Assembly: GCF_900230215.1 (NCBI RefSeq)
Contig: NZ_LT907982.1
Span: 1,054,001-1,118,000 of the forward strand
Length of the DNA stretch: 64,000 nucleotides
Source: Jatrophihabitans sp. GAS493
Lineage (GTDB): Bacteria; Actinomycetota; Actinomycetes; Mycobacteriales; Jatrophihabitantaceae
Direction: 5' to 3'
The notes beneath the pieces were generated by a model. That model was not told the origin of the DNA. It did no database searches and saw only the letters and a list, made by a program, of their open reading frames with translations. Both the position numbers and the translations under genes were made by a program. This document shows, piece by piece, positions 1 to 64,000 of this stretch; position 1 is the first letter of the stretch, and each line of letters starts with the position of its first letter.

Positions 1-1
1 C

Positions 2-91
2 AGCTGCGTCCACCTGATGGAGTTCCTCTCCGAGTCGGGACTGCTCAGCAAGACGGCGATGGCGATCTACAAGCGCGTCGACATGATCTGA
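2..91 (+). CDS. C-terminal fragment of an unidentified protein (5' end outside window)
   Basis: An open frame runs from the window edge to a TGA at 89-91 and gives 29 residues ending SLLSKTAMAIYKRVDMI-like sequence (tail KTAMAIYKRVDMI). The frame ends 61 bases before fprB and points the same way, so it may be the preceding gene. There is too little sequence to name a family. Confidence 0.4.
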   Translation, partial: SCVHLMEFLSESGLLSKTAMAIYKRVDMI

Positions 92-152
92 GCGCCGCCG
101 CGCTCGCATCGAGTCTCTTCGACTCTTCCTGCTAACTAAGGACATCACCTCC

Positions 153-1823
153 GTGGCCTATGCCATCACCCAGACCTGCTGCAGCGACGCCACCTGCGTG
201 GCGGTCTGCCCGGTCAACTGCATCCACCCGACGCCGGCCGAGCCGGACTTCGGTAAGGCGGAGATGCTCTACATCGATCCGCAGACCTGTATCGACTGCG
301 GGGCCTGCGCCGACGCCTGCCCGGTGGATGCCATCTTCCCGGCCGATCAGCTCACCGGTCCGAAGGCCGTCTACGTCGAACTGAACCGCGACTTCTACCA
401 GCGCCGGGCCGTGACGAACGCGCCGGATGTGCCGCATTTCCCACGTAGTCTGCCCCGCGACATCCCGAATCTGCGAGTCGCCGTCGTCGGCACCGGCCCG
501 GCCGCCTGGTACACCGCCGACCTGCTGGTCCGCGACATCGGCGCCGAGGTCACCATGATCGACAAACTTCCGGTCTCCGGTGGGCTCATCCGCTTCGGAG
601 TGGCTCCCGATCACCCAGACACCAAGAAGATCGGTGACAGCTTCAGCACCCTGCTGCATCACCCGCGGCTGCGCATGCTGATGAACGTCGAGATCGGCAA
701 GGACATCACACCGCTCGACCTCACTGACCACCATCACGCGGTCATCTACGCCGTCGGTGCCTCGGCCGACAACACCCTGGGAATTCCAGGTGAATCGCTC
801 GACGGTAGCCTCTCGGCGACCAGCTTCGTCGCCTGGTACAACGCCCATCCGGATGCCGCCGAAACCGAGGTCGACCTCTCCGGCGAGCGGGCCGTAGTGA
901 TCGGCAACGGCAACGTCGCCATCGACGTCGCCCGGATCCTCGTCTCCGATCCGGCCGCGCTGGCCCGCACCGATATCGCCGACCACGCGCTCGCCGCCCT
1001 GCGCGGTAGCTCGGTCCGCGAGGTCGTCCTCCTTGGTCGCCGTGGTCCGGACGAGGCGTCCTACACCGACTCGGAGCTGCTGGCCCTGAAGCACCTACCG
1101 GGGGTCGAGCTGGTGGTCGAGGACCACCCGATGGTGCGCTCGGCCATCGCGGCCGCCGCCCCCGGGTCGAAGGCCGCGCTGCTGGCTGACCTGCCCTTGG
1201 TCGAAGTCGACTGGACGGCGCCGGCGGCAACCAAACGAATCGTGCTGCGTTTCCTCTCCTCAGCCACTGAGATCGTCGGACGCAAGTCGGTCGAGGCGGT
1301 GGAGGTGACCCGGAACGTGGAGCACCACACTGCCGCCGCCGAGGAGCTGGCCGCCGTGGCGATCACGGCCGCGCACGACACCATTCCGGCTGGCCTGGTG
1401 CTGCGGGCCATCGGCTACCGCGGGCGTCCGCTCGACGGACTTCCCTTCGACCCGCTGACCGCAACCATCCCCAATGACGCCGGACGGGTCATCGATCCGC
1501 AGACCGGCGCGCCGGTGCCCGGAACGTATGTGGTCGGCTGGATCAAGCGCGGGCCGAGCGGCGGGATCGGGGCGAACCGCGAGTGTGCCGCCGAGACGGT
1601 GGACACCCTGCTGGACGACGCCGAAGCTCACCTGCTGCGGGGCGAGGTGGAGTCGGCGCGGCACTTCGACCGGCTGGTGCATCGGCAGAAGCCGGCGGCG
1701 ATCAACCGCAAGACGCTGCTGGCGATCGACCGGGCCGAACGTGAGCGGGGTGCGCAGGTGGGTCGTCCGCGGGTCAAATTCGGGACGGTCGAGGAGTTGC
1801 TGGCCGCCGCAGAGCACGGCTGA
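153..1823 (+). CDS. fprB: FprB-like ferredoxin/ferredoxin--NADP+ reductase fusion
   Basis: This 556-residue cytoplasmic flavoprotein has an N-terminal bacterial ferredoxin domain of about 100 residues joined to an adrenodoxin-reductase-like FAD/NADPH domain. The ferredoxin part shows CCSDATCVAVCPVNC and then CIDCGACADACP, the cysteine pattern of a two-cluster (3Fe-4S/4Fe-4S or 2x4Fe-4S) ferredoxin. The reductase part has the FAD motif VVGTGPAAWYTA near residue 112, GVAPDHP, the NADP motif VIGNGNVAIDVAR and a C-terminal GWIKRGPSGGIGANR signature. It should shuttle electrons between NADPH and ferredoxin or P450 partners. Start: GTG at 153 with AAGGAC about eight bases upstream. It is the only obvious redox partner in the window for the P450 at 37034-38506. 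Confidence 0.93.
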   Translation: MAYAITQTCCSDATCVAVCPVNCIHPTPAEPDFGKAEMLYIDPQTCIDCGACADACPVDAIFPADQLTGPKAVYVELNRDFYQRRAVTNAPDVPHFPRSLPRDIPNLRVAVVGTGPAAWYTADLLVRDIGAEVTMIDKLPVSGGLIRFGVAPDHPDTKKIGDSFSTLLHHPRLRMLMNVEIGKDITPLDLTDHHHAVIYAVGASADNTLGIPGESLDGSLSATSFVAWYNAHPDAAETEVDLSGERAVVIGNGNVAIDVARILVSDPAALARTDIADHALAALRGSSVREVVLLGRRGPDEASYTDSELLALKHLPGVELVVEDHPMVRSAIAAAAPGSKAALLADLPLVEVDWTAPAATKRIVLRFLSSATEIVGRKSVEAVEVTRNVEHHTAAAEELAAVAITAAHDTIPAGLVLRAIGYRGRPLDGLPFDPLTATIPNDAGRVIDPQTGAPVPGTYVVGWIKRGPSGGIGANRECAAETVDTLLDDAEAHLLRGEVESARHFDRLVHRQKPAAINRKTLLAIDRAERERGAQVGRPRVKFGTVEELLAAAEHG

Positions 1824-1841
1824 TCCCGGTTGTCGGGCCGT

Positions 1842-2672
1842 CTAGCGGCGGAGCAGTTCGGCCAGCGAGGTCGCTGGACGACCCGTGATCTGCTGGATGT
1901 CATCGCTGATATCGCAGACCTCACCGGTGGCGATCGCGGTGTAGGTGGAGACCCACGCGTCGACCTGCCACCCCGGTGCGCCGTAGCCGGCGCGTGACTC
2001 GTAGGCCTCGGCAACCGTCTCCGGTTGATAGCGGAATGGCTGACCGAGCTCGGCGCTGAGGGTCGCTGCGACCTCGTCCAGGCTCAGCGACTGCGGGCCG
2101 GTGAGGTTATGGGTTGCGCCAGCGTGGTCGTTTGCTCGCCGGAGCACAGCGGCCGCCACCTCGGCGATGTCGTCCCGGGCCACGATGCTGACCCGCCCGT
2201 CGGCGGCCGGCCCCCGGATCACTCGATCCGGCCCCGCCATAAGGGTCATGAAGTCGGCGTAGAAGTTATCCCGCAGGAATGTGAAGGCGACGCCACTGGC
2301 TCGGATGTGCTCCTCCGTGGCGAAGTGGTCACGGCCGAGGGTGAAGGCGCAGTCCGGACCGGCGCCGTAGAAGGACGTGTAGACGAGTTGCCGGACGCCG
2401 GCCGCCACTGCCCCGTCGACAAAGCTGAAGTGCTCCGCGCGCCGGTCGACCGACTCCGCGGCCGAGACCATGAGCACCACCTCGACTCCGGTCAGCGCCC
2501 GCTGCACGGCGGCGGTGTCGCGGAACTCGGCCTGGGCCACCTCGGCTCCGGGAAGCTGCGGAGCACGCGTGGGGTCTCGCACGACGAGCCGGAGCTCGAC
2601 ACCGTCGTCCGCCAGTCGGCGGGCTACTCGACCGCCCAGCTGGCCGGTTGCCCCGGTGATCGCGATTCTCAT
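1842..2672 (-). CDS. NmrA/SDR-a5-type NAD(P)H-binding protein
   Basis: This 276-residue atypical short-chain dehydrogenase/reductase starts with the dinucleotide-binding motif ITGATGQLGGRVARRL. It then shows VRDP after beta-2, the family marker LVYTSFYGAG, and an NmrA-type pattern (FLRDNFYADF, DDIAEVAAAVL, NLTGPQSLS). Such proteins are often NADPH-quinone oxidoreductases of the QorB/YtfG kind or redox sensors; the substrate cannot be read from sequence. The gene is convergent with fprB (18-base gap) and divergent from the small acetyltransferase at 2738. Confidence 0.85.
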   Translation of the reverse strand: MRIAITGATGQLGGRVARRLADDGVELRLVVRDPTRAPQLPGAEVAQAEFRDTAAVQRALTGVEVVLMVSAAESVDRRAEHFSFVDGAVAAGVRQLVYTSFYGAGPDCAFTLGRDHFATEEHIRASGVAFTFLRDNFYADFMTLMAGPDRVIRGPAADGRVSIVARDDIAEVAAAVLRRANDHAGATHNLTGPQSLSLDEVAATLSAELGQPFRYQPETVAEAYESRAGYGAPGWQVDAWVSTYTAIATGEVCDISDDIQQITGRPATSLAELLRR

Positions 2673-2737
2673 GGATGACTCCCAAGTGCCGGTGACCGCC
2701 GAACGGTGGCCATCGCTCAGTCTGACAGGATTGGCTG

Positions 2738-3037
2738 ATGATCGATGTTCGCGATGATCCCGACCAGTCCTGTTTCCGGGTGAGCCTGGACGGCGAGGAC
2801 GTCGGCAGCGCGTTTTACCAACTCCGGCCGGCTGATGAGACGCGGCCCGAACGTGTCGTCTTCACGCATACCCGCGTCTCGTCCGAGGTCTCCGGCCGTG
2901 GTGTCGGGGGCGCGCTGGCTCGTGGCGCCCTGGATGCGGTACGTGCCTCCGGCCGGCGGGCGGTCGTGGTCTGCCCCTTCATCGCGGCCTTCATCAGCAA
3001 GCACCCGGAGTACCAGGACCTCGTCGTCGCCAGCTAG
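2738..3037 (+). CDS. Small GNAT-like N-acetyltransferase (YjdJ/GCN5-related type)
   Basis: This 99-residue protein carries the short GNAT fold of the YjdJ family: THTRVSSEVSGRGVGGALARGALD is the acetyl-CoA pyrophosphate-binding segment (RGVGGAL), followed by VVVCPFIAAFISKHPEYQDLV, a strongly conserved family ending. The substrate is unknown. It is divergent from the NmrA-like gene with a 65-base gap and convergent with the DUF2277 gene. Confidence 0.85.
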   Translation: MIDVRDDPDQSCFRVSLDGEDVGSAFYQLRPADETRPERVVFTHTRVSSEVSGRGVGGALARGALDAVRASGRRAVVVCPFIAAFISKHPEYQDLVVAS

Positions 3038-3055
3038 TCAGACGTTGCCAGTTGG

Positions 3056-3331
3056 TCAGGCTCGCGCGCCGAAGCGCAGCTCGCTGCGAGCTCGCGCCTT
3101 CGCGGCCTCGACCGCCCGGTCGCGGGGCGCGGCGGCGGTGACCAGGTCGTCGAGCAGGTGCTGGGTGATGTGGGCGATCTCGTGGACGGCCCGGTCGAAG
3201 GCCGCCTGATTGGCCGCCGACGGCTTGCTGGTGCCACTTATCTTGCGCACATACTGCAGCGCGGCATTGTGCACCTCGCTCGAGGTGGCGGGCGGCTCGA
3301 AATTGTTCAACGGGCGAATGTTTCGGCACAT
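3056..3331 (-). CDS. DUF2277 family protein
   Basis: This 91-residue protein begins MCRNIRPLNNFEPPAT, the hallmark of the DUF2277 family, and continues with a conserved helix (EVHNAALQYVRKISGTSKPSAAN) and a basic C-terminus. There are no membrane segments or catalytic motifs that I can name. Family function is unknown. It is convergent with the acetyltransferase (18-base gap) and divergent from the oxidoreductase at 3404. Confidence 0.82.
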   Translation of the reverse strand: MCRNIRPLNNFEPPATSSEVHNAALQYVRKISGTSKPSAANQAAFDRAVHEIAHITQHLLDDLVTAAAPRDRAVEAAKARARSELRFGARA

Positions 3332-3403
3332 GTCTGTTCAACGAACGGGAATGCACCGGTTGTTCCCATGGAGTACCGCCGCCGCGGGGATTAGGGTCAA
3401 TTC

Positions 3404-4432
3404 GTGACTGCGATGGAGAGCGAGACTCTGGCCGAAGCTGCGCAGTTGGCGGAGGGGCCGCCGCCGATCAGATGGGGAATCCTGGCCACCGGCGGGATCG
3501 CCCGCATGTTCACCCGAGATCTTCGGCATCTTCCGGATGCCCGGGTCGTGGCGGTTGGATCGCGCAGCGCGGCCGGTGCCGAGGCCTTCGGCCATGAGTT
3601 CGGCATTGCCCACCGGCACGGCAGCTACCAAGCGCTGGTCGAGGACCCCGAGGTGGACGTCGTCTACATCGCAACGCCGCACCCCGGCCACCACGAGGCC
3701 GCGCTGCAGGCGATCGCCGCCGGCAAGGCGGTGCTGCTGGAGAAGCCGTTCGCCATGGACGCGCTGCAGACCAACGACATCATCGAAGCGGCGGCCGCGG
3801 CGAACGTCTTCGTCATGGAGGCGATGTGGACGCGCTGGCTTCCGCACATCGTCCGGGTCCGGGAGATCGTCGCCTCCGGGGTGCTGGGTGAGATCGTCTC
3901 GGTCACCGCCGACCATGGGCAGTGGTTCCGCCACGACCCCAACTTCCGACTCTTCAAGCACGAACTCGGTGGCGGAGCGCTGCTGGACCTCGGCATCTAC
4001 CCGATATCGTTCGCGTCGATGATTCTCGGTGCGCCGAGCCGGGTGACGGCGGTGAGCGCGCCGGCCTTCAGCGGAGTCGATGCCCAGACCTCGATGATCC
4101 TCGAATACCCCGGCGTGGCCCAGGCGATCCTTACGACTACCTCCTACGCCGTCACCCCGTGCGCAGCGGTCATCTCCGGCACCCAGGCCCGTCTGGAGAT
4201 AGAAGGCATCTTCTACCAACCCTCGACGTTCAAGGTCATCGGCCGCGACGGGGCCGAGCTGGATCGGTGGGACGCGATCCCGCCGGGCCGGGGTATGCAG
4301 TTCGAGGCGGCGGAGGTGCAGCGCTGCCTGCGCGCCGGGTTGCTGGAGAGTCCGGATCTGCCACTGCGCGAATCACTGCAGATCATGCAGACGATGGACG
4401 AGGTTCGCCGCCAGATCGGCCTCACCTACTAA
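3404..4432 (+). CDS. Gfo/Idh/MocA family oxidoreductase
   Basis: This 342-residue protein has the N-terminal Rossmann fold (WGILATGGIARMFTRDL), VAVGSRS, the family motif LVEDPEVDVVYIATPHPGHHEAALQAIAAGKAVLLEKP (with the catalytic-region EKPFAM) and the C-terminal alpha/beta domain with GGGALLDLGIYPISFA. The EKP lysine and the GIYP segment correspond to the usual substrate/cofactor residues. Members oxidise sugars, inositols or trans-dihydrodiols with NAD(P)+; the overall pattern resembles dimeric dihydrodiol/xylose dehydrogenases. Start is GTG at 3404, with an in-frame ATG three codons later as an alternative. Confidence 0.9.
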   Translation: MTAMESETLAEAAQLAEGPPPIRWGILATGGIARMFTRDLRHLPDARVVAVGSRSAAGAEAFGHEFGIAHRHGSYQALVEDPEVDVVYIATPHPGHHEAALQAIAAGKAVLLEKPFAMDALQTNDIIEAAAAANVFVMEAMWTRWLPHIVRVREIVASGVLGEIVSVTADHGQWFRHDPNFRLFKHELGGGALLDLGIYPISFASMILGAPSRVTAVSAPAFSGVDAQTSMILEYPGVAQAILTTTSYAVTPCAAVISGTQARLEIEGIFYQPSTFKVIGRDGAELDRWDAIPPGRGMQFEAAEVQRCLRAGLLESPDLPLRESLQIMQTMDEVRRQIGLTY

Positions 4433-4460
4433 CCCGGTTTACTCTCCCTCAACCGCGATT

Positions 4461-4502
4461 TGGGGAGTCAAGTGCCCGGAATCCGGGCATCTGGCTCCCC
4501 AA
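4461..4502. repeat. Dispersed palindromic repeat, family A, copy 1
   Basis: A 42-base imperfect palindrome with outer arms TTGGGGAG-like/CTCCCCAA and inner arms CCCGGA/TCCGGG. It sits between the convergent oxidoreductase and arfB genes, where it could act as a bidirectional terminator. A second copy of the same length and plan lies at 58941-58982. Confidence 0.75.
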
Positions 4503-4525
4503 GTCGACGTCGGTGGAGCTGTTGG

Positions 4526-4978
4526 TTACTCCGGCGGTGGCCGCCGGCGGGTCGTTTTGATGTCGCCGCGCTGTCTCTTCCCGTCCAACCGGCGCTGCCG
4601 GGCCGCCCGGGACGGACGGGTCGGGCGCCGGATAGCCACCGGCGCGAGCGCGTCGGCAACCAGTTCGGCCAGCCGGGCCCGGGCCAGCATCCGATTCTGC
4701 AGCTGCGAACGCTGCTCTGAGGCGGCCAATGTGATGACCCCGTCCACGATGCGTGAGTGCAGGCGCTCCAGCAGCCGGCTGCGCTGCTGGTCGTTGAGCA
4801 CGACCGACTCCGCAATGCTCCAGCTCAGCTCGACCCGGCTGTCGGTGGTGTTCACCGACTGGCCGCCCGGGCCGGAGGAGCGGCTGAACCGCTCGGAGAG
4901 CTCGGCCGCCGGAATCATCAGGCCGTGTGGCAGCCCGCGGGCTGGTGCGACTCGTAGATCATTGGTGGCGGCGGGCAC
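4526..4978 (-). CDS. arfB: Alternative ribosome-rescue factor ArfB (peptidyl-tRNA hydrolase, YaeJ-like)
   Basis: This 150-residue protein has the class I release-factor catalytic motif GPGGQSVNTTDSRVEL with the GGQ that hydrolyses peptidyl-tRNA. It lacks the stop-codon-recognition domains and ends in a basic tail (RRPTRPSRAARQRRLDGKRQ...KTTRRR), the part of ArfB that enters the empty mRNA channel of stalled ribosomes. Length and plan match ArfB (about 140 residues). It lies six bases downstream of the aldehyde dehydrogenase gene, so the two are probably co-transcribed. Confidence 0.92.
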   Translation of the reverse strand: MPAATNDLRVAPARGLPHGLMIPAAELSERFSRSSGPGGQSVNTTDSRVELSWSIAESVVLNDQQRSRLLERLHSRIVDGVITLAASEQRSQLQNRMLARARLAELVADALAPVAIRRPTRPSRAARQRRLDGKRQRGDIKTTRRRPPPE

Positions 4979-4984
4979 GATTGG

Positions 4985-6577
4985 TTAGGGCCACGGGAAG
5001 CGGGTGCGCTGGCTGGCCTTGGCCGCGAAGGTGATGAACTTGCCGTAGAACGCGCCGCCCCGGTCGTAGAGCGGCTTCAGCGGCACCGCCTGAATCGCGA
5101 TCGTCTGGACCTCGGTGTAACGGGTGATCCCGACGGCGCCGTGGCGACGACCGACCCCGGACTGCTTCCGACCCCCCATCGGGCTGGAGATCGCCGACCA
5201 GACGACGGTGAAGGCATCGTTCACGGTGACCGTCCCCGACTCGATCTGCCGGGCCAGGTCCCGTCCCCGCCGTCCGCTACCGGACCAGACGGTGGCGTTC
5301 AGGCCGTAGATCGTGTCGTTCGCCCGGGCGATCGCCTCCTCGTCGTCGGACACCGGGTACACGGAGACCAGCGGGCCGAAGGTCTCGTCGGCGTAGCAGG
5401 CGGCCGTCTCGGGGACGTCGGCCAACACGGTCGGTTCGAAGGCCAGTGGCCCGATGTCGGGACGGGCCTTGCCGCCGGCGACAACCCGGGCACCCTTGGC
5501 CGTCGCGTCGGCCACGTGCGCTGCGATGGTGTCGAACTGGGATTGGTTGGAGATCGAGCCAACGTCGTAGGACCAGTCCAGCTTGGTGCCGATCCGTAGT
5601 GCGCTGGACCGGGCGGCGAAGGCCTTCAGGAACTCCTGGTAGATCGCCTGGTGTACGTAGATGCGCTCGATCGAGACGCAGGAGTGGCCGGTGTTGCCGA
5701 AGCAGTCACGGACCAGACCCTCGGCCGCCCGTTCGATGTTCGCATCGGCGGCCACGTACGCCGGGTTCTTGCCGCCGAGTTCCAGCGATACGCCCTTGAA
5801 ATCGCGGGCCGCCTGCTCGGCGACGGTGCGGCCGGTGGCGGTCGAGCCGGTGAAGGAGACGTGGTTGCTGAGCTTGATGATCTCTGGTCCGAGGGTGGTG
5901 CCCGAGCCGTAGACGATCTGGAAGAGCCCCTCCGGCAGGCCGGCGGCGGCGGCGATCTCGGCGGCCCAGAGGGCGATGAGCGGCGTCTGGCTGTCGGGCT
6001 TCAAGACGACCGCGTTGCCCGACATCCAGGCCGGCATCGCGTCGGAGATGGTGAGGATGAGCGGGTAGTTCCACGGCGCGATCATGCCGACGACGCCCTT
6101 GGCGTGGTAGACCTCGCGAACTGGGGTGCCCAACTGCAGCACCCCGAAGTGTCGCTTCTCCTTCAGCACTGACGGGCCGCTGCGCGAGATCCAGGCCGAG
6201 TTGGCGGCGACGTCGAAGATCTCGTCGAAGGCGTGCGCGCGGGCCTTGCCGGTCTCGGTCTGGAGGATGTCCAGGCCCTCCTCCTGGCGCTGCACGGCGA
6301 TCTCGCCGATCTTGCGGATGATCGCCGCCCGCTCCTTCGCCGGCCGCTTGGCCCAGAGCTTCTGGGCGGCCGCTGCGGTGGCGAAGGCGGTACGCACGTC
6401 CTCGACGCTGGAGACCGGGATGGCGGCGATCGGCGCACCATTGGCCGGGCTCGTCGTAGTGCGTGTGGTGCCCGAGGTGGCGACGATGCGGGCGGTGAGC
6501 CGCCGGGCAACCGAGGGGCTCATGCTCCAGGTGGCCGTGGGGTCCTTCTCGGGATCGACGATCAGCGACTCAGTCAT
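4985..6577 (-). CDS. gabD2: Succinate-semialdehyde dehydrogenase (GabD2-like aldehyde dehydrogenase)
   Basis: This 530-residue aldehyde dehydrogenase has the oxyanion segment APWNYPL, the NAD(P)-binding stretch VLKPDSQTPL, the glycine motif FTGSTATGRTV, the general-base motif LELGGKNP and the catalytic cysteine in NTGHSCVSIERIYV. The C-terminal VNDAFT and GGRKQSGVGRRHG are also family-typical. The overall pattern matches the actinobacterial NADP-dependent succinic semialdehyde dehydrogenase GabD2, which oxidises succinate semialdehyde to succinate. Substrate assignment is by family resemblance only. It is the first gene of a probable two-gene unit with arfB. Confidence 0.87.
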   Translation of the reverse strand: MTESLIVDPEKDPTATWSMSPSVARRLTARIVATSGTTRTTTSPANGAPIAAIPVSSVEDVRTAFATAAAAQKLWAKRPAKERAAIIRKIGEIAVQRQEEGLDILQTETGKARAHAFDEIFDVAANSAWISRSGPSVLKEKRHFGVLQLGTPVREVYHAKGVVGMIAPWNYPLILTISDAMPAWMSGNAVVLKPDSQTPLIALWAAEIAAAAGLPEGLFQIVYGSGTTLGPEIIKLSNHVSFTGSTATGRTVAEQAARDFKGVSLELGGKNPAYVAADANIERAAEGLVRDCFGNTGHSCVSIERIYVHQAIYQEFLKAFAARSSALRIGTKLDWSYDVGSISNQSQFDTIAAHVADATAKGARVVAGGKARPDIGPLAFEPTVLADVPETAACYADETFGPLVSVYPVSDDEEAIARANDTIYGLNATVWSGSGRRGRDLARQIESGTVTVNDAFTVVWSAISSPMGGRKQSGVGRRHGAVGITRYTEVQTIAIQAVPLKPLYDRGGAFYGKFITFAAKASQRTRFPWP

Positions 6578-6676
6578 TCGTCGAGACTAGGGTGCCTAGC
6601 CCCCCAATTGCCAGAGCCAAGTGAGCTGAGTCGCAGCGCTCAGGCGCCGCACAGCCACGCGTTGAATCCTGATTCG

Positions 6677-7348
6677 ATGAGCAGCGAGTGGAGTCAGCCG
6701 CCGAAGGTCTCGGCCGTCTACTTCGACATCGGCGAGACGGTCCTTGACCGGAGTCGGGAGTACGCGGCCTGGGCGGCCTTCCTCGGGCTGCCGTCGCACA
6801 CCTTCTCGGCGGTCTTCGGTGCGATCGTGAGCCGGGGTGGCGGTGTCAGCGACGTGCTGCACTATCTGCGTCCGTCCGAGAGCGTCGGTTCGCTGCGGGA
6901 CGGGCTGCAGCGTTCCGGGTTGGTGCCGCCGCTGACCGATGAGGACCTTTACCCTGGTGTCCGGATCTTGCTCAAGCAGCTGCGGGCGGCCGGGCTGGCT
7001 GTGGGAATCGTCGGCAATCAGCCGCTGGCGCTGGGTGAGCAACTGCGGCGCCTCGATCTCGACGCTGACGTCGTCGCGGTCTCGGCCGAATGGGGTCTGG
7101 AGAAGCCGGATCCGAGATTCTTCCAGCGCTGCGTCCAGACCGCGGGCTGCGCGTCGGCCGACGTGCTCTACGTGGGCGACCAGCTCGACAACGACGTGCG
7201 GGGGGCGCTGGCCGCCGGGCTGCAGGTGGTGCGGGTTCGTAGCGGACCATGGGGTCTGTTGACCGGTGATGATGAGTTGGAGGCTCGCTGCCTGGCCGTC
7301 ATCGACTCTATCGCCGACCTCGCGGATGTCCTCGATCTGGAGAACTAG
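6677..7348 (+). CDS. HAD superfamily hydrolase (subfamily IA)
   Basis: This 223-residue protein has motif I FDIGETV with the nucleophile Asp, motif II in VGIVGNQP (N in place of the usual S/T), motif III lysine in WGLEKPDPRFF and motif IV VGDQLDNDVRGALAAGL. The second acidic residue of the usual DxDxT is absent (D-I-G-E-T), a common HAD-IA variant. Likely a small-molecule phosphatase. An in-frame open reading extends upstream, but the ATG at 6677 begins the conserved fold and starts just after the divergent dehydrogenase. Confidence 0.83.
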   Translation: MSSEWSQPPKVSAVYFDIGETVLDRSREYAAWAAFLGLPSHTFSAVFGAIVSRGGGVSDVLHYLRPSESVGSLRDGLQRSGLVPPLTDEDLYPGVRILLKQLRAAGLAVGIVGNQPLALGEQLRRLDLDADVVAVSAEWGLEKPDPRFFQRCVQTAGCASADVLYVGDQLDNDVRGALAAGLQVVRVRSGPWGLLTGDDELEARCLAVIDSIADLADVLDLEN

Positions 7349-7349
7349 G

Positions 7350-8462
7350 TCAATGCAGGGTTCGGTTGAAGAACCGCCACAGGAGCAAAGCGGCACCGGG
7401 TGTGGAGGGCGATGTGGTGGGCCAGCCGTGCTCCTGCCCGGTGTAGAGCACGGTGCTGACGGCCGTCCCGCCGGAGCAGCTGGACCAACTCGTGATGGTG
7501 GCCAGACCGTCACGAACACTGGTGGACGTGGCCGAGCAGGCGTCGCGGGTGCGCAATGCGATCGCCGCCGCGGCGAGGGCCGCACCGGCTGGCATAGCGT
7601 CGGTGGAGATCGGCAGTTCCGGGTCGTCCGCCCCGACCACGACCAGGGCCGACGTGTGGCTGCTCGCCGCGCAACTGGTCAGCGGGGTCGCGCTGACTGC
7701 GGCAAAGGCCGCGAAGAGCTGCGGTTCGCGGCACATGACGTCGTAGGCCAACTTGCCACCATTGCTGTAGCCCGCGAGGTAGACGCGCCCGCTCGTCACC
7801 GACTGGCTGCTCTCCGCGGCGGCGACGACATCGGCCACGAAACCGACATCATCGACGTTGGAGGGGCCGGCCTGGCCGCAGCAGCTGTCGGCGTCCACAT
7901 TCCACGACTTCTGGTATCCGGCCGGGTACACCAGGATCGCCTCGCCGCGATTGGCCAGCGGCAGGAGTTCGTCACGCAGCGCCTCCTGCGTCGGTGACGC
8001 ATTCTGACCGGCCAGCACCACGATCAACGGCAGCGGCCCGCTCCGCCGTGAGGGCGCGATCGTCAGGTATGTGCGGAGGATCCCGCCGGAGATCAGCGTT
8101 GACGTAGCGACGGTGGTGGCCGGTGCGAGGAGCTGTACCGCGCTCACCGGGTAGCCGGCCGACGTGACGCTCGAAGTCGGCTGAAATGCGGATGCCGACG
8201 TCGCCGGCGCTGCGGCGGCGACCGAGCGATCGGTCCCGCCGGCCGCGCCGAAGAGGGCGAGCGAGCCCGAGACGAGGACGCAGATAAGCAGAGCGGCCGT
8301 CGCCTGCTGCCAACGATTCCTCCGGCGCGGATTGCCCCGTCGGCCGCCACCCCACCGCCCACTCCGCCCGCTCCACCCGCTCCGCACGGATCGAGACTGC
8401 GGGTCGTTGCTACGGGTGGACCATGAATTCCTGGTGAATCGCCTTTCCCCTCGCCAATTCAC
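7350..8462 (-). CDS. Secreted/anchored LpqC/PHB-depolymerase-like esterase
   Basis: This 370-residue alpha/beta hydrolase has a basic N-terminus, one hydrophobic segment (about residues 52-75, ATAALLICVLVSGSLALFGAAGG) consistent with export or anchoring, and the esterase core. It shows LIVVLAGQNAS, LVYPAGYQKSWNVD, the nucleophile elbow GYSNGGKL, VVGADDPELP (Asp region) and EHGWPTT (His). The pattern with CCG near the Trp/Asn segment is that of PHB depolymerase/feruloyl-esterase-like secreted enzymes. The GTG at 8462 is the longest start; a later start is possible. The gene diverges from the cluster starting at 8477 with only a 14-base gap, so promoters must overlap coding DNA. Confidence 0.8.
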   Translation of the reverse strand: MNWRGERRFTRNSWSTRSNDPQSRSVRSGWSGRSGRWGGGRRGNPRRRNRWQQATAALLICVLVSGSLALFGAAGGTDRSVAAAAPATSASAFQPTSSVTSAGYPVSAVQLLAPATTVATSTLISGGILRTYLTIAPSRRSGPLPLIVVLAGQNASPTQEALRDELLPLANRGEAILVYPAGYQKSWNVDADSCCGQAGPSNVDDVGFVADVVAAAESSQSVTSGRVYLAGYSNGGKLAYDVMCREPQLFAAFAAVSATPLTSCAASSHTSALVVVGADDPELPISTDAMPAGAALAAAAIALRTRDACSATSTSVRDGLATITSWSSCSGGTAVSTVLYTGQEHGWPTTSPSTPGAALLLWRFFNRTLH

Positions 8463-8476
8463 AACGTTCCCTGGGC

Positions 8477-10129
8477 GTGCACCCAGCGGCCTCCAGCAGC
8501 GTGCTGGGAGTGACTACTCACCTGAATGCCATCGGAGGTGGCAGGCAGCGTGGCGGGTCCCTGCGCGCCAACGGGTCCCTGCGCGACATCATTCGCTGGC
8601 AGCGGGCGCGACGGCCGGCCAGCAGCTATCTGGAGGATGCCCGCAGCGACCGAAGCCTGAGCTATGCGGCCCTGGAACGGATCGTCGAGTGCTGGTCGCT
8701 CGTGCTCGCTCGCCGCGACGGCGAGCCCAGCCGAGGAGCGGGCCCGGCGCAGGAGCCCGCCGATCCGCTGGCCGCGCAGCCCCGGATCGCGCTGCTGATC
8801 GACGATCCGTTGGTATTCGCAGCCGTATATCTCTCGGTGATCGCGGCCGGCTGCACCGTCGCTCCGATCGATGCCGGCGTCCCAGCGGCTGAGTTGCGCC
8901 GAATCATCGACCGGCCGGCTGCCGACGCCCCGAACCTGCTCATCACCGACCAGCGAGGGCTCGACGCGGTGGCCGGGTGCCAGATCGTCACGGTCGACAG
9001 CGAAGAGCAGGGCCTGCCACCGGACGAGTTGATCCTGAGGTCTCGGCTGGGCGCGCGGAGTCGTCCGGCGGCGGCGGGCGCGCTTCGCCTCAGCACCTCC
9101 GGCTCAACCGGCCAACCGAAGGTCGTCGAGCTGGGCGAGGCGCAGTTGCTGCACGTCGCCCGGCAGGTCGCCGCGCACAACGAGCTCAGCGACGCGGACC
9201 GGGGCTTCTGCTCGCTGCCGCTGTTTCACATCAACGCGCAGGTGGTCGGGCTCCTCTCCACGCTGGTCAGCGGTGCGACCATGGTCCTCGATCGACGATT
9301 CCATCGCACGGGCTTCTGGGACCTGATGCAGGCCCGCGAGATCACCTGGATCAACGCCGTCCCAGCTATTCTCTCGATACTGTCTCGCGAGGACTTCCCG
9401 CCACCGCTGCCGAAGCTGCGCCTCATCCGCTCGGCCTCCGCGCCGCTACCGTCGTCGGTCCGGACGACGATCGAGACATCGCTGCAGGTGCCGCTGGTCG
9501 AGAGCTACGGCATGACGGAGGCAGCGAGCCAGATCACCGCGACCCCGCTGCACGACCGGGCGCGCCCCGGCAGCGCCGGACGGGCGGTCGGAGTCGAACT
9601 CAGCGTGCGTACCGGTACCGGCGAGTGCGCAGCCACCGATGAGGTCGGACGCATCTGGATTCGCGGGCCCGGGGTCATCACCGGGTACGTCGGAGGGCGG
9701 GCTGCGGAGCGCTTCGACCCGGCCGGCTGGCTCGACACCGGTGACCTCGGGCTCCTCGACGCCGACGGGTACGTGTACCTGCGCGGGCGGGCCGACGACG
9801 TCATCAATCGCGGGGGCGAGCTGATTCACCCCCGAGAAATACAGGAGATTCTCCTCGCTGACCGGCGAGTGCTCGAGGCGATAGTGGTCGGGCGTCCGGA
9901 TCCGGTTCTCGGTGCGGTTGCGGTTGCTCGGGTGATCACGGCCCCGAGCTGTCGCACCGAGCTCGAGCGTGCGGCGTTACTGGCCGACCTCGACCAGCTG
10001 TGCCGAACGCGGCTAAGCCGCTTCAAACGACCAGAGGCGGTGGAGATCGTCGACGACCTGCCGCGGGCCGCCACCGGGAAGATTCGCACCCACCTGGTGC
10101 GTGAACTCGTCTGCCACGGACGCCTGTGA
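8477..10129 (+). CDS. AMP-dependent acid:CoA ligase / adenylating enzyme
   Basis: This 550-residue ANL-family enzyme has the P-loop-like motif LSTSGSTGQPKVVEL, SYGMTEAASQ, the motif LDTGDLGLLDADGYVYLRGRADDVINRGGELI and the C-terminal catalytic lysine in PRAATGKIRTHLV. It activates a carboxylic acid as an acyl-adenylate, probably for transfer to CoA or another thiol. It lacks a fused carrier domain, and the acid substrate cannot be read from sequence. It is the first gene of a compact cluster: its stop overlaps the next start by four bases (GTGA at 10126). GTG at 8477 is the chosen start; GTG a few codons later is possible. Confidence 0.88.
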   Translation: MHPAASSSVLGVTTHLNAIGGGRQRGGSLRANGSLRDIIRWQRARRPASSYLEDARSDRSLSYAALERIVECWSLVLARRDGEPSRGAGPAQEPADPLAAQPRIALLIDDPLVFAAVYLSVIAAGCTVAPIDAGVPAAELRRIIDRPAADAPNLLITDQRGLDAVAGCQIVTVDSEEQGLPPDELILRSRLGARSRPAAAGALRLSTSGSTGQPKVVELGEAQLLHVARQVAAHNELSDADRGFCSLPLFHINAQVVGLLSTLVSGATMVLDRRFHRTGFWDLMQAREITWINAVPAILSILSREDFPPPLPKLRLIRSASAPLPSSVRTTIETSLQVPLVESYGMTEAASQITATPLHDRARPGSAGRAVGVELSVRTGTGECAATDEVGRIWIRGPGVITGYVGGRAAERFDPAGWLDTGDLGLLDADGYVYLRGRADDVINRGGELIHPREIQEILLADRRVLEAIVVGRPDPVLGAVAVARVITAPSCRTELERAALLADLDQLCRTRLSRFKRPEAVEIVDDLPRAATGKIRTHLVRELVCHGRL

Positions 10130-11421
10130 GCATCGTCGAACCGGCGCCGGCTCGCAGCCGGCACATTCACGAACTCGACGTGGTGCGGGTGCTGACCTTC
10201 GCCTGCGTCATCGCCGTACATACCGTGTCCCACACCAACCCGGCTCAGAGTGTCACGGCCGGGGGGTCGTTGATGCTACTGCACTTCACCCGTGAGGCCT
10301 TCTTCGTCCTCACCGGATTCGTCCTTGTTCATCAGTACATTCGTCGTTCCATCGATCTTAGGCGCTTCTACTCTCGTCGCCTGGTCACGGTCGGAATCCC
10401 CTACCTGCTCTGGACAGTTATATACACCTACCTGCCTCAGCACTGGACGGTACCGCGGACGCCGCTCGCCACCCTGTTCGCGAACATCTTGACCGGGGCG
10501 GCGTGCTATCACCTGTACTTCCTGCTGGTGTCGCTGCAGATCTACCTGCTCTACCCGCTGCTGGCCATGGTGATTCGAGCCACCGCCGACCACCATGGGC
10601 CGCTACTGGCGGTGAGCGCCCTCACGCAGCTGGGATTTCTTGCTTACCTCACTTACGGGTCGCTCCCCTCGGGATGGGCGGCGACGCTGCTGCGGCACCA
10701 GGACGCACTGCTGATCTCCTACCAGTTCTACGTCATCCTGGGTGCCGTCTGCGCCTTCCACAGTGATCTGCTCAGGTCCTGCGTCGCCCGGCATCGAGGA
10801 GTCATCGGTAGCGCGCTGCTCCCGGTCGCCCTGATCGCGATCGGGGTCTTCAGTCTGCAACTAGGGGCCGGTTGGACGCCGATTCACGCCTCGGCCGTAC
10901 TGCAGCCGGTAATGGTGATCTGGTCGATTGCGGCGGTGTCCGGACTCTTCGCGCTCGGATCGCTCTGGTCCGAGCGGCGGGTACCCGGAGCATGGTTGGA
11001 TCGCGGACTGGCCTACGGATCTGACCGGTCGTTCGGCATCTTCCTCGTCCATCCGGCGGTTCTCGCCTACGTGCTCGATGTCGGTTGGCTGCGACGGACG
11101 CCCGCCGTTCCGCAGACCCTCCTCGCCTACGCGGCCACGGTCGCCGGATCCGTCGTCGTAGTCGAGTTGTTCCGGCGAACGCCGCTGAGCAGACCGCTCA
11201 CCGGACGTTCGATGCTGACCGGCACCGGTGTTCACAAGTGGTTCACGCAAAATTCTCAGCCTTACCTCGAGACCCCGGACGAACATTCAATACACAACGA
11301 ACGAAAGGGAAAACATCATGCACTCAACGGCACTGGATCTTCCCGAACATCAGAGCAAGCCCCGCTCGATCGGCGTCACGATGGTGATGGACGGCGGCCT
11401 ACCGACCCGGTACTTCATTGA
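10126..11421 (+). CDS. Acyltransferase 3 family integral membrane protein
   Basis: This 431-residue protein has about ten hydrophobic segments and an N-terminus typical of the AT3 family (ELDVVRVLTFACVIAVHTVSH, then FFVLTGFVL and RRFYSRRLVTVGIPYLLWT). The His in the first helix and the RR-containing loop correspond to the conserved AT3 residues. AT3 proteins move acyl groups from cytoplasmic acyl-CoA to extracytoplasmic glycans or lipids. Translation is coupled to the upstream ligase by a four-base overlap. The soluble C-terminal 34 codons run 104 bases into comA in another frame, an unusually long overlap. Confidence 0.87.
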   Translation: MSIVEPAPARSRHIHELDVVRVLTFACVIAVHTVSHTNPAQSVTAGGSLMLLHFTREAFFVLTGFVLVHQYIRRSIDLRRFYSRRLVTVGIPYLLWTVIYTYLPQHWTVPRTPLATLFANILTGAACYHLYFLLVSLQIYLLYPLLAMVIRATADHHGPLLAVSALTQLGFLAYLTYGSLPSGWAATLLRHQDALLISYQFYVILGAVCAFHSDLLRSCVARHRGVIGSALLPVALIAIGVFSLQLGAGWTPIHASAVLQPVMVIWSIAAVSGLFALGSLWSERRVPGAWLDRGLAYGSDRSFGIFLVHPAVLAYVLDVGWLRRTPAVPQTLLAYAATVAGSVVVVELFRRTPLSRPLTGRSMLTGTGVHKWFTQNSQPYLETPDEHSIHNERKGKHHALNGTGSSRTSEQAPLDRRHDGDGRRPTDPVLH

Positions 11422-12145
11422 CGTCGTCTCCAGCTTCGGTGGGCTAATCGACGTGATGAAGCTCGGCTGGGGTACCTCGCTGGTCACCGACGACCTCAAG
11501 TACAAGATCGACGCGCTGGCCGATGCCGGGGTGGACTTCTACTTCGGTGGCACTCTCTTCGAGAAGTTCCTGAGCCAGGATCGCTTCGATGACTGGCGAC
11601 GCTTCTGCGATCGCTTCGACTGTCGCTATGTCGAGGTATCCAACGGAACGATCCCCCTCAGTAATCAGCGAAAAGCTCAGTATGTCGACTTGCTCGCCAA
11701 TGATTATCGAGTCTTCAGCGAGGTCGGATTCAAGGACCAGGCCAAATCCGAGGCGATGACCGCGCAGGTCTGGATCGACTACATCCGCCAAGATCTCGCC
11801 GCGGGAGCCCACATGGTGATCACCGAGTCCCGGGAGAGCGGCAAGAGCGGCATCTGCAGTGCGGACGGGCGCCTCAAGCGCGACCTCATCGACCAGATCG
11901 CCGAGTCGGACATCAACCTCGATCGGGTTCTCTTCGAAGCGCCGACGAAGGACGTGCAGATCCAGTTGATCCGCCGCTTCGGTTCGCAGGTGAATCTGGG
12001 CAACATCAGCACCAGTGACATCGTCGCGCTGGAGACACTTCGGCTCGGGCTGCGGGGCGACACCCTGCTCGACTTCGCCACCGTGTCCCGGCCAGACTAT
12101 GACGCCGCGGGTGAGGCCGTGGGGCGCGAGGTTCAGCATGCGTGA
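11318..12145 (+). CDS. ComA-like phosphosulfolactate synthase
   Basis: This 275-residue TIM-barrel protein matches the ComA family almost end to end: MDGGLPTRYFIDVV, IDVMKLGWGTSLV, FGGTLFEKFL, SRESGKSGI, LFEAPTKDVQ, FGSQVNLGNI and LETLRLGLRGDT. ComA adds sulfite to phosphoenolpyruvate to give (R)-2-phospho-3-sulfolactate, the first step of coenzyme M synthesis in methanogens; bacterial homologues make sulfolactate, and plant HSA32 is a related protein of other function. The segment EVSNG replaces EISDG as I recall it in the archaeal enzyme, so the exact chemistry needs checking. The ATG at 11318 has GAAAGGGA seven bases upstream. The end overlaps the next gene by eight bases. Confidence 0.88.
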   Translation: MHSTALDLPEHQSKPRSIGVTMVMDGGLPTRYFIDVVSSFGGLIDVMKLGWGTSLVTDDLKYKIDALADAGVDFYFGGTLFEKFLSQDRFDDWRRFCDRFDCRYVEVSNGTIPLSNQRKAQYVDLLANDYRVFSEVGFKDQAKSEAMTAQVWIDYIRQDLAAGAHMVITESRESGKSGICSADGRLKRDLIDQIAESDINLDRVLFEAPTKDVQIQLIRRFGSQVNLGNISTSDIVALETLRLGLRGDTLLDFATVSRPDYDAAGEAVGREVQHA

Positions 12146-12536
12146 GAGCGGCGACGCCTTCCACCTGGCGATCCCGGCGCGCGACCTGGATGAGGCGCAT
12201 GAGTTCTACGTGGGCGGCCTGGGCTGCAAGCTGGCCCGGCGCTACGGAGACCGGATCACCCTGGATTTCTTCGGCGATCAGGTCGTCTGCCACCTCTCTG
12301 CCAAGTTCGAGCGGGCGCCGGAGCTCTACCCCCGTCACTTCGGCGTCACATTCCGCAGCATCGAGGACTACGACCGACTGGTTCACCTGGCCGAGACGCG
12401 TGGCCTTCGCTTCTATGCCAAGCCCTTCACCCGGTTCGAGACTATGGTGGAGGAGCACAGCAGCTTCGTGCTGCAGGATCCCTCGAACAATCTCCTGGAA
12501 TTCAAACACTATTCCGACCCGCGGATGATGTACTGA
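12138..12536 (+). CDS. VOC (glyoxalase/dioxygenase fold) family protein
   Basis: This 132-residue protein has one pair of beta-alpha-beta-beta-beta modules. It starts with FHLAIPARDLDEAHEFYVGGLGCKLARRYGD and ends with FVLQDPSNNLLEFKHY, whose D-P-S-N-N-x-L-E-F signature carries the metal-ligand Glu; the first His (H in FHLAIP) is the other expected ligand. Members are lyases, isomerases or dioxygenases. It overlaps comA by eight bases, so it is very likely co-translated and acts on an intermediate of the same pathway. Confidence 0.85.
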   Translation: MRESGDAFHLAIPARDLDEAHEFYVGGLGCKLARRYGDRITLDFFGDQVVCHLSAKFERAPELYPRHFGVTFRSIEDYDRLVHLAETRGLRFYAKPFTRFETMVEEHSSFVLQDPSNNLLEFKHYSDPRMMY

Positions 12537-12564
12537 AGCTGGATCTGCGTCCGATCGAGCGAGA

Positions 12565-13338
12565 ATGGGTGGCGCGGTTGTGAAGGGCGCCGGTCGCCGC
12601 AAGTTCTGGGTCAGTGCCACCGCGTTGGGCGTCGCAGCCGCCGCCGGTACCGTCGCCCTGGTTCAGCATGAGGCGCCCTCCCCGGTTAACGACGCGGGTG
12701 CTGCGGTTGGAGCACACTCGAGCGAGACGCCGATCCGGCTCGGTACGGTGCGCTCGCGTCGGTTGTTGGTGGTGGGCGCGTCCTACACCGAGGGTCTCGG
12801 TGCGTCGTCGCCCGAGCAGGGTTACGCCTACCAGTTGGGTCGAGAGCTGGGTTGGCCGACCACTGTCGATGGGGCGTCGGGAACCGGCTTCCTCAACCCC
12901 GGGCCGCGGGATCAGGGCACCTTCGCCGCCCGGATACGCCGCCTTCCATCGTCGGTAGCTCCGGGTATCGTCCTGCTGCAGTGCGGCCGAAACGACGCGC
13001 AGTATCCGGGCGCCGAGGTTCGGCGTGCGGTGATTAGCACAATTAAGCTCATCCGGTCGCTCTACCCCGAGGCTCAGCTCACCTTCCTCGGTCCCATCCC
13101 GGGGGCACTGCCGGTTCAGCCGGATTTAGCGGATGATCAACGCCTGCTCGCGCAGACGGCGCGAGCCGAACGAGTCCCGTTCATCGACCCGATCGCGGAG
13201 CGGTGGATCACGCCGAAGAATGAGCGGCGCTTCTCCGGGCCGGTGCCGGCGCACCCCGACGACGCGGGCTACGCCTACATCGCCGGACGGGTAGCGGCTG
13301 ACCTCCGGGCGTTGATGGGTGCCCCGACTCAGATCTGA
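12565..13338 (+). CDS. Membrane-anchored SGNH/GDSL hydrolase
   Basis: This 257-residue protein has an N-terminal hydrophobic segment (residues about 15-32) followed by an SGNH fold. Block I is VVGASYTEGLG (nucleophile Ser), block II contains GASGTGFLNPG, block III is LLQCGRNDAQYPG with the oxyanion Asn, and block V is HPDDAGYAYIA with the catalytic His. SGNH esterases and acyltransferases act on glycan O-acyl groups outside the membrane and are often fused to AT3 domains, which is notable because an AT3 gene lies in the same cluster. It starts 28 bases after the VOC gene on the same strand. Confidence 0.85.
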   Translation: MGGAVVKGAGRRKFWVSATALGVAAAAGTVALVQHEAPSPVNDAGAAVGAHSSETPIRLGTVRSRRLLVVGASYTEGLGASSPEQGYAYQLGRELGWPTTVDGASGTGFLNPGPRDQGTFAARIRRLPSSVAPGIVLLQCGRNDAQYPGAEVRRAVISTIKLIRSLYPEAQLTFLGPIPGALPVQPDLADDQRLLAQTARAERVPFIDPIAERWITPKNERRFSGPVPAHPDDAGYAYIAGRVAADLRALMGAPTQI

Positions 13339-13350
13339 CGGCGGTGCTGG

Positions 13351-14121
13351 TCAGCGCCAAGTTGCGGCGGCGGTCATGGTGTTCGGCTCGACGACTGTGA
13401 ACCCGGCGTCGACCACGGTGACTGGTGCTTGGGAGCTGAACTTCAACCAGTCGGCCGGGGTGGGATGCGTGACGAGTAGCGGGAACCCGGCACCCGCCCA
13501 GAGCTGAAAGCGTTCCTCCGGCATGCTCATCGCCGCGAGCTGAGCAGCGTGGCCCGCCGCGGCGGCCGCCTTGCCGAGCGGTAGTGGCGGAAGCGGCGTG
13601 ATCGCGATGACTAGAGCGCCGTCGGGCTGCGGCTCGGCGGCACTGTGGTCATCGACCCGGTCCGGGTCCTCGAGTTCGGTTCCGGAGAGCTGGAGCTTTC
13701 GCAGCTCGGGCGGGAGTCCCGCGGTTGACATGGGTACGAACGCTCGCGCCTCGGCTCCCCGGTGCGTGACGGTCACGCCGGGCAGTTGCTGGGACTGCTC
13801 CCATTGCGCGCCGCGGGCCCGGCGGACGTGCTTGCGGATGTGCCCGTCGAGCCAGCGGTGGATCGCCGGCTCCCACACGCCGTCGGCCTGGGCGCGGTCG
13901 TCGGTGAGCAGCATGACGGTGGCCAGTGCGGCCGCCTCGAGCGCGGCGGTCCGCGACGGGGGGTCCGCCTTCTCGATGCGAACCACCAGTTGCATGGCCC
14001 ACGGCGCCTCCCCCTTCGGGTCACGATGCCCCGGGGTGCTGCGGTGCTCGGGTGCCGCAGCTGCGGCTGACTCGGCCGCCGGCTCGGCGGCTGGCTCGGC
14101 GGCGTTGGCGGGAACGCTCAT
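13351..14121 (-). CDS. Pth2-like peptidyl-tRNA hydrolase, actinobacterial type
   Basis: This 256-residue protein has an Ala/Pro-rich N-terminus then MQLVVRIEKADPPSRTAALEAAALATVMLL, GVWEPAIHRWLDGHIRKHVRRARGAQW, LPGVTVTHRGAEARAFVP and, near the end, LGKAAAAAGHAAQLAAM and VVDAGFTVVEPNTMT. The GKAAAQxGHA-like segment and the Asp-Ala-Gly-x-T motif belong to the Pth2 (PTH-II) fold, which releases amino acids or peptides from tRNA. Start: ATG at 14121 (an ATG three codons earlier, at 14130, is also possible); the frame is open far upstream but with no coding sense. It is convergent with the SGNH gene. Confidence 0.75.
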   Translation of the reverse strand: MSVPANAAEPAAEPAAESAAAAAPEHRSTPGHRDPKGEAPWAMQLVVRIEKADPPSRTAALEAAALATVMLLTDDRAQADGVWEPAIHRWLDGHIRKHVRRARGAQWEQSQQLPGVTVTHRGAEARAFVPMSTAGLPPELRKLQLSGTELEDPDRVDDHSAAEPQPDGALVIAITPLPPLPLGKAAAAAGHAAQLAAMSMPEERFQLWAGAGFPLLVTHPTPADWLKFSSQAPVTVVDAGFTVVEPNTMTAAATWR

Positions 14122-14250
14122 GACACACATGGTGCCGTACGTTGGTATTGGATGGTTTGGAACTGCGACCGCGGGGTATAGCAGTGGTAGGCCGGCTGCG
14201 CAGTGCAGGCCGGCGGGACGCTGACGATCAGGAAAGCGAGACAGCTCGAC

Positions 14251-14724
14251 ATGACTACCTTGGAATCGATCCCGAGCGACACCAAGCAGGTCGCAAACGA
14301 TGTCGCGAGCGGAGTCGCGGACGCGATCACCACCGCCGTCGCCACGGCCTCCGATGCGGTCTCCGACGCGGTCGAGTCGGCCAAGCGTCAGGGACGTCGC
14401 GCCCGCCGCAAGGCACACCGCGCGACGAAGGCGCAGAACCGTCGGGCCCAGAAGCAGGTCAAGAAGACTCGCAGTGACGCGGCTACGCTCCTTTCCGACT
14501 TCAGCGAAGAGGCAGCCCGCCGGGCGACCGACGTCGCCGCCGCCGCGCAGGGTCGCGGCAGCAAGAAGGCAAAGAAGCACGGCAAGTTCTACTGGACCGT
14601 GCTCACAGTGGCGATCCTCGGTGCGGCCGCAGGAGGCGGGAAGTACCTCGCCGACAAGGCCGCCGACAAGAGCGCAGCCAAGAGCGCGCCGCCGGTGCAG
14701 CCTCGTGAGCCCGCCGCGATCTAG
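14251..14724 (+). CDS. Basic, Ala/Lys-rich membrane protein of unknown function
   Basis: This 157-residue protein begins with a helical, coiled-coil-like stretch (SDTKQVANDVASGVADAITT) and then a strongly basic segment (KRQGRRARRKAHRATKAQNRRAQKQVKKTR). One hydrophobic segment follows at about residues 112-130 (FYWTVLTVAILGAAAGGGKYL). No known domain is recognised. The start is the ATG at 14251; a frame with upstream TTG/ATG exists from 14203. It is convergent with the epoxide hydrolase. It may interact with nucleic acid or an acidic surface through the basic segment, but this is inference. Confidence 0.65.
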   Translation: MTTLESIPSDTKQVANDVASGVADAITTAVATASDAVSDAVESAKRQGRRARRKAHRATKAQNRRAQKQVKKTRSDAATLLSDFSEEAARRATDVAAAAQGRGSKKAKKHGKFYWTVLTVAILGAAAGGGKYLADKAADKSAAKSAPPVQPREPAAI

Positions 14725-14738
14725 GCCGTCCCTGTGCT

Positions 14739-15725
14739 CTAGACCCGCGCTGGGAGGCCGTTCAGCCAGTCGATGAGCAGCCGGTTGACCGCCTCGGGGT
14801 GCTCCTGCTGGATCCAATGACCGCAATTCGCGAGGATGTGTGACGACACCAGACCCGGAAGGGTGGTCGGGTAGCGCCGAATCGCGTCGGCCAGCCAGCT
14901 ACTGGATGCGTCGAGTTCGCCGCCGATGAACAGCGACGGCTGGGTGATGGGTGCGCCGTCCCAGTCGGCGAGGTCCTCCCAGTCACGGTCGATATTGCGG
15001 TACCGGTTCAGCGCGCCGGTGAAGCCCGTCCGTTCGAACTCCTCGGTGTAGGCGTCGAGTTCCTCCGCGCTGAGCCAGGCCGGACGCACGCCGGCGGCGG
15101 CGGGGAAGCGATCGGAGAGCCGCCCACCCCGTTTCACCATGAAAATGCTCCTCATCTCATCCGCCGTGACGACGTCGGCGGAGAGACCGGCGTAGATTCC
15201 GGCCAACCACCCGCGGACGTCGGGCTCGATCTCGGCCTCGGCCCGTCCGGGCTGCTGGAAGTAGCTGATGTAGAACTCCTCTCCCTCCCCGCCGATGCGG
15301 CCCATCGACTCGGTGGGCCGGTACCGGCTGCGCGGTGAGTAGGGCACGCTGAGCAGCGCCACCGCGGTGAAGACCTCTGGGTGCAGCAGCGCCGAGTTCG
15401 CCGCGATGGGTGAACCCCAGTCATGACCGATGATCGCCGCCGTATCTTCGCCCAGGGCGCGAACGACGCCGACGTTGTCCGCGACCAGTTCGAGCATCCG
15501 GTAGGCCTCGATCTCGGACGGTTTCGATGAGCGCCCGTAGCCGCGCACGTCGATGGCCACCGCCCGGTAGCCCGCCGCGGCGAGCGCCGGGAGCTGGCGC
15601 CGCCAGGAGAACCAGGACTCCGGGAAGCCGTGGACGAGCAGAACAAGTGGCCCAACCCCCTGCTCGACCAGGTGAATCCGGCCGCCGGCTACTTCCAGAA
15701 CTCGATGCTGCCCCTCGTCGCTCAT
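14739..15725 (-). CDS. Epoxide hydrolase-like alpha/beta hydrolase (EphA type)
   Basis: This 328-residue enzyme has the oxyanion motif HGFPESWFSWRRQL, the nucleophile elbow GHDWGSPIA with catalytic Asp, IDVRGYGRSSKP, and the C-terminal NCGHWIQQEHPEAVNRLL with catalytic His. HGFPE plus an Asp nucleophile distinguishes epoxide hydrolases from lipases and esterases. A cap-domain Tyr (in RTGFTGALNRYRNIDRDW) matches a lid tyrosine that activates the epoxide. It would hydrolyse epoxides to diols. It is divergent from the VOC gene at 15808. Confidence 0.87.
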   Translation of the reverse strand: MSDEGQHRVLEVAGGRIHLVEQGVGPLVLLVHGFPESWFSWRRQLPALAAAGYRAVAIDVRGYGRSSKPSEIEAYRMLELVADNVGVVRALGEDTAAIIGHDWGSPIAANSALLHPEVFTAVALLSVPYSPRSRYRPTESMGRIGGEGEEFYISYFQQPGRAEAEIEPDVRGWLAGIYAGLSADVVTADEMRSIFMVKRGGRLSDRFPAAAGVRPAWLSAEELDAYTEEFERTGFTGALNRYRNIDRDWEDLADWDGAPITQPSLFIGGELDASSSWLADAIRRYPTTLPGLVSSHILANCGHWIQQEHPEAVNRLLIDWLNGLPARV

Positions 15726-15807
15726 GGGCCGAGTCTAGGGATCGTTCGCACCGTCGCGGCTGGCGACGGCTGGATGGATGGTCGAACGGGGAGCTAGGTT
15801 GGGTCAC

Positions 15808-16218
15808 ATGGATTGGACTCTTGAGGTCGTCATCGTGCCCGTCAGTGACATCGCCCGCTCCATCGAGTTCTACCGGGACAGAGTCGGCTTCCATCTCGAT
15901 CACGACACCACCAACGAGTACATGCATGTCGCCCAGCTCACCCCGCCCGGGTCGGGCTGCTCGATCGTCATCGGCGATCTCCCAGCCCAGCGCGCGATGG
16001 AACCGGGATCGTTGAAGGGCGTGCAGCTGGTGGTGGCCGATGCTTACCGGGCGCGGGAGGAGTTGCTCGCCCGCGGCGTCGAGGTGAGCGAAATAACCGT
16101 TTTCGACGAGCGCGACGGCGGCACCTTCTTTGGTTTCGACGACCCAGACGGAAATTCCTGGGCCGTTCAGCAGCTGAAGGCTCGCGCCCAGAAGCCACTG
16201 ATTCCGAAGAGTGAGTGA
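15808..16218 (+). CDS. VOC family (glyoxalase-like) protein
   Basis: This 136-residue single-domain VOC protein starts MDWTLEVVIVPVSDIARSIEFYRDRVGFHLDHDT and ends FFGFDDPDGNSWAVQQL, the DPDGN-W signature of the YcdJ-like subgroup. The usual C-terminal metal Glu is replaced by Trp-Ala-Val-Gln-Gln, so metal binding is uncertain. An upstream frame extends to 15778, but the ATG at 15808 follows the shared VOC start. Function unknown. Confidence 0.78.
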   Translation: MDWTLEVVIVPVSDIARSIEFYRDRVGFHLDHDTTNEYMHVAQLTPPGSGCSIVIGDLPAQRAMEPGSLKGVQLVVADAYRAREELLARGVEVSEITVFDERDGGTFFGFDDPDGNSWAVQQLKARAQKPLIPKSE

Positions 16219-16292
16219 CGGCGGAGCGCGCTGGGTGCGCCGAACGCCCATACTGAATGTGCGTACGAACATATGACATGTACGATGCGGTG

Positions 16293-17051
16293 ATGGATGC
16301 AACTGAGCGGAGCAGCCGGCTCGTCGATGCGCTGCGGCGCAACGGCCGGATCGACGTCTCCTGGGCCGCCCTAGAGTTCGGAACGGCTGAGATGACGATC
16401 CGGCGCGACCTGGACCTGCTTGTCGACCGCGGGGTTGCCCGCCGGGTACGTGGCGGCGCGGTGAGCCTGTTGATGCGCGGCGAGGAACTGCCCTTCGGCA
16501 TGCGCGAGCTCGATGCGGTGGAGACGAAGCGTCGGATCGCCGCGGCCGTCGCCAACCTGATCGACGATGGTGAGGCGGTCGCCCTCGATAGTGGCACCAC
16601 CGTCACCGAGGTGGCCCGGTCACTGGCTGACCGGCGGCTGGTCGCCATGCCGCTCTCGCTGCACGCAGCGATGGCGCTAGCCGGGTCGTCCTCGGCCCGA
16701 TTGATGATGCCCGGAGGTGAGACGCGCCCCGGCGAGCTGTCGATGATCGGGCCGCTGGCCCTGGCCAGCATCGCCGCGCTGCGCTTCGACACGGCAGTGC
16801 TGGGGTGCTGCGGTGTGTCGCCCGAGGGTCAGGTAACTGCCCATGATCTCGGAGATATGGCAGTAAAACAAGCGCTCTTCGCCTCATCCCGACGCCGCAT
16901 CCTGGCCCTCGACGGAAGCAAATTCAGTCAGGCTGCGCTGGCCGTGGTCTGCGCTGTTTCGGACTTCGACATCGTCGTGACCGACCAGACGGCTCCGGAG
17001 TCGGCGACCGCGCCGCTTGAGAAGGCCGGGGTGGTGGTGCACCGTGTCTGA
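16293..17051 (+). CDS. DeoR/GlpR-family transcriptional regulator
   Basis: This 252-residue regulator has an N-terminal winged HTH (SRLVDALRRNGRIDVSWAALEFGTAEMTIRRDLDLLVDRG, with the family MTIRRDL) followed by the sugar-phosphate-binding DeoRC domain (RRIAAAVANLIDDGEAVALDSGTTVTEVARSL, GAVSLL). Such regulators respond to phosphorylated sugars and normally control an adjacent transporter or kinase. Here the neighbour is the MFS gene, whose start overlaps this stop by eight bases. Start: ATG at 16293; an upstream in-frame ATG at 16257 overlaps operator-like sequence. Confidence 0.86.
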   Translation: MDATERSSRLVDALRRNGRIDVSWAALEFGTAEMTIRRDLDLLVDRGVARRVRGGAVSLLMRGEELPFGMRELDAVETKRRIAAAVANLIDDGEAVALDSGTTVTEVARSLADRRLVAMPLSLHAAMALAGSSSARLMMPGGETRPGELSMIGPLALASIAALRFDTAVLGCCGVSPEGQVTAHDLGDMAVKQALFASSRRRILALDGSKFSQAALAVVCAVSDFDIVVTDQTAPESATAPLEKAGVVVHRV

Positions 17052-18303
17052 CGTCGCCGCCCTCACCGCCTACTCACCGCAGCGAATCGCGGCGGCTAGC
17101 CGAGCGACGTACGCCGCCTTCATCGGGGCCGGGTTCGCCTTCGCCAGCTGGGCTTCGCGCATTCCGCAAGTGCGAAGCCGTCTCGAGCTCTCGCCGGCTC
17201 ATCTTGGGTTGGTGCTGCTGGCGATCGCGGCCGGATCGGTGGTTGCGCTCCCGATCTCCGGCCTGATCCTGCACCGGCTGAACACCCGGGTGACGGTCAC
17301 GGTCATGGCATTCCTGCTCTCCGCCGCACTCTGCATCGTCGGCGTCGGGTATCTGGGCGGTGTGGTGCCGGTACTGGTCGGGCTCTTCCTCCTCGGTTTC
17401 GCCAATGGTGCCTGGGACGTGGCGATGAACGTCCAGGGCGCGGACGTCGAACGTCACCTGGGGAAGGCGATCATGCCGAGATACCACGCCGGATTCAGCT
17501 TGGGCACGGTCTTCGGCGCACTCATCGGCGCCGTGATGATCGCCCTCAGCGTGCCGGTCACCGCGCATCTCGTCGGCGCCGCCGTCGTCGTCGCGGTCGT
17601 CGTTCCGCTCATGGTGCGTCAGTTCCTGCCTGACCCGGTTCACCTGGATGTCGATGGCGAGTCGAATAGTTCAGCGCCGAGTACATTGGCCCGCTGGCGG
17701 GAGCCGCGCACGCTGCTTGTCGGTGTCTTCGTCCTCGCCTTTGCCTTCTCGGAGGGAACCGGCAACGACTGGATCAGCGTCGCGCTCATCGACGGGTATC
17801 ACGCCGAGGCCGTCGTCGGCACCCTTGGTTTTGCTGTCTTCCTCACCGCGATGACGGTCGCCCGGTGGTCCGGGCCAGGGCTGCTCGACCGCTACGGCCG
17901 CGTTGTCGTGGTGCGCTGGCTCGCGCTGGTTGCGGTGGTCGGGCTCATCCTCTTCGTCTTCAGCCCGAACGTGCCGCTGGCCTTCGTTGGGGCACTGCTC
18001 TGGGGCACCGGAACGTCGCTGGGCTTCCCGGTCGGAATGAGCGCGGCGGCCGACGATCCGGCTGCGGCGGCGGGGCGAGTCAGCGTGGTCGCCTCGATCG
18101 GCTACTGCGCGTTCCTCGGCGGCCCCCCGCTCATCGGATTCCTCGGCTCCCGGGTCGGAGTGCTCCATGCCCTGACCGCCGTCGCGGTCTTGCTGGCGAT
18201 CGCCATGATGCTGGCCAATGCACTTCGCCCCCTTTCGGTCACTGCGCCGGTGCCCACGACGGAGTCGCAAGTTGAGGTCGACCGGAGCGCGACCGGTCGG
18301 TGA
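17044..18303 (+). CDS. MFS transporter, YbjJ-like
   Basis: This 419-residue protein has twelve hydrophobic segments. Its N-terminus (FAFASWASRIPQVRSRLELSPAHLGLVLLAIAAGS) and the segment FANGAWDVAMNVQGADVE are those of the FucP/YbjJ branch of the major facilitator superfamily, which contains sugar permeases and proteins of unknown substrate. The GTG start at 17044 lies inside the last codons of the DeoR gene, so the two form one operon and the regulator probably controls this transporter. A long loop after TM6 (HLDVDGESNSSAPSTLARW) is family-typical. Confidence 0.86.
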   Translation: MSDVAALTAYSPQRIAAASRATYAAFIGAGFAFASWASRIPQVRSRLELSPAHLGLVLLAIAAGSVVALPISGLILHRLNTRVTVTVMAFLLSAALCIVGVGYLGGVVPVLVGLFLLGFANGAWDVAMNVQGADVERHLGKAIMPRYHAGFSLGTVFGALIGAVMIALSVPVTAHLVGAAVVVAVVVPLMVRQFLPDPVHLDVDGESNSSAPSTLARWREPRTLLVGVFVLAFAFSEGTGNDWISVALIDGYHAEAVVGTLGFAVFLTAMTVARWSGPGLLDRYGRVVVVRWLALVAVVGLILFVFSPNVPLAFVGALLWGTGTSLGFPVGMSAAADDPAAAAGRVSVVASIGYCAFLGGPPLIGFLGSRVGVLHALTAVAVLLAIAMMLANALRPLSVTAPVPTTESQVEVDRSATGR

Positions 18304-18359
18304 GTGGTCGCCATCGTGGCGGACGGATATTCAGCTGACGATCTGGGTATCGTCGGGGC

Positions 18360-19658
18360 GTGAGAAGGCAACGCGCCGTACCTGGACTCGGACTCGGACT
18401 CGGCTTTCGGGCCTCGAGGCGGGCGTCGCTGCTTCGGTTGGGTGTCGTGGCCGCGATGCTCACGTCTTTCGTGGCTTCGTGCAGCTCGTCCAGCGGCACG
18501 CAGGCCTCGAGCACGGTGTCGTCGACCATCGCCCCCTCCGGCGCCCAATCATCTTCCGGTGGTGCCGCTTCAACCGGCAGCAGCACAGCGCCAGTGAGTT
18601 CGGCATCCTCGGCCACCTCGGCTCCGTTGGCCGGACCCGCCGGCGGCCCGGTTCCCAGGGGATTTCAGCCCTACTCAGCAACCTTCGTCTCCGCTCTCGC
18701 CGGATGGGTGCTGGGGAGTGCCCCCTGCTCTTCGCCACCCTGCACCTCGATCGTCCGTACCCGTGACGGTGGTGCGACCTGGCGCGGAATTCCGGCGCCG
18801 AAGGCGGGTATCGGAACGGGGTACGACAACCAGTCTTCGGCCGTGGTCGACTCACTGCGTTTCGCTGACGCCACCGACGGGTGGGCCTCCGGTGGTGCGC
18901 TCTTCGCCACCCACGACGGTGGGGCGACTTGGCATAGCGTTCGGGTCGGCAGCGCCGGCTCGGTGGTGATCGGACTGGAGACGACAGGCGGTTCGGTCTA
19001 CGCCAGCGTGGACCGCTGCGCACCGAGTGCCGACTCGTGCACGCCGAATACCGTCACCATCTACTCGGCGAAGGTCGGGTCCGACTCCTGGTCTCCCGTC
19101 TCGGCGGCGGTCCCGGCCCAGGCCATCGGTCACCTGGTGGTTCACGGCTCGACCTGGTACCTGCCCTCAACCACCGGCATCTATACCGGATCGGCAACAA
19201 AACAAGGCAGAACATTGCCCAACCCGTGCCCCAATGATGAAGGATTCGGGGCGACGGCGACGATTGCGGTGGCCGACGCATCGCATCTTGACGCCATGTG
19301 TGTGAGCGACGGTGCCGCCGGTTCGGCGCGGTATCAGCTGTACGGGACGGTGGATGGCGGTCTGCATTGGTCCAAGGCCGGTCCATCCCGGATCGAGGCG
19401 AGTGGGCTCTCCGGAATCGCTGACAACGCCCGGCGGGTACTGCTGGTGGCGACGGCCAGCGGCGCGAGTCAGATCCTGCGCACCACCAACGACGGGGTGA
19501 CTCTCACACCGGCCCGAATTGCCGCACCGAGCGGTGGCCTCGAGTGGGCCGACCTCGGTTTCACCACGCCGTCGCACGGGATCGTCGTGCTGCTGAAGAC
19601 CGCGTTCTACCTGAGTCGTGATGCCGGGGCGACCTGGTCCGCCGTCAAGTTCACCTAG
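18360..19658 (+). CDS. Secreted lipoprotein with BNR/Asp-box repeats
   Basis: This 432-residue protein has an N-terminal signal ending in a lipobox (SFVASC, Cys about residue 41), a Ser/Thr/Ala-rich linker and a beta-propeller-like region. Three Asp-box motifs are visible: RTRDGGATWRG, ATHDGGATWHS and YLSRDAGATWSA, with GTVDGGLHWSK as a fourth variant. This is the BNR/sialidase-like repeat layout seen in photosystem-stability factor-like proteins and secreted actinobacterial lipoproteins; no sialidase catalytic residues can be recognised. Its last codon begins a 15-base tandem repeat that contains further in-frame stops. Confidence 0.72.
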   Translation: MRRQRAVPGLGLGLGFRASRRASLLRLGVVAAMLTSFVASCSSSSGTQASSTVSSTIAPSGAQSSSGGAASTGSSTAPVSSASSATSAPLAGPAGGPVPRGFQPYSATFVSALAGWVLGSAPCSSPPCTSIVRTRDGGATWRGIPAPKAGIGTGYDNQSSAVVDSLRFADATDGWASGGALFATHDGGATWHSVRVGSAGSVVIGLETTGGSVYASVDRCAPSADSCTPNTVTIYSAKVGSDSWSPVSAAVPAQAIGHLVVHGSTWYLPSTTGIYTGSATKQGRTLPNPCPNDEGFGATATIAVADASHLDAMCVSDGAAGSARYQLYGTVDGGLHWSKAGPSRIEASGLSGIADNARRVLLVATASGASQILRTTNDGVTLTPARIAAPSGGLEWADLGFTTPSHGIVVLLKTAFYLSRDAGATWSAVKFT

Positions 19659-19700
19659 CTCCTCTTCACATAGCTCCTCCTCACTTAGCTCATCTTCACC
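19656..19700. repeat. 15-bp tandem repeat at the 3' end of the lipoprotein gene
   Basis: Three 15-base units of TAGCTCCTCTTCACA type begin on the stop codon of the lipoprotein gene, and a partial fourth follows. Every unit starts with TAG in the same frame, giving four stop codons in succession. Confidence 0.7.
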
Positions 19701-19786
19701 TAGCTCGCGGCGTCCCAGTTTTCGCCGACCGCCAATCGGGGGAGTTTCCACCGAGCTTTTAGGCGGATTGTCCATGGGCCAGTATA

Positions 19787-19802
19787 TCGAACTGGTGTAC
19801 TA
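19787..19802. promoter_or_regulatory. SOS-box-like operator upstream of the DUF222/HNH gene
   Basis: TCGAACTGGTGTACTA matches the mycobacterial/actinobacterial LexA box TCGAAC-N4-GTTCGA at 10 of 12 defined bases, with the left half perfect. It overlaps a -10-like TACTAT/TATTAT just before the ATG at 19810, so bound LexA would block transcription. 13E12-type genes in Mycobacterium are known SOS genes, which supports the call. Confidence 0.5.
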
Positions 19803-19809
19803 TTATTGC

Positions 19810-21495
19810 ATGGATGACGATGCGCGCGAACCCCTGGGCGGCTGCGAGTCGGCCGATGGGTCAGCTGCTGCGTCCGACAATGAGGCTGACTTCACTCAGT
19901 ATGGGATCGAGCTGGGTGAGCCGTTCTGCGCCGAGAGCGTTGCCGGTCTGCTGGACGGCGAATCGGGTTCTGAGTCAGCGTCTCATCTCGCTCTGACAGT
20001 TTTGGACGTTCTGGCTGCCCCGGAGACGTTCGCGAAGCACTTCGCCATTTCCGATCCGGATCCGGCGGATCTGTCATTGCTCAGCGCGCTGGATCCGCGG
20101 GCTTTGACCGCGGCTGGTCGGGTTGACTTGCTAGCTGCTCTGCGTCGTCAGTCGGCGTCGGTGAAAGCTGCCATCACTGAGGGGGTTGCGGTGGTGGTGG
20201 AGCGGGTCACCGAAGATGGGTTGTCATTGGAGTTGGGGTATGAGTGCGCCAACGCCGAGATTTCAACGGCGTTGATGATCTCCCCGAGGGTGGCGGCATT
20301 CGAGCTGTCCCACGCCACCCAATTGGTCACGAAACTCCCGGCGACGATGAACCTGCTGAGACGGGGCGTCATCACTGATGCTCATGCCGCGGTGCTGGCG
20401 CGGGAGACGGTCGGCATCGATGACCGGGCGGTGCTGGCGGCGGTGGAGAATTCGGTACTCACCCGGGCTCCGGGGCAGACGGCGCAGTTGTTCAGCCGCT
20501 CGGTGAAACGTGCGGTGCTCAAGCACAACCACGTCACCGTCGAGCAGCAGCAGCGAGACGTGATGGCGAAGCGAACGGTGGAGCACACACCCCGCCCCGA
20601 TGGCATGGCCGAGATCTGGGCGCTGCTGCCCGCCGAGGATGCTGCGGCGGTGATTGCGGCGGTGAACGCCCTGGCCTGGCATACCAGTTCTGACGATCCA
20701 CGGACGGCCGATCAGCGCCGAGCTGACTCGTTTACCCACGTGTTCATCGACGCTCTGAACACTCCCGGGTACGTCCCGACCCAGCACGGGCGCCGACCGT
20801 CGATTCAAGTGACCGTTGCGATGACGACGTTGATGGGAGTGAATGATCTGCCTGGTCAGTTGGAAGGGCATGGGCCGATCCCGGCGTCGGTCGCGCGCCG
20901 CATCGCCGCCGACCCGACTGGAACCTGGCGACGGCTGATCACCGACCCGGCGACCGGCGAGTTGATGGAGTACGGGAGAACTCGCTACACCCCGCCGCAG
21001 GATCTCACCGACTTCGTCATCACCCGCGATCAAATTTGCTCGTTCCCGACCTGCAACGTACCGGCCATCCGCACCAACCTCGACCACGAAGTCCCGTTCC
21101 CACAGGGCCCGACCAACAAGGTCAACCTTCGCTGCAAATGCCGCCGGCACCACCGCCTCAAACACCAAACGAGGTGGAGAGTGAAGACAACCGAAGGCGA
21201 CGCCGGCACCACCTCCGAATGGACCTCGCCGAACGGGCACACGTACTCCAACCAGGCACCGCCACTCCATGACCCCGACGCCGACACCTGGGGAGCTCTC
21301 GACCCCGAAAGTACCTACCGAGAAGGTGCGGGCCGAGAATGGGCCGATCCCGGAGGTGCCGGCCGGCAAGGTGTCGACCGAGAAGGTGTCGACCGAGAAG
21401 GTGTGGGCCGAGAAGGTGTGGGCCGACAACGGGCCGACCCCGAACGGGCCGACCCCGAAGGGGCCGACCCCGACGATGACCCGGCGCCCTTCTAG
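19810..21495 (+). CDS. DUF222/13E12-type protein with C-terminal HNH nuclease domain
   Basis: This 561-residue protein has an acidic N-terminus, a central DUF222 helical region (about residues 90-340) and an HNH domain. The HNH part reads ICSFPTCNVPAIRTNLDHEVPFPQGPTNKVNLRCKCRRHHRLKH, with paired Cys, the catalytic DH and a distal CRRHHRLKH. Such genes are common, multi-copy and often SOS-induced in actinobacteria. After the HNH domain a pentapeptide-repeat tail follows (see 21325). The ATG at 19810 is chosen because a -10-like sequence and an SOS-like box precede it; an in-frame ATG at 19774 would place these inside the gene. Confidence 0.83.
   Translation: MDDDAREPLGGCESADGSAAASDNEADFTQYGIELGEPFCAESVAGLLDGESGSESASHLALTVLDVLAAPETFAKHFAISDPDPADLSLLSALDPRALTAAGRVDLLAALRRQSASVKAAITEGVAVVVERVTEDGLSLELGYECANAEISTALMISPRVAAFELSHATQLVTKLPATMNLLRRGVITDAHAAVLARETVGIDDRAVLAAVENSVLTRAPGQTAQLFSRSVKRAVLKHNHVTVEQQQRDVMAKRTVEHTPRPDGMAEIWALLPAEDAAAVIAAVNALAWHTSSDDPRTADQRRADSFTHVFIDALNTPGYVPTQHGRRPSIQVTVAMTTLMGVNDLPGQLEGHGPIPASVARRIAADPTGTWRRLITDPATGELMEYGRTRYTPPQDLTDFVITRDQICSFPTCNVPAIRTNLDHEVPFPQGPTNKVNLRCKCRRHHRLKHQTRWRVKTTEGDAGTTSEWTSPNGHTYSNQAPPLHDPDADTWGALDPESTYREGAGREWADPGGAGRQGVDREGVDREGVGREGVGRQRADPERADPEGADPDDDPAPF
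21325..21474. repeat. Coding 15-bp minisatellite (pentapeptide repeats)
   Basis: Ten consecutive 15-base units encode pentapeptides such as GVDRE, GVGRE, RADPE and GADPD in the C-terminal tail of the HNH protein. Neighbouring units are identical or nearly so, implying recent expansion. Confidence 0.8.
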
Positions 21496-21538
21496 TCGCG
21501 CGCCGTCGCGGCACTCAGCTCGACCGTCGCACCAGTTC

Positions 21539-21613
21539 GGCTCACGCAACCAGTTTCGGCTGACGCAACCAGTTTCGGCTGACGCAACCAGTTTCGGCTG
21601 ACGCAACCAGTTC
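21539..21613. repeat. Intergenic 19-bp tandem repeat, four copies
   Basis: Four head-to-tail copies of GGCTGACGCAACCAGTTTC (the last one base shorter, the first with one change) fill the gap between the convergent HNH and thioesterase genes. Confidence 0.85.
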
Positions 21614-21623
21614 GGCGGCGCGA

Positions 21624-22088
21624 TCAGGAACCAGTCAGGGACCGAGATCCGGGGTGGTCGGCGGGGAGAACCACCTGCGTGCATCGGCTCGCCGCCAGCA
21701 GGGTGCCGTCGGCGTCGTGCAGCTCGCCGGCGCAGAAGACCACCCGGGGCGTTGAACGCACGACCGTCCCCGTCGCCCGCAACGCACCCACCCGAGTGCT
21801 GCGCAGAAACTCGACGCGAAGGTCGGCGGTGAGAAAGATCTGCGACTGATCGAGAACCGTCCAGCAGGCACTGCCCATCGCCGCATCAAGCACAGCCGTG
21901 ACCAGCCCGCCCTGCACGACATACCCGCTCTCGGCGGCGAAGCCATACTCCTCGGTGGCCGTCCAGCTGACAACGGCTCGGCCAACCTCCCAGCTCTCCA
22001 GCTCGTACCCGAGCGTGCGCCAGAGACCGCGAACGGTATTGCGCCGCGCCCGCTCCTCACCTAGGTTGCGAAGGGTTCGTCCACTCAT
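21624..22088 (-). CDS. PaaI-like hotdog-fold thioesterase
   Basis: This 154-residue protein has the PaaI/hotdog pattern: RRNTVRGLWRTLGYELESWEVGRAVVSWTATEEY, the helix segment YVVQGGLVTAVLDAAMGSACWTVL (QGG-hxxxhhDxxxG, with the likely catalytic Asp), TADLRVEFLRSTRVGALRATGTVVR and VVFCAGELHDADGTLLAAS. It probably hydrolyses acyl-CoA thioesters. It is divergent from an acyl-CoA synthetase, a common pairing in acyl-CoA turnover. Start: ATG at 22088; GTG at 22106 is an alternative. Confidence 0.82.
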   Translation of the reverse strand: MSGRTLRNLGEERARRNTVRGLWRTLGYELESWEVGRAVVSWTATEEYGFAAESGYVVQGGLVTAVLDAAMGSACWTVLDQSQIFLTADLRVEFLRSTRVGALRATGTVVRSTPRVVFCAGELHDADGTLLAASRCTQVVLPADHPGSRSLTGS

Positions 22089-22120
22089 GCTTGAAGAGCC
22101 TGTCACAGCCTGTTTCGGAG

Positions 22121-23713
22121 GTGCGTATCACCATCAGTGCTGCCGATTCGATCGCCGATGCCCGCATGCTGACCCAACCGTGTGGTGCGTCGCTCGGGCT
22201 GCTTGAAGACGCCGCGCTCGAGCGTTTCGGCGAGTCGAGTCTCCTCGTCTTCGAGGGAGCCGTCCGCACCAACGCCGACCTAGCCGCCCAGGCCCGACGG
22301 CTGGCCACCGGTCTGGCCGACATCGGGGTCCGGCTCGGCGATCGGGTCGCCGTCTGCATGGCCAACTGTCCCGAAGTTCTCGTCGCCTACCGGGCGATCT
22401 GGCGAATGGGCGCCGCCGTAACGCCCCTGCTCTTCCTGCTCAGCGAAGACGAGTTACGGCATGCGATCCGCGACTCCGCTGCCACCTTGGTCATAACCAC
22501 CCCGAAGTTCCTGCCGAAGGTGCAGGCAGCGACAACCGGGCTAACAGTCCGTTGCGTGACGACCGGGAGGGCTCCCGAGGGTGCCGCCGGTTCCGGTGTC
22601 ATCACCTTCGACGAACTCTCCTCCGGCGCTGAGGCGGCGCTGATCCGAGTCGGCTCGCAGGAAATGGCCGCCCTGCTGTACACCGGGGGAACGACCGGAC
22701 GGGCGAAGGGCGTCGTGCTCAGCCACGATGCGCTCTCGGCCGCGGCCTGGTCGGCGACACTGGCTGGGGTCGAGGAGCATTACGCGGTGACACTGCTGCC
22801 GCTGCCGCTGGCCCACGTCTACGGATTGATGGTGTCGTCGATGGGGCTGCACGCGGTGCAGCCCTCACGGGCAGTGTTGATGCGCTGGTTCGAGCCGGCG
22901 GCCTGGCTCCAACTCGCACAGGACGAGCAGGTCGAGGTGGGTGTCGTGGTGCCCACGATGCTGCGGCTGCTCGCCACCCAACCGCTGGAGTCCTACAACC
23001 TCAGCCGGCTGCGTCGGCTGGTCAGCGGGAGCGCGCCGCTGCCGGCCGAGATCCGGGAGGAGTGGGCGCGGCGAGCGCCGCACGTTGAGGTCGTCGAGGG
23101 GTACGGCTGCTCGGAGACGGCGGCACTGGCCACCTCGACACCGCCGCACGCCGGCCGTCCGGGCAGCGTCGGCACCGCCGCGCCCGGGGTCGGGCTGCGC
23201 ATCGAGGATTCCTCCGGCGCGACCGTCGGCCCCAATGTCGACGGTGAGGTCTGCGTGCAGACACTCTCCATCATGAGCGGGTACTGGCACGATGCCGAGA
23301 GCACGGCCGAGGCGCTTCACGACGGATGGCTACACACCGGCGACATAGGGCATCTCGACGATGACGGCTACCTGTTCATCGTGGACCGGTTGAAGGACCT
23401 GATCATCCGGGGCGGCTTCAACGTCTATCCGCGCGACGTCGAGGAGGTGCTCATGCGCCACCCGGAGGTCGCGGTCTGCGGGGTGGTCGGCCGACCGGAC
23501 GTCGAGCACGGTGAGGAGGTGGTCGCCTTCGTGCAGCTCAAACCAGATGCCAGGGTTACCGCGGCCGAGCTAATCGGCTTCGCCAAAGAACACCTGTCGG
23601 CGGTGAAGTATCCCCGCGAGATCCATCTCATCGACCAGCTCCCGCTGACCAGCATCGGGAAACTGGACCGCAAGGCGCTGCGCCAGCGGCTCGAGCTAAG
23701 CGAACAGTCCTAG
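22121..23713 (+). CDS. Acyl-CoA synthetase (long/medium-chain fatty acid type)
   Basis: This ANL-family enzyme of about 530 residues has LLYTGGTTGRAKGVVLSH (ATP phosphate loop), VEGYGCSETAAL, GWLHTGDIGHLDDDGYLFIVDRLKDLIIRGGFNVYPRDVEEVL and the C-terminal lysine motif PLTSIGKLDRKALRQ. It activates a carboxylic acid to acyl-CoA. The start is uncertain: GTG at 22121 is given; TTG at 22091 and ATG at 22166 are in frame. It lies divergent to the PaaI thioesterase. Confidence 0.86.
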   Translation: MRITISAADSIADARMLTQPCGASLGLLEDAALERFGESSLLVFEGAVRTNADLAAQARRLATGLADIGVRLGDRVAVCMANCPEVLVAYRAIWRMGAAVTPLLFLLSEDELRHAIRDSAATLVITTPKFLPKVQAATTGLTVRCVTTGRAPEGAAGSGVITFDELSSGAEAALIRVGSQEMAALLYTGGTTGRAKGVVLSHDALSAAAWSATLAGVEEHYAVTLLPLPLAHVYGLMVSSMGLHAVQPSRAVLMRWFEPAAWLQLAQDEQVEVGVVVPTMLRLLATQPLESYNLSRLRRLVSGSAPLPAEIREEWARRAPHVEVVEGYGCSETAALATSTPPHAGRPGSVGTAAPGVGLRIEDSSGATVGPNVDGEVCVQTLSIMSGYWHDAESTAEALHDGWLHTGDIGHLDDDGYLFIVDRLKDLIIRGGFNVYPRDVEEVLMRHPEVAVCGVVGRPDVEHGEEVVAFVQLKPDARVTAAELIGFAKEHLSAVKYPREIHLIDQLPLTSIGKLDRKALRQRLELSEQS

Positions 23714-23716
23714 CAA

Positions 23717-23754
23717 CGCAACCGAGCCCACGCAACCGAGCCCACGCAACCAAG
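23717..23754. repeat. 14-bp tandem repeat, about 2.7 copies
   Basis: Two exact copies of CGCAACCGAGCCCA and a partial third lie directly after the acyl-CoA synthetase stop. The core ACGCAACC also occurs in the 19-bp repeat at 21539. Confidence 0.7.
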
Positions 23755-23815
23755 CCAGGACGGGCGACGGACGGAAGCGGCCGTGACCGGCCGCCATCTT
23801 TGCGAGAATGGCCGT

Positions 23816-24352
23816 ATGCCTCATCTGACGTGGGAATTCTGGCGGGCCCGTCCGCCGTCATTGCCGCCGAACGCCGAACTTCAGCCGCCCACGGCGACGT
23901 CGGGGCCGGAGAACCGTCCATCGAAGGTGATGGTCGGCGGCCTGGTGCTGCTGGTGATCTTCGACGTCTCCGTGCTCCTGCAGAGCTCGCCCCAGCGGCT
24001 ATTGGGGATAGCTATCGTGAGCCTGGCTGCGCTTCGTCAAGTGATGGCCAGCCGGCGGCGGTACGCCGCCGTCGGGCCGGACTGGGTCTACCTGCGCGAA
24101 GGCGCATTGGCCCGTGGCCGCTGGACCCGCATCTCACAGCTGAAGAAGGTCACGGTATTCACCGGCCGGAAGAAGTCGACGATCTTCCTGAAGCCGGCCA
24201 AGCACGCACGCATGCTGCGGCTAGAGGTCCGCTCCACCGGTCCAACCGAAGCCCTTCGCGCCGAGTTGGCCCGACAGCTCGTCGCGGCCCAGACTCCGGG
24301 CAGCAACTTCACGATTCAGTCGCTCACCAAGTGGCTGGCCGCGTCGGTCTAA
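23816..24352 (+). CDS. Small membrane protein, PH-domain-like cytoplasmic part
   Basis: This 178-residue protein has two hydrophobic segments close together (about residues 41-60 and 64-75) and then a beta-rich soluble portion (WVYLREGALARGRWTRISQLKKVTVFTGRKKSTIFLKPA), which resembles the bacterial PH-like (DUF304/YdbT) layout of short integral membrane proteins. There is no recognisable enzymatic motif. The ATG at 23816 is preferred over GTG at 23783. Convergent with the VOC gene at 24402. Confidence 0.6.
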   Translation: MPHLTWEFWRARPPSLPPNAELQPPTATSGPENRPSKVMVGGLVLLVIFDVSVLLQSSPQRLLGIAIVSLAALRQVMASRRRYAAVGPDWVYLREGALARGRWTRISQLKKVTVFTGRKKSTIFLKPAKHARMLRLEVRSTGPTEALRAELARQLVAAQTPGSNFTIQSLTKWLAASV

Positions 24353-24401
24353 TGGGCCGACCGCCCATCCCACGTGCACGGCAGAGACGACGGCGTCGTC
24401 G

Positions 24402-24770
24402 CTACTCAGCCTGCTGGCAGACGGCTTCGATGTTGTTGCCGTCGGGGTCACGGACGAAGGCAGCGTAGTAGTCCGGGTGGTACTGCGGCCAGATCTTGGG
24501 TGCGTACAACGTCTCGCCACCGAGAGCGACGGCCGCGGCATAGAACGCGTCGACGTTGCTACGCCTCGCCGCGGTGAAGGCGATGTGTGACTCACGAAAG
24601 CCTTCGCCGTAGCGATGAGTCCCGATCCAGAAGCTCGGTTTGCCTTCGCCGTAGCCGAGCACCTCGTTGTTGTCGACGAGTAGGTGCATCCCCACCGTCG
24701 GTAGCACGCTGCTGTAAAACGCCGCGCTGGCTTCGAGGTCCGAGCATTGCAGTGAGATGTGATCAAGCAT
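24402..24770 (-). CDS. VOC family protein, lactoylglutathione lyase-like
   Basis: This 122-residue protein starts MLDHISLQCSDLEASAAFYSSVLPTVGM, the common beginning of glyoxalase-type proteins, and ends YYAAFVRDPDGNNIEAVCQ with the RDPDGNNIE motif and conserved metal Glu; His at residue 4 is the other expected ligand. A single-domain protein of this length usually forms a dimer. The substrate is unknown; the Streptomyces/Mycobacterium relatives are annotated as glyoxalase/bleomycin-resistance-like. Confidence 0.86.
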   Translation of the reverse strand: MLDHISLQCSDLEASAAFYSSVLPTVGMHLLVDNNEVLGYGEGKPSFWIGTHRYGEGFRESHIAFTAARRSNVDAFYAAAVALGGETLYAPKIWPQYHPDYYAAFVRDPDGNNIEAVCQQAE

Positions 24771-24908
24771 CCCTGTATTCGATCAGATTCGAGGCAACAT
24801 TGCCGCAAAGTCGCGCCGACACGAGCTGTTCCGTCCTGGATCGGTCTGGGATCCATCGCGGCGAATGCCGGCTCAGACCCGCAGCGTGAGACCCACAGCG
24901 TGAGACCT

Positions 24909-25826
24909 TTACAGCGTCTCGGGATTCTCGCCTGAACCGGGCTGGCGAAGCAGGTACTGCTCGAACTCGTCGCCGATCTCGTCCGCCGTAGGTAGCCGCG
25001 AGCCGTCGGCCAGCAGGCTGTTGGCCCGTCCCGCCGTGATCTCGTCGTACTGCTTCTCCAACGCCCGCACCACGCCGGCGATCTCCTCGGACGCGCTCAC
25101 CTGGGCATCGATGTTGCTCAGCACCGCCGCCGACGCTTCGGTCAGGGCCTCGGTCGGAATCATCAACTCGCCGGAGGTCGCGATGCAGTCAAGCAGCGTT
25201 ATCGCCGCCTGCGGGTAATCGACATTGGCCAGATAGTGCGGCACGTTCACCGCGAAACCCATCGAATTGAAGCCCGCCTGGGCCATCCGGAACTCCAGCA
25301 GATGTCCGGCGCTAGCCGGAACCTGGACGGTGCCGAGCCAGTTGGTGTATCCGGCGATCAACTCGATCGGGCTGCCGTGCGCGATCACCGCCGTCGGCCG
25401 GGTGTGCGGCACGTTCATCGGAATCGCGTTCAACCCGACCAGCAGCCGCACGTCGAACGTCTCGATGATCAGCTCGACGGCGGCGACGAAGCGCTCCCAC
25501 TGGAAGTCCGGCTCCGGCCCGTCGAGCAGCAGAAACGGGACGCCGGCGCTGTCCCAAACCGCGTGGATGGCCAACTGCGGGGCGGCGAAACTCTCCCAGT
25601 GGTCCGTCGCGAAGATCATCTCCGGACGACGGCCGCGATAGTCGAAGAGCTGGTCGACATCGAACGTCACGATCAGCTCGGAGCGCATCGTCTCCAGCAG
25701 GTGGGCGCGAGCCAGCCGGGCGGCGCCGCCGGCATCGACGAACCCCTCCATCGCCTGGACGAGCACCGGCTGACCGAGGTCGGGGACCGACTCGGCGAAC
25801 TCAAACAATCCGCGGGGGTCTTGCAC
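24909..25826 (-). CDS. PAC2 family protein
   Basis: This 305-residue protein matches the PAC2 (proteasome assembly chaperone 2-like) family: VQAMEGFVDAGGAARLARAHLL, FDVDQLFDYRGRRPEMIF, FLLLDGPEPDFQWERF, LVGLNAIPMNVPHTRPTAVIAHG and VPHYLANVDYPQAAITLLDC. The family is widespread in actinobacteria and function is undefined. The start is GTG at 25826 with GGAAGGAG six bases upstream; a TTG five codons earlier is in frame but lacks this spacing. Confidence 0.86.
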   Translation of the reverse strand: MQDPRGLFEFAESVPDLGQPVLVQAMEGFVDAGGAARLARAHLLETMRSELIVTFDVDQLFDYRGRRPEMIFATDHWESFAAPQLAIHAVWDSAGVPFLLLDGPEPDFQWERFVAAVELIIETFDVRLLVGLNAIPMNVPHTRPTAVIAHGSPIELIAGYTNWLGTVQVPASAGHLLEFRMAQAGFNSMGFAVNVPHYLANVDYPQAAITLLDCIATSGELMIPTEALTEASAAVLSNIDAQVSASEEIAGVVRALEKQYDEITAGRANSLLADGSRLPTADEIGDEFEQYLLRQPGSGENPETL

Positions 25827-26004
25827 TGGTGCTCCTTCCAAATAGCTGACGGCCGATCCACAGCTGACGACCGGTAGCCGGCGAGCTGACGGCTAGCAGC
25901 ACCGACCGATTTGCCGCCGAGGGGTACCGCCGACGGCAGGCGTCGCGCTGGTTCAAGCCTATTCTTTACAGCCAGCCTATTCGTTATTGCTGGGTGGGCG
26001 TCGG

Positions 26005-26889
26005 TCAGGGAGCGCGGTGGCTCGCCAGCACGGCCTCGAGCTCGGCCAATTCGACGCGAAGCTGTTCGGCCCGAGCCTGCGCCTCTTCGCGAGCCGTGTC
26101 GTTGACCGCGCCGACGGCTTCGGTGATACCGGCGTCGTCGAGCAGCTCGGCGATGGCCGCGATCGTGCCAGGCGTGACGGCCAGATTCTTGCTCACCACC
26201 CGTGCTCCGCGCTGCGCGGTGACGCTCCAGGTGGCCCCAGTCGAGGTGATCGTCACCACGACCTTCGGGGTGCTGTTGGACTTCTTCGCCGCACCGGCGC
26301 GGGCATTGGCGGGCGGTGCGGTGGCCCTCGACGGTGCTGTGGCCCTCGACGGTGCTGTGGCTTGCGACGGTGCTGTGGCTTGCGATGGCGCCGTGCTGCT
26401 TGATGGCGCGGGTTTCGACGGCTCGGCTGGGACAGGTGCCGCTGGGGTCTCAGCCGCTGATCGGGTTTCGTGTGCTGGTCGGGATTGGGGTGCTGGTCGG
26501 GTTTCGGGTGCTGGTCGGCCCGCGGCCCGGGGTGCTGTGGACGTGGCGGCAAGCGAGGAGGCCGCATTCGTGCTCGCGGCCTTCTGGCCGGCTCGCGGAG
26601 CGCGCGGCGCTGGCCGCTTCGCCGCCCGCGATGCCGGTTTCTGCCCCGGCAGGGTCAACTCGGCCGGGGCGAAGGCGAGCTCGTCGGTGACCCCATCGAC
26701 CTTGACCCGGACGGTGATGAAGTCGTCCCCATCAGCCTCGACGCTGCCGATCCGGACCACGGTTGCGACTGTATCCGGCGGGAACTGAGGTCCGGAGAGG
26801 ACGACCCGGGGTCGGCCGCCGCCGTCGCTCTTGCTGCGGAGTTCGGCCAGTTGCTCGTCGCTGAGCCCGGCCTTACGTCGTGGTGCCAC
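26005..26889 (-). CDS. Uncharacterised actinobacterial protein with Ala/Pro/Arg-rich repeat region
   Basis: This 294-residue protein has a conserved N-terminal 85 residues (LSDEQLAELRSKSDGGGRPRVVLSGPQFPPD, then DDFITVRVKVDGVTDELAFAPAELTL), a central low-complexity zone with APSQAT/APSRAT and RPAPQSRPAHET repeats, and a conserved C-terminal part (KVVVTITSTGATWSVTAQRGARVVSKNLAVTPGTIAAIAELLDD). I recall a DUF6319-like family of this plan but am not certain. The repeats are encoded by 18-bp tandem repeats at 26321-26410 and 26463-26516. It lies 17 bases after the STAS gene, likely in one operon. Confidence 0.65.
   Translation of the reverse strand: MAPRRKAGLSDEQLAELRSKSDGGGRPRVVLSGPQFPPDTVATVVRIGSVEADGDDFITVRVKVDGVTDELAFAPAELTLPGQKPASRAAKRPAPRAPRAGQKAASTNAASSLAATSTAPRAAGRPAPETRPAPQSRPAHETRSAAETPAAPVPAEPSKPAPSSSTAPSQATAPSQATAPSRATAPSRATAPPANARAGAAKKSNSTPKVVVTITSTGATWSVTAQRGARVVSKNLAVTPGTIAAIAELLDDAGITEAVGAVNDTAREEAQARAEQLRVELAELEAVLASHRAP
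26321..26410. repeat. 18-bp coding tandem repeat, five units
   Basis: Five units related to GTGGCCCTCGACGGTGCT encode the Ala-Pro-Ser repeats of the adjacent minus-strand gene. Neighbouring units differ by 0 to 5 bases. Confidence 0.75.
26463..26516. repeat. 18-bp coding tandem repeat, three units
   Basis: Three units related to GGGTTTCGGGTGCTGGTC encode an Arg-Pro-Ala-rich repeat in the same protein as the array at 26321. Confidence 0.7.
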
Positions 26890-26906
26890 GTATCTCAGCT
26901 CCGTCC

Positions 26907-27215
26907 CTAGCCGAGGAAGACGGATCCGAGGCCGGTGAGCTCGAGCAGCCGGTGCACCCGGCTCGACGGGTTCACGATGGTGACCTGCTGGTCGCGCTCG
27001 ATCGCCGCGGTGCGCAGCTCGACCAGCCCGCCGACCCCGCTGGAGTCGATGAACGTCACGCCGGCCATGTCCAGCACCAGCTCGGTGCAGGCCGGATCGG
27101 TCAACGCCCTTTGCCCTTCGGTGACCAGCCCGTCGCGCGCTGCCAGATCCAGCTCGCCGGCCACCTGCAGTGTGAAACGCCCGGCTTCATTTGTCGTGGA
27201 CACCGTGAAATCCAT
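26907..27215 (-). CDS. STAS-domain anti-sigma factor antagonist
   Basis: This 102-residue single STAS domain has GELDLAARDGLV, LVLDMAGVTFIDSSGVGGLVELRTAA and VTIVNPSSRVHRLLELTGLGSVF. The phospho-acceptor serine is in FIDSSGVGGL, as in SpoIIAA/RsbV. It is likely to bind and release an anti-sigma or kinase partner; none is visible nearby. It is the upstream gene of the probable unit with the repeat protein at 26005. Confidence 0.9.
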   Translation of the reverse strand: MDFTVSTTNEAGRFTLQVAGELDLAARDGLVTEGQRALTDPACTELVLDMAGVTFIDSSGVGGLVELRTAAIERDQQVTIVNPSSRVHRLLELTGLGSVFLG

Positions 27216-27371
27216 GCCTCAACCCCCGCAATTCGCTGCCGCAGAATGCTCGTCCGGTATTGCCGGACGAGGCTACACAAGCAAGGCAGCCACCGGGGTT
27301 GGGGTGCAACCCGTCGTCTGCCGATTTGCATGCTAGTCGACGTACCCGGTACGAGCAGAGACGATGGTCGG

Positions 27372-27890
27372 GTGACGATCCACAGCGCTCATCCGTTCCA
27401 GCCCGACGAGAGTGCCCGCAACCCGGTCCGGCAGTTTCGCGGGCGGCTAGCCTCACCGGTCTCGATCTGGACCTCGAATGGCCGCGGGCAGCCGGCCGGC
27501 CTCACCGTCTCCTCCATGCTGGTCGCAGACGGCGACCCGGGCATCGTCGTGGGCATCGTCGATCCGCTCGCCGATCTGTGGGACGCCCTGCAGGTGTCAC
27601 AGGTCGCGGTGGTGAATCTGCTGGGCTGGGCGCAGCGCGGACTGGCCGACGTCTTCGGCTACGTCGCTCCGGCGCCGGGCGGCCCATTCCGCCAGGGCGA
27701 CTGGGTCGAGACGCCCTGGGGTCCAGCGCTGTCGGCCACCACCTGGGCCGGTTGTCGGCTGGCTCCGGAACCGCCGGCCAAGGTCGGTTGGGGGTTGGCC
27801 GTCCACCTGCGGATCGAGCGCGTGGAGCTCGCCGAACCGGAGGTCGACGCCCCCCTGGTGCACCGCCGCGGCCGCTACGGCACCTTCTGA
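27372..27890 (+). CDS. Flavin reductase-like (FMN-binding split barrel) protein
   Basis: This 172-residue protein has the flavin-reductase-like pattern: RLASPVSIWTSNGRGQPAGLTVSSMLVADGDPGIVVGIVDP, VAVVNLLGWAQRGLADVF and LRIERVELAEPEVDAPLVHRRGRYGTF, whose L-x-x-x-G-x-Y ending is typical. FMN is expected. Members reduce flavin for monooxygenases or act as F420/FMN oxidoreductases; the partner is not identified. Start is GTG at 27372. It diverges from the STAS gene. Confidence 0.78.
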   Translation: MTIHSAHPFQPDESARNPVRQFRGRLASPVSIWTSNGRGQPAGLTVSSMLVADGDPGIVVGIVDPLADLWDALQVSQVAVVNLLGWAQRGLADVFGYVAPAPGGPFRQGDWVETPWGPALSATTWAGCRLAPEPPAKVGWGLAVHLRIERVELAEPEVDAPLVHRRGRYGTF

Positions 27891-27947
27891 TCCACACTCG
27901 GGCTCACTGGATAGACGGACCTGTGCCGACGCCGGCATGAACGTTCG

Positions 27948-28970
27948 TTGAGAGTTGCCCGTGAAGGCACAGCCGTCACCACTACCTTTCATCAGGTGAG
28001 CCGTCCGCAGATCATTGATCGCCCCGTCCTCGGGCGGCCGGCGGCTGCGACGGCGAGGCCACTGTTGTGGTGGCGGCTCGGCTGCCTCGCACTGATGCTG
28101 GGCTCGGTGGCCGCCTTCGTCGTCGTCGCCGCGATCGCGCTGCATACCGTCCTCGGTCAGCAGCTGGACACGGCCTCCTTCCAAGCGGCCGCGCACGGCC
28201 AGACGCTGCTCTGGCGCTTCGGTCACCGGGTGCTGGACACCATGTCGATAGTGCTGACCGCGCTGCTGGTCGCGGTGGCGATCGCCGCCCTGCGCCGCCG
28301 CTGGCTGCTGGCCGCGCAGGCCGCGCTGGTGATGGGCGGGGCCAGCCTCACCACGGAACTGCTCAAACTCGTCGTCCTACAGCGCCCGAACCTCCTCGGC
28401 GCCTACACGGAGCTGGCCAACTCGCTGCCCAGTGGGCATACCACCCTTGCCGCGTCGGCCGCCGTCACCGCGATGCTCTTCGCTCCGCGCCCGGCCCGTC
28501 CGCTGGTCGCCCTGCTCGGGGCGGCGTACACGGCAGCCGTCGGCGTCTCCACGCTCACCGGACGCTGGCACCGCCCGAGCGACGTCGTCTGTGCCCTCCT
28601 CGTCGTCGCGTTCTGGGGCGGGCTGGCCGCGTTGGTGGCCAGCTACGAGACGGGAGCGCGGGCGAAGCGTGAGGTAGGCGGTGCCGGTCGGGTACCAAGG
28701 CGTAGTCGGGGCCTGCCGGCCGTGCTCGTCACCTGCTTCGGTGTAGCCGTGGCAACGGGCGCCGGCGCGGTCTTCGCGCTGCTGCGCACCGCTTCGGTAA
28801 TGCCGGCCGGCGGGGTGCCGACCGATCTTGACCGCAGTAGTGAGCTGCTCGCCTACGCCGGAGGTGCGCTCGGCATCGTCTCGGTCACCGCGCTCGTCTT
28901 CGCGCTGCTGCTCGTACTGCGGGAGCGGCCGGGTTCGGCTGCGCCCGAGTTGTGGGAAACGAGCGCGTAA
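27948..28970 (+). CDS. PAP2-like lipid phosphatase (integral membrane)
   Basis: This 340-residue protein has about six to eight hydrophobic segments and the three PAP2 motifs: KLVVLQRPN, LPSGHTTLA and GRWHRPSDVVCALLVVAFW (the usual S-R-x5-H-x3-D slightly varied to T-G-R-W-H-R-P-S-D). It should dephosphorylate a lipid phosphate, such as undecaprenyl- or polyprenyl-diphosphate, on the outer membrane face. A C-terminal TM region follows a basic loop. Start: TTG at 27948 is the longest; GTG at 27996 is an alternative and neither has a clear Shine-Dalgarno. Confidence 0.83.
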   Translation: MRVAREGTAVTTTFHQVSRPQIIDRPVLGRPAAATARPLLWWRLGCLALMLGSVAAFVVVAAIALHTVLGQQLDTASFQAAAHGQTLLWRFGHRVLDTMSIVLTALLVAVAIAALRRRWLLAAQAALVMGGASLTTELLKLVVLQRPNLLGAYTELANSLPSGHTTLAASAAVTAMLFAPRPARPLVALLGAAYTAAVGVSTLTGRWHRPSDVVCALLVVAFWGGLAALVASYETGARAKREVGGAGRVPRRSRGLPAVLVTCFGVAVATGAGAVFALLRTASVMPAGGVPTDLDRSSELLAYAGGALGIVSVTALVFALLLVLRERPGSAAPELWETSA

Positions 28971-29057
28971 CACCGCATTCGCACGGCAGGTGTAAGAATG
29001 ACTGCGCGCGGAACCCAACCCCAGTACTCTGGGTACCCGCTAAACAAGAATTCTGGG

Positions 29058-29079
29058 CGCACATCTGCGACGATGTGCG
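29058..29079. promoter_or_regulatory. Palindrome upstream of the coiled-coil pair
   Basis: CGCACAT and ATGTGCG form perfect 7-base arms with an 8-base spacer in the 165-base gap before the Scy-like gene. It may be an operator or a small RNA hairpin; nothing else supports either. Confidence 0.35.
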
Positions 29080-29135
29080 TATGCACGGCGAATCCGCGCT
29101 GCAGATGATCGACGGTCGGCCGACCACGCAGCGAG

Positions 29136-30809
29136 GTGTGCCAGATGGGGACTCACGTGCCGCACTCCGGTGAAGTGGACCAGATGAGTCGCGCTGTCCA
29201 CGAAACCGAGAACTTCGCGCAGTTGGACCTGCAGGCCCCTATGGAACCAGCCAACGCAGTCGACGCGGTCAGCCCAGCCAGCCCAGCCAGCCCGGCAAAC
29301 CCGGCGCTGCCCGCGGCGGACGGGACGTCGCAGCGCCGCCCCATCGACCACCTCGGCCTCGACTCACCCCTCAGCGGCTCCTCCCTCGGCGGCTCCTCCC
29401 TCGGCGGCTCGGATGAAACCGGGCTGATCGAGGGTTCGAGCACGCCGGCCGACGTCCACGACGCCCTGCTCGCGGCGCGGCACAAGCTGTCCGCGGCCGA
29501 GGCCCGTCTCAGCGAGGCCCACGACGAGGCCCAGTCCATCATCGCCGACGGGCTCGAGCAGGCGAGCATGATCGCCCGTAGCGCTGAGCTGGCCGCCGAG
29601 AGCCTCATGCCGCAGGCGGAGGAGGAGGCCGCCGAGATCGTCGCCCGAGCCCAGGGCGACGCGCAGATCATCCGCGACCAGGCCGATGCCCTGCTCGCCG
29701 AAGCGAAGACGCTCCGCGCCGATGCCCACCTCGGACTCGCTGAGGAGCTGGCCGCCGAACGCGCCGAGCACGACGCCATCCTGCAGTCGGAGCGCGAGGC
29801 GCTGGCCGCTGAACTGCGCACCAGCGCGGAGCAGGCCGAGCAGGACTTCGTCGACCGGCACGCCGAGACCCACGCCCGCGTCGAGCAGCTGCTCGCCTCG
29901 GCCAAGCGTGAGCATGCGGACGCGACGGTGGATGCCGACATGATGCGCGCCGACGCCCGCAAGGAGGCTCGGATGCTGCTTGAGTCCGCCCGCGCCGACG
30001 CGGCGGCGGAGATGTCGGCCGCCGCCGAGCAGACGGCCTGGGCGCAGCAGGTGGTGGCCGGACTGATCGCCGCCGCCGAACTCGACGCACAGCGCATCCG
30101 CAAGTCGGCTCATCTGGACTCAGCGGCTGTCGCCCGTCAGGCTCGCACCCGGCTCAGCGCGCTGCTGGAGGCCTCCGGCGAGGCCCGCCGCAGCCGTCAG
30201 GCCGCCGCCGAAAGCGATGCCGCGGCCCTCACCGACGCGGCCGAGCAGGCCCTGCTGCGAGCGAAGTCGGACGCTATCCAGATCCGTGAGCAGGCTCGGG
30301 CAGAGGCCGACGAGGCGATCGCCGAGGCCGAGGACGTCGCCTCCGCGCGCATCGCGCGGGCCGATCGTCGCCTGGAGGAGGCTGAGTCGGGCGCCCGCGC
30401 AGTGCGGGAGCGGGTCGCGGAAGAGACGTCCCGTTCGCAGCGCGAACTGCACGAGTTCCGGCGCAACACCAAGGCCGAGGCGATCGGAATCATCGCCGAT
30501 GCCCGGTCGGAGGCCGACGAGCTGCGGACGCTGGCCCGTCAGCTGCTGGTAGACGCCCGCGCCGAGGTAGTGACGCTGGCGCAGCGACGTGACACCATCG
30601 CGAGTGAGTTGGGTAATCTCTCCGGAATCATCGAGGCCCTCGCGGTGCCAGATGTGCTTCCGCAACCCGATCCACAGCCCGATCCGCACTCTGATCAGGC
30701 AGCTTCACAGCTAACAGCAGCGGCAACACCTGAGCCGACTCACGGGCCGCCTCATGGCTCACCCGATGCTGCCGACGAGGAGATCCGTACACCGGTCTCC
30801 GACTCGTAA
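29136..30809 (+). CDS. Scy-like alanine/glutamate-rich coiled-coil protein
   Basis: This 557-residue protein has a disordered Pro/Ser-rich N-terminus, including SPASPASPANP and 15-bp repeats encoding SLGGS, and then about 400 residues of Ala/Glu/Arg-rich coiled coil (HKLSAAEARLSEAHDEAQSIIAD ... EADEAIAEAEDVASARIARADRRLEEAE). There are no membrane segments. The architecture and the position directly upstream of a FilP-like gene match Scy/FilP of Streptomyces, which organise polar growth. GTG at 29136 is the longest start; ATG at 29145 and 29184 are options. Confidence 0.72.
   Translation: MCQMGTHVPHSGEVDQMSRAVHETENFAQLDLQAPMEPANAVDAVSPASPASPANPALPAADGTSQRRPIDHLGLDSPLSGSSLGGSSLGGSDETGLIEGSSTPADVHDALLAARHKLSAAEARLSEAHDEAQSIIADGLEQASMIARSAELAAESLMPQAEEEAAEIVARAQGDAQIIRDQADALLAEAKTLRADAHLGLAEELAAERAEHDAILQSEREALAAELRTSAEQAEQDFVDRHAETHARVEQLLASAKREHADATVDADMMRADARKEARMLLESARADAAAEMSAAAEQTAWAQQVVAGLIAAAELDAQRIRKSAHLDSAAVARQARTRLSALLEASGEARRSRQAAAESDAAALTDAAEQALLRAKSDAIQIREQARAEADEAIAEAEDVASARIARADRRLEEAESGARAVRERVAEETSRSQRELHEFRRNTKAEAIGIIADARSEADELRTLARQLLVDARAEVVTLAQRRDTIASELGNLSGIIEALAVPDVLPQPDPQPDPHSDQAASQLTAAATPEPTHGPPHGSPDAADEEIRTPVSDS
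29370..29414. repeat. 15-bp coding tandem repeat, three units
   Basis: Three units of CTCGGCGGCTCCTCC type encode SGSS/LGGSS-like pentapeptides in the N-terminal region of the Scy-like protein. Confidence 0.65.
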
Positions 30810-30865
30810 CACCGATCAACCCGAATTCCGCCGATGCCCGCACCAACCGAAATGATGAGAGTCGA

Positions 30866-31966
30866 ATGAGCGATACCACCACAACTTTCCGAACTGTCAT
30901 GCGAGGCTACGAGCCCAGCGAAGTTGATCGGCGAATCGCCGAGCTCTCGACTGCGGCCGCATCAGCGCATCAGTACGCCAACGACGCCGCGAAGCAGGTC
31001 GAGGAGCTGACGGCGGCGGTTGAGCAGGAGAGGAAGAAGGCCGCCGCGGCCGTCAGCGCCGCCAAGGCCGCTCCGGCGGCTCCGGTGGTGGCGAACTTCG
31101 ATCACTTGGGTGATCGGGTTGGCCAGATCCTCAGCCTGGCCGAGCAGGAGGCGGCGGAGATTCGCGCGTCGGCCACTGCCGACGCCGACCAGAAGCTGGC
31201 CGAACTCGAGGACGCCAACGCCAAGCTTCGCTCCGAAGCCGAGCGGTACGCCGGGGAGATCCGGGCCCAGACCGAGCGCGAGGCGGCCCGGGTAATGGAG
31301 AACGCCAAGCGCAACGCCGACCAGATCCTCGACGAGGCCGACCGCCAGGCGACGGCGCGGCGCGCCGAGGCCGAGGCGGTCTACGAGCGTCAGCGGGCGC
31401 ACGCGGCCAAGGCCGCGGCCGACTTCGAGCAGACGCTCGCCGAACGGCGGGACAAGGCCGAGCAGGTCTTCCAGGAGCGCACCGCGCTGGCCGAGAGTCA
31501 GCTCGCGCAGGCCCAGGAACACGTCGCTCAGCTGCGCGCGGAGACCGAGCAGGCCTCGTCCGAAGCCGCTCGCAAGGCCGCCGCGCTGACGGCGGAGTCG
31601 CAGCAGAAGGCGGAGCAGATCGTCTCCGAGGCCCGCACTCGCGCCGACCGGATCCGTTCCGAGTCCGAGCGGGAGCTCTCAGCCGCCACCCAGCGTCGCG
31701 ACAGCATCAATGCACAGCTGGCGAACGTGCGCGGGATGCTCGCCACGCTCGGCGGTGCATCGATCACCGTCGACGACGCCCCGGCCAAGGTCGCCGCGCC
31801 GGTCGCCGAGGCACCGGAATCGGTCACCGATGAGGTCACGGATGAGGCAACGGAGGTCGCGACCGAGGAGTCAGCTGAATCCACGGTGTCGGATCAGGTC
31901 GAGAAGCCGGATGAGGTCGAGGAGCCGGCCGAGGCTGACGCCGAGACGGCTAAGGCATCTCGCTAG
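30866..31966 (+). CDS. FilP/DivIVA-like coiled-coil protein
   Basis: This 366-residue protein begins with a DivIVA-type N-terminal motif (FRTVMRGYEPSEVDRRIAELS), which in DivIVA binds curved membrane, followed by about 250 residues of coiled coil (DQKLAELEDANAKLRSEAERYAGEIRAQTEREAARVM). It ends in an acidic Val/Thr/Glu-rich tail (TDEVTDEATEVATEES). The fused DivIVA motif and coiled coil suggest a polar or septal cytoskeleton protein related to FilP and the actinobacterial cellulose-binding-like proteins. It lies 56 bases after the Scy-like gene on the same strand, so co-transcription is likely. ATG at 30866. Confidence 0.75.
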   Translation: MSDTTTTFRTVMRGYEPSEVDRRIAELSTAAASAHQYANDAAKQVEELTAAVEQERKKAAAAVSAAKAAPAAPVVANFDHLGDRVGQILSLAEQEAAEIRASATADADQKLAELEDANAKLRSEAERYAGEIRAQTEREAARVMENAKRNADQILDEADRQATARRAEAEAVYERQRAHAAKAAADFEQTLAERRDKAEQVFQERTALAESQLAQAQEHVAQLRAETEQASSEAARKAAALTAESQQKAEQIVSEARTRADRIRSESERELSAATQRRDSINAQLANVRGMLATLGGASITVDDAPAKVAAPVAEAPESVTDEVTDEATEVATEESAESTVSDQVEKPDEVEEPAEADAETAKASR

Positions 31967-31982
31967 CAACTGCTGATCGACT

Positions 31983-32035
31983 AAAGGCTCTCGGTCGTCG
32001 GGTCCGCTACGGTGGGCCGGTGACCGAGAGCCTTT
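31983..32035 (+). promoter_or_regulatory. 14-bp inverted repeat straddling the start of the pentapeptide-repeat gene
   Basis: AAAGGCTCTCGGTC at 31983-31996 pairs perfectly with GACCGAGAGCCTTT at 32022-32035. The loop holds the GTG at 32020 and its upstream purine-rich region. The right arm ends in a T-rich stretch, so it may be a terminator for the coiled-coil operon, a translation-controlling hairpin, or both. Confidence 0.6.
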
Positions 32036-32646
32036 CTTCTGCGCCCGGCGAGAGCTTCACCGGTGTGACCTTCAGCCGCGATGACTGGTACGCCGAAGAG
32101 ATCGTCGGCCGCAGCTACACCGATTGCCAGTTCCATCAGATTGAGCTCACCGAGGCTGTGCTGCAGAACTGCACGTTCACGAACTGCATCTTCGGCAACG
32201 TCAGCTTCAACGCCTCCCGGCACGTCGACTCCGCCTTTCTCGGTTGCACCTTCCGGCGCTGCAACTTCTTCGACGTGGAGTTCAGCGGGTGCAAGCTGCT
32301 CGGCAGCACCTTCGAGCAGTCCGCCTCGCTGCGGCCGATGCGCGTCATCGGGGGCGACTGGTCTTTCGTGGTGCTGGCCGGTGCCGACCTGCGCGGATGC
32401 AGTTTTCAGAGCGTCCGGATGCGCGAGGCCGATCTCACCGCGGCCAACTGTGTCGACACCGTCTTCGCCGACGTAGATCTCTCCGGCGCGATGCTGCACG
32501 GAGCGAGGTTCACCCGGGCCGACCTGCGGGGGAGTGACCTGAGTTCACTGGATCCGCAGGGAACGGACGTGCGGGACGCGCAGATCCTTCCCGAGCAGGC
32601 CGTCGCCATCGCCGAGGCGCTGGGGCTGCGGGTGCTGGCCCGCTAG
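32020..32646 (+). CDS. MfpA/Qnr-like pentapeptide-repeat protein
   Basis: This 208-residue protein is made of degenerate A(D/N)LXX pentapeptides: CQFHQIELTEAVLQNCTFTNCIFGNVSF, CTFRRCNFFDVEFSGCKLLGSTF, ADLRGCSFQSVRMREADLTAANC, ADVDLSGAMLHGARFTRADLRGSDLSSL, ending in EQAVAIAEALGLRVLAR. The length and the C-terminal helix resemble MfpA and Qnr, whose right-handed beta-helix mimics B-form DNA and binds gyrase, giving quinolone protection. Function here is by resemblance only. The GTG start at 32020 sits in the loop of a strong inverted repeat; a later GTG near 32062 is possible. Confidence 0.8.
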   Translation: MTESLSSAPGESFTGVTFSRDDWYAEEIVGRSYTDCQFHQIELTEAVLQNCTFTNCIFGNVSFNASRHVDSAFLGCTFRRCNFFDVEFSGCKLLGSTFEQSASLRPMRVIGGDWSFVVLAGADLRGCSFQSVRMREADLTAANCVDTVFADVDLSGAMLHGARFTRADLRGSDLSSLDPQGTDVRDAQILPEQAVAIAEALGLRVLAR

Positions 32647-32712
32647 CACGCTGGCTCGATCGCCCGCAAAATTCTCAGCTTCGTCACGGGTTGGCGTCTA
32701 TACGCTCTGGCG

Positions 32713-33912
32713 ATGCCTCAGCACTCGGAGCGCGACAGCGCTGTGGGCTCGCGGCTCGCGGGTTGGCTCGGCGTCGGATTGGTCGTTGGATCGCGGGCGA
32801 TCGCTGCGCTCATCTCGTTGGTCATCGTGCTCGGTAGCGGATATGCCTGGGCGACCTATCGCAGCTTCACGGCCAACGTCACCCACGTCGACGCGATCGA
32901 CCCGTCGGCCCCCGACGCACGGGCGCCGGACCTCGACGGCAAGGCCGAGAACATCCTGCTCGTGGGTGACGACCATCGACCGGCGAACGCGTCGGCCGCG
33001 CTGCTGGCCGAACTGAGCACGCAACTGGATGGTGGCGGGACCAACACCGACACGATGATGGTCATGCACGTGCCGGCCGACGGGTCGAAGGCCACGCTGA
33101 TCTCGTTCCCGCGCGACTCGTGGGTGAAGGTGCCCGGTCATGGCCTGAACAAGCTCAACGCTGCGTTCTCCCTCGGGTCACGCAACGGCGGTGGCGATCG
33201 GGGTGGCTCCCGGCTGCTCATCGCGACCATTCATGATCTGACCGGCCTGCACATCGATCACTTCGTGCGAGTCTCGCTGGTCGGCTTCTATCAGATCGCG
33301 AAGGTGCTCGGCCCGATCCCGGTCTGCCTGAAGCACGCGTCGGTCGACCCCTACTCCGGCACCGACCTGCCAGCCGGCCCCTCCGACCTCACCCCCAAGC
33401 AGGCCCTCTCCTTCGTGCGACAGCGCCACGATCTCCTCGGCGGCGACCTGGGTCGCGAGATCCGGCAGCAGTACTTCCTATCCCAAGCCTTCAGTCAGAT
33501 CGCATCAGCCAAGACACTGCTGAACCCCCTGAAATTGCGGGATCTTCTCTCGGCGGTCAGCTCGAACATCGAGACCGACTTCGCCGGTGACGGGTTGCTG
33601 AAGTTCGCCCAGCAGATGGAGAACCTGCAGTCGGGGAACTTGAAATCGGCCACCATTCCGACCACCGGCACACCAACCATCTATGTCGATGGCGCCCCGG
33701 TGTCGATCGTCGCCGTCGATCGTGCGGCGATTCCGTCCTTCATCGCCGCTGTCGTCGGGCCGTCCGCCCCGGCGCCCAAGTCGGCCACGCCCGCGGTCAA
33801 GCCGTCCGCGACTCCCGCCCCCGGTGCTGCGCATGACCCCGCCGCTACCCATCGCCCCACTCCGACAGTGACTCCTCCCCGCTCGTACTCGTCGACGGAC
33901 TGCATAAACTGA
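32713..33912 (+). CDS. LCP (LytR-CpsA-Psr) family cell-wall glycopolymer ligase
   Basis: This 399-residue protein has a short cytoplasmic N-terminus, one membrane anchor (about residues 32-52) and the LCP domain: ENILLVGDDHRP, TDTMMVMHVPADGSKATLISFPRDSWVKVPGHGLNKLNAAFSLG, LIATIHDLTGLHIDHFVRVSLVGFYQIAKVLGPIPVCL and LSFVRQRHDLLGGDLGREIRQQ. LCP enzymes transfer polyprenyl-linked glycopolymers, such as arabinogalactan or teichoic-type polymers, onto peptidoglycan. The C-terminus is Pro/Thr/Ala-rich. Some usual phosphate-binding residues are changed (GDDHRP for GSDxR). Confidence 0.85.
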   Translation: MPQHSERDSAVGSRLAGWLGVGLVVGSRAIAALISLVIVLGSGYAWATYRSFTANVTHVDAIDPSAPDARAPDLDGKAENILLVGDDHRPANASAALLAELSTQLDGGGTNTDTMMVMHVPADGSKATLISFPRDSWVKVPGHGLNKLNAAFSLGSRNGGGDRGGSRLLIATIHDLTGLHIDHFVRVSLVGFYQIAKVLGPIPVCLKHASVDPYSGTDLPAGPSDLTPKQALSFVRQRHDLLGGDLGREIRQQYFLSQAFSQIASAKTLLNPLKLRDLLSAVSSNIETDFAGDGLLKFAQQMENLQSGNLKSATIPTTGTPTIYVDGAPVSIVAVDRAAIPSFIAAVVGPSAPAPKSATPAVKPSATPAPGAAHDPAATHRPTPTVTPPRSYSSTDCIN

Positions 33913-33919
33913 CCGTCTT

Positions 33920-34627
33920 GTGACGACGAATTCAGATCACCCACTCGACAACCCGGTCCGTTCGGCGCTGCGTGGTCCGCAGGCGGAGCTGGCCGAGAGC
34001 TACCGGTCGGCTCGCCGCTACCCCGACGATGTGTCGCCTTTTGCGGCCCGTCCGGTCGACGGTGACGAGTGGCAGGATCTCGCCACCCTGGTCGGAGCCG
34101 GTGGCTTCGTCGTGATGGCCGGGCTCGAGGCGGCGCCGCCGGCTGACTGGGAGCTGACGATGGAGATCCCCGGAGTGCAGCTCGTCGGCGACTCGGTGGC
34201 GGGATCAGCTGACGCCTTCGACTCAGACGGCGCGGTTCGGCTCACCCGGGCCGACGTACCGGAGATGCTCGACCTCGTCGAGCGGACCCGACCGGGCCCC
34301 TTCCTGCCGCGCACCATCGAGCTCGGAACCTACCTCGGCGTGCGTCGTGGCGGGGCACTCGTGGCGATGGCCGGTGAGCGGTTCCGTCCCGCCGGTTGGA
34401 CTGAGATCAGCGCCGTCTGCACCGACCCCGACTTCCGCGGCCAGGGCCTCGGGACGCGCCTGGTGCTCGCGGTCGCCCTCGGCATTCGCGCTCGCGGCGA
34501 GACGCCGCTGATGCATGCGGCCGGCTCCAACGAGAATGCGATCCGCCTCTATACCTCGCTCGGCTTCACCCAGCGTCGGGAGATCAGCTTCCGCGGCTTG
34601 GTCGCACCGGCCGCGCCGACCAGCTAG
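33920..34627 (+). CDS. GNAT family N-acetyltransferase
   Basis: This 235-residue protein has a GNAT fold in its C-terminal half: GALVAMAGERFRPAGWTEISAVCTDPDFRGQGLGTRLVLAVALGIRARGETPLMHAAGSNENAIRLYTSLGFTQRREISF. FRGQGLGTRL is the acetyl-CoA-binding motif A. The N-terminal half is less conserved and may be a second GNAT module, as in FR47-like proteins. Substrate unknown. Start GTG at 33920, seven bases after the LCP gene stop, so the pair is probably one operon. Confidence 0.85.
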   Translation: MTTNSDHPLDNPVRSALRGPQAELAESYRSARRYPDDVSPFAARPVDGDEWQDLATLVGAGGFVVMAGLEAAPPADWELTMEIPGVQLVGDSVAGSADAFDSDGAVRLTRADVPEMLDLVERTRPGPFLPRTIELGTYLGVRRGGALVAMAGERFRPAGWTEISAVCTDPDFRGQGLGTRLVLAVALGIRARGETPLMHAAGSNENAIRLYTSLGFTQRREISFRGLVAPAAPTS

Positions 34628-34662
34628 CGGCGGCCGGACCAGCATCGGGTTGCTCCGGCGGC

Positions 34663-36072
34663 CTAGAGGTCAGCGCTGCCCCGCCAACCCTGCGCATCCA
34701 CCCCACCGGGCACCGGGTCGTCGCCGCGTCCGGGCTCGTACGGCTGGCGGGTGTAGACGAAGCTGCCGATATCGAGGTGGCTCACCGTGCCGTCCGAGCC
34801 GCGGACCGCCTGCAGCGTCTCGCCCAGGTAGTACCCGTCGAGGCCGAGCCAGGTTCCGTTCGGCTGGGCGCGGAAGCGGGAAGTGCGACCGAGCTGGTTC
34901 AGGGCCACCAGCTCCAGGTCGCCCCCCTCCCGCAGCCGCAGCGCCATCGCCGTCGCCCCCCAGTACCAAGGCCCGGTCAGCTCCAGCAGGACCGGGTCGA
35001 ACCCCTCCGCGGGACGCCACGGTGGCGGGATCGTCGGCTCGTGCTTGGCGACCAGGGCGATCATGTCGGCCGCGATCGCTGCGACCAGCGGCCCGGAGGT
35101 GGCATTGGCCAGGCAGATTCCGGCGAGGGCATCGGCCGGGCTCGTCCAGAGCGTCGCGACGAAGCCGGGCATTGAGCCGGTGTGCCCGGCCAGACTCCGT
35201 CCCTCGATCCGGGCCAGCTGAAGCCCCAGCCCGAAACCTGACTCCCAGCTCGGTCCGGCCGGGGTCGAGGACGGCGGCGAGGCGGGCGTGCGCATCTCCT
35301 CGAGGGTCGCCAGCGGCAGCACATCCGGGTGGCCGTCGAGCAGGAAGGCGGCATAGGTCGCCAGGTCGTCGATGGTTGACCAGAGCTGACCGGCCGGCGC
35401 CATCAGCTCGGCATCCGGAGTCGGCTCGGGCATCAGCAGATCAGCCCACGGATGGACGGCCCAGCCGAGTGCATGCGGTGGTTGTGGCATCGGCGTGGTG
35501 CGGCCCATGCCGAGTGGATCGAGGATCTCCGACCGGGCGACCTCCAGCCAGTTGGCGCCGCGCAGCACCCCGACCAGGGCACCCAGCAGTCCGAACCCGG
35601 TGTTGGAGTAGTGGAAGTGGCGCCCGGCGGTCAGCTTGGCGGGTGTCTCGCCGTAGATGTCGGCCAGCTGCGGACGGGACGAGCCGTGCGCGCGCTCCCA
35701 CCAAGGCGGCGGCGTCTCGGAGGCGATGCCGGAGGTGTGCGCGAGGAGCTCTCCGATGCGGGCGGTGCCCACCCCGGGCGCGGCGGCGGTCTCCGGCAGG
35801 AAGGTGCTCAGCCGGTCGGAGAGGTCCAGGCGCCCCTCGTTGCGAAGCCGCATGATCAGCACGGCGACGAACGTCTTGGTGATCGAGCCGATCCGGTACT
35901 GCGTGTTGGTGTCCGGTGGCACGCCGGGGCTGAGGAAGCCGTGGCCGCCGGCCCAGGCCAGCGACGAGCCGCGGACCACGCCGGCGATCAGCGACGGGGC
36001 ACGCCCGGCGACCTGCCCGGTGGCTACCCGATGGGCGAGGGTGTGGCGGGTCTCGGGGAGGAGTTCGCTCAT
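34663..36072 (-). CDS. Serine beta-lactamase-fold hydrolase (class C / esterase-like)
   Basis: This 469-residue protein has the S-x-x-K motif in RIGSITKTFVAVLI, the Y-x-N motif in FHYSNTGFGLLGAL, and HTGSMPG in the position of the third (KTG-like) motif. Related proteins include AmpC-like enzymes, esterases (EstB) and D-aminopeptidases. It has a C-terminal extra domain (ELTGPWYWGATAMALRL and following), found in LACTB-like and DUF3471-carrying members. No signal peptide is obvious, so a cytoplasmic esterase or peptidase is more likely than a beta-lactamase. It is the downstream gene of a probable unit with the patatin. Confidence 0.85.
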   Translation of the reverse strand: MSELLPETRHTLAHRVATGQVAGRAPSLIAGVVRGSSLAWAGGHGFLSPGVPPDTNTQYRIGSITKTFVAVLIMRLRNEGRLDLSDRLSTFLPETAAAPGVGTARIGELLAHTSGIASETPPPWWERAHGSSRPQLADIYGETPAKLTAGRHFHYSNTGFGLLGALVGVLRGANWLEVARSEILDPLGMGRTTPMPQPPHALGWAVHPWADLLMPEPTPDAELMAPAGQLWSTIDDLATYAAFLLDGHPDVLPLATLEEMRTPASPPSSTPAGPSWESGFGLGLQLARIEGRSLAGHTGSMPGFVATLWTSPADALAGICLANATSGPLVAAIAADMIALVAKHEPTIPPPWRPAEGFDPVLLELTGPWYWGATAMALRLREGGDLELVALNQLGRTSRFRAQPNGTWLGLDGYYLGETLQAVRGSDGTVSHLDIGSFVYTRQPYEPGRGDDPVPGGVDAQGWRGSADL

Positions 36073-36143
36073 GCCACCAGTTCACCGCATCGCGGTTTCG
36101 TCGTGGCGAGCGGGTTCGCGTCAGTTGCCGGAGAGGGGAGCGC

Positions 36144-36977
36144 TCAGTCCCAGAACTGGCGGACTGACTCGGCGATCAGCTGCCCCTGCGCGAACCCGGC
36201 CCGCGCCGTGGGCGCCCGCACCGAATTGTCGAGCGGGTCCGGGCCGATCGCCTCCCGCGAGGCGGCGTCCGGCACGATCAGATTCACCGCCGAGGTCGAG
36301 GAGATCGCCGCGATCTGCAGGTTCAGGGCGACGTCCAGGTCCGGGGCCATCGGGGCGATCACCAGCACCTTGTCGTGGGTTCCGACCAGGTCGACGTTGG
36401 CTCCGGAACGCACCCCGCCGTCGATGTAGCGGTGCGCGCCGAGGGTGACCGGGGGCCAGACGCCGGGGACCGCGCAACTGGCGGCGACGGCGTCGACCAG
36501 TCGTACCCCGCTGCCCTGCCCGAAGATCGCGGTCTCGCCGTTGTCGGCCCGCACCGCGACCACGTACAGCGGCGTCCGAGGCCAGTCATGGGATGGCAGG
36601 CGTTCGGCGATCACGGCCCGGCGGGTCGGCTCGTCGACTGTCCATTGGGTGAGGGCGAAGACGCCGATGGCCCGTCGCAGTGCCGTCTGCTCCGGGTACT
36701 GCACGGCCAGCTCACCGATGCGGGTGAACACGTCGGCGACCGGGATCGGTGGCTTCAGCTCGGCGACCTGCAGAGCCGGGTCGGTCTGGCGGCGCATCAG
36801 CTCGGTCAGCGACATCGGGCTGGTGACCTGAGCGGCCACGGTGGCTCCGGCCGAGGTCCCGAGAATCATGTCGACGTTCAGCGCATTGGTGCCGGAGAAC
36901 TCCAGCCCGGCGAGCAGGCCGGTCTGCCAAGCGATTCCGGCGGTTCCGCCTCCGCCGAGGACCAGTGCGCGACTCAC
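36144..36977 (-). CDS. Patatin-like phospholipase
   Basis: This 277-residue protein has the patatin features: the oxyanion glycine run LGGGGTAGIAWQTGLLAGL, the nucleophile elbow GTSAGATVAA and the catalytic Asp in the DGG motif (RYIDGGVRS). It would hydrolyse acyl ester bonds of phospholipids or related lipids. No secretion signal or extra domains are seen. The gene lies 71 bases upstream of the beta-lactamase-fold gene on the same strand. Confidence 0.88.
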   Translation of the reverse strand: MSRALVLGGGGTAGIAWQTGLLAGLEFSGTNALNVDMILGTSAGATVAAQVTSPMSLTELMRRQTDPALQVAELKPPIPVADVFTRIGELAVQYPEQTALRRAIGVFALTQWTVDEPTRRAVIAERLPSHDWPRTPLYVVAVRADNGETAIFGQGSGVRLVDAVAASCAVPGVWPPVTLGAHRYIDGGVRSGANVDLVGTHDKVLVIAPMAPDLDVALNLQIAAISSTSAVNLIVPDAASREAIGPDPLDNSVRAPTARAGFAQGQLIAESVRQFWD

Positions 36978-37033
36978 GGTAAGACTTTAAAGCACGGCAG
37001 CACCGTGTGCGGCCAAAGTCGGTAGCGGAGGGT

Positions 37034-38506
37034 CTAACGCCGCGACAGGGTCATCTGGAAACCGTCCGGCTTCACCGTCAGTAGCTCGGTGACCCGAAGA
37101 TCGTAGTTCTCGCTGTCGTGGAGGTCGTAGCGGTGCAGCAGTAGCCCGAGCACCAGCATCGCCTCGTGGATGGCGAACTGACGCCCGATGCAGGCTCGCT
37201 CGCCGGTGCCGAACGGCTTGAAGGCGTGACCGGACCGGGCCCGGACGTTCTCCGGCAGGAAGCGGTCCGGTTCGAACTTCTCGGGGTCGCCCCAGACGGC
37301 CGGGTCACGGTGCAGCATCGGCAGCAGCACCATCACCCATTCACCCTTACGAACACGGTACGTTCCGTCCAGAACGGTATCTTCTCTGGCCTCACGGGCA
37401 TAGCCGGGCGCGGTTGGCCACAGTCGCAGCGCCTCGTCCAGAACTCGTCGCACGTAGCGCAGCTTCGTCACCTGCTGGTACGTCGGATCGACGTCCCGAT
37501 CACTTCCCCAGACCTCATCGACCTCGGCCTGGGCGCGGGCCAGCGCCGTCGGGTTCTTCAGCAGGTAGTACAGCGCGAAGCCGAGTGCTCCCGAGGTGGT
37601 CTCATGCCCGGCGATCAGGAACGTGATGATCTGGTTGCGGATGTTCACCTCGTCCAGACGCTCTCCCGTCTGCGGGTCGGCCGCTTGCAGCATCAGCCCG
37701 AGCAGGTCGGCGTCGCTGTCGGCTCCGCTGCTGCGCCGGGCCTGTACGACCCGGTCGACCTCAGCCGACATGAACTCGATGTCCCTCTTGTTGGCCGCGA
37801 TGGCACGTCGGCGCAGCCGCGCCATGAAGGGCAGTAGGAAGGTCTCCTGCTGGGCGAAGCGCAGCGCGCCGACCATCGCGGTGACGAACGGGTGCACCTC
37901 GTCGCGGTCGAAAGAACCGAATTCATAACCGAATCCGGTGCGGCCGATGGTCTCCAGGGTCAGCTTGGTCATGTCCCCGACGACATCCACCGGGGTAGCG
38001 CGCTCGGCGCTGTCGTCCCAGCTGCTGATCAGTTGCCGGGCGACGGTGAGCATCGTCGGGTGATAGCCGTGCATGGCGCTCTGAGTGAAGGCCGGCATCA
38101 GGATGTTGTGCGCACGCTGCCAATTGGGCTCGGCGTTGTAGGCGGTGAAGAGCCCGTCGCCGGCCAGTGGGCGTAGCTGTTCGAGCCCGACGCCGACGTG
38201 TTTGGCGAAGCGGCTGTCGTCGGCCAGCTCCGCGGTGAGGGCGGCGGAGGTGATGAAGACGATGTCTCGACCGAGCACCCGGCGGGCGAAGATCGGGCCG
38301 AGTGCTCGCCCCATCCGCATCGAATCCTGCACCGGCGTGCGGATCGAGACCCCGAGGATGTCGCCGAGAAACGGCACCCGTCGCGCCGGATGCGGGATCG
38401 TCGAGGTGTCGATGGTGGTGCGCTGCGGCCGTGACGGCGGGTTGGCCCGGGTCAAGTTGATGCCGTCGGCGTTGTGGGGGCACGCGGTCTTCGGGGAGGC
38501 GGGCAC
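37034..38506 (-). CDS. CYP102-like cytochrome P450, stand-alone heme domain
   Basis: This 490-residue P450 has the I-helix motif AGHETTSG (about residue 300), the K-helix ExxR in EALRLWPTAP, FEPDRF, and the heme-binding loop FGTGERACIGRQFA (Cys about residue 438). Several segments are close to the P450 BM3 heme domain: LAGDGLFTAYNAEPNWQRAHNILMPAFTQSAMHGYH, IRNQIITFLIAGHETTSG and RLWPTAP. BM3-type enzymes hydroxylate fatty acids and are fused to a CPR-type reductase; here the frame ends after the heme domain, so an external redox partner is needed. Start: GTG at 38506 with GGAG six bases upstream; the longer frame from 38632 runs through repeat DNA. Confidence 0.88.
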   Translation of the reverse strand: MPASPKTACPHNADGINLTRANPPSRPQRTTIDTSTIPHPARRVPFLGDILGVSIRTPVQDSMRMGRALGPIFARRVLGRDIVFITSAALTAELADDSRFAKHVGVGLEQLRPLAGDGLFTAYNAEPNWQRAHNILMPAFTQSAMHGYHPTMLTVARQLISSWDDSAERATPVDVVGDMTKLTLETIGRTGFGYEFGSFDRDEVHPFVTAMVGALRFAQQETFLLPFMARLRRRAIAANKRDIEFMSAEVDRVVQARRSSGADSDADLLGLMLQAADPQTGERLDEVNIRNQIITFLIAGHETTSGALGFALYYLLKNPTALARAQAEVDEVWGSDRDVDPTYQQVTKLRYVRRVLDEALRLWPTAPGYAREAREDTVLDGTYRVRKGEWVMVLLPMLHRDPAVWGDPEKFEPDRFLPENVRARSGHAFKPFGTGERACIGRQFAIHEAMLVLGLLLHRYDLHDSENYDLRVTELLTVKPDGFQMTLSRR

Positions 38507-38537
38507 GGCTTCTCCAGATCGGGGTGGTGGCGCGGCA

Positions 38538-38590
38538 TCGTGGTGATCGAATCGTGGGTGATCGAATCGTGGTGATCGAATCGTGGTGAG
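38538..38590. repeat. Direct repeats between P450 and TetR genes
   Basis: About 3.7 tandem copies of TCGTGGTGATCGAA (14-15 bases) lie in the divergent intergenic region. The spacing is slightly more than one helical turn, so each could hold one protein dimer on the same DNA face. They may be operators of the TetR protein or upstream activator sites. Confidence 0.65.
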
Positions 38591-38636
38591 ACCAACTCGC
38601 GGCGATACTGAATCGGAATCTAATAGCAGCATGAGG

Positions 38637-38662
38637 TCTTATTGACTCGGTGTCAAGTAAGA
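38637..38662. promoter_or_regulatory. Operator-like palindrome just upstream of the TetR gene
   Basis: TCTTATTGAC and GTCAAGTAAGA form arms that match except for one inserted base, around a 5-base spacer. It ends seven bases before the GTG at 38670 and includes a TAAGAT -10-like sequence. This is a plausible autorepression site. Confidence 0.5.
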
Positions 38663-38669
38663 TCTCGAC

Positions 38670-39284
38670 GTGCCCACCAGGACCCGAATGAGCGTGGCGG
38701 CGCGACGCCGCCAGCTCGTGCAGATCGGGGTCGAGCTGCTCTCCACTCGCCCGTATGACGACGTCTGGGTGGAGATGGTGGCCGACCGGGCCGGGGTCTC
38801 ACGTGGCCTGCTGTATCACTACTTTCCGACCAAGCGTGACTTCGTGGCGGCCGTGGTCAGCGACGAGTGCACCCAGATGCTCGAGCTCATCGAGACCGAG
38901 CCCAAGCAGACGGTCACCGAGCAGCTCTACCACGGGCTGGACGTCTACCTGGCTTACGTGCAGGAGCATCGGCTGGCCTATCGCATGCTGCATCAGGGCG
39001 CCCTGACCAATGACCGCGAGATCCGCCGGATCATCGGCGATGCGATGAGCGTGCAGGAGGAGCGCATCCTGCAGGCGCTGCAGAACGACGCCGAAAGCGG
39101 CTCCGACGAGCCCAGCGCCATGGTGCGCCTGGCCGTCCGCGGATGGCTCGCCTTCACCATCGCGATCTGCCTGGACTGGCTCGACGAGTCGCGACCTTCG
39201 GCCGAGCTCACCCGTCAGCAGGTGCGAGAGCTCTGTGCGCAGTCGCTACTCAGTGCGGTGGCTGCGGCGCGAGTTCAGCAGTAG
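38670..39284 (+). CDS. TetR-family transcriptional regulator
   Basis: This 204-residue regulator has a typical TetR HTH: RRRQLVQIGVELLSTRPYDDVWVEMVADRAGVSRGLLYHYFPTKRDFVAAVV. The C-terminal ligand domain (WLAFTIAICLDWLDESRP) resembles fatty-acid-responsive TetR proteins, but this is weak evidence. It is divergent from the P450 and probably controls it. The last 35 bases overlap, in the opposite direction, the end of the GGDEF-EAL gene. Confidence 0.88.
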   Translation: MPTRTRMSVAARRRQLVQIGVELLSTRPYDDVWVEMVADRAGVSRGLLYHYFPTKRDFVAAVVSDECTQMLELIETEPKQTVTEQLYHGLDVYLAYVQEHRLAYRMLHQGALTNDREIRRIIGDAMSVQEERILQALQNDAESGSDEPSAMVRLAVRGWLAFTIAICLDWLDESRPSAELTRQQVRELCAQSLLSAVAAARVQQ

Positions 39285-42114
39285 CCGGGGCAGTCTCGAC
39301 GACCGTCCGCATTGCGTGTGCGGTCATCCGGGCCTGGTCGATCGCGGCGTCGCTGAGGGCGGCCAGCGGTGCGTCCGCGCGATGCACGCTCTCGCGGATG
39401 AAGCCGAGCACGTCCGCGGCTGAGCACGGTCGAGCGAAGAAGTAGCCCTGGCCGATCTCGACATTGGCATTGCGCAGGGTGTCGGCCTGGTGGGCGTACT
39501 CGATTCCTTCGGCCACCACGCTGAGGTCGAAGGCATGCGCCGCCGCGACCATCAGGCGCATCAGATCCTGGTTACCCGGCTCGGTCGAGATGACGAAGCT
39601 GCGGTCGATCTTGAGGATGTCGACCGGGAGCATCGGCAACTGGCCGATCGAGGTGTAACCGGTGCCGAAGTCGTCGATTGCGATGAGCACACCCTGCTCC
39701 CGCAGTTGGTGCATGTTCTTCTTGGCGATGATGTTGTCGACCAGCACCGTTTCGGTGAGTTCGATGACCAGCTGCCGCGGTTCGACTCCGGACTGGGCCA
39801 GGGCCTCGGCGACCTCGGCCGGCAACTGCGGGCTGATGAGATGACGACCGGAGATGTTCACCGACATGGTGAGCGCGGCCAGATCGGGGTCGAGCGCCGT
39901 CCATTCGGCGAGCTGGGTGGTCGCCGTCTTCAGTACCCACTTGCCGATGTCGTTGATTAGCGTCGTGTATTCGGCGATCGGGATGAACTCGTCCGGCGGG
40001 ACCATGCCGAAGCCGGGGCGGTCCCAACGGATCAACGCCTCCATGCCGTGCACGGTGCCGCTGACGAGGTCGACCACAGGCTGGTAGTACAGGACGAACT
40101 CGTCGTTCTCGAGCGCGTTGACGATCGCCTGCTCCAGTTCGAAGCGGTCGGCGATCTCGCTGCGCAGGTCATCGTCGTAGATGCCGATCCGCCCACGACC
40201 GGCGCTCTTGGCCCGGTAAACGGCGGCGTCGGCCTCGCGCAGCAGCCGGCTCGCGTCGACGTGCTGCCCTTCGCGGCAGAGCGAGACGCCGACGCTGGCG
40301 CCGACGCGCACCTCGCGGCCGTCGATCTCGATCGGCAGTGACGCCGCTTCGACGACCCGTTCGGCGAGGTGGAAACAGGCACCCTCGTCCTCGATTGCCT
40401 CGAGCAGGATGACGAACTCGTCACCGCCGAGGCGGGCCACGGTGTCGCCGGTACGCATGATGTGCTGCATTCTGCGGGCCATTGTGCGCAGTACGGTGTC
40501 ACCGGCGGCGTGCCCGAAGGTGTCGTTGACCGCCTTGAAGTGATCGAGGTCGACGAACATGACAGCGGTCATCGAGCCGGTGCGCTGAGCGCGGTGCAGG
40601 GCACTGTCGATCTGGGCCAGCGCGCGGGCGCGGTTGGGCAGTTCGGTCAGCGGGTCGTGGGCGGCGCGATGAGCCAGCGCCTCCTGGGCGCGCTCCCGGT
40701 CGCGCAGCGCGCTGACGATGCGCTCGACCGAGGCGTGCATGAGGGCGCCGAGGGGGCCCGGGACGGGTTGGGAGACAACGCTGCTCTCCAAATCGCCGAG
40801 GTCCCCGTCGGCGACGGCGGAGGCCTGGGACTCGATCATCCGGAGACTGTTCACGGAGGCCGCCAGTCCGCGGGCCACAGTGCGTACTTCTCGCGGGCCG
40901 CTGACCGCGACGTCGATGAGTTCGCCCTGGCTGACCTTGTCGGCCTGGTAGGCGAGTCGATGCAGCGGCCCGGTGAGCGCCCGCTGGGCGCGCCGGGCGG
41001 CGAGCAGGCTGATGGCGACGACGAGCAGGCAGAGCAGGATGACCATGATCAGGGTGCGGGTCGCCGCGCTCTGCTGTTTCTTGGCCGAGGCGAGCACCTT
41101 GTTCGCGGTGATGTCCTGAATGGTGGAGAGCGCCTTCACCCGCTGCGGGTCGTTCATCACGACCTTGATCGTGGTGGGTAGACCCAGTGGCTTGGCTGAC
41201 GTGACCGTTGAATCGAAGATATCGTTGAGTTCCTTCGGGATGGGCTCGTTCATCGTCTTCTGCCAGGCGGCGGCGATCTCCGGTGAGGCCTGCGAGGTCA
41301 CTGACTCCGAGCCTGAGCGGGAACTGCCCCAGCTCTGTACCCAGCTCAGCTGCGCGGTGGCCGCCGGGGCGACCGCGCCCGGGAACTGGGCGGTGGCGAA
41401 GTAAGCGGCCAGCTGCCCACCGAACTGGACGGCGCGGCTGACCAGGTCCAGGTCCTTCAGAGCCTTGGTGGTTGCCGGGTCGAGGCCGTAGTGCATGGCC
41501 AGCGCGGTCTGGCTGTTCTGTACGGCGGCGAGGTCGTAGACGGCGGTCATCGCCTCGGTGAAGGTGGTCTGCGGCTGGGTGCGCTGATCGATGGTTGCGC
41601 GCAACGACTTCAGCCGGGATTGGAACTGCTTGCCGATGCTGCCGAGGTCCGAGCGCGAGGCCACCTTGGCCAGCGCGTCATCGGTGGTCTTGCGCAGCGC
41701 GACGACGTCGTTCGGGTTGCCGGCGAAGAGGGCAACCTGCGCGGCGTTGAGGTTGAACTGCCGGAGGATGTCCTGGTTGGAGAGGATCGAGTTGATCATC
41801 GCGGGGAGAAGCTCGGCCTGCAGACCGGTGCGGACGTGGTCGAGCTCGACTGTTCCCTCGATGAGGCTCTCGACCTTCTTGTCCGACTGCACAGTCGAGG
41901 AGTGCGCGACGATTACCGAGGCAGCCGCGAGCCCCACGCCAATGATCGGGACCATGACTAGGGAGAGCAGCCACAGGCGCAGGCTTCCGCCATCGGCGGT
42001 TCGTTTCTGAAGGAGTCGTCGCACATCGTGGTTATCGACGTGCGACCCAAATAAATTAGTTGAAAGATGAAACAAATGGCAATTTCGGTTCAGATTAGTG
42101 GCCGAGGAAACCAT
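39250..42114 (-). CDS. Membrane GGDEF-EAL protein (c-di-GMP metabolism)
   Basis: This 954-residue protein has a first membrane segment (about residues 47-70), a periplasmic-type sensor region with helical content, a second membrane segment (about 348-370), a HAMP-like linker, and then GGDEF and EAL domains. The GGDEF loop ARLGGDEFV is intact (about residue 564), and an RxxD inhibitory site (RTGD) lies five residues before it. EAL signatures are GMEALIRWDRP (about residue 691), IELTETVLVD, DDFGTGYTSIGQLPMLPVDILKID and VVAEGIE, all intact. It may make or degrade c-di-GMP according to an outside signal. ATG at 42114 is the longest start. Confidence 0.9.
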   Translation of the reverse strand: MVSSATNLNRNCHLFHLSTNLFGSHVDNHDVRRLLQKRTADGGSLRLWLLSLVMVPIIGVGLAAASVIVAHSSTVQSDKKVESLIEGTVELDHVRTGLQAELLPAMINSILSNQDILRQFNLNAAQVALFAGNPNDVVALRKTTDDALAKVASRSDLGSIGKQFQSRLKSLRATIDQRTQPQTTFTEAMTAVYDLAAVQNSQTALAMHYGLDPATTKALKDLDLVSRAVQFGGQLAAYFATAQFPGAVAPAATAQLSWVQSWGSSRSGSESVTSQASPEIAAAWQKTMNEPIPKELNDIFDSTVTSAKPLGLPTTIKVVMNDPQRVKALSTIQDITANKVLASAKKQQSAATRTLIMVILLCLLVVAISLLAARRAQRALTGPLHRLAYQADKVSQGELIDVAVSGPREVRTVARGLAASVNSLRMIESQASAVADGDLGDLESSVVSQPVPGPLGALMHASVERIVSALRDRERAQEALAHRAAHDPLTELPNRARALAQIDSALHRAQRTGSMTAVMFVDLDHFKAVNDTFGHAAGDTVLRTMARRMQHIMRTGDTVARLGGDEFVILLEAIEDEGACFHLAERVVEAASLPIEIDGREVRVGASVGVSLCREGQHVDASRLLREADAAVYRAKSAGRGRIGIYDDDLRSEIADRFELEQAIVNALENDEFVLYYQPVVDLVSGTVHGMEALIRWDRPGFGMVPPDEFIPIAEYTTLINDIGKWVLKTATTQLAEWTALDPDLAALTMSVNISGRHLISPQLPAEVAEALAQSGVEPRQLVIELTETVLVDNIIAKKNMHQLREQGVLIAIDDFGTGYTSIGQLPMLPVDILKIDRSFVISTEPGNQDLMRLMVAAAHAFDLSVVAEGIEYAHQADTLRNANVEIGQGYFFARPCSAADVLGFIRESVHRADAPLAALSDAAIDQARMTAHAMRTVVETAPATAELAPQPPH

Positions 42115-42238
42115 TTTCGGTGAACCGGCATGCCTAAGAGTGCTGAATTAGCTTGCCTGGTCGGCGAAATGCCGATTTTCGCTACGCTCCGAGTTGCCTA
42201 GGCCACCTAAGGTCAAATGTGAGCTGGGTCTCATCTGC

Positions 42239-42877
42239 TTAGTCATTCCGGCCGCTGAAGGCCAACCGGGCGCCGATACCCACCATAAGTAGGCCTCCGG
42301 TGCCACCGAGAGTAGCCAGCCGCCCCGGGGAGCGGGCGAACCAATTCCGCGCCGATCCGGCCACCACGGCCCAGAGGCTGTCGGAAAGGAGTGCGACCAG
42401 AAAGAAGATGGCCCCGAGGATCAATAGCTGCACCGGGACGTGCCCGGCGGGTCGGTCGACGAACTGGGGGAGGACAGCGGCGAAGAAGACCACCGATTTG
42501 GGGTTGGCCAAGCCGACGGTGAACCCCTCGCGGAGCACCCGCAGCCGGCTCTGCGGTGCCGGACGGTTGTCAAAGACGGCGCTCAGTGCGCGGCGGTGAC
42601 GCAGCGCCTGCACACCGAGGTAGATCAGGTACCCGGCGCCGGCGAGTTTGATGATCGTGAAGACGGCGATGGAGCGTTCAACGATGGCGCCGACCCCGAA
42701 GGCCACCGCAACCACCTGCACGTAGACGCCCAGCGCATTTCCGAGCACCGTGATTAGCGCGCCCGTGCGGCCGATGACCAGGGCCCGGCTGATGACGAAG
42801 AGCACGCTCGGCCCGGGGACGGCGATGAGCGCGAACGCAGTCAGCGTGAAGGTGACCAGGTGGTTAGTGGGAACCAT
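42239..42877 (-). CDS. LysE/RhtB family amino-acid exporter
   Basis: This 212-residue protein has six hydrophobic segments and the family start FTLTAFALIAVPGPSVLFVISRALVIGRTGALITVLGNALG (the VPGPS motif), then LIYLGVQALR and VGLANPKSVVFFAAVLPQFV. RhtB-type proteins export amino acids such as lysine, arginine, homoserine or threonine. Substrate unknown. Confidence 0.88.
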   Translation of the reverse strand: MVPTNHLVTFTLTAFALIAVPGPSVLFVISRALVIGRTGALITVLGNALGVYVQVVAVAFGVGAIVERSIAVFTIIKLAGAGYLIYLGVQALRHRRALSAVFDNRPAPQSRLRVLREGFTVGLANPKSVVFFAAVLPQFVDRPAGHVPVQLLILGAIFFLVALLSDSLWAVVAGSARNWFARSPGRLATLGGTGGLLMVGIGARLAFSGRND

Positions 42878-42965
42878 GCAGTGACTCTAAGGCCGGTATA
42901 CGGGCAGCGGCGCCGGAATTTCGGTGCCTGTGGACAGCCGGATGGGCTGTGGACAGCTGTCGCTC

Positions 42966-43391
42966 CTAGCCGGTGATGTACTGCTCGAGATCGCGGCGCT
43001 GCTGCTCGAGTTCACGGCTGCGGTTCAGCACCACGTCGCCGATGGTGACGATGCCGACCAGCGCGCCGTCATCGATCACCGGCATATGGCGGATGCGTCG
43101 ATCGGTCATGGTCTGGGCCACCTCATCGAGCGCGTCGTCGCTGCTGCAGCTGATGACATTGGTGGTCATGATGTCCTCGACCTTGGCCTGCAGCAGGTCG
43201 CCCTGCAGACTGTTCAGCTTGCGGACGAGGTCTCGTTCGGAGACGACACCGATGACCCGGCTGTCGAGGCTCACCAGCAGCGCGCCGACGTTGTGCTCGG
43301 CCAGTTCGCTCAGCAGCGTCCGGACGTCCGCGCTGGGCGCGATCGTCACCACGTTGGAGCCCTTGTAGCGCAAAATGTCCGAGATCTTCAT
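42966..43391 (-). CDS. CBS-domain pair protein
   Basis: This 141-residue protein consists of two CBS domains: MKISDILRYKGSNVVTIAPSADVRTLLSELAEHNVGALLVSLDSRVIGVVSERDLVRKL and IMTTNVISCSSDDALDEVAQTMTDRRIRHMPVIDDGALVGIVTIGDVVLNRSREL. CBS pairs bind adenine nucleotides and regulate partners. The layout matches the stand-alone Hrp1-like CBS proteins of actinobacteria. The partner is not identified. Confidence 0.88.
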   Translation of the reverse strand: MKISDILRYKGSNVVTIAPSADVRTLLSELAEHNVGALLVSLDSRVIGVVSERDLVRKLNSLQGDLLQAKVEDIMTTNVISCSSDDALDEVAQTMTDRRIRHMPVIDDGALVGIVTIGDVVLNRSRELEQQRRDLEQYITG

Positions 43392-43549
43392 CTATGCCTC
43401 CACTGTTGTGCGCTCTGTTAACTGGCTGTTAGCTGGCTCACATCGGGCCAACTCAAACCTAGCCAACCCGAGGGCGAACGGGAAGGGGTTCCGGCGGCGT
43501 TGGTGTCGTCTGTGGGGGCGTGTCGTAGTGCTCGGCTAGCGTTCCGGGC

Positions 43550-44122
43550 ATGACGGCCAAGCTGAAGCGCTGCGCGTGGGCGGAGGGGTCTGACCTGATG
43601 CGGGCCTATCACGACGAAGAGTGGGGTGTTCCGTCGCGGGACGAGCGCTACCTCTTCGAATTCCTGACCCTCGAAGGGGCGCAGGCCGGTCTCTCCTGGT
43701 CCACCGTACTGAACAAGCGGGCCCGGTACCGCGAGGTCCTCGACGACTTCGAGCCGACCGTGGTCGCGGGGTACGACGCGGATCGGCTGGATTCGCTGCT
43801 GCTCGACCCGGGGATCATCCGACACCGGGGCAAGGTCGCCTCACTGGTCACGAACGCCGAAGCCTTCCTAGCGGTACGGGCCGAGTTCGGTAGCTTCGCG
43901 ACCTATCTCTGGGGGTGGGTCGACGGGCGGCCGATCGTCAACGCGCCGCCCTCTGGGGTCGCGCTGCCGGCCACCACGGAGTTGTCGGATCGGCTGAGCA
44001 AGGATCTGAAGAAGCGCGGCTTCAAGTTCGTCGGCTCGACGATCGTCTACTCCTACCTGCAGGCGGTCGGCGTGGTCGACGACCACGTCGAGGGCTGCAA
44101 CACCCGCGCCCTGGTCGGGTAG
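43550..44122 (+). CDS. tag: DNA-3-methyladenine glycosylase I
   Basis: This 190-residue glycosylase has the Tag pattern: RCAWAEGSDLMRAYHDEEWGVP, LEGAQAGLSWSTVLNKRARYREVLDDF, RHRGKVASLVTNAEAFLAV, SFATYLWGWV and, near the end, GFKFVGSTIVYSYLQAVGVVDDHVEGCNTR. The Cys, first His, last His and last Cys (C, H, H and C in RCAW, YHDEE, DHVEGC) are the zinc-binding residues of Tag. It excises 3-methyladenine from alkylated DNA. Upstream DNA holds no clear operon partner. ATG at 43550. Confidence 0.95.
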   Translation: MTAKLKRCAWAEGSDLMRAYHDEEWGVPSRDERYLFEFLTLEGAQAGLSWSTVLNKRARYREVLDDFEPTVVAGYDADRLDSLLLDPGIIRHRGKVASLVTNAEAFLAVRAEFGSFATYLWGWVDGRPIVNAPPSGVALPATTELSDRLSKDLKKRGFKFVGSTIVYSYLQAVGVVDDHVEGCNTRALVG

Positions 44123-44148
44123 CCCGGCCGAGCGCTGGTCAACTCCAG

Positions 44149-44204
44149 CCTTGTGCTGGTAGTTGCCGATTCTGGCGCCAGAATCGGCAACTACCCACAC
44201 AAGG
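44149..44204. repeat. Dispersed palindrome, family B, copy 1
   Basis: A 56-base element with a perfect 34-base palindromic core at 44160-44193 (arms TAGTTGCCGATTCTGGC) and outer arms CCTTGTG/CACAAGG. Its terminal stem would be a strong transcription terminator for tag. Diverged copies at 44918 and 57507 suggest a repeat family. Confidence 0.8.
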
Positions 44205-44285
44205 CCGCGGTGAGTAGTCGAGGCGGCCGCTAAGCAGTCTCCGATACGACGCCGGCGCGGCAAAAGCGTTCTGTACGATTCGCCG

Positions 44286-44882
44286 ATGAACGGCAATCGA
44301 GTCCAGGTCGCGCCGGCGCCGGGCCACCGGCCGGCGCGACGCTGCCTGGGCCTCGCCGTCCTGGTGCTCGCCCTCAGTTTCGGCGGCGCCTTCTGGGGTG
44401 ATCTGCGTCCTGGTGACGCAACTGGCTGGTCCACGGTCGAGTTCGGACTCACCTTCGCCGCTCTGGTGCTCGTCGCAACGCTCCGTCCCGAGTTGCTCTA
44501 CGCCCGCACAGCCTGCGCGCGGTTTCGCGGCAGTCGCGAGGCTCCCTCCAGACTGGCCCGCTACCTGCTGGGGACTGTGCTGTGGATCGCCGTCGTCGCC
44601 GTGCTGCCCCTGGAGCAATTCCGGTGGCATCACGTTGTGGGCTCTGTCCTGGCCTTGGGCTTCGCCCTCGCGACCGGGTTCTTCGCCGACTTCTGCGGGA
44701 TACTTGCCAGTCCCTCTAATTGGGGACTCGGGCGAACGGTGCGCCGGGAGTATCGCTTCAACCCGCCGCCCAATTGGCCTCACCCGCCGGCCGGCTGGGT
44801 TCCGCCGGCGGGGTGGGCTCCTGATCCGGCCTGGGGGCCACTCCCTGCCGGCTGGCCGCTGTGGGTCAAGTTCGCCGCGTGA
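44286..44882 (+). CDS. Hypothetical membrane protein with Pro-Trp-Gly-rich tail
   Basis: This 198-residue protein has four or five hydrophobic segments in residues about 20-145 and a proline/tryptophan-rich C-terminus (PNWPHPPAGWVPPAGWAPDPAWGPLPAGWPLW). Such PxxGW tails occur on many actinobacterial membrane proteins of unknown function. It is flanked on both sides by family B palindromes at 44149 and 44918. I do not recognise it. Confidence 0.62.
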   Translation: MNGNRVQVAPAPGHRPARRCLGLAVLVLALSFGGAFWGDLRPGDATGWSTVEFGLTFAALVLVATLRPELLYARTACARFRGSREAPSRLARYLLGTVLWIAVVAVLPLEQFRWHHVVGSVLALGFALATGFFADFCGILASPSNWGLGRTVRREYRFNPPPNWPHPPAGWVPPAGWAPDPAWGPLPAGWPLWVKFAA

Positions 44883-44917
44883 CCGCAGAACCGGGCGGCG
44901 GCGCGGTCGTCTGCCCG

Positions 44918-44973
44918 CCTTGTGTTCAGGGTTGCCGGTTTCGGGCTCTAGATCGCGTATTACCCGCACAAAG
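44918..44973. repeat. Dispersed palindrome, family B, copy 2
   Basis: A 56-base element aligned with copy 1 without gaps. The outer arms CCTTGTG and CACAAAG and the inner TTGCCG are kept while the centre has diverged (TTTCGGGCTCTAGATCG). It lies after the membrane-protein gene. Confidence 0.65.
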
Positions 44974-45028
44974 CTCGCCACCTCAACGGAATCGCCGCCG
45001 CGCAACCGCGTTCCAGCGAAGCCGGCGG

Positions 45029-45706
45029 CTAGTTGCCCAGCGACTGAAGCACGCTGTGCACCATCCGGGTGCCGCCACTGATCAGCAGGGTCACCGCGAT
45101 TGCGGTGAGCAGGATTCCGGCCAGCCGGCCGAGGACGATCTGCATCTTCTGCGACGACCGGCGGGCCACGTGTCCGGCCGCGTAAATCGTTACCCCGGTG
45201 ACCAGCGCATAGAGGGCCGCCGCCACGCTCAGCCCGATTGCGCCATGGACACTGCCGACGTCGGCCCGGAAGGCGACCAGGATTCCGAAGGTGGTGCCGC
45301 CGATCGTCAACGGGAACGTGATCGGCATGAAGGCGACTGATCGCCAGCCGCCGGTCTCCGGATCCGCCTGAACCTCCTCCGGCTCCTTCGCGATGAACTG
45401 TTCCTCGGGTCCGGTCATCAGGTGAATGCCCTCAAAAATAAGGGCAATGCCACCAGTGACGACCAGCGAATCGGTGGAGAGCCCGAGCACCTTCTCCAGC
45501 AGTAACTCACCGATCCAGATCGCGACGAAGGCGATCACCAGCACGTTGACGAAGAGCGCTATCGCTAGGCGCAGTTGATCCTTCGCGCTGAACCGGGCGA
45601 TGATCGGCAAGTAGGAGGAGAGCGCCGCCGCCGGACTGTAGAGCGCGACCAGCGTGATGAAGAGGACGACCGCGTCGTCCACCGCGAAGCTGTTGGTACC
45701 GCTCAC
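45029..45706 (-). CDS. MarC family integral membrane protein
   Basis: This 225-residue protein has six hydrophobic segments and the MarC family pattern (LFITLVALYSPAAALSSYLPIIARFS, VLVIAFVAIWIGELLLEKVLGLSTDSLVVTGGIALIFEGIHLM, FMPITFPLTIGGTTFGILVAF). Family members were first described as antibiotic-resistance related, but that link is now doubted; function is not established. It lies at the 3' end of a minus-strand gene run, 43 bases after HtrA. Confidence 0.85.
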   Translation of the reverse strand: MSGTNSFAVDDAVVLFITLVALYSPAAALSSYLPIIARFSAKDQLRLAIALFVNVLVIAFVAIWIGELLLEKVLGLSTDSLVVTGGIALIFEGIHLMTGPEEQFIAKEPEEVQADPETGGWRSVAFMPITFPLTIGGTTFGILVAFRADVGSVHGAIGLSVAAALYALVTGVTIYAAGHVARRSSQKMQIVLGRLAGILLTAIAVTLLISGGTRMVHSVLQSLGN

Positions 45707-45749
45707 GTCTGCACCTTCGCTGGGCTACTGATGGTTACCGATCTGGTGA

Positions 45750-46928
45750 CTAGGGTCTGGCGGTGACGGTGACGGTGGTGCTGGCCTTCGTACCGTCGCG
45801 CTGATATTCGACCGGGATCTGGTCGCCCGGCTTGGCCTTCACCAGCGCGAGGAAGATGCTGTTCGCGCTGGTGGTGGCCCGACCGTTGACACTCGTGATG
45901 ATGTCGCCGACTTTCAGCCCGGCCTTCTCAGCCGGCCCGCCGGGCGTCACCGCCTGCACGAAGAGCCCGTCCGTGACGCCGAACCGTTCAGCCACCGCGT
46001 CGGGGATCGGTGCCGTCGAGATCCCCATCACCGGCGGATTGAACTGGCCGCCGCTGATCAACTGGTCGGCCACCAGGATGGCTAGGTTGACCGGGATGGC
46101 GAAACCGATGCCGACGCTTCCGGAGCTGTCACCCTGACCGGATCCGCCCGGGACGGTGGCGATGGCCGTGTTGACGCCGACCAGGTGCCCCGCGCAGTCG
46201 ACCAGAGCGCCGCCGGAGTTGCCCGGGTTGATCGCCGCGTCGGTCTGGATCGCCCCGGCCAGCACAGCCGTCTGCCCCTGATCGGCCGGAACGGACACGT
46301 CCCGACCAAGCGCACTGACGATGCCGGCGGTGACGCTGCCGTCCAGACCCAACGGGGCGCCGAGGGCCACCACCGGCTGACCGACCTGCAGTTCGTTCGA
46401 GTCGCCCTGGGCTATCGTCGGCAGGCTCTCGTCCGCGTCCACCTTGATGACCGCGAGGTCAAGCGCGATCGAGCGCCCGATCAGGGTGGCCCGCTCGGTG
46501 TGCCCACTGCTGAAGAGGACATCGATGACTCCCGAGTTCGCCGCGGCCGAGATGACGTGGTCGTTGGTCAGGATGTAGCCGTCGTCGCGGATGATCTCGC
46601 CGCTTCCACTCCCCGATCCGGAACTGGTGCGCACGGACAGGGTGACGACCGTCGGCAGCACGGCGTCAGCGATCGTGACTGCCGGGCATCCGGTGGATTC
46701 CGCGCTCTGCGCGAGTGCCGTCGTGGAGTTGTCGCCGGCCAGGTGGACGACCAGGCCGCCGATCAGCCCGCCGACCAGTGCGATCAGCGCACCGAAGACG
46801 ACGAGGAGGTAGCTGCGGTTGCCCGGGTGCCGGTCGCCGGGCCGGTGCGGGTCGGCCGGCTGGGCTGGTTCTGAGGGCCGGCCGGGTTCAGCGGGTGAGG
46901 TCGGTTCGCTTGACTCCGAGGTCGTCAC
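45750..46928 (-). CDS. HtrA/DegP-like serine protease with PDZ domain
   Basis: This 392-residue protein has a Pro/Ser-rich cytoplasmic N-terminus, one membrane anchor (about residues 38-62), an S1C protease domain and one C-terminal PDZ domain. The catalytic triad is visible: His in ILTNDHVIS, Asp in ALDLAVIKVD and Ser in NPGNSGGALV. The PDZ segment is GLFVQAVTPGGPAEKAGLKVGDIITSVNGRAT. It is likely an envelope quality-control protease. It lies downstream of the flippase gene on the same strand. Confidence 0.9.
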   Translation of the reverse strand: MTTSESSEPTSPAEPGRPSEPAQPADPHRPGDRHPGNRSYLLVVFGALIALVGGLIGGLVVHLAGDNSTTALAQSAESTGCPAVTIADAVLPTVVTLSVRTSSGSGSGSGEIIRDDGYILTNDHVISAAANSGVIDVLFSSGHTERATLIGRSIALDLAVIKVDADESLPTIAQGDSNELQVGQPVVALGAPLGLDGSVTAGIVSALGRDVSVPADQGQTAVLAGAIQTDAAINPGNSGGALVDCAGHLVGVNTAIATVPGGSGQGDSSGSVGIGFAIPVNLAILVADQLISGGQFNPPVMGISTAPIPDAVAERFGVTDGLFVQAVTPGGPAEKAGLKVGDIITSVNGRATTSANSIFLALVKAKPGDQIPVEYQRDGTKASTTVTVTARP

Positions 46929-46979
46929 AGAAAAAGACTCCCGCGATGTCCGGCGCTTCGACTCATTCTCTACGGGTGA

Positions 46980-48155
46980 CTATTCGACTACCGGCCCAGA
47001 TTGATCGGTGCCAGATCCCTCGGCACCCGGTTGGTCGGTGCTGGGTTGGTCGGTGCAGGGTTGGTCGGTGCTCACCGGCGCGATGACGCTGCTCGCTCGC
47101 CAGTGCAGCAGCGCCACCGCTCCGAGCCCGAGCGGGACGAGCAGTGTCATCACCCGGAAGACCACCAGTGCCGCGACCAGGCGAGACGTGTCGCCCGGGT
47201 CGTGGTCGGCCAGCAGCGCGATCAGGGCGGCGTCGAGAACACCGAGCCCGACCAGTGGGAGCGCCGTGATCGGGTAGACGCAGAAGAAGGCGGCGAAGAT
47301 GGCCACCAGGCTCAGTTCCGAGCTGGTGATGCCGACCGAGCGGATGCTCACCGCCAGGATCGTGGCGTCTGTGGTGAGCTGGAGGATCAGCGCTGCCGCT
47401 GATGGTGTGCTGGCCCTGACGATGCGATTCGACGCCGCCCGCTGGAAGTCGGCGAAGCTGCTGCCCCAGGCCTGCGGGTCGATCTTGTCGGCTCCGGCGC
47501 GACGGGCCAGCCGTCCGGCCCGGGCTCCGGCGGCGTGCGCGATGCGCTCTCCCTTTGCCGCGATGACCAGACCCACCAGCAGGACGGCGACCACCACCAC
47601 GCCGGAGACGGCGGCGGCGGTGTAGGCCCCGCTGTTGTCGTAGAAGGAGATGTAGAGCAGCAGCCCGATGATCGGTGCGCTGAACCGGGCCACGTAGTAG
47701 AAGAGCGAGTTGACGATGATTCCGGCGATGCCGACCGAGGTGTCGATCTCCCAGGAGGCGAGCATGCGCTGGCGCAGGAAGACATCGGCCGGGTTCGGCG
47801 CCACCACCGACACCATGAAGCCCGACATGTCGTTGGAGAGCGCGCGCTTGATACCCAGTCCGGGAATCAAAAGCGCCAGCGGTGTCGCGTTGCAGACCTG
47901 ACGAAGCGCGACCAGCACCAGCAGCACCAGCACTTCCCAGATGGTCAGCTGTCCGATCGCGTCCGCGACCTGATGCCAGTCAACGCGGCGGACGAACTGG
48001 GTGAAGAGCACCAGAAAGAGGATGTAGATCAGGTACTTGACGATGGCGCCGAGCACCGTCCGCCATCGGGGGCGAACCCTCCCGCCCCCGGCGTCACCGC
48101 CGAGTGACTCTGCCGTGGTGCCGGGTGGGTCGGCCGGAGCGGACTCAGAAGACAA
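46980..48155 (-). CDS. Lysylphosphatidylglycerol synthase-like/UPF0104 membrane protein
   Basis: This 391-residue protein has about eight hydrophobic segments and the flippase-like region of MprF/YbhN proteins (VLVALRQVCNATPLALLIPGLGIKRALSNDMSGFMVSVVAPNPADVFLRQRMLASW, VFCVYPITALPLVGLGVLDAAL). No aminoacyltransferase domain is attached, so it is a stand-alone flippase-type membrane protein. The TTG at 48155 is chosen because GGAGAG precedes it by six bases; longer frames to 48305 run through the upstream gene. It overlaps the DUF2252 stop by 11 bases, so translation is coupled. The C-terminus carries TDQP repeats. Confidence 0.75.
   Translation of the reverse strand: MSSESAPADPPGTTAESLGGDAGGGRVRPRWRTVLGAIVKYLIYILFLVLFTQFVRRVDWHQVADAIGQLTIWEVLVLLVLVALRQVCNATPLALLIPGLGIKRALSNDMSGFMVSVVAPNPADVFLRQRMLASWEIDTSVGIAGIIVNSLFYYVARFSAPIIGLLLYISFYDNSGAYTAAAVSGVVVVAVLLVGLVIAAKGERIAHAAGARAGRLARRAGADKIDPQAWGSSFADFQRAASNRIVRASTPSAAALILQLTTDATILAVSIRSVGITSSELSLVAIFAAFFCVYPITALPLVGLGVLDAALIALLADHDPGDTSRLVAALVVFRVMTLLVPLGLGAVALLHWRASSVIAPVSTDQPCTDQPSTDQPGAEGSGTDQSGPVVE
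47001..47075. repeat. 15-bp coding tandem repeat, five units
   Basis: Five units related to TTGGTCGGTGCTGGG (three nearly identical) encode the (S/C)TDQP repeats at the C-terminus of the flippase-like protein. Confidence 0.7.
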
Positions 48156-49500
48156 GCGCGCTCTCCAGTTGTCCGTCGGCGATGGCCCGCTGCAACTGGA
48201 CATGATCAGTCGCGTTCTGGTCGGCGTAACTGACCGCGAAGCCCTGCAGCGCCTTGGTGAAGGCATCCCCCCGGCCGACGTAGGAGGCGATTGCAACCGC
48301 ATCACCGGAGCGGGCGTGCGCCCGGGCCAGCACCTCCCCGCAGGCCGTGGCGAACTGGCTGAGCCGTGGGGCGATGCGGTGGCTGTCCGGGATCACCTTC
48401 ATGTCGCGGAACTGGCGGACGTAGAAGTCGAACCCACGAGCGGTCGCCCAGCCGGCGAAGATGTCGGTGGCCGTCTGTAGCTGCCGCTTTCCGTTGACGA
48501 CCCGCTGCCCATGGTTGGTCGTGTCACTGCGCTTGAGGTACCGCTCATAGACCGACGGACCGGCCTGTTTGAGCTGCAGGAAGAGCGGATCGTCACTGCC
48601 GCCGCGCCCGTCCAGCAGCACCAGATACACCTGCATGCCGACGCTTCCCACGCCGACGATCTGGCGGACCACATCGACGTAGGAGAACCGGTTGAGCAGA
48701 TGCCAGAGATGCGGCTGTAGCGAGCCGCGGTAGGAGTCGATGACCTCGCGCGCCGTCTTCAGGTGCACGGCATCGTCGATGGCGACGCGGAACGGGGGGC
48801 TCTCCACGATGCGCCGGGAGCCGTCGGTCAGCTCGGTGAGCTTGTCGAAGGCCCCGGTGCTGGTACGCCGGTTCGCCTGCTTCTGGATGAACGCGTCGAG
48901 GCGGGCTCGATCCTCCACCTCGAAGAAGCCGAGGAGGTCGCCGACGTCGACCCGGTCGTACCAGACGGCCAGCTCGGGCGCGGTGGCGTACCGCGCGATC
49001 GCCCGCTGGTAGGCCCGGAGGGTGGCCTGCACGGCCTCGTTGGCCGTCGTCGCCGGGAGTTCGTTGTCCCGGGCCAGCACCACGATGCTGGCGGCCAGTC
49101 GCTTCACATCCCACTCGAACGGGCCGGGCAGCGTCTCGTCGAAGTCACGCAGATCGAAGAGCAGGTTGCGCTCGGGCGTAGCCCAGAGGCCGAAGTTCAG
49201 CACATGCGCATCACCGCAGAGCTGGACCTCTAGCCCGCTGTGCGGCGTGGCCGCCAGATCGGCGGCCATCACCCCGGCGGCCCCGCGGTAGAACGTCCAG
49301 GGCGAGACTGCCATCCGGGCATGACGGATCGGGATCAACGACTGCAGGCGAGTCGCATCCTGAGCCCGGATGACGCCCAGCGCATCCTCCCGGCGAGTCG
49401 CCGGGGACCACGGCCCAAGCGCCGATCGCTTGACTCGTCGGCGAGCGCCGCGGCCGATCGCGGCCCGTTCGGCCACGATCGGCTGCCATCCGATTGGCAT
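48145..49500 (-). CDS. DUF2252 family protein
   Basis: This 451-residue protein matches DUF2252, a kinase-like-fold family of unknown function. Visible family features are RHARMAVSPWTFYRGAAGVMAADLA, LCGDAHVLNFGLWATPERNLLFDLRDFDETLPGPFEWDVKRLAAS and GSVGMQVYLVLLDGRGGSDDPLFLQLKQAGPSVYE. It overlaps the start of the flippase-like gene by 11 bases and follows arcA by 60 bases. Any catalytic activity has not been shown for the family. Confidence 0.85.
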   Translation of the reverse strand: MPIGWQPIVAERAAIGRGARRRVKRSALGPWSPATRREDALGVIRAQDATRLQSLIPIRHARMAVSPWTFYRGAAGVMAADLAATPHSGLEVQLCGDAHVLNFGLWATPERNLLFDLRDFDETLPGPFEWDVKRLAASIVVLARDNELPATTANEAVQATLRAYQRAIARYATAPELAVWYDRVDVGDLLGFFEVEDRARLDAFIQKQANRRTSTGAFDKLTELTDGSRRIVESPPFRVAIDDAVHLKTAREVIDSYRGSLQPHLWHLLNRFSYVDVVRQIVGVGSVGMQVYLVLLDGRGGSDDPLFLQLKQAGPSVYERYLKRSDTTNHGQRVVNGKRQLQTATDIFAGWATARGFDFYVRQFRDMKVIPDSHRIAPRLSQFATACGEVLARAHARSGDAVAIASYVGRGDAFTKALQGFAVSYADQNATDHVQLQRAIADGQLESALVF

Positions 49501-49560
49501 CTACAGATCAGCTCGTCTCCACGGTGGTACCCGATACCGAAGTGGCATCAGGCGGTGGAA

Positions 49561-50823
49561 TCAGAACGTAACAGGTTCGCGGATGATCGGGCAGGTCATG
49601 CAGTGGCCACCGCCGCGTCCACGTCCGAGTTCGGCACCGACGATGGTGATGACTTCGACGCCCGCCTTGCGCAGCAGGGTGTTCGTCACGGTGTTCCGGT
49701 CGTAGGTGAAGACCACACCCGGCTCGAGGGCGACCGCGTTGTTGCCGCTATCCCACTGCTGCCGCTCGGAGGCGTATACGTCGCCGCCGGTCTCCAGCAC
49801 GTTCAGCGACGTCAACCCGAGCGACTTGGCGACGACGTCGGTGAACTTTGCCGATCCCTCGTCGGTGACGTGCACGCCCCCGGAGTCACCCCCGGGGCGC
49901 AGCGTGAAGGTGTGAACCGCATCCATGATGTTCGGATATAGGGTGACAATATCCTTATCGGCAAAGGTGAAGACCGTGTCCAGGTGCATGGCCGCGCGCA
50001 GCTTCGGCATCCCGGCGACCACCACCCGCTCGGCGCCGCCCTGCTCGAAGAGGGCGTTGGCGACCTGGGTGACGGCCTGCCGGGAGGTGCGCTCGCTCAT
50101 CCCCATCAGGACCACGCCGTTGCCGACGGGCATGATGTCGCCGCCCTCGAAGGTGGCCTGCCCCCACTCCTTCTCCGGGTCGCCCCACCAGACCGTCGAG
50201 CCGACGAAGTCCGGGTGGAACTGGTAGATCGCCTTCATCAGCAGCGTCTCGTCGTGGCGGGCCGGCCAGTAGAGCGGGTTCAGGGTCACGCCGCCGTAGA
50301 GCCAGCAGGTGGTGTCCCGGGTGTAGAGCGTGTTCGGCAGCGGCGGCATCAGGTACTCGCGCACCCCGGTCGATTCGCGGGCCAGCGATAGGTAGTCCTT
50401 GCGGAAGTCATCCGGCAGGTCGGCCGTCGACAGGCCGCCGATGAGGAACTCGGCCAACTGACGCGGCGTCAGTGTCTCCAGGTAGGCGCGGGTGTCATCG
50501 ACCAGCCCGAGCCCGACTTCGTTAGGGGTGATCTTGCGATCCAGCAGCCAGTCCCGGGCCGCGGTGTCGGCGACGGTGGCGGCTAGCAGGTCGTGTAGCT
50601 CGACCACCTCGACGCCGCGGGTGGTGAGCTTGTTGACGAAATCGGCGTGGTCGCGCTGGGCGTTCTCCACCCACATGACGTCGTCGAAGAGCAGATCGTC
50701 GGCGTTGGTCGGGGTGAGGCGCCGGTGGGCCAGTCCCGGCGCGCAGACCAGCACCTTGCGCAGCCGGCCGACCTCGGAGTGGACGCCGTAAGAAGCCGAC
50801 GGAAGCGTGTCACTACTTGTCAT
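49561..50823 (-). CDS. arcA: Arginine deiminase
   Basis: This 420-residue protein matches arginine deiminase, which converts arginine to citrulline plus ammonia. The active-site Cys is in [14 protein letters not shown] near the C-terminus; other motifs are [65 protein letters not shown] and [29 protein letters not shown] at 50823, 47 bases after the antiporter. No arcB or arcC is seen next to it. Confidence 0.95.
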
Positions 50824-50870
50824 GGGAAGTCCTCTGCAGAAGTGGGTTCGAGATGGATGAGTTCGATTAC

Positions 50871-52421
50871 TCAGACGTCGATCCAGCCCGCCGCCAGGGC
50901 GACGATGCCGACGATCGCACCGATGATCGATACGGCGAAGATGAGCAGTTCGCGACTGGAGAAGAGCGTTCGGCCCTGCTCGCGACGGGCCATCACAAAG
51001 AGCACGGTGGCCGGTGCGTAGATGATGAACGACACCAGGACGAACTTGAGTCCAGCTGCGTAGAGCAGGAATGCCGTGTAAAAGGTGGCCAATAGCCCGA
51101 CGATAAGGTCGCGTTGATAGCCGGCTGCACCCGGGGGTGCGCTCGAATCGTCCTCCGGTGGCGCGCCTGCGCCGCCCGCTCCAGCCGGTGGCGGGCCTGC
51201 GCCGCCGACCGGTACCGCGACCACGTCGCTGTAGGTCTCGCGGGTCAGTACGAGCTTCAGCGCGTAGGCCGCGGCCAGCAGGAACGGAATCAGCGAGAGG
51301 GCGCTGGTCAGGTCGAGGGCGAAGTTGAAGGCGTCGTCTGAGAAATAGGTGATGATCAGGAAGCACTGGCTGAGCAGCGTCGTCATGATCAGGGCCGGCA
51401 CGGGCACGTCGGCGGCGCTCGACCGACGCAGGAACTTGGGCATGTCATCGTCCTTGGCCGCGACATAGAGCACCTCGGCCGCCATCAGCGTCCAGGCCAG
51501 ATAGGCCCCGAGAACCGAGATGATCAGGCCGACGCTGACGAAGACCTTCCCCCAGGTGCCGACGGCTGACTCCAATACACCGGCCATCGACGGCTGGCGC
51601 AGCTTGGCGATCTCGCTCATCGGCAGCAGCCCGTAGGAGACGATGGTGACCGACGCGAAGATCGAGAAGACGCTGAGGAAGCCGAGCACCGTGGCCCGGC
51701 CGACGTCGGCCCGCTGCTTGGCGTGCCGGGAGTAGACGCTGGCCCCCTCCACGCCGAGGAAGACGAAGACGGTGGCCAGCATGGTTCCCCGGACCTGGCT
51801 GAAGAGCGAGCCGGCGTAGTCGGCCCCGCGGAAGTTCTGGGCGAAGACGTGCGGGTCCAGGTAGAAGAGCGCGATGATGATGAAGACGATGATCGGCACC
51901 AGCTTGGCGATGGTGACGATCCGGTTGATGGCAGCGGCCTCCTTCACCCCCCGCCGGATGAAGAGGAAGAACGCCCAGAGCCCGACCGAGGAGAGCACGA
52001 TGGCCAGCACGGTGTCGCCGTCGCCCAGCGATGGCGCGATGGCGCCGACGGTCGACATGATGAGCACCCAGTACGTCACATTGCCGACGCAGGCACTGGC
52101 CCAGTAGCCGAAGGCCGAGAAGAATCCGAGGTACTCGCCGAAACCGGCCTTGGCGTAGGCGTAGACACCGGCGTCCAGTTCGGGCTTGCGCACGGCGAGG
52201 GTCTGGAAGACGAAGGCCAGCATCAGCATGCCGGCCCCGGCCACCACCCAGGCGATGAGCGCGCCGGCGACCCCGGTCTCCTGGGCGAAACGGCGGGGCA
52301 GTGAGAAGACGCCGGCGCCGACCATCGACCCGACGACCATCATGGCCATCGTCGGCATGCTCAGCTTGGCGGCTGGCCCTGATTCCGGGGTGGGGGCCAC
52401 GTTTACGTCGGTGCTGGTCAT
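50871..52421 (-). CDS. arcD: Basic amino-acid antiporter (ArcD/LysP-like APC transporter)
   Basis: This 516-residue protein has about 13 hydrophobic segments of the APC superfamily ([73 protein letters not shown]), as in arginine/ornithine antiporters. A Gly/Pro-rich loop ([30 protein letters not shown]) is inserted between late TMs. Its position directly before arcA indicates arginine uptake in exchange for a product. Substrate inferred from context. Confidence 0.86.
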
Positions 52422-52667
52422 AGGTCCTGCCTCATCGAGAACGTGCCAGATAGGTCTGCGACGTGGTCCCGGTGGCGGAGCGGAACCCCGCTCAGCCTGA
52501 CGTGCCTGCCTCAGTCACGCCTCCCTCGCGCAGGGTGAGCGGCGACGCGGCAAGCCGAACCGAGGACGGCAATCCGGTCGTTTGACGGAACAGACTGCCG
52601 GGGTCATTTCGGGGCCTGCGGGGGTAGCGTGGTCGTCAAATCCGCCGAGACTCTGTCGAGGACAACC

Positions 52668-53165
52668 ATGACTGCGTTGATGATGGCTCTGAGCGACGAC
52701 GAACTGGCCGTTGTGCGGGAAACCGAATCCAGCGTTCTGTCGGCGATGAACGAGGACGAACTGGTGGATCTCCACACCCGTGTGCGCCGTGCTCGAACGA
52801 AGTATGTCGGGCAGTACCGGCGTGCGGCCGCCGAGCGCGTCGCCGGTGCTGGGGGGCGGGGCAAGGCGCGTCCGGCAAATCGACGAGCGGCCGACAAGGC
52901 TGAGATCTTCGAAGCAGCGTTGGCGAAGGTCAGCACGGCGCTGGCCAAGGCGGCCCGCAGCAGCGCGGCCGAGTTGAAGGCCGAGCGTCTGGCGGCCGCC
53001 CGCGCGGCCCGCGGGACGCCTGCCACGCCACCGGCCAAGAGCACTGGGCCGTCAGCGATGAAGTCGGTGAAGCGTCGGCCGGCGAAGTCGAGCGGACGCA
53101 AGAAGCGCGACGCCTCGTCGATCGCGGCCGGCGCCCGTCGCCAAGCCGCCCGCGACGCGCGCTGA
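52668..53165 (+). CDS. Small basic protein of unknown function, Ala/Lys/Arg-rich C-terminus
   Basis: This 165-residue protein has an N-terminal helical part (MTALMMALSDDELAVVRETESSVLSAMNEDELVDLHTRVRRARTKYVGQYRRAAAERVA) and a strongly basic Ala-rich tail (KRRPAKSSGRKKRDASSIAAGARRQAARDAR). The tail resembles those of histone H1-like or nucleoid-associated proteins, but the N-terminal half is not recognised. ATG at 52668 with GAGGA about six bases upstream; the longer frame from 52629 lacks such a site. Confidence 0.62.
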   Translation: MTALMMALSDDELAVVRETESSVLSAMNEDELVDLHTRVRRARTKYVGQYRRAAAERVAGAGGRGKARPANRRAADKAEIFEAALAKVSTALAKAARSSAAELKAERLAAARAARGTPATPPAKSTGPSAMKSVKRRPAKSSGRKKRDASSIAAGARRQAARDAR

Positions 53166-53403
53166 CGCCACCTGCGTCGGCGCCGAAGAATGGCATCGCC
53201 CCACGCTGCCCCACGCCGTGGTTGGGCCGGAGACGCGGCGATCCCCATCGCCCGTCTCCGGCCCATCACCCCCAGCACACCGGCCGCTGACCCCCAGACT
53301 TGCGTCCGTCAACAACCGGTACACACAACCGAAGAGTTCCAATTGACCCCAGCCAGCTGGCCTCTCTCCGGTCGCGTCCCCGAACGCCCATCCGTGGGCA
53401 GAG

Positions 53404-54843
53404 CTACTCCGGCATATCCATGAAACGGCTGTAATGGCCTTGAAAACTAACGGGAACGGTCCGGGTCGGGCCGTTACGGTGCTTGGCGATGATCAGGTCG
53501 GCCTCGCCCGCACGGGCCGACTCCTTCTCGTACATATCCTCGCGGTGCACCAGGATGACGAGGTCGGAGTCCTGCTCGATGGACCCGGACTCACGGAGGT
53601 CCGAGAGCATCGGCTTCTTGTCGGTGCGCTGCTCGGGTCCACGGTTGAGCTGGCTCAGCGCGATCACCGGCACCTCGAGCTCCTTGGCCAGTAGCTTGAT
53701 CGCGCGGCTGAACTCGCTGACCTCCTGCTGGCGGGATTCGACGCGCTTGCCGGACGTCATGAGCTGCAGGTAGTCGATGACGATCATCTGCAGGTCGTGG
53801 CGCTGTTTCAGCCGCCGCGCCTTGGCCCGGATCTCCATCATGGTGAGGTTGGGCGAATCGTCGATGAACAACGGCGCCTCGGCCATCTCGCCGGAGCGAC
53901 GCGCCATCCGGGTCCAGTCCTGATCGCTCATATGCCCCGAGCGCATGTTGTTCAGCGGGACCGTCGCCTCGGCCGAGAAGAGCCGCATCATGATCTCGAG
54001 CTTCCCCATCTCGAGGGAGAAGATGACCGTCGGCTTCTTGTGCTTGATCGCCGACGCCCGGGCGAAGTCCAGTGCGAGCGTGCTCTTACCGCTACCGGGG
54101 CGCCCGGCCAGCGTGATCATCTGCCCCGGGTGCAGGCCGTTGGTGAGTTCGTCCAGACGGGCGAACCCGGTGGGGATGCCGAGGCCGACGCCGCCTGAGC
54201 TCTGGATGCGCTCCGCCTCGTCGAGGGTTGCCTCCAGCAGGCTGCCGATGACGACGTAGTCCTCGCTGGTGCGGCGCTCGGTGACGTCGTAGACCTCGGC
54301 CTGGGCCCGGTCCACCACCTCGTCGACGCTGCCCACGATGTCGGCACTGCCAGAGGCCGTGTCGTAGCCCATCTGCACGATGCGGGTGCCGGCGGTGACC
54401 AGCCGGCGCAGCGTCGCCCGCTCAGCCACGATCTGGGCGTAGTAGCCGGCGTTGGCCGCAGTCGGCACCATCGAGATGAGCGTGTGCAGGTACGCCGCGC
54501 CGCCGACGCGGGCCAGCTGCCCGATGCGGGTCAGTTCGGCTGAGATGGTGACGGCGTCGGCCGGCTCGCCGCGTCCGTAGAGGTTCAGGACGGCGTCGAA
54601 GATGACCTGGTGGGCCGGTCGGTAGAAATCGGTGGGGCGGAGCACCTCGATGACGTCGGCGATGGCGTCCTTGCTCAACAGCATGCCGCCCAGCGCCGAC
54701 TGCTCGGCGGCGATGTCCTGCGGGGGTGTCCGGTCGTACTCGGTGGGTGCATGCCCACGGGCCCCCGGCGCTGAGGACGGTGACACGCGGGTGTCGTCAG
54801 CGAGAACCACGAAGCCGGGCCTTTCGATATGTAGCTGAGGCAC
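53404..54843 (-). CDS. dnaB: Replicative DNA helicase DnaB
   Basis: This 479-residue helicase has an N-terminal DnaB domain (PPQDIAAEQSALGGMLLSKDAIADVIEVLRPTDFYRPAHQ) and the RecA-like motor: Walker A GRPGSGKST (about residue 249), SLEMGK, Walker B MIVIDYLQLM, and LSQLNRGPEQRTDKKP/LRESGSIEQDSDLV. It unwinds DNA ahead of the replisome. No intein interrupts it, unlike several mycobacterial copies. The gene follows a 778-base non-coding gap after rplI. ATG at 54843; GTG at 54810 is a shorter option. Confidence 0.97.
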   Translation of the reverse strand: MPQLHIERPGFVVLADDTRVSPSSAPGARGHAPTEYDRTPPQDIAAEQSALGGMLLSKDAIADVIEVLRPTDFYRPAHQVIFDAVLNLYGRGEPADAVTISAELTRIGQLARVGGAAYLHTLISMVPTAANAGYYAQIVAERATLRRLVTAGTRIVQMGYDTASGSADIVGSVDEVVDRAQAEVYDVTERRTSEDYVVIGSLLEATLDEAERIQSSGGVGLGIPTGFARLDELTNGLHPGQMITLAGRPGSGKSTLALDFARASAIKHKKPTVIFSLEMGKLEIMMRLFSAEATVPLNNMRSGHMSDQDWTRMARRSGEMAEAPLFIDDSPNLTMMEIRAKARRLKQRHDLQMIVIDYLQLMTSGKRVESRQQEVSEFSRAIKLLAKELEVPVIALSQLNRGPEQRTDKKPMLSDLRESGSIEQDSDLVILVHREDMYEKESARAGEADLIIAKHRNGPTRTVPVSFQGHYSRFMDMPE

Positions 54844-55621
54844 TCAGAACGCAGCGCATCGGCCAACCTGCAGAGACACAGGTTGGTTTACGCGCAGGGT
54901 CTGACAATTTTCTCGGCTGCGGTGAGCGGGGGCAGCGCATTCGGTGATGCGCTATCTCGAAGAGGACGCTATGCCTGTCCCGCGAGTTTGAGAAACGACC
55001 CTGTGGATAACGGTGTGCGCTGGCTGTGCGCAACTTCCAAACACGTTGTTAACAGGTTGTGGACAAGACTGTGCACGCCGAACAAGTTTTCCCCAAACCC
55101 CCTGGATTTGCTGGGCTGTGTTCTGCTCAGGGTGTGGACGAAAAATAGTTCGAGATGTTGATCGAGGCAGCCCAAAGGAAGCCCACCAGACCTAACGCAG
55201 ATTTTATGTCGATTTGACAAGTGTTGAACGGGGCCAAATTGTGGTGTCCGAATTCAACCGCTGTGTGTAATCACGCTTCTGCACTGCGTGGAGCCGATGA
55301 CTCGACAGAGTGCCGGTGAACGACTCGCAACTGCTGGTCAATCTCTGCATATTCGTCCAGATGGCCAGTCTCGGACCGGTCTGCACACCTGTCCAATCGG
55401 CTCTCAGGGACGTCACCTGAGCAATATCCAACAAGGTTGCGCGGCAAACTATTAATTCGGTCCGCTCGTGACGATCCTGCGAATCGGGCGCCCGGGTACG
55501 CATAGTGCAGGACCTTCGGACGGGTGGGCTCGCTGGGGAACGCAGAACGGCCCGGCGCCGCCCCCAGATGGGAGCGAGCGCCGGGCCGTCTGGACCAGCT
55601 TGTTGCTATCGGGCCGTATCG
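54844..55621. promoter_or_regulatory. Non-coding gap with DnaA-box-like cluster upstream of dnaB
   Basis: This 778-base region between rplI and dnaB has no convincing gene. It contains three DnaA-box-like 9-mers in the same orientation: TGTGGATAA at 55002-55010, TGTGGACAA at 55058-55066 and TGTGGACGA at 55133-55141. The second is the Streptomyces-type TTGTCCACA box in reverse. Around it DNA is AT-richer (ACACGTTGTTAACAGG). A hairpin at 55547-55589 near the end terminates rplI. A small promoter-like TTGACA occurs at 55214. Confidence 0.5.
55547..55589 (-). terminator. Hairpin terminator downstream of rplI
   Basis: ACGGCCCGGCGC and GCGCCGGGCCGT form a perfect 12-base-pair stem with a 19-base loop, 33 bases after the rplI stop on the minus strand. 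A T-run is weak (TTCTGCGTT), as is usual in GC-rich bacteria. Confidence 0.7.
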
Positions 55622-56068
55622 CTAGCCTGCGGTGACGTTCAGCGGCACCGAGGCCACGACGTCCGGGTGCAGGTCGACGGTGACGACGTGCGAGCCGACC
55701 GTCTTGATGTGCCCCGGCAGGTTGATGCGCTTCTTGTCCAGCAGCGGGCCGCCGGCCTTCTTGACCGCCGCGGCGACGTCCGCCGTGGTGACCGAGCCGA
55801 AGAGCTTGCCGCCGTTGCCGGCGTGCGCGACCAGCGAGACCGAGAGCTTCTCGAGGTCGGTCTTGATCTCCTGGGCGTGGCCGCGGTCGCGGATCTCCCG
55901 GGTGTCACGGGCCCGCTTGATCTGCACGATCTGCTTCTCGGCGCCCGAGGACCACATGATGGCCGCGCCGCGCGGGACGAGGAAGTTGCGGCCGTAGCCG
56001 TCAGCGACCTCGACGATGTCGCCGGCGAGTCCCAGACCACTGACTTCGCGGGTGAGGATGAGCTTCAT
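55622..56068 (-). CDS. rplI: 50S ribosomal protein L9
   Basis: This 148-residue protein has the L9 N-terminal signature [36 protein letters not shown] and the central helix and C-terminal RNA-binding domain. L9 binds 23S rRNA domain V. It is the last gene of the rpsF-ssb-rpsR-rplI operon, 14 bases after rpsR. Confidence 0.98.
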
Positions 56069-56082
56069 ATTCTTCGTCCTCC

Positions 56083-56319
56083 TTAGCGAGCGGTCGAGGT
56101 GTAGGGCAGCAGCGCCATCTCGCGGGCGTTCTTGATCGCCTTGGCGATCTCGCGCTGCTGCTGGGAGCTGACGCCGGTCACCCGACGAGCGCGGATCTTG
56201 CCGCGGTCGGAGATGAACTTGCGCAGCAGGGTGGTGTCCTTGTAGTCGATGTAGCCGATCTTTGCGGTGACCAGCGGGTTCGACTTCTTCTTCGGCTTGC
56301 GAATGGGTGGCTTTGCCAT
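56083..56319 (-). CDS. rpsR: 30S ribosomal protein S18
   Basis: This 78-residue protein has the S18 core [53 protein letters not shown] and a basic N-terminus ([11 protein letters not shown]). S18 pairs with S6 on the platform of the 30S subunit. It has no CxxC zinc motif, so this is the zinc-independent form or the only copy. Confidence 0.98.
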
Positions 56320-56355
56320 GGTGATTCTCCGTTAATTCTTGCTGGGAAGTGAGAT

Positions 56356-56856
56356 TTAGAAGGGGGGCTCGTCAGAGAGACCGCCGGCCGGCGGTGCTGA
56401 ACCCCATGGGTCGTCGGCGGGCTCGTTCGAGCGTCCGCCACCGGAGCCGAAGCCACCGGATGACCCTCCGCCGAAACCACCCTCGGAGCCCCGCGATGAG
56501 CGGTTCACCTTGGCGGTTGCGTAGCGCAGCGACGGGCCGATCTCGTCAACTTCGAGTTCGACGACCGTGCGCTTCTCGCCTTCCTTCGTCTCATAGGAAC
56601 GCTGCTTGAGCCGGCCGGTGACAACGACGCGGGTGCCGCGGGTAAGCGACTCGGCGACGTTCTCGGCGGCCTGGCGCCAGATCGAGCAGCGTAGGAACAG
56701 CGCTTCGCCGTCCTTCCACTCGTTGCTGGCCTTGTCGAGGGTGCGAGGCGTCGAGGCAACGGTGAAGTTGGCGACAGCAGCCCCGGACGGGGTGAAACGC
56801 AGCTCCGGATCGGCGGTGATGTTGCCGATGACGGTGATGACGGTTTCGCCGGCCAC
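56356..56856 (-). CDS. ssb: Single-stranded DNA-binding protein
   Basis: This 166-residue SSB has an OB-fold N-terminus ([61 protein letters not shown]) and a Gly-rich linker ending in the acidic tip LSDEPPF. This tip binds partner proteins. It lies two bases downstream of rpsF and 36 bases upstream of rpsR. Confidence 0.98.
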
Positions 56857-56858
56857 CC

Positions 56859-57191
56859 TTAGACCGCCGCAGCCTTGATCTTCGCCGGCTTCTGCGGAGT
56901 CGGGCGCAGCACCTTGGTGCGGAGCACGGACTCGTTGAGGTTGAGCTGGCGGTCGAGCTCGAGCACGGATGCCGGCTCGGCCTGCAGATCGATGACGGCG
57001 TAGATGCCTTCGGTGTGCTTGTTGATCTCGTAGGCGAAGCGACGCTTGCCCCAGATATCAACCTTCTCGACGGTGCCGCCGTCATTTCGCACGACGCTGA
57101 GGAACGTGTCCAGCGACGGAGCGACGGTGCGCTCGTCAAGGTTCGGGTCGAGAATGACCATGACTTCGTAATGGCGCGTAAGGCTTGCCAT
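56859..57191 (-). CDS. rpsF: 30S ribosomal protein S6
   Basis: This 110-residue protein has the S6 fold: [64 protein letters not shown] and [19 protein letters not shown]. It is the first gene of the operon. An AGGAGG Shine-Dalgarno lies before the ATG at 57191, and an upstream hairpin at 57213-57250 is a candidate S6:S18 leader. Confidence 0.98.
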
Positions 57192-57212
57192 ACTTCGGCC
57201 TCCTATGGGCTA

Positions 57213-57250
57213 GTCGGCCGCAGACGATCTGCGGCAGGAGGGTGCCCGAC
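57213..57250 (-). promoter_or_regulatory. Candidate S6:S18 autoregulatory mRNA hairpin
   Basis: On the minus-strand mRNA, GTCGG pairs with CCGAC and inner CCGCAGA pairs with TCTGCGG, leaving a one-sided internal loop with GCACC. S6:S18 leaders have a CCG-containing internal loop of this kind that mimics 16S rRNA helix 23. It ends 22 bases before the rpsF start. Confidence 0.5.
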
Positions 57251-57506
57251 GTTGGATCAGACACAGGGGTCGGACGTCGAGCAAACAACCTTTACAGAGT
57301 ACCCGTAGCGCGGCTGAACCACGAAATCGTCGGGGTCTGCGCTGAACTCTGTCCCGGGGGGCGTCGGTTGGGCCGGGTGGTTCGACGCTGTGCGGAGCAA
57401 GCTGCAGTGGGCGGCGCGACGGAAGCGGGTGGTCGGTGGTCTCTCGCCCGATCTAACGGAATCTAGTCTCTCTGCTAGATAGGCGCATAGTCCTCTATCG
57501 AACCGG

Positions 57507-57562
57507 CTTTTCACCCGGACTTGCCGGCTTCGGGCTGCAGATCGGCAATTCCATGCGAAGAG
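57507..57562. repeat. Dispersed palindrome, family B, copy 3
   Basis: A 56-base element that shares TTGCCGG-TTCGGGCT-AGATCG with copy 2 at 21 of 24 positions and keeps TTGCCG/CGGCAA arms. It lies in the 557-base gap between rpsF and yceI. Confidence 0.6.
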
Positions 57563-57651
57563 TGGTCGGACGCCGCGCAGTCGCTTCGTCCGGGCAAGCG
57601 ATGGCCCGAAACGTGGACGCGGTCAGGCCCACTTCTTCACGCGAACAAGAA

Positions 57652-57711
57652 GGGCCCGACCCGTCCGCCGCGCAGTCCCCCCGGATAGCGCAAGCTGGAC
57701 GAGTCGGGCCC
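57652..57711 (-). terminator. Hairpin terminator downstream of yceI
   Basis: GGGCCCGACCCGTCC and GGACGAGTCGGGCCC pair with one mismatch around a 30-base loop, 38 bases after the yceI stop. The rest of the gap 57192-57748 holds a palindrome copy at 57507 and the rpsF leader; no gene is seen. Confidence 0.65.
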
Positions 57712-57748
57712 GTCTGAGGCTGATGTTGAGCCGCTGACGCGGCGCAGA

Positions 57749-58306
57749 TCAGACAGTCTTGATGGCGGATACGTCGAACTCGAGGGTGATCTTCTCGGAG
57801 ACGAGCACGCCGCCCGCGTCGAGCGCAGCGTTGAAGTTGATGCCGTAGTCGCTGCGGTTGAGCGTGGTCTTGCCTTCGAAGCCGGCGCGCAGGTTGCCGT
57901 ACGGATCGGTGGCGACGCCGTTGAACTCCCACTCGACGGTGACGGACTTGGTGACGTCCTTGATGGTGAGGTCGCCGGTGACCTTGTACTCCGAGTCACT
58001 GACCTTCTCGACCGAGGTGGACTTGAAGGTGATCTTCGGGAAGGTCGGGGCGTCGAAGAAGTCGTTGGTGCGCAGGTGGCCGTCGCGCTGCTCGCTGGCG
58101 GTGTTGACGCTGACGACGTCGATGCTGATCTCGGCGCTCGAGGCGGCCGGGTTCTCCACGTCGAGGTGCAGGCTGCCCTCGAACGACTCGAACTGGCCGC
58201 GGACCTTGGTCACCATGGCGTGGCGGGCGACAAAGCCGAGACGGGAGTGCGCGGCGTCGATGGTGTAGTCGCCGGTGACGGTGGAGGCGTTCACTGCGGT
58301 GGTCAT
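57749..58306 (-). CDS. YceI family protein (polyisoprenoid-binding lipocalin-like)
   Basis: This 185-residue protein is a single YceI domain: GDYTIDAAHSRLGFVARHAMVTKVRGQFESFEGSLHL, SIDVVSVNTASEQRDGHLRTNDFFDAPTFPKITFKSTSVE, DLTIKDVTKSVTVEWEFNG and KTTLNRSDYGINFNAAL. There is no signal peptide, so it is likely cytoplasmic. Known relatives bind isoprenoid quinones or polyisoprenoids and are induced by stress. The start is ATG at 58306, with AGGAGA before it. It is divergent from marR under a promoter with two palindromes. Confidence 0.93.
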   Translation of the reverse strand: MTTAVNASTVTGDYTIDAAHSRLGFVARHAMVTKVRGQFESFEGSLHLDVENPAASSAEISIDVVSVNTASEQRDGHLRTNDFFDAPTFPKITFKSTSVEKVSDSEYKVTGDLTIKDVTKSVTVEWEFNGVATDPYGNLRAGFEGKTTLNRSDYGINFNAALDAGGVLVSEKITLEFDVSAIKTV

Positions 58307-58396
58307 TTCTTCTCCTGAGAGTTGTTGTTGACTGGTTGTGTGTGCAGGTCGGGCGTGAGCGGCCCTCACGAACGGAGCCCGACCCGGCGAAGCAGG

Positions 58397-58414
58397 TTGT
58401 TGATCTGTCAACAA
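58397..58414. promoter_or_regulatory. MarR operator O1 (perfect palindrome)
   Basis: TTGTTGA-TCTG-TCAACAA is a perfect 7-base inverted repeat with a 4-base spacer, the size of MarR-family sites. Its last base joins the -10 of the yceI promoter. Confidence 0.85.
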
Positions 58415-58441
58415 TATTACACCAGATTGATGACGTGTCAA
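58414..58441 (-). promoter_or_regulatory. yceI promoter, consensus -35/-10
   Basis: Reading the minus strand, TTGACA (58441-58436) and TAATAT (58419-58414) are separated by 16 bases, close to the consensus for a primary sigma factor. The -35 lies in operator O2 and the -10 adjoins O1. Confidence 0.75.
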
Positions 58442-58444
58442 CAA
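58427..58444. promoter_or_regulatory. MarR operator O2 (near-perfect palindrome)
   Basis: TTGATGA-CGTG-TCAACAA has one mismatch in the 7-base arms and the same layout as O1. Centre-to-centre spacing from O1 is 30 bases, about three helical turns. It covers the yceI -35 and lies upstream of the marR -10-like TATAGT at 58453-58458. Confidence 0.82.
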
Positions 58445-58465
58445 CATCCGGCTATAGTGGTTGAC

Positions 58466-58951
58466 ATGACCAAACCAAGGTGGCTCAACGAGCAGGAGGC
58501 CTGCATGTGGCGATCGTTCCGTCTCATGTGGATGCGCCTGGATCAGGCGGTCGAGCAGCAACTGAGCACCGAGTCAGGGCTGTCGGGCGCAGACTACGCC
58601 CTGCTGGTGCCACTGTCGGAGGCCACCGAGGACGGCCTGCGGGCCCGGGACCTGGCTCGCGGGGTGAGCTGGGACCGCAGCCGCCTCTCCCACCAACTGC
58701 GCCGGATGCAGGAACGCGGTCTCGTTGAGCGCCGCGAATGCCCGACCGACGCCCGCGGCACGATCTTCGCGCTCACGCCGGCCGGGCGTGAGGTCATCGA
58801 ACGGGCCGCTCCTTCGCACGTCGAGACGGTGCGCGAGGTATTCGTCGACGTGATGACGCCAGATGAGATCGCCACCCTCTCCGCCATCTCGCAGCGGGTG
58901 CTGAGCCGCCTGGACGCGAAGACCCTCGCGCCACACGTTGTGGGGAGTTAA
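58466..58951 (+). CDS. MarR-family transcriptional regulator
   Basis: This 161-residue regulator has the MarR winged helix: EDGLRARDLARGVSWDRSRLSHQLRRMQERGLVERRECPTDARGTIFALTPAGREVIERAAPSH, with the family DxRG-type wing. The dimerisation helices are at both ends. ATG at 58466 is seven bases after TATAGT, so the mRNA is probably leaderless. It is divergent from yceI and very likely represses both genes through O1 and O2. Confidence 0.92.
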   Translation: MTKPRWLNEQEACMWRSFRLMWMRLDQAVEQQLSTESGLSGADYALLVPLSEATEDGLRARDLARGVSWDRSRLSHQLRRMQERGLVERRECPTDARGTIFALTPAGREVIERAAPSHVETVREVFVDVMTPDEIATLSAISQRVLSRLDAKTLAPHVVGS

Positions 58952-58982
58952 GTTCCCGGAATCCGGGAAGAAGACTCCCCAA
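58941..58982. repeat. Dispersed palindromic repeat, family A, copy 2
   Basis: A 42-base element aligned without gaps to the copy at 4461-4502 (outer arms TGGGGAGT/ACTCCCCA-like, inner CCCGGAATCCGGG identical). It overlaps the marR stop codon (TAA at 58949-58951) and could terminate marR transcription. Confidence 0.75.
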
Positions 58983-59021
58983 GCCGGAGGAGTTCGGGGG
59001 TACGGCAGTAGCCTCGCAGCT

Positions 59022-59864
59022 ATGAGTGAGAAGAGCCTCCCCGGCACCGCGATCGGAGCCCACGTCGATTCGGTTGACCCGCTGTCGGCGGCCCGAGCCA
59101 ACGGCGCCGAGGTGATCCAGTTCTTCCTCGCCGATCCGCAGGGCTGGAAGGCTCCGAAGCCGCATGAACTGCAGGCCGAGATTCAGGCCAGCGATCTCAC
59201 CGTCTACATCCACTCGCCGTATGTGCTGAACCTGGCGACAACCAACAACCGCATCCGCATCCCGAGCCGCAAGATCCTGGCCCAGCACGCCGCCGGCGCA
59301 GCGGCGATCGGCGCGAAGGGGCTCATCGTGCACGGTGGGCACCTCGGCAAGGACGAGGACCCGGCGATCGGCGTCGACAACTGGCGCAAGGCCTTCGTCC
59401 AGGCCCAGGACGACAACGGCGGGTTTCCGCTGCCGATCCTCATCGAGAACACCGCCGGCGGCTCCAACGCCGTGGCCCGCCGGTTCGACCGGCTGGCCCG
59501 GCTCTGGGACGCCATCGGTGACTTCAACCCGGGGTTCTGCCTGGATACCTGCCACGCGTTCGCCGGCGGAGAGGACCTCGACGGCATCGTCGAACGGGTG
59601 CGGGGCATCACCGGCCGGATCGATCTGGTGCACGCCAACGACAGCCGCGACGCCTTCGACTCCGGCGCCGACCGGCACGCGAACTTCGGCGCCGGGAGCA
59701 TCGATCCGGCGCAGATCGCCGCCATTGCCACGGCGGCCGGCTGTGACGTGCTGGTGGAGACGCCGGCCGAGGGTCAGTCCGAGGACATCGGCTTCTTGAA
59801 ATCGGCGCGTGAATCCGCACTCGCGTCAGCTGGGCCGTCTTCGTCGGAGTCGGCCCGGGCCTGA
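59022..59864 (+). CDS. nfo: Deoxyribonuclease IV (endonuclease IV, AP endonuclease)
   Basis: This 280-residue TIM-barrel protein has AIGAHVDSVDPLSAARANGAEVIQFFLADPQGWK, YIHSPYVLNLATTNNRIRIPSRKILAQHAAGAAAIGAKGLIVHGGHLG, ILIENTAGGSN, FCLDTCHAFAGGEDL, LVHANDSRDAFDSGADRHANFGAGSI and VLVETPAEG. The His, Glu and Asp residues match the three-zinc site of endonuclease IV. It cleaves abasic sites in DNA. Its 3' end overlaps, in the opposite direction, the GT87 gene by 91 bases. Confidence 0.9.
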   Translation: MSEKSLPGTAIGAHVDSVDPLSAARANGAEVIQFFLADPQGWKAPKPHELQAEIQASDLTVYIHSPYVLNLATTNNRIRIPSRKILAQHAAGAAAIGAKGLIVHGGHLGKDEDPAIGVDNWRKAFVQAQDDNGGFPLPILIENTAGGSNAVARRFDRLARLWDAIGDFNPGFCLDTCHAFAGGEDLDGIVERVRGITGRIDLVHANDSRDAFDSGADRHANFGAGSIDPAQIAAIATAAGCDVLVETPAEGQSEDIGFLKSARESALASAGPSSSESARA

Positions 59865-61366
59865 GCCCGGGCGTCGGCGCTGGCCTCGTAGCGGACCTGC
59901 GCCCGGGCTGCGGCCCGCTCCCGGTAGGCACGCAGGGCGAAACCGTCGGCCCAGTAGTCACGCACGTTGTCGAAGACGCCACCGCCGGGATCGTCCAGGC
60001 CATGCTGGCGGACGACGTCGTGCTCGGGCCGCAGAATGTCGCGTACGACCAGGCCCATCAAAGCGATAAGGGCGGCGTCGCGGATTAGTACCACCGTCAT
60101 CAGCGGCCCGTAGTCGATGCCCTTGTTGTTGGTGCCCATCAGCCAGAGCAGGAAGCTGATCCAGACGGCGATCTCGCTGAACTGCCAGAGCAACGCGGCG
60201 CGCCACCGGGGCCGGGCCAGTGCCACCAGCGGCAGCAGCCAGAGCGAGTACTGCCGGCTCCAGATCTTGGTGGTGAGCAGGAAGATCGCCACGGCCAGGA
60301 ACGCCAACTGTGCCACCCGGGGCTTTCGGCGGGCCAACAGCCCGACCGCGGCGACCGCGGCCAGCCCGAGCATGACCACGATTGCCACCAGCAGGCCCGG
60401 CGGCTTCCAATCCTGATAGGACGGGTCGAGGCCCGCGGTGGCCAGGTGATGCACGATGTACCAGAGCGTGTCGGCCTCAGTCGAGCGCTCGACGTTGAAG
60501 TCGAAGAATCCGCGCCAGCCGGTGTTGTAGGCGATCGCGATAGGCAGATTCACGACCAGCCAGGCCGCCGCCGCAGCGCCGACGGCCCACACCGCCGGCC
60601 GATAGCGGCGGGTGCGAATCGCCAGCACGACTATCGGCAGCAGCAGCAGCACCGGGTACAGCTTCGCCGCAGTACCGAGGCCGATGAGGACACCAGCCAG
60701 GGCCGGTTGTCGCCGCGACCAGGCCCAGAGCGCGCAGCTGGCCAGCGCGATCGCCAGCAGGTCCCAGTTGGTGAAGGCGTGGAAGACCAGCAGCGGGCTC
60801 ACGGCGAAGATCGCCGCGTCATACGGCCGCCGCCCGGCCGCCTGAGCCGTCGCCGCGACCGCGAGCAGCGCGCAGGCGGCCAGCAGCAGCGAAGTGAGCA
60901 TGCCGAAGAGCGAGCTCTCCGCGTTGTCGGGCAGCAGGTGGTGCACGGCGTAGGTCAGCAGTGCGGTGACGTACATGAACGCGCCGGTGAGCACCGGGTA
61001 CTCGTTCACCTGATCGCGGTACGGGACCGCGTGGACGTCGAAGCGTTCGGTGCTCCAGAGCGGGATGACGTCGCTGTAGCAGGCGTGCGTGTACTGGAGG
61101 TTGCTCGTCCAGTTGCCGCTGGCGCAGGGCGACTTCTGGGCAAAGCCGAGAACCAGCGTGATCGACGCCAGCGCCAGCAGCACCCTGATCGGCGACCACC
61201 AACCGGAGTTCCCGGCGTGCCGGCCCCACGGGCCACCGAGCGCGCCAGTGGCCTTGGCCACGGTGGTGTCTATCCAGCTCGGTGGCGGCTGTTCGATCTC
61301 CGGGGCGGAGGGGCTGGTGGGCAACTCGGGCGGCGGCACGGTCTCGCCGGCCTCAGGAGTCGTCAC
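59774..61366 (-). CDS. GT87-family polyprenyl-phosphate mannosyltransferase-like protein
   Basis: This membrane protein of about 530 residues has about ten hydrophobic segments. The pattern (DVHAVPYRDQVNEYPVLTGAFMYVTALL; FHAFTNWDLLAIALASCALWAWSRRQPALAGVLIGLGTAAKLYPVLLLLPI) is that of the DUF2029/GT87 family, which includes mycobacterial polyprenyl-phosphate-dependent mannosyltransferases of lipomannan synthesis. EYP and the WDLLA Asp may be catalytic, as in PimE-type GT-C enzymes. Position beside ponA is conserved in actinobacteria. Start GTG at 61366 is given; ATG at 61411 is in frame. It is downstream of ponA on the same strand. Confidence 0.87.
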   Translation of the reverse strand: MTTPEAGETVPPPELPTSPSAPEIEQPPPSWIDTTVAKATGALGGPWGRHAGNSGWWSPIRVLLALASITLVLGFAQKSPCASGNWTSNLQYTHACYSDVIPLWSTERFDVHAVPYRDQVNEYPVLTGAFMYVTALLTYAVHHLLPDNAESSLFGMLTSLLLAACALLAVAATAQAAGRRPYDAAIFAVSPLLVFHAFTNWDLLAIALASCALWAWSRRQPALAGVLIGLGTAAKLYPVLLLLPIVVLAIRTRRYRPAVWAVGAAAAAWLVVNLPIAIAYNTGWRGFFDFNVERSTEADTLWYIVHHLATAGLDPSYQDWKPPGLLVAIVVMLGLAAVAAVGLLARRKPRVAQLAFLAVAIFLLTTKIWSRQYSLWLLPLVALARPRWRAALLWQFSEIAVWISFLLWLMGTNNKGIDYGPLMTVVLIRDAALIALMGLVVRDILRPEHDVVRQHGLDDPGGGVFDNVRDYWADGFALRAYRERAAARAQVRYEASADARAQARADSDEDGPADASADSRADFKKPMSSD

Positions 61367-61507
61367 CTTCGAATCGTCGCACGCGGGATGACCGAGGCCG
61401 CGACGGACCATCGCCCAGCCCGCCGCAGTCCGCTTCAGCCCGTCTCAGTCCGCCTCGAGCCAGCCTCAAGCCAGCCTCAAGCCACCGCCGGTCTGCCCCC
61501 GGCTCAA

Positions 61508-63862
61508 CTAGCCGCCGACGGCGGCTGTCTGCTGGGCGCCGGTCGGCACGGCCGGCGTCGGCGTCGGCTGCGGTGTCGGCTTCGGCTTCGGGGTGACGAC
61601 CGGCTTGGGAGTCGGGGTCACCACCGGCTGCTGGGTCGGCACGGGGGTGGGGGTCGACCGGGTCGCCGGGGTCGGCGACGGGGTGCTGCTCGGAGTGGTC
61701 GAGGGAGCCGGGGTCGGCGTCGGCGTGCTGGCCGGGATCGCGCCGTTCTCGCTGATCTCCTGCTTACTGGCCAACGGCAACTTCGGCTTGCCCTTCAGGT
61801 ACGCGTCCATGAACGCCTTCCACGTCTTCCCCGGCAGGTCGGAGCCGTACTCGGGCTTGCCCGCGGCGTTGAAGATCGAGGAGTTGTCGCCACTGCCGAC
61901 CCAGACCGCCGCGCTCACCTGAGGCGTGTAGCCGACCGTCCAGGCGTCGGAGTTGTCCGTCCCGCCGACGCCCTTGTTGTTCCCCTCGGTGCCTGTCTTG
62001 GCGGCCGAGGCCCGCCCGTCCGCGAGGCCGAAGCCGCTGTAGGAGGCGATCGGCTCCAGCGTCATGGTGACGTCGTTGGCGACCTTCGCGTCGACCCCCT
62101 GGGTGGTGCTGGCGGTGTGCTTGTAGAGGGTGTTGCCGGCCAGGTCGGTGACGCTGGTGACCAGGTAGGGCGAGTTGGCCTTGCCGGCGTTGGCCAGCGT
62201 TGCGTAGCCGGCTGCCATGTCGATCGGACGAACTGGGTACCCGCCGATGCCGATGCCGAAGTTGGTGCTTCCGTCGGGCTCCTGCAGGGTGTTCTTGCCG
62301 CCGAGGGTGCGGGCGACACCGAGGTTGTAGGCGGTCTCGGCCACCTTGTCCGGCCCGGCACTGTTGGCCATCAGGTCGAAGGTGGTGTTCAGCGAGTACT
62401 TCATCGCGGTGGCCACCGGGATCAGCGCGCGGCTCTTGGTCTTGTCGCCCGGGTCGTTGTGAATGGTCACACCGGTGCCCGGAATCTCGGCCGCGAAGCT
62501 GCCGTTGACCAGCGAGTTGATCGCGGTCGGCGGGTTGCCGGTGCCATTCAGCGTCTGGGACAGGGCGGTCGCGAGGACGAACGGCTTGAAGGTGGAGCCC
62601 GGCGGGCGCACGCCGTCGCCGGCGTAGTCGAAGGTGTCGGGCTGGCCGGCGTAGTCAGTGCCGTTGGGGCCGCCGTAGTAGGCGATCACGCCGCCGTCAC
62701 TGGGGTTGATCGCGACCAGTGCGTTCTTCATGTTCTTCTGCTTGGCCGTCAGCTTGCTGAACGTCGTCGTGATCGCGCGCTGGGCGGCGGCCTGGGCGTT
62801 GCGGTCGATCGTGGTCTTGATGATCAAGCCGCCGGCCTGAACCTGTTCGGCGGAGAGGCCGTGCGCCTCCACCTCGGCCGTCACGGCGCGGGCGATGAGG
62901 GCGTTCGGTCCGCTGAAGGTCATGTCCGAGGGCGGGATGGTGGCCGGGAACTTGGTCGCCGCCGCCGTCTCGGTGTCGAGGTGCTTCGTCTCGACCAGGC
63001 CCTCGATGACGTAGTCCCAGCGGGCCTTCGACTCGGTCGGGTTGTTGGCCGGGTCGTAGTACGTCGGTGAGCGCAGCACGGCGGCCAGCAACGCACTCTG
63101 GGCGACGTTCAGCTTGGCCGCGGTGGTGTTGAAGTACGCCTTCGCCGCGGCCTCTACCCCCCATGCCCCCCGACCGAAGTAGACGGTGTTCAGGTAGTAC
63201 TCGAGGATCTCGTCCTTGGTGTAGTTGCGGGCCAGTTTCACCGATATCGCGATCTCACGCAGTTTCCGGCTCAGTGTCCGGTCGCTGTTGAGGTACGCGT
63301 TCTTGACGTACTGCTGGGTGAGCCCCGATCCACCCTGGGTGTCTCCGCCCTTGATGTCATTGAGGACGGCCCGCCCGATGCCGCTGATCGAGACACCGGG
63401 CTCGCTGTAGAAGTTACGGTCCTCGGCGGCGATGACGGCCCACTGGACATTCTTGGAGACCTGGTCGAGGGTGACCAGGGTCCGGTTGGTACCCGATTGC
63501 GCGAGCACGGAACCGTCGGAGTACTCGATCGTCACCAGCTGGTTGTTGATGCTCTCCTGGCGGGGGACGTCGCTGAGGCGGTAGACGGCGAAGACCGAGA
63601 CGACCATGAGCAGCGCCAGCCCGGCCAGCAGCCAGGTGCCGATGACGCCGAAGCGGCGCCCCACCCGCTTGGGGCGGGACATGGCGGCGATCCGGCGGCG
63701 CTTGCGCAGCCGCCGGGCGGCCCAGGCGTCCGGCAGGTACTTGTCGAAGAAGCGTGGTTTCGGCGTCTTCGCGCTCGCGGTACGGGTCGTTGGACCGAAC
63801 TCAGAGCTCGCGCCCCCGCCGCTGCCGGCCGGTCGGTTGGACGGCCCCTCGTGATCAGTCAT
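61508..63862 (-). CDS. ponA: Bifunctional class A penicillin-binding protein (PonA type)
   Basis: This 784-residue protein has a cytoplasmic basic N-terminus, one membrane anchor (about residues 72-95), a GT51 glycosyltransferase domain (AAEDRNFYSEPGVS with catalytic Glu about residue 140; GGSGLTQQYVKN) and a penicillin-binding transpeptidase. Transpeptidase motifs are SxxK GSTFKPF (about residue 420), SxN YSLNTTF and KTGT AAKTGTEG (about 619). The C-terminus is a Pro/Thr-rich tail, longer than usual, that may lie in the wall. It polymerises and cross-links peptidoglycan. Confidence 0.96.
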   Translation of the reverse strand: MTDHEGPSNRPAGSGGGASSEFGPTTRTASAKTPKPRFFDKYLPDAWAARRLRKRRRIAAMSRPKRVGRRFGVIGTWLLAGLALLMVVSVFAVYRLSDVPRQESINNQLVTIEYSDGSVLAQSGTNRTLVTLDQVSKNVQWAVIAAEDRNFYSEPGVSISGIGRAVLNDIKGGDTQGGSGLTQQYVKNAYLNSDRTLSRKLREIAISVKLARNYTKDEILEYYLNTVYFGRGAWGVEAAAKAYFNTTAAKLNVAQSALLAAVLRSPTYYDPANNPTESKARWDYVIEGLVETKHLDTETAAATKFPATIPPSDMTFSGPNALIARAVTAEVEAHGLSAEQVQAGGLIIKTTIDRNAQAAAQRAITTTFSKLTAKQKNMKNALVAINPSDGGVIAYYGGPNGTDYAGQPDTFDYAGDGVRPPGSTFKPFVLATALSQTLNGTGNPPTAINSLVNGSFAAEIPGTGVTIHNDPGDKTKSRALIPVATAMKYSLNTTFDLMANSAGPDKVAETAYNLGVARTLGGKNTLQEPDGSTNFGIGIGGYPVRPIDMAAGYATLANAGKANSPYLVTSVTDLAGNTLYKHTASTTQGVDAKVANDVTMTLEPIASYSGFGLADGRASAAKTGTEGNNKGVGGTDNSDAWTVGYTPQVSAAVWVGSGDNSSIFNAAGKPEYGSDLPGKTWKAFMDAYLKGKPKLPLASKQEISENGAIPASTPTPTPAPSTTPSSTPSPTPATRSTPTPVPTQQPVVTPTPKPVVTPKPKPTPQPTPTPAVPTGAQQTAAVGG

Positions 63863-63935
63863 CGCTGAACGACGCTACCGAGGACGCCCTGAGAATCGCC
63901 AATGCCTCTTGGCGCTCTCTTGGCCGGGGTCGGCG

Positions 63936-64000
63936 TCAGCCGCGCAGTCCGGCCAGCAGTGCCGGCAGCGTCACGCCGGCTCGGCCCTGCTCGACCATCG
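63936..64000 (-). CDS. C-terminal fragment of an unidentified gene (5' end outside window)
   Basis: On the minus strand an open frame enters at the window edge and ends at TGA 63938-63936, encoding about 20 residues (VEQGRAGVTLPALLAGLRG). It lies 73 bases upstream of ponA on the same strand. Too short to name. Confidence 0.35.
   Translation of the reverse strand, partial: MVEQGRAGVTLPALLAGLRG

What the first reader, a model, noticed from the sequence alone, without database searches (positions are those of the whole stretch)
8477..13338. Compact cluster pairing a ComA-like sulfonate synthase with an acid ligase, membrane acyltransferase and SGNH hydrolase
Seen: five co-directional genes, with overlaps of 4, 104 and 8 bases and a 28-base gap, encoding an adenylating enzyme, acyltransferase 3, phosphosulfolactate synthase-like protein, a VOC protein and an anchored SGNH hydrolase. 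Known: ComA makes phosphosulfolactate from PEP and sulfite; AT3 proteins move acyl groups across the membrane and are often fused to SGNH domains. Inference: the cluster may make and export a sulfolactate-derived or sulfonated acyl group onto a surface glycan or lipid, a role I do not know from the literature. A secreted esterase diverges from it.
Basis: partly seen in the sequence, partly recalled or inferred. Interest (0 to 1): 0.75.

Follow-up and report, generated by a model that had tools for sequence, protein, structure and literature searches.

The report
Sulfonate-making cell-surface acylation gene cassette
Many soil and peat bacteria carry a recurring set of genes that seems to build a small sulfur-containing acid, activate it and pass it through the membrane, probably to decorate the cell surface with strongly acidic groups; no experiment has yet tested this.

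Summary
Among 81 loci (window plus the 80 best ComA hits) VOC follows ComA in 72; the ligase is near in 59, AT3 in 52. In a 396-genome sample the six clear VOC orthologues, and the six best ligase genomes, are the same six, all with this cassette. Ligase and AT3 are fused in two related genomes; two Humibacter genomes carry the cassette split in two; an MBOAT replaces AT3 in one locus; three unrelated phosphatases, one of them ComB, occur beside ComA; 6 of 9 Bacillaceae loci lie beside sulfate-to-sulfite genes, and the 7 Bacillaceae genomes searched lack the ligase, as in known spore-sulfolactate synthesis. Most likely: PEP + sulfite -> phosphosulfolactate -> sulfolactate (perhaps modified by VOC) -> acyl-CoA -> AT3 -> ester on an exported acceptor. 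No step is biochemically shown; acyl group, acceptor and VOC reaction are inferred or unknown. New variant of a known kind (AT3 surface acylation).

The parts
6674..7348 (+). HAD-type hydrolase, candidate phosphosulfolactate phosphatase (start approximate; the open frame runs from 6233)
   Evidence: Pfam HAD_2 48.4 bits. Homologue directly upstream of the ligase in Jatrophihabitans MAG L057 and directly upstream of ComA in two Humibacter genomes L059, L060. Weak point: 43-45% identical homologues also occur in seven order relatives that lack the cassette.
7350..8462 (-). secreted PHB-depolymerase-like esterase, optional member
   Evidence: Pfam Esterase_PHB, one N-terminal hydrophobic stretch; the family lies near ComA in 9 of 81 loci; 36% identical over 258 columns to the esterase of Acidiferrimicrobium L129.
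8477..10129 (+). AMP-forming acid-CoA ligase (start may be 8501 or 8510)
   Evidence: AMP-binding and AMP-binding_C; the three best solved relatives are oxalate-CoA ligases; near ComA in 59 of 81 loci; the 6 best-scoring genomes of 396 are the 6 with the cassette.
10126..11421 (+). acyltransferase-3 membrane protein
   Evidence: Acyl_transf_3 115.9 bits; R/K-X10-H in 48 of 48 family members, R21 and H32 here; natural fusion to the ligase in L079 and L127.
11318..12145 (+). ComA-like (2R)-phospho-3-sulfolactate synthase
   Evidence: Pfam ComA 273.5 bits; nearest solved structure 1u83 phosphosulfolactate synthase, E 6.3e-76; purine-rich stretch just before the ATG; only PF02679 match in the genome.
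12138..12536 (+). VOC (vicinal oxygen chelate) protein, dedicated partner of ComA
   Evidence: Glyoxalase 45 bits; H9, H52, H67 and E121 invariant in 37 sequences; directly after ComA in 72 of 81 loci; orthologue structure 3rri, Z 23.9, then Fos proteins, Z about 14.
12565..13338 (+). membrane-anchored or secreted SGNH/GDSL hydrolase, candidate extracytoplasmic transferase or esterase
   Evidence: Lipase_GDSL_2 57 bits; motifs GASYTEG at 71, GRND at 141, HPDDAGY at 230, N-terminal hydrophobic stretch; S73, D144 and H230 kept in all 8 family members aligned (N143 is not in that list).

Best explanation
The cassette is a sulfonate-building module (ComA, VOC, a phosphatase) joined to an acyl-export module (acid-CoA ligase, AT3, and optionally an SGNH or PHB-type esterase). 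ComA adds sulfite to PEP to give phosphosulfolactate. A phosphatase (here probably the nearby HAD protein; elsewhere ComB or a histidine phosphatase) removes the phosphate to give sulfolactate. The VOC protein acts on the sulfonated C3 acid, in a reaction not known. The ligase converts the sulfonated acid to its CoA thioester. AT3 carries the acyl group across the membrane and, alone or with the extracytoplasmic SGNH protein, esterifies it to a hydroxyl of an exported or surface molecule. The result would be a surface or secreted product bearing sulfolactyl-type groups that stay negatively charged at low pH. Shown by sequence: the protein families, conserved motifs, gene linkage, fusion and gene replacements. 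Inferred: every reaction, the acyl group and the acceptor.
For: Linkage: ComA-VOC in 72 of 81 loci, all same strand; ligase and AT3 both near in 51 of 81. Independent of how the 80 loci were chosen: of 396 phylum genomes 6 have a VOC hit of 164.8 bits or more (next 64.4), each adjacent to ComA (positions compared), and the 6 best ligase genomes (297.2 bits or more; next 217.5) are the same 6. Unlinked co-occurrence: two Humibacter genomes carry HAD-ComA-VOC in one place and ligase-AT3 in another. Fusion: AT3 and ligase in one 868- or 894-residue frame in L079 and L127. Replacement: ligase, a protein with SGNH-like motifs, MBOAT, ComB, ComA in L106. Three phosphatase kinds (histidine phosphatase 43, ComB 10, HAD 4 loci), never two kinds in one locus. 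Sulfite supply: CysH, Sat or CysC genes at 8 of 81 loci, 6 Bacillaceae and 2 actinobacterial. 7 of 7 Bacillaceae genomes searched lack the ligase at E 1e-50, matching the free spore sulfolactate of B. subtilis (PMC517825 passages). Ligase nearest in PDB to oxalate-CoA ligases, whose substrate is a small dianionic acid; AT3's only NCBIfam hit is the MdoC model, 38.7 bits against a cut-off of 338, and MdoC succinylates periplasmic glucans (PMC9558356 passages). The same passages describe acyl-CoA as AT3 donor and an AT3-only protein passing acetyl to a separate SGNH protein.
Against: No biochemistry for any member. The ComA equivalog model TIGR03849 is below its cut-off (224.1 vs 280). The ligase passes no cut-off among the 25 of 104 NCBIfam hits shown, so its acid is unknown and could be a fatty acid (the best model is FadD7 family). 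In 18 of 59 ligase loci no phosphatase of the three kinds is within 6.5 kb (some contigs are cut). The HAD family also occurs without the cassette. Solitary cassette-type ComA copies exist (L061/L042, L044, L087). Two Chloroflexi loci lack VOC and have an FMN-dependent dehydrogenase gene between AT3 and ComA. B. glycinifermentans L114 shows neither VOC nor ComB beside ComA. The 80 loci were chosen by similarity to cassette-type ComA, which favours the cassette. No acceptor-making gene (such as a glycosyltransferase) stood out among the recurrent neighbour families, but most of those were named by eye or not at all.
Confidence: 0.5

Rival explanations
1. Reverse topology: sulfolactate (or the VOC product) is the acceptor. 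The ligase activates a fatty or short acid and AT3 esterifies the hydroxyl of a sulfolactate head group, giving a sulfonated lipid or an O-acyl sulfolactate.
For: The best NCBIfam model of the ligase is FadD7 family fatty acid-CoA ligase (275 bits, below its cut-off of 650); AT3 proteins accept varied acyl groups; the same gene linkage would result.
Against: The three nearest solved relatives are oxalate-CoA ligases. ComA and VOC look cytoplasmic (no hydrophobic stretch), whereas AT3 acceptors are extracytoplasmic, so an exporter for sulfolactate would be needed; the transporter families noticed are present in a minority (CitMHS-type 15 of 81).
Confidence: 0.2
2. The product is a secreted small molecule (a sulfonated specialised metabolite), not a surface modification; AT3 and SGNH tailor or release it.
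For: In Actinomadura rubrisoli L090 ComA-VOC lies with a carrier protein-condensation protein, a radical SAM protein and a shorter ligase; Streptomyces physcomitrii L109 forms a 100/98 clade with it.
Against: Those two loci look exceptional: no AT3 within 6.5 kb, and ligase scores of 379 and 363 bits against 541 or more at all other ligase loci except L071, L072, L073 (cut or split) and L106. I noticed no assembly-line genes at the other loci, but not every neighbour was annotated.
Confidence: 0.13
3. The ComA homologue uses another nucleophile or substrate, so the cassette has nothing to do with sulfonates.
For: I know of no activity test in this clade; cassette-type ComA has G, N, T, S or P where the 7 other actinobacterial rows have K in D-K-G; TIGR03849 cut-off not met.
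Against: 1u83, named phosphosulfolactate synthase in the PDB, has the same D-N-G form and is the closest solved relative. ComB and CysH/Sat/CysC genes next to ComA-VOC in Bacillaceae point to sulfite and phosphosulfolactate.
Confidence: 0.1
4. Ordinary coenzyme M or free sulfolactate synthesis, with the ligase, AT3 and hydrolase as chance neighbours.
For: ComA is the first enzyme of coenzyme M synthesis in a methanogen (passage in PMC2627906), and Bacillaceae relatives look like free-sulfolactate makers.
Against: The window's genome has no ComB match and no sulfopyruvate decarboxylase beta subunit above cut-off. Ligase and AT3 recur with ComA in Actinomycetota, Alicyclobacillaceae and Chloroflexota and co-occur even unlinked.
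Confidence: 0.07

Closest known systems
Bacillus subtilis spore sulfolactate genes yitCD and yitBA-yisZ
   Same: Inferred phosphosulfolactate synthesis (PMC517825). That yitD is the ComA, yitC the ComB and yitBA-yisZ the sulfate-reduction genes is recalled. 8 of 9 Bacillaceae loci here have ComB-ComA-VOC and 6 of 9 have CysH, Sat or CysC genes.
   Different: No acid ligase or AT3 near ComA; L114 (B. glycinifermentans) also lacks VOC. The window has ligase, AT3, VOC and SGNH, and no ComB.
Methanogen coenzyme M pathway (ComA-E)
   Same: First enzyme is homologous.
   Different: ComB absent and ComE below cut-off in the window's genome.
AT3 and AT3-SGNH surface acylation systems (OafB, OatA, MdoC/OpgC)
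   Same: Membrane AT3 with R-X10-H motif, acyl-CoA logic, extracytoplasmic SGNH partner.
   Different: The passages read name acetyl, propionyl, succinyl and methylmalonyl groups, not sulfonated ones; here the donor appears to be built by dedicated genes, with its own acid ligase, fused to AT3 in two genomes.
MBOAT-SGNH acylation pairs (PatA-PatB, alginate acetylation); D-alanylation of teichoic acid (recalled)
   Same: Membrane acyltransferase with SGNH-like protein (PMC12148441 abstract), here with an activating enzyme; in L106 the acyltransferase is an MBOAT.
   Different: Different acyl group proposed; no carrier protein seen in the window's cassette.
Fosfomycin-resistance VOC proteins (FosA, FosX, FosB)
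   Same: Closest named structural relatives of the VOC partner after its orthologue 3rri by VIA-align (best rows Z 13.3-14.4, rmsd 2.8-3.0 A, 113-121 aligned residues).
   Different: 14-23% identity, native substrate of the partner unknown. Foldseek ranks integron-cassette and dioxygenase-III-related VOC proteins ahead of them. A shared fold shows no shared reaction.

Membership tests
Phosphosulfolactate synthase (ComA, PF02679) | Pfam ComA model above curated cut-off over the full domain | tested here: met
   273.5 bits, cut-off 25.2, profile 2-243 of 243.
Phosphosulfolactate synthase (ComA, PF02679) | NCBIfam equivalog TIGR03849 (archaeal ComA) | tested here: not met
   224.1 bits, cut-off 280. 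So it is a ComA-family protein, not filed as the archaeal equivalog.
Phosphosulfolactate synthase (ComA, PF02679) | Adds sulfite to PEP | not testable with these tools
   Needs an enzyme assay; only indirect support from CysH/Sat/CysC and ComB neighbours.
Coenzyme M biosynthesis | ComB phosphatase (PF04029) in the genome | tested here: not met
   0 matches in G000; 7 of 14 control genomes ring.
Coenzyme M biosynthesis | Sulfopyruvate decarboxylase beta subunit (TIGR03846) above cut-off | tested here: not met
   Best 37.4 bits, cut-off 221.5; over the cut-off in 2 of 14 control genomes.
Acyltransferase-3 (PF01757) | Pfam Acyl_transf_3 above cut-off | tested here: met
   115.9 bits, cut-off 31.
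Acyltransferase-3 (PF01757) | R/K-X10-H motif | tested here: met
   48 of 48 family members have the pattern in the first 120 residues; R21 and H32 at least 90% conserved in 45 aligned; motif named in PMC9558356.
AT3 surface acylation system | Transfers an acyl group from acyl-CoA to an extracytoplasmic acceptor | not testable with these tools
   Needs labelling or mass spectrometry.
Acid-CoA ligase (AMP-binding superfamily) | AMP-binding and C-terminal domains with the C-terminal lysine | tested here: met
   PF00501 and PF13193; K535 conserved in at least 90% of 55 aligned. That this is the catalytic lysine is recalled.
Acid-CoA ligase (AMP-binding superfamily) | Assignment to a named ligase of known substrate | tested here: not met
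   No cut-off reached among the best 25 of 104 NCBIfam hits shown; best 275.4 of 650 bits.
VOC metalloenzyme | VOC fold with metal-ligand type residues | tested here: met
   Model pLDDT 95.8, 3rri Z 23.9; H9, H52, H67, E121 invariant in 37 rows. That these are the metal positions is recalled from VOC families; metal binding not tested.
Fosfomycin-resistance proteins | Fosfomycin-modifying activity | not testable with these tools
   Only fold similarity, Z about 14, 14-23% identity.
SGNH/GDSL hydrolase | Pfam match and S, G, N, H blocks | tested here: met
   57 bits, cut-off 32.9; GASYTEG, GRND and HPDDAGY motifs present. NCBIfam GDSL_lipase equivalog is below cut-off (51.4 of 300).

The most novel reading that the evidence does not exclude
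A system spread over several bacterial phyla makes its own sulfonated acyl group (sulfolactate or a VOC-modified derivative) and esterifies it to the cell surface: surface sulfolactylation, a sulfonate counterpart of succinylation that stays charged at low pH. The VOC protein would be a new enzyme of sulfonate metabolism that binds a small phospho- or sulfonate substrate in a Fos-like site.
Probability: 0.38. Interest if true: 0.82.

Novelty: new variant of a known kind. Interest (0 to 1): 0.66.

Why it matters
If right, many soil and peat Actinomycetota, and Alicyclobacillaceae and Chloroflexota (habitats read from record titles or recalled), decorate an exported molecule with a sulfonate made from PEP and sulfite. 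My two searches for such a group listed 2 and 5 papers, none with a title or abstract start about surface sulfolactate (only passages of PMC2627906 and PMC2954221 were opened). It would also be a source of environmental sulfolactate other than sulfoquinovose breakdown, give a role to bacterial ComA homologues outside coenzyme M and spores, and give a substrate class to the VOC protein of entry 3rri, for which one search found no paper. The hypothesis can be tested directly in cultured strains such as Humibacter albus DSM 18994.

Tried and rejected
Rejected: a selected AT3/ComA overlap (its length varies). Rejected: coenzyme M synthesis in this genome. Rejected: chance adjacency. Not resolved: the VOC reaction. 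VIA-align ranks Fos proteins next after the orthologue, but TioX, bleomycin-binding and other VOC proteins follow within about 1-2 Z units, and Foldseek's order differs, so no reaction can be read off. A VOC homologue at 44% identity lies on a Geminocystis plasmid with no ComA among the annotated genes of the 14.4-kb stretch. The idea that the divergent esterase is matched by the secreted protein upstream of Humibacter ligase-AT3 failed (no Pfam match). PHROGs gave no ComA match. Literature: searches listed no paper whose title or abstract start describes this cassette; searches showed only 15 of 358 and 20 of 221 papers, most listed papers were not opened, and most subscription papers are not held. 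Graham et al. 2002 (ComA) was seen only as a citation.

Caveats on counts: the 80 loci are the best of 367 confirmed stretches by similarity to a cassette-type alignment. L061 and L092 come from one genome. Of the 9 loci without a VOC HMM hit, L058 ends inside ComA and L106 has a VOC match by tblastn whose frame holds a stop. Profiles were built from the same loci, the HAD profile from 4 sequences only. each drew 396 phylum genomes; I take them as the same draw because handles and tallies agree. In one search only 3 candidates per genome were scored. Neighbour clustering used mechanical ORFs.

Full report
WHAT IS THERE. The window lies in a 4.88-Mb single-contig genome; the nearest named relative of its cluster is a Jatrophihabitans MAG (L057). 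ComA is the only PF02679 match in the genome. The divergent secreted esterase (7350-8462) and a HAD hydrolase (ending at 7348) flank the cluster.

IS IT A UNIT? Three tests, two of them independent of how the 80 loci were chosen. (a) The best 80 ComA hits in a collection of 84,980 species genomes plus the window: within 6.5 kb of ComA, VOC is found in 72 of 81, always just downstream on the same strand; ligase in 59; AT3 in 52; ligase and AT3 both in 51; VOC, ligase and AT3 in 47. Of the 49 loci with at least 4.5 kb on each side the numbers are VOC 42, ligase 34, AT3 31. Gene order differs (ligase-AT3-ComA-VOC; ComA-VOC-ligase-AT3; AT3-ligase-ComA-VOC), so linkage survives rearrangement. (b) In 396 phylum genomes the VOC protein has 6 hits of 164.8 bits or more, all adjacent to ComA, and nothing else above 64.4 bits (positions compared); the ligase has 6 genomes at 297.2 bits or more, the same 6, then 217.5. 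These 6 are the window's own genome and 5 others from two families (f55, f67). In that sample 37 of 396 genomes have some ComA, so most actinobacterial ComA genes are of another type. (c) In two Humibacter genomes HAD-ComA-VOC stand without ligase or AT3 nearby, yet each genome has a 51% identical ligase elsewhere, next to AT3. Of 10 Bacillota genomes searched, the 3 Alicyclobacillus have the ligase and the 7 Bacillaceae do not, at E 1e-50.

FUSION AND REPLACEMENTS. L079 and L127, two sister Acidimicrobiaceae MAGs, encode AT3 and ligase as one open frame of 868 and 894 residues with both domains above Pfam cut-offs; this is probably one fusion event. In L106, a Bacteroidetes MAG, the order is ligase, a 334-residue protein with SGNH-like motifs (my reading of the sequence; no significant Pfam match), MBOAT, ComB, ComA, and a VOC stretch with a stop in frame. 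A phosphatase lies nearby in 57 of 81 loci and is of three unrelated kinds, histidine phosphatase 43, ComB 10 and HAD 4, never two kinds in one locus. CysH, Sat or CysC genes of sulfate reduction to sulfite lie at 8 of 81 loci: L076, L114, L124, L128, L132 and L135 (6 of the 9 Bacillaceae loci), and L065 and L127 (actinobacterial). In B. [quoted passage not shown] (2R)-3-sulfolactic acid has been seen as a ligand in entry 1vr0 (table in PMC2954221; that 1vr0 is a ComB protein is recalled).

THE PROTEINS. ComA: the closest solved relatives are 1u83 and 1qwg, both named phosphosulfolactate synthase. K139, aligned with K137 of 1qwg, is invariant in the 18-row alignment; that this lysine is catalytic is recalled. 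A tree of 91 rows puts 84 rows (the window, all 80 loci including Bacillaceae, Alicyclobacillaceae and Chloroflexota, and three solitary copies L039, L042, L044) in one clade (100/100) apart from 7 actinobacterial ComA rows of the other type (midpoint root, for drawing only). VOC: 42 columns invariant in 37 sequences from Actinomycetota to Bacillaceae, among them H9, H52, H67 and E121. The model (pLDDT 95.8) matches 3rri (Alicyclobacillus acidocaldarius, 65% identity, Z 23.9) and then FosA, FosX and FosB (Z about 14), which act on the phosphonate fosfomycin (Foldseek's order differs). Ligase: the three best solved relatives are oxalate-CoA ligases; no cut-off is met among the 25 NCBIfam hits shown. 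AT3: R-X10-H in 48 of 48, a motif predicted to bind acyl-CoA (PMC9558356, passages). SGNH: motif blocks and an N-terminal hydrophobic stretch are present. MBOAT-SGNH pairs move acyl groups from cytoplasmic acyl-CoA to envelope polymers (PMC12148441, abstract).

MECHANISM. The simplest scheme that uses every recurring part: sulfite + PEP (ComA), dephosphorylation (HAD, histidine phosphatase or ComB), VOC step, activation to a CoA thioester (ligase), transfer through the membrane (AT3 or MBOAT) and finishing by an SGNH or PHB-type esterase. The Bacillaceae version would stop at the free acid; the versions with ligase and AT3 would export it as an ester. The sulfonated acid as acyl donor is favoured over acceptor because the ligase and AT3 are linked to the acid-making genes, are fused to each other, and the ligase resembles enzymes for small dianionic acids; confidence is moderate. 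The window's genome has two PAPS-reductase-domain genes elsewhere, so sulfite can plausibly be made. The VOC step is open. Two Chloroflexi loci lack VOC and have an FMN_dh family gene (typical of 2-hydroxyacid oxidation, recalled) between AT3 and ComA, which hints at chemistry on C2 of sulfolactate.

AGAINST. No biochemistry; equivalog cut-offs not met for ComA and ligase; solitary cassette-type ComA copies (L061/L042, L044, L087); 18 of 59 ligase loci without a recognised phosphatase nearby; HAD homologues outside cassettes; B. glycinifermentans L114 with neither VOC nor ComB hit; natural-product-like context in two loci; no acceptor gene identified.

VERDICT. The listings of searches showed no paper on the cassette.

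Noticed in passing
L090:3349-11168 and L109:8610-11192: Actinomadura rubrisoli and Streptomyces physcomitrii have ComA-VOC with a shorter ligase; in L090 also a carrier-condensation protein and a radical SAM protein, a possible sulfonate-containing specialised metabolite.
   Followed up: partly
L091:7806-9946 and L131:7861-9926: Chloroflexi versions lack VOC and have an FMN-dependent dehydrogenase and an alpha/beta hydrolase between AT3 and ComA.
   Followed up: partly
L130:8008-9048 and 14159-15541 (and similar loci): In many Acidimicrobiaceae loci the cassette is flanked by a CitMHS/ArsB-type transporter (15 of 81, one of them a weak hit in L076) and a ClC chloride channel (12 of 81).
   Followed up: no
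L040, L041, L049, L051, L052, L054, L055: A second type of actinobacterial ComA (D-K-G) without the cassette, function unknown; Corynebacterium glutamicum cg2797, reported as acid-induced (PMC2627906 passages), is described there as a ComA homologue.
   Followed up: no
L175:6986-7414 (Geminocystis plasmid): A 44% identical VOC homologue near YbaK and TauD/TfdA family genes, no annotated ComA in the 14.4-kb stretch.
   Followed up: partly
window 15778-16218: A second VOC-like ORF between an alpha/beta hydrolase ORF and a DeoR-like regulator ORF (all named by eye).
   Followed up: no
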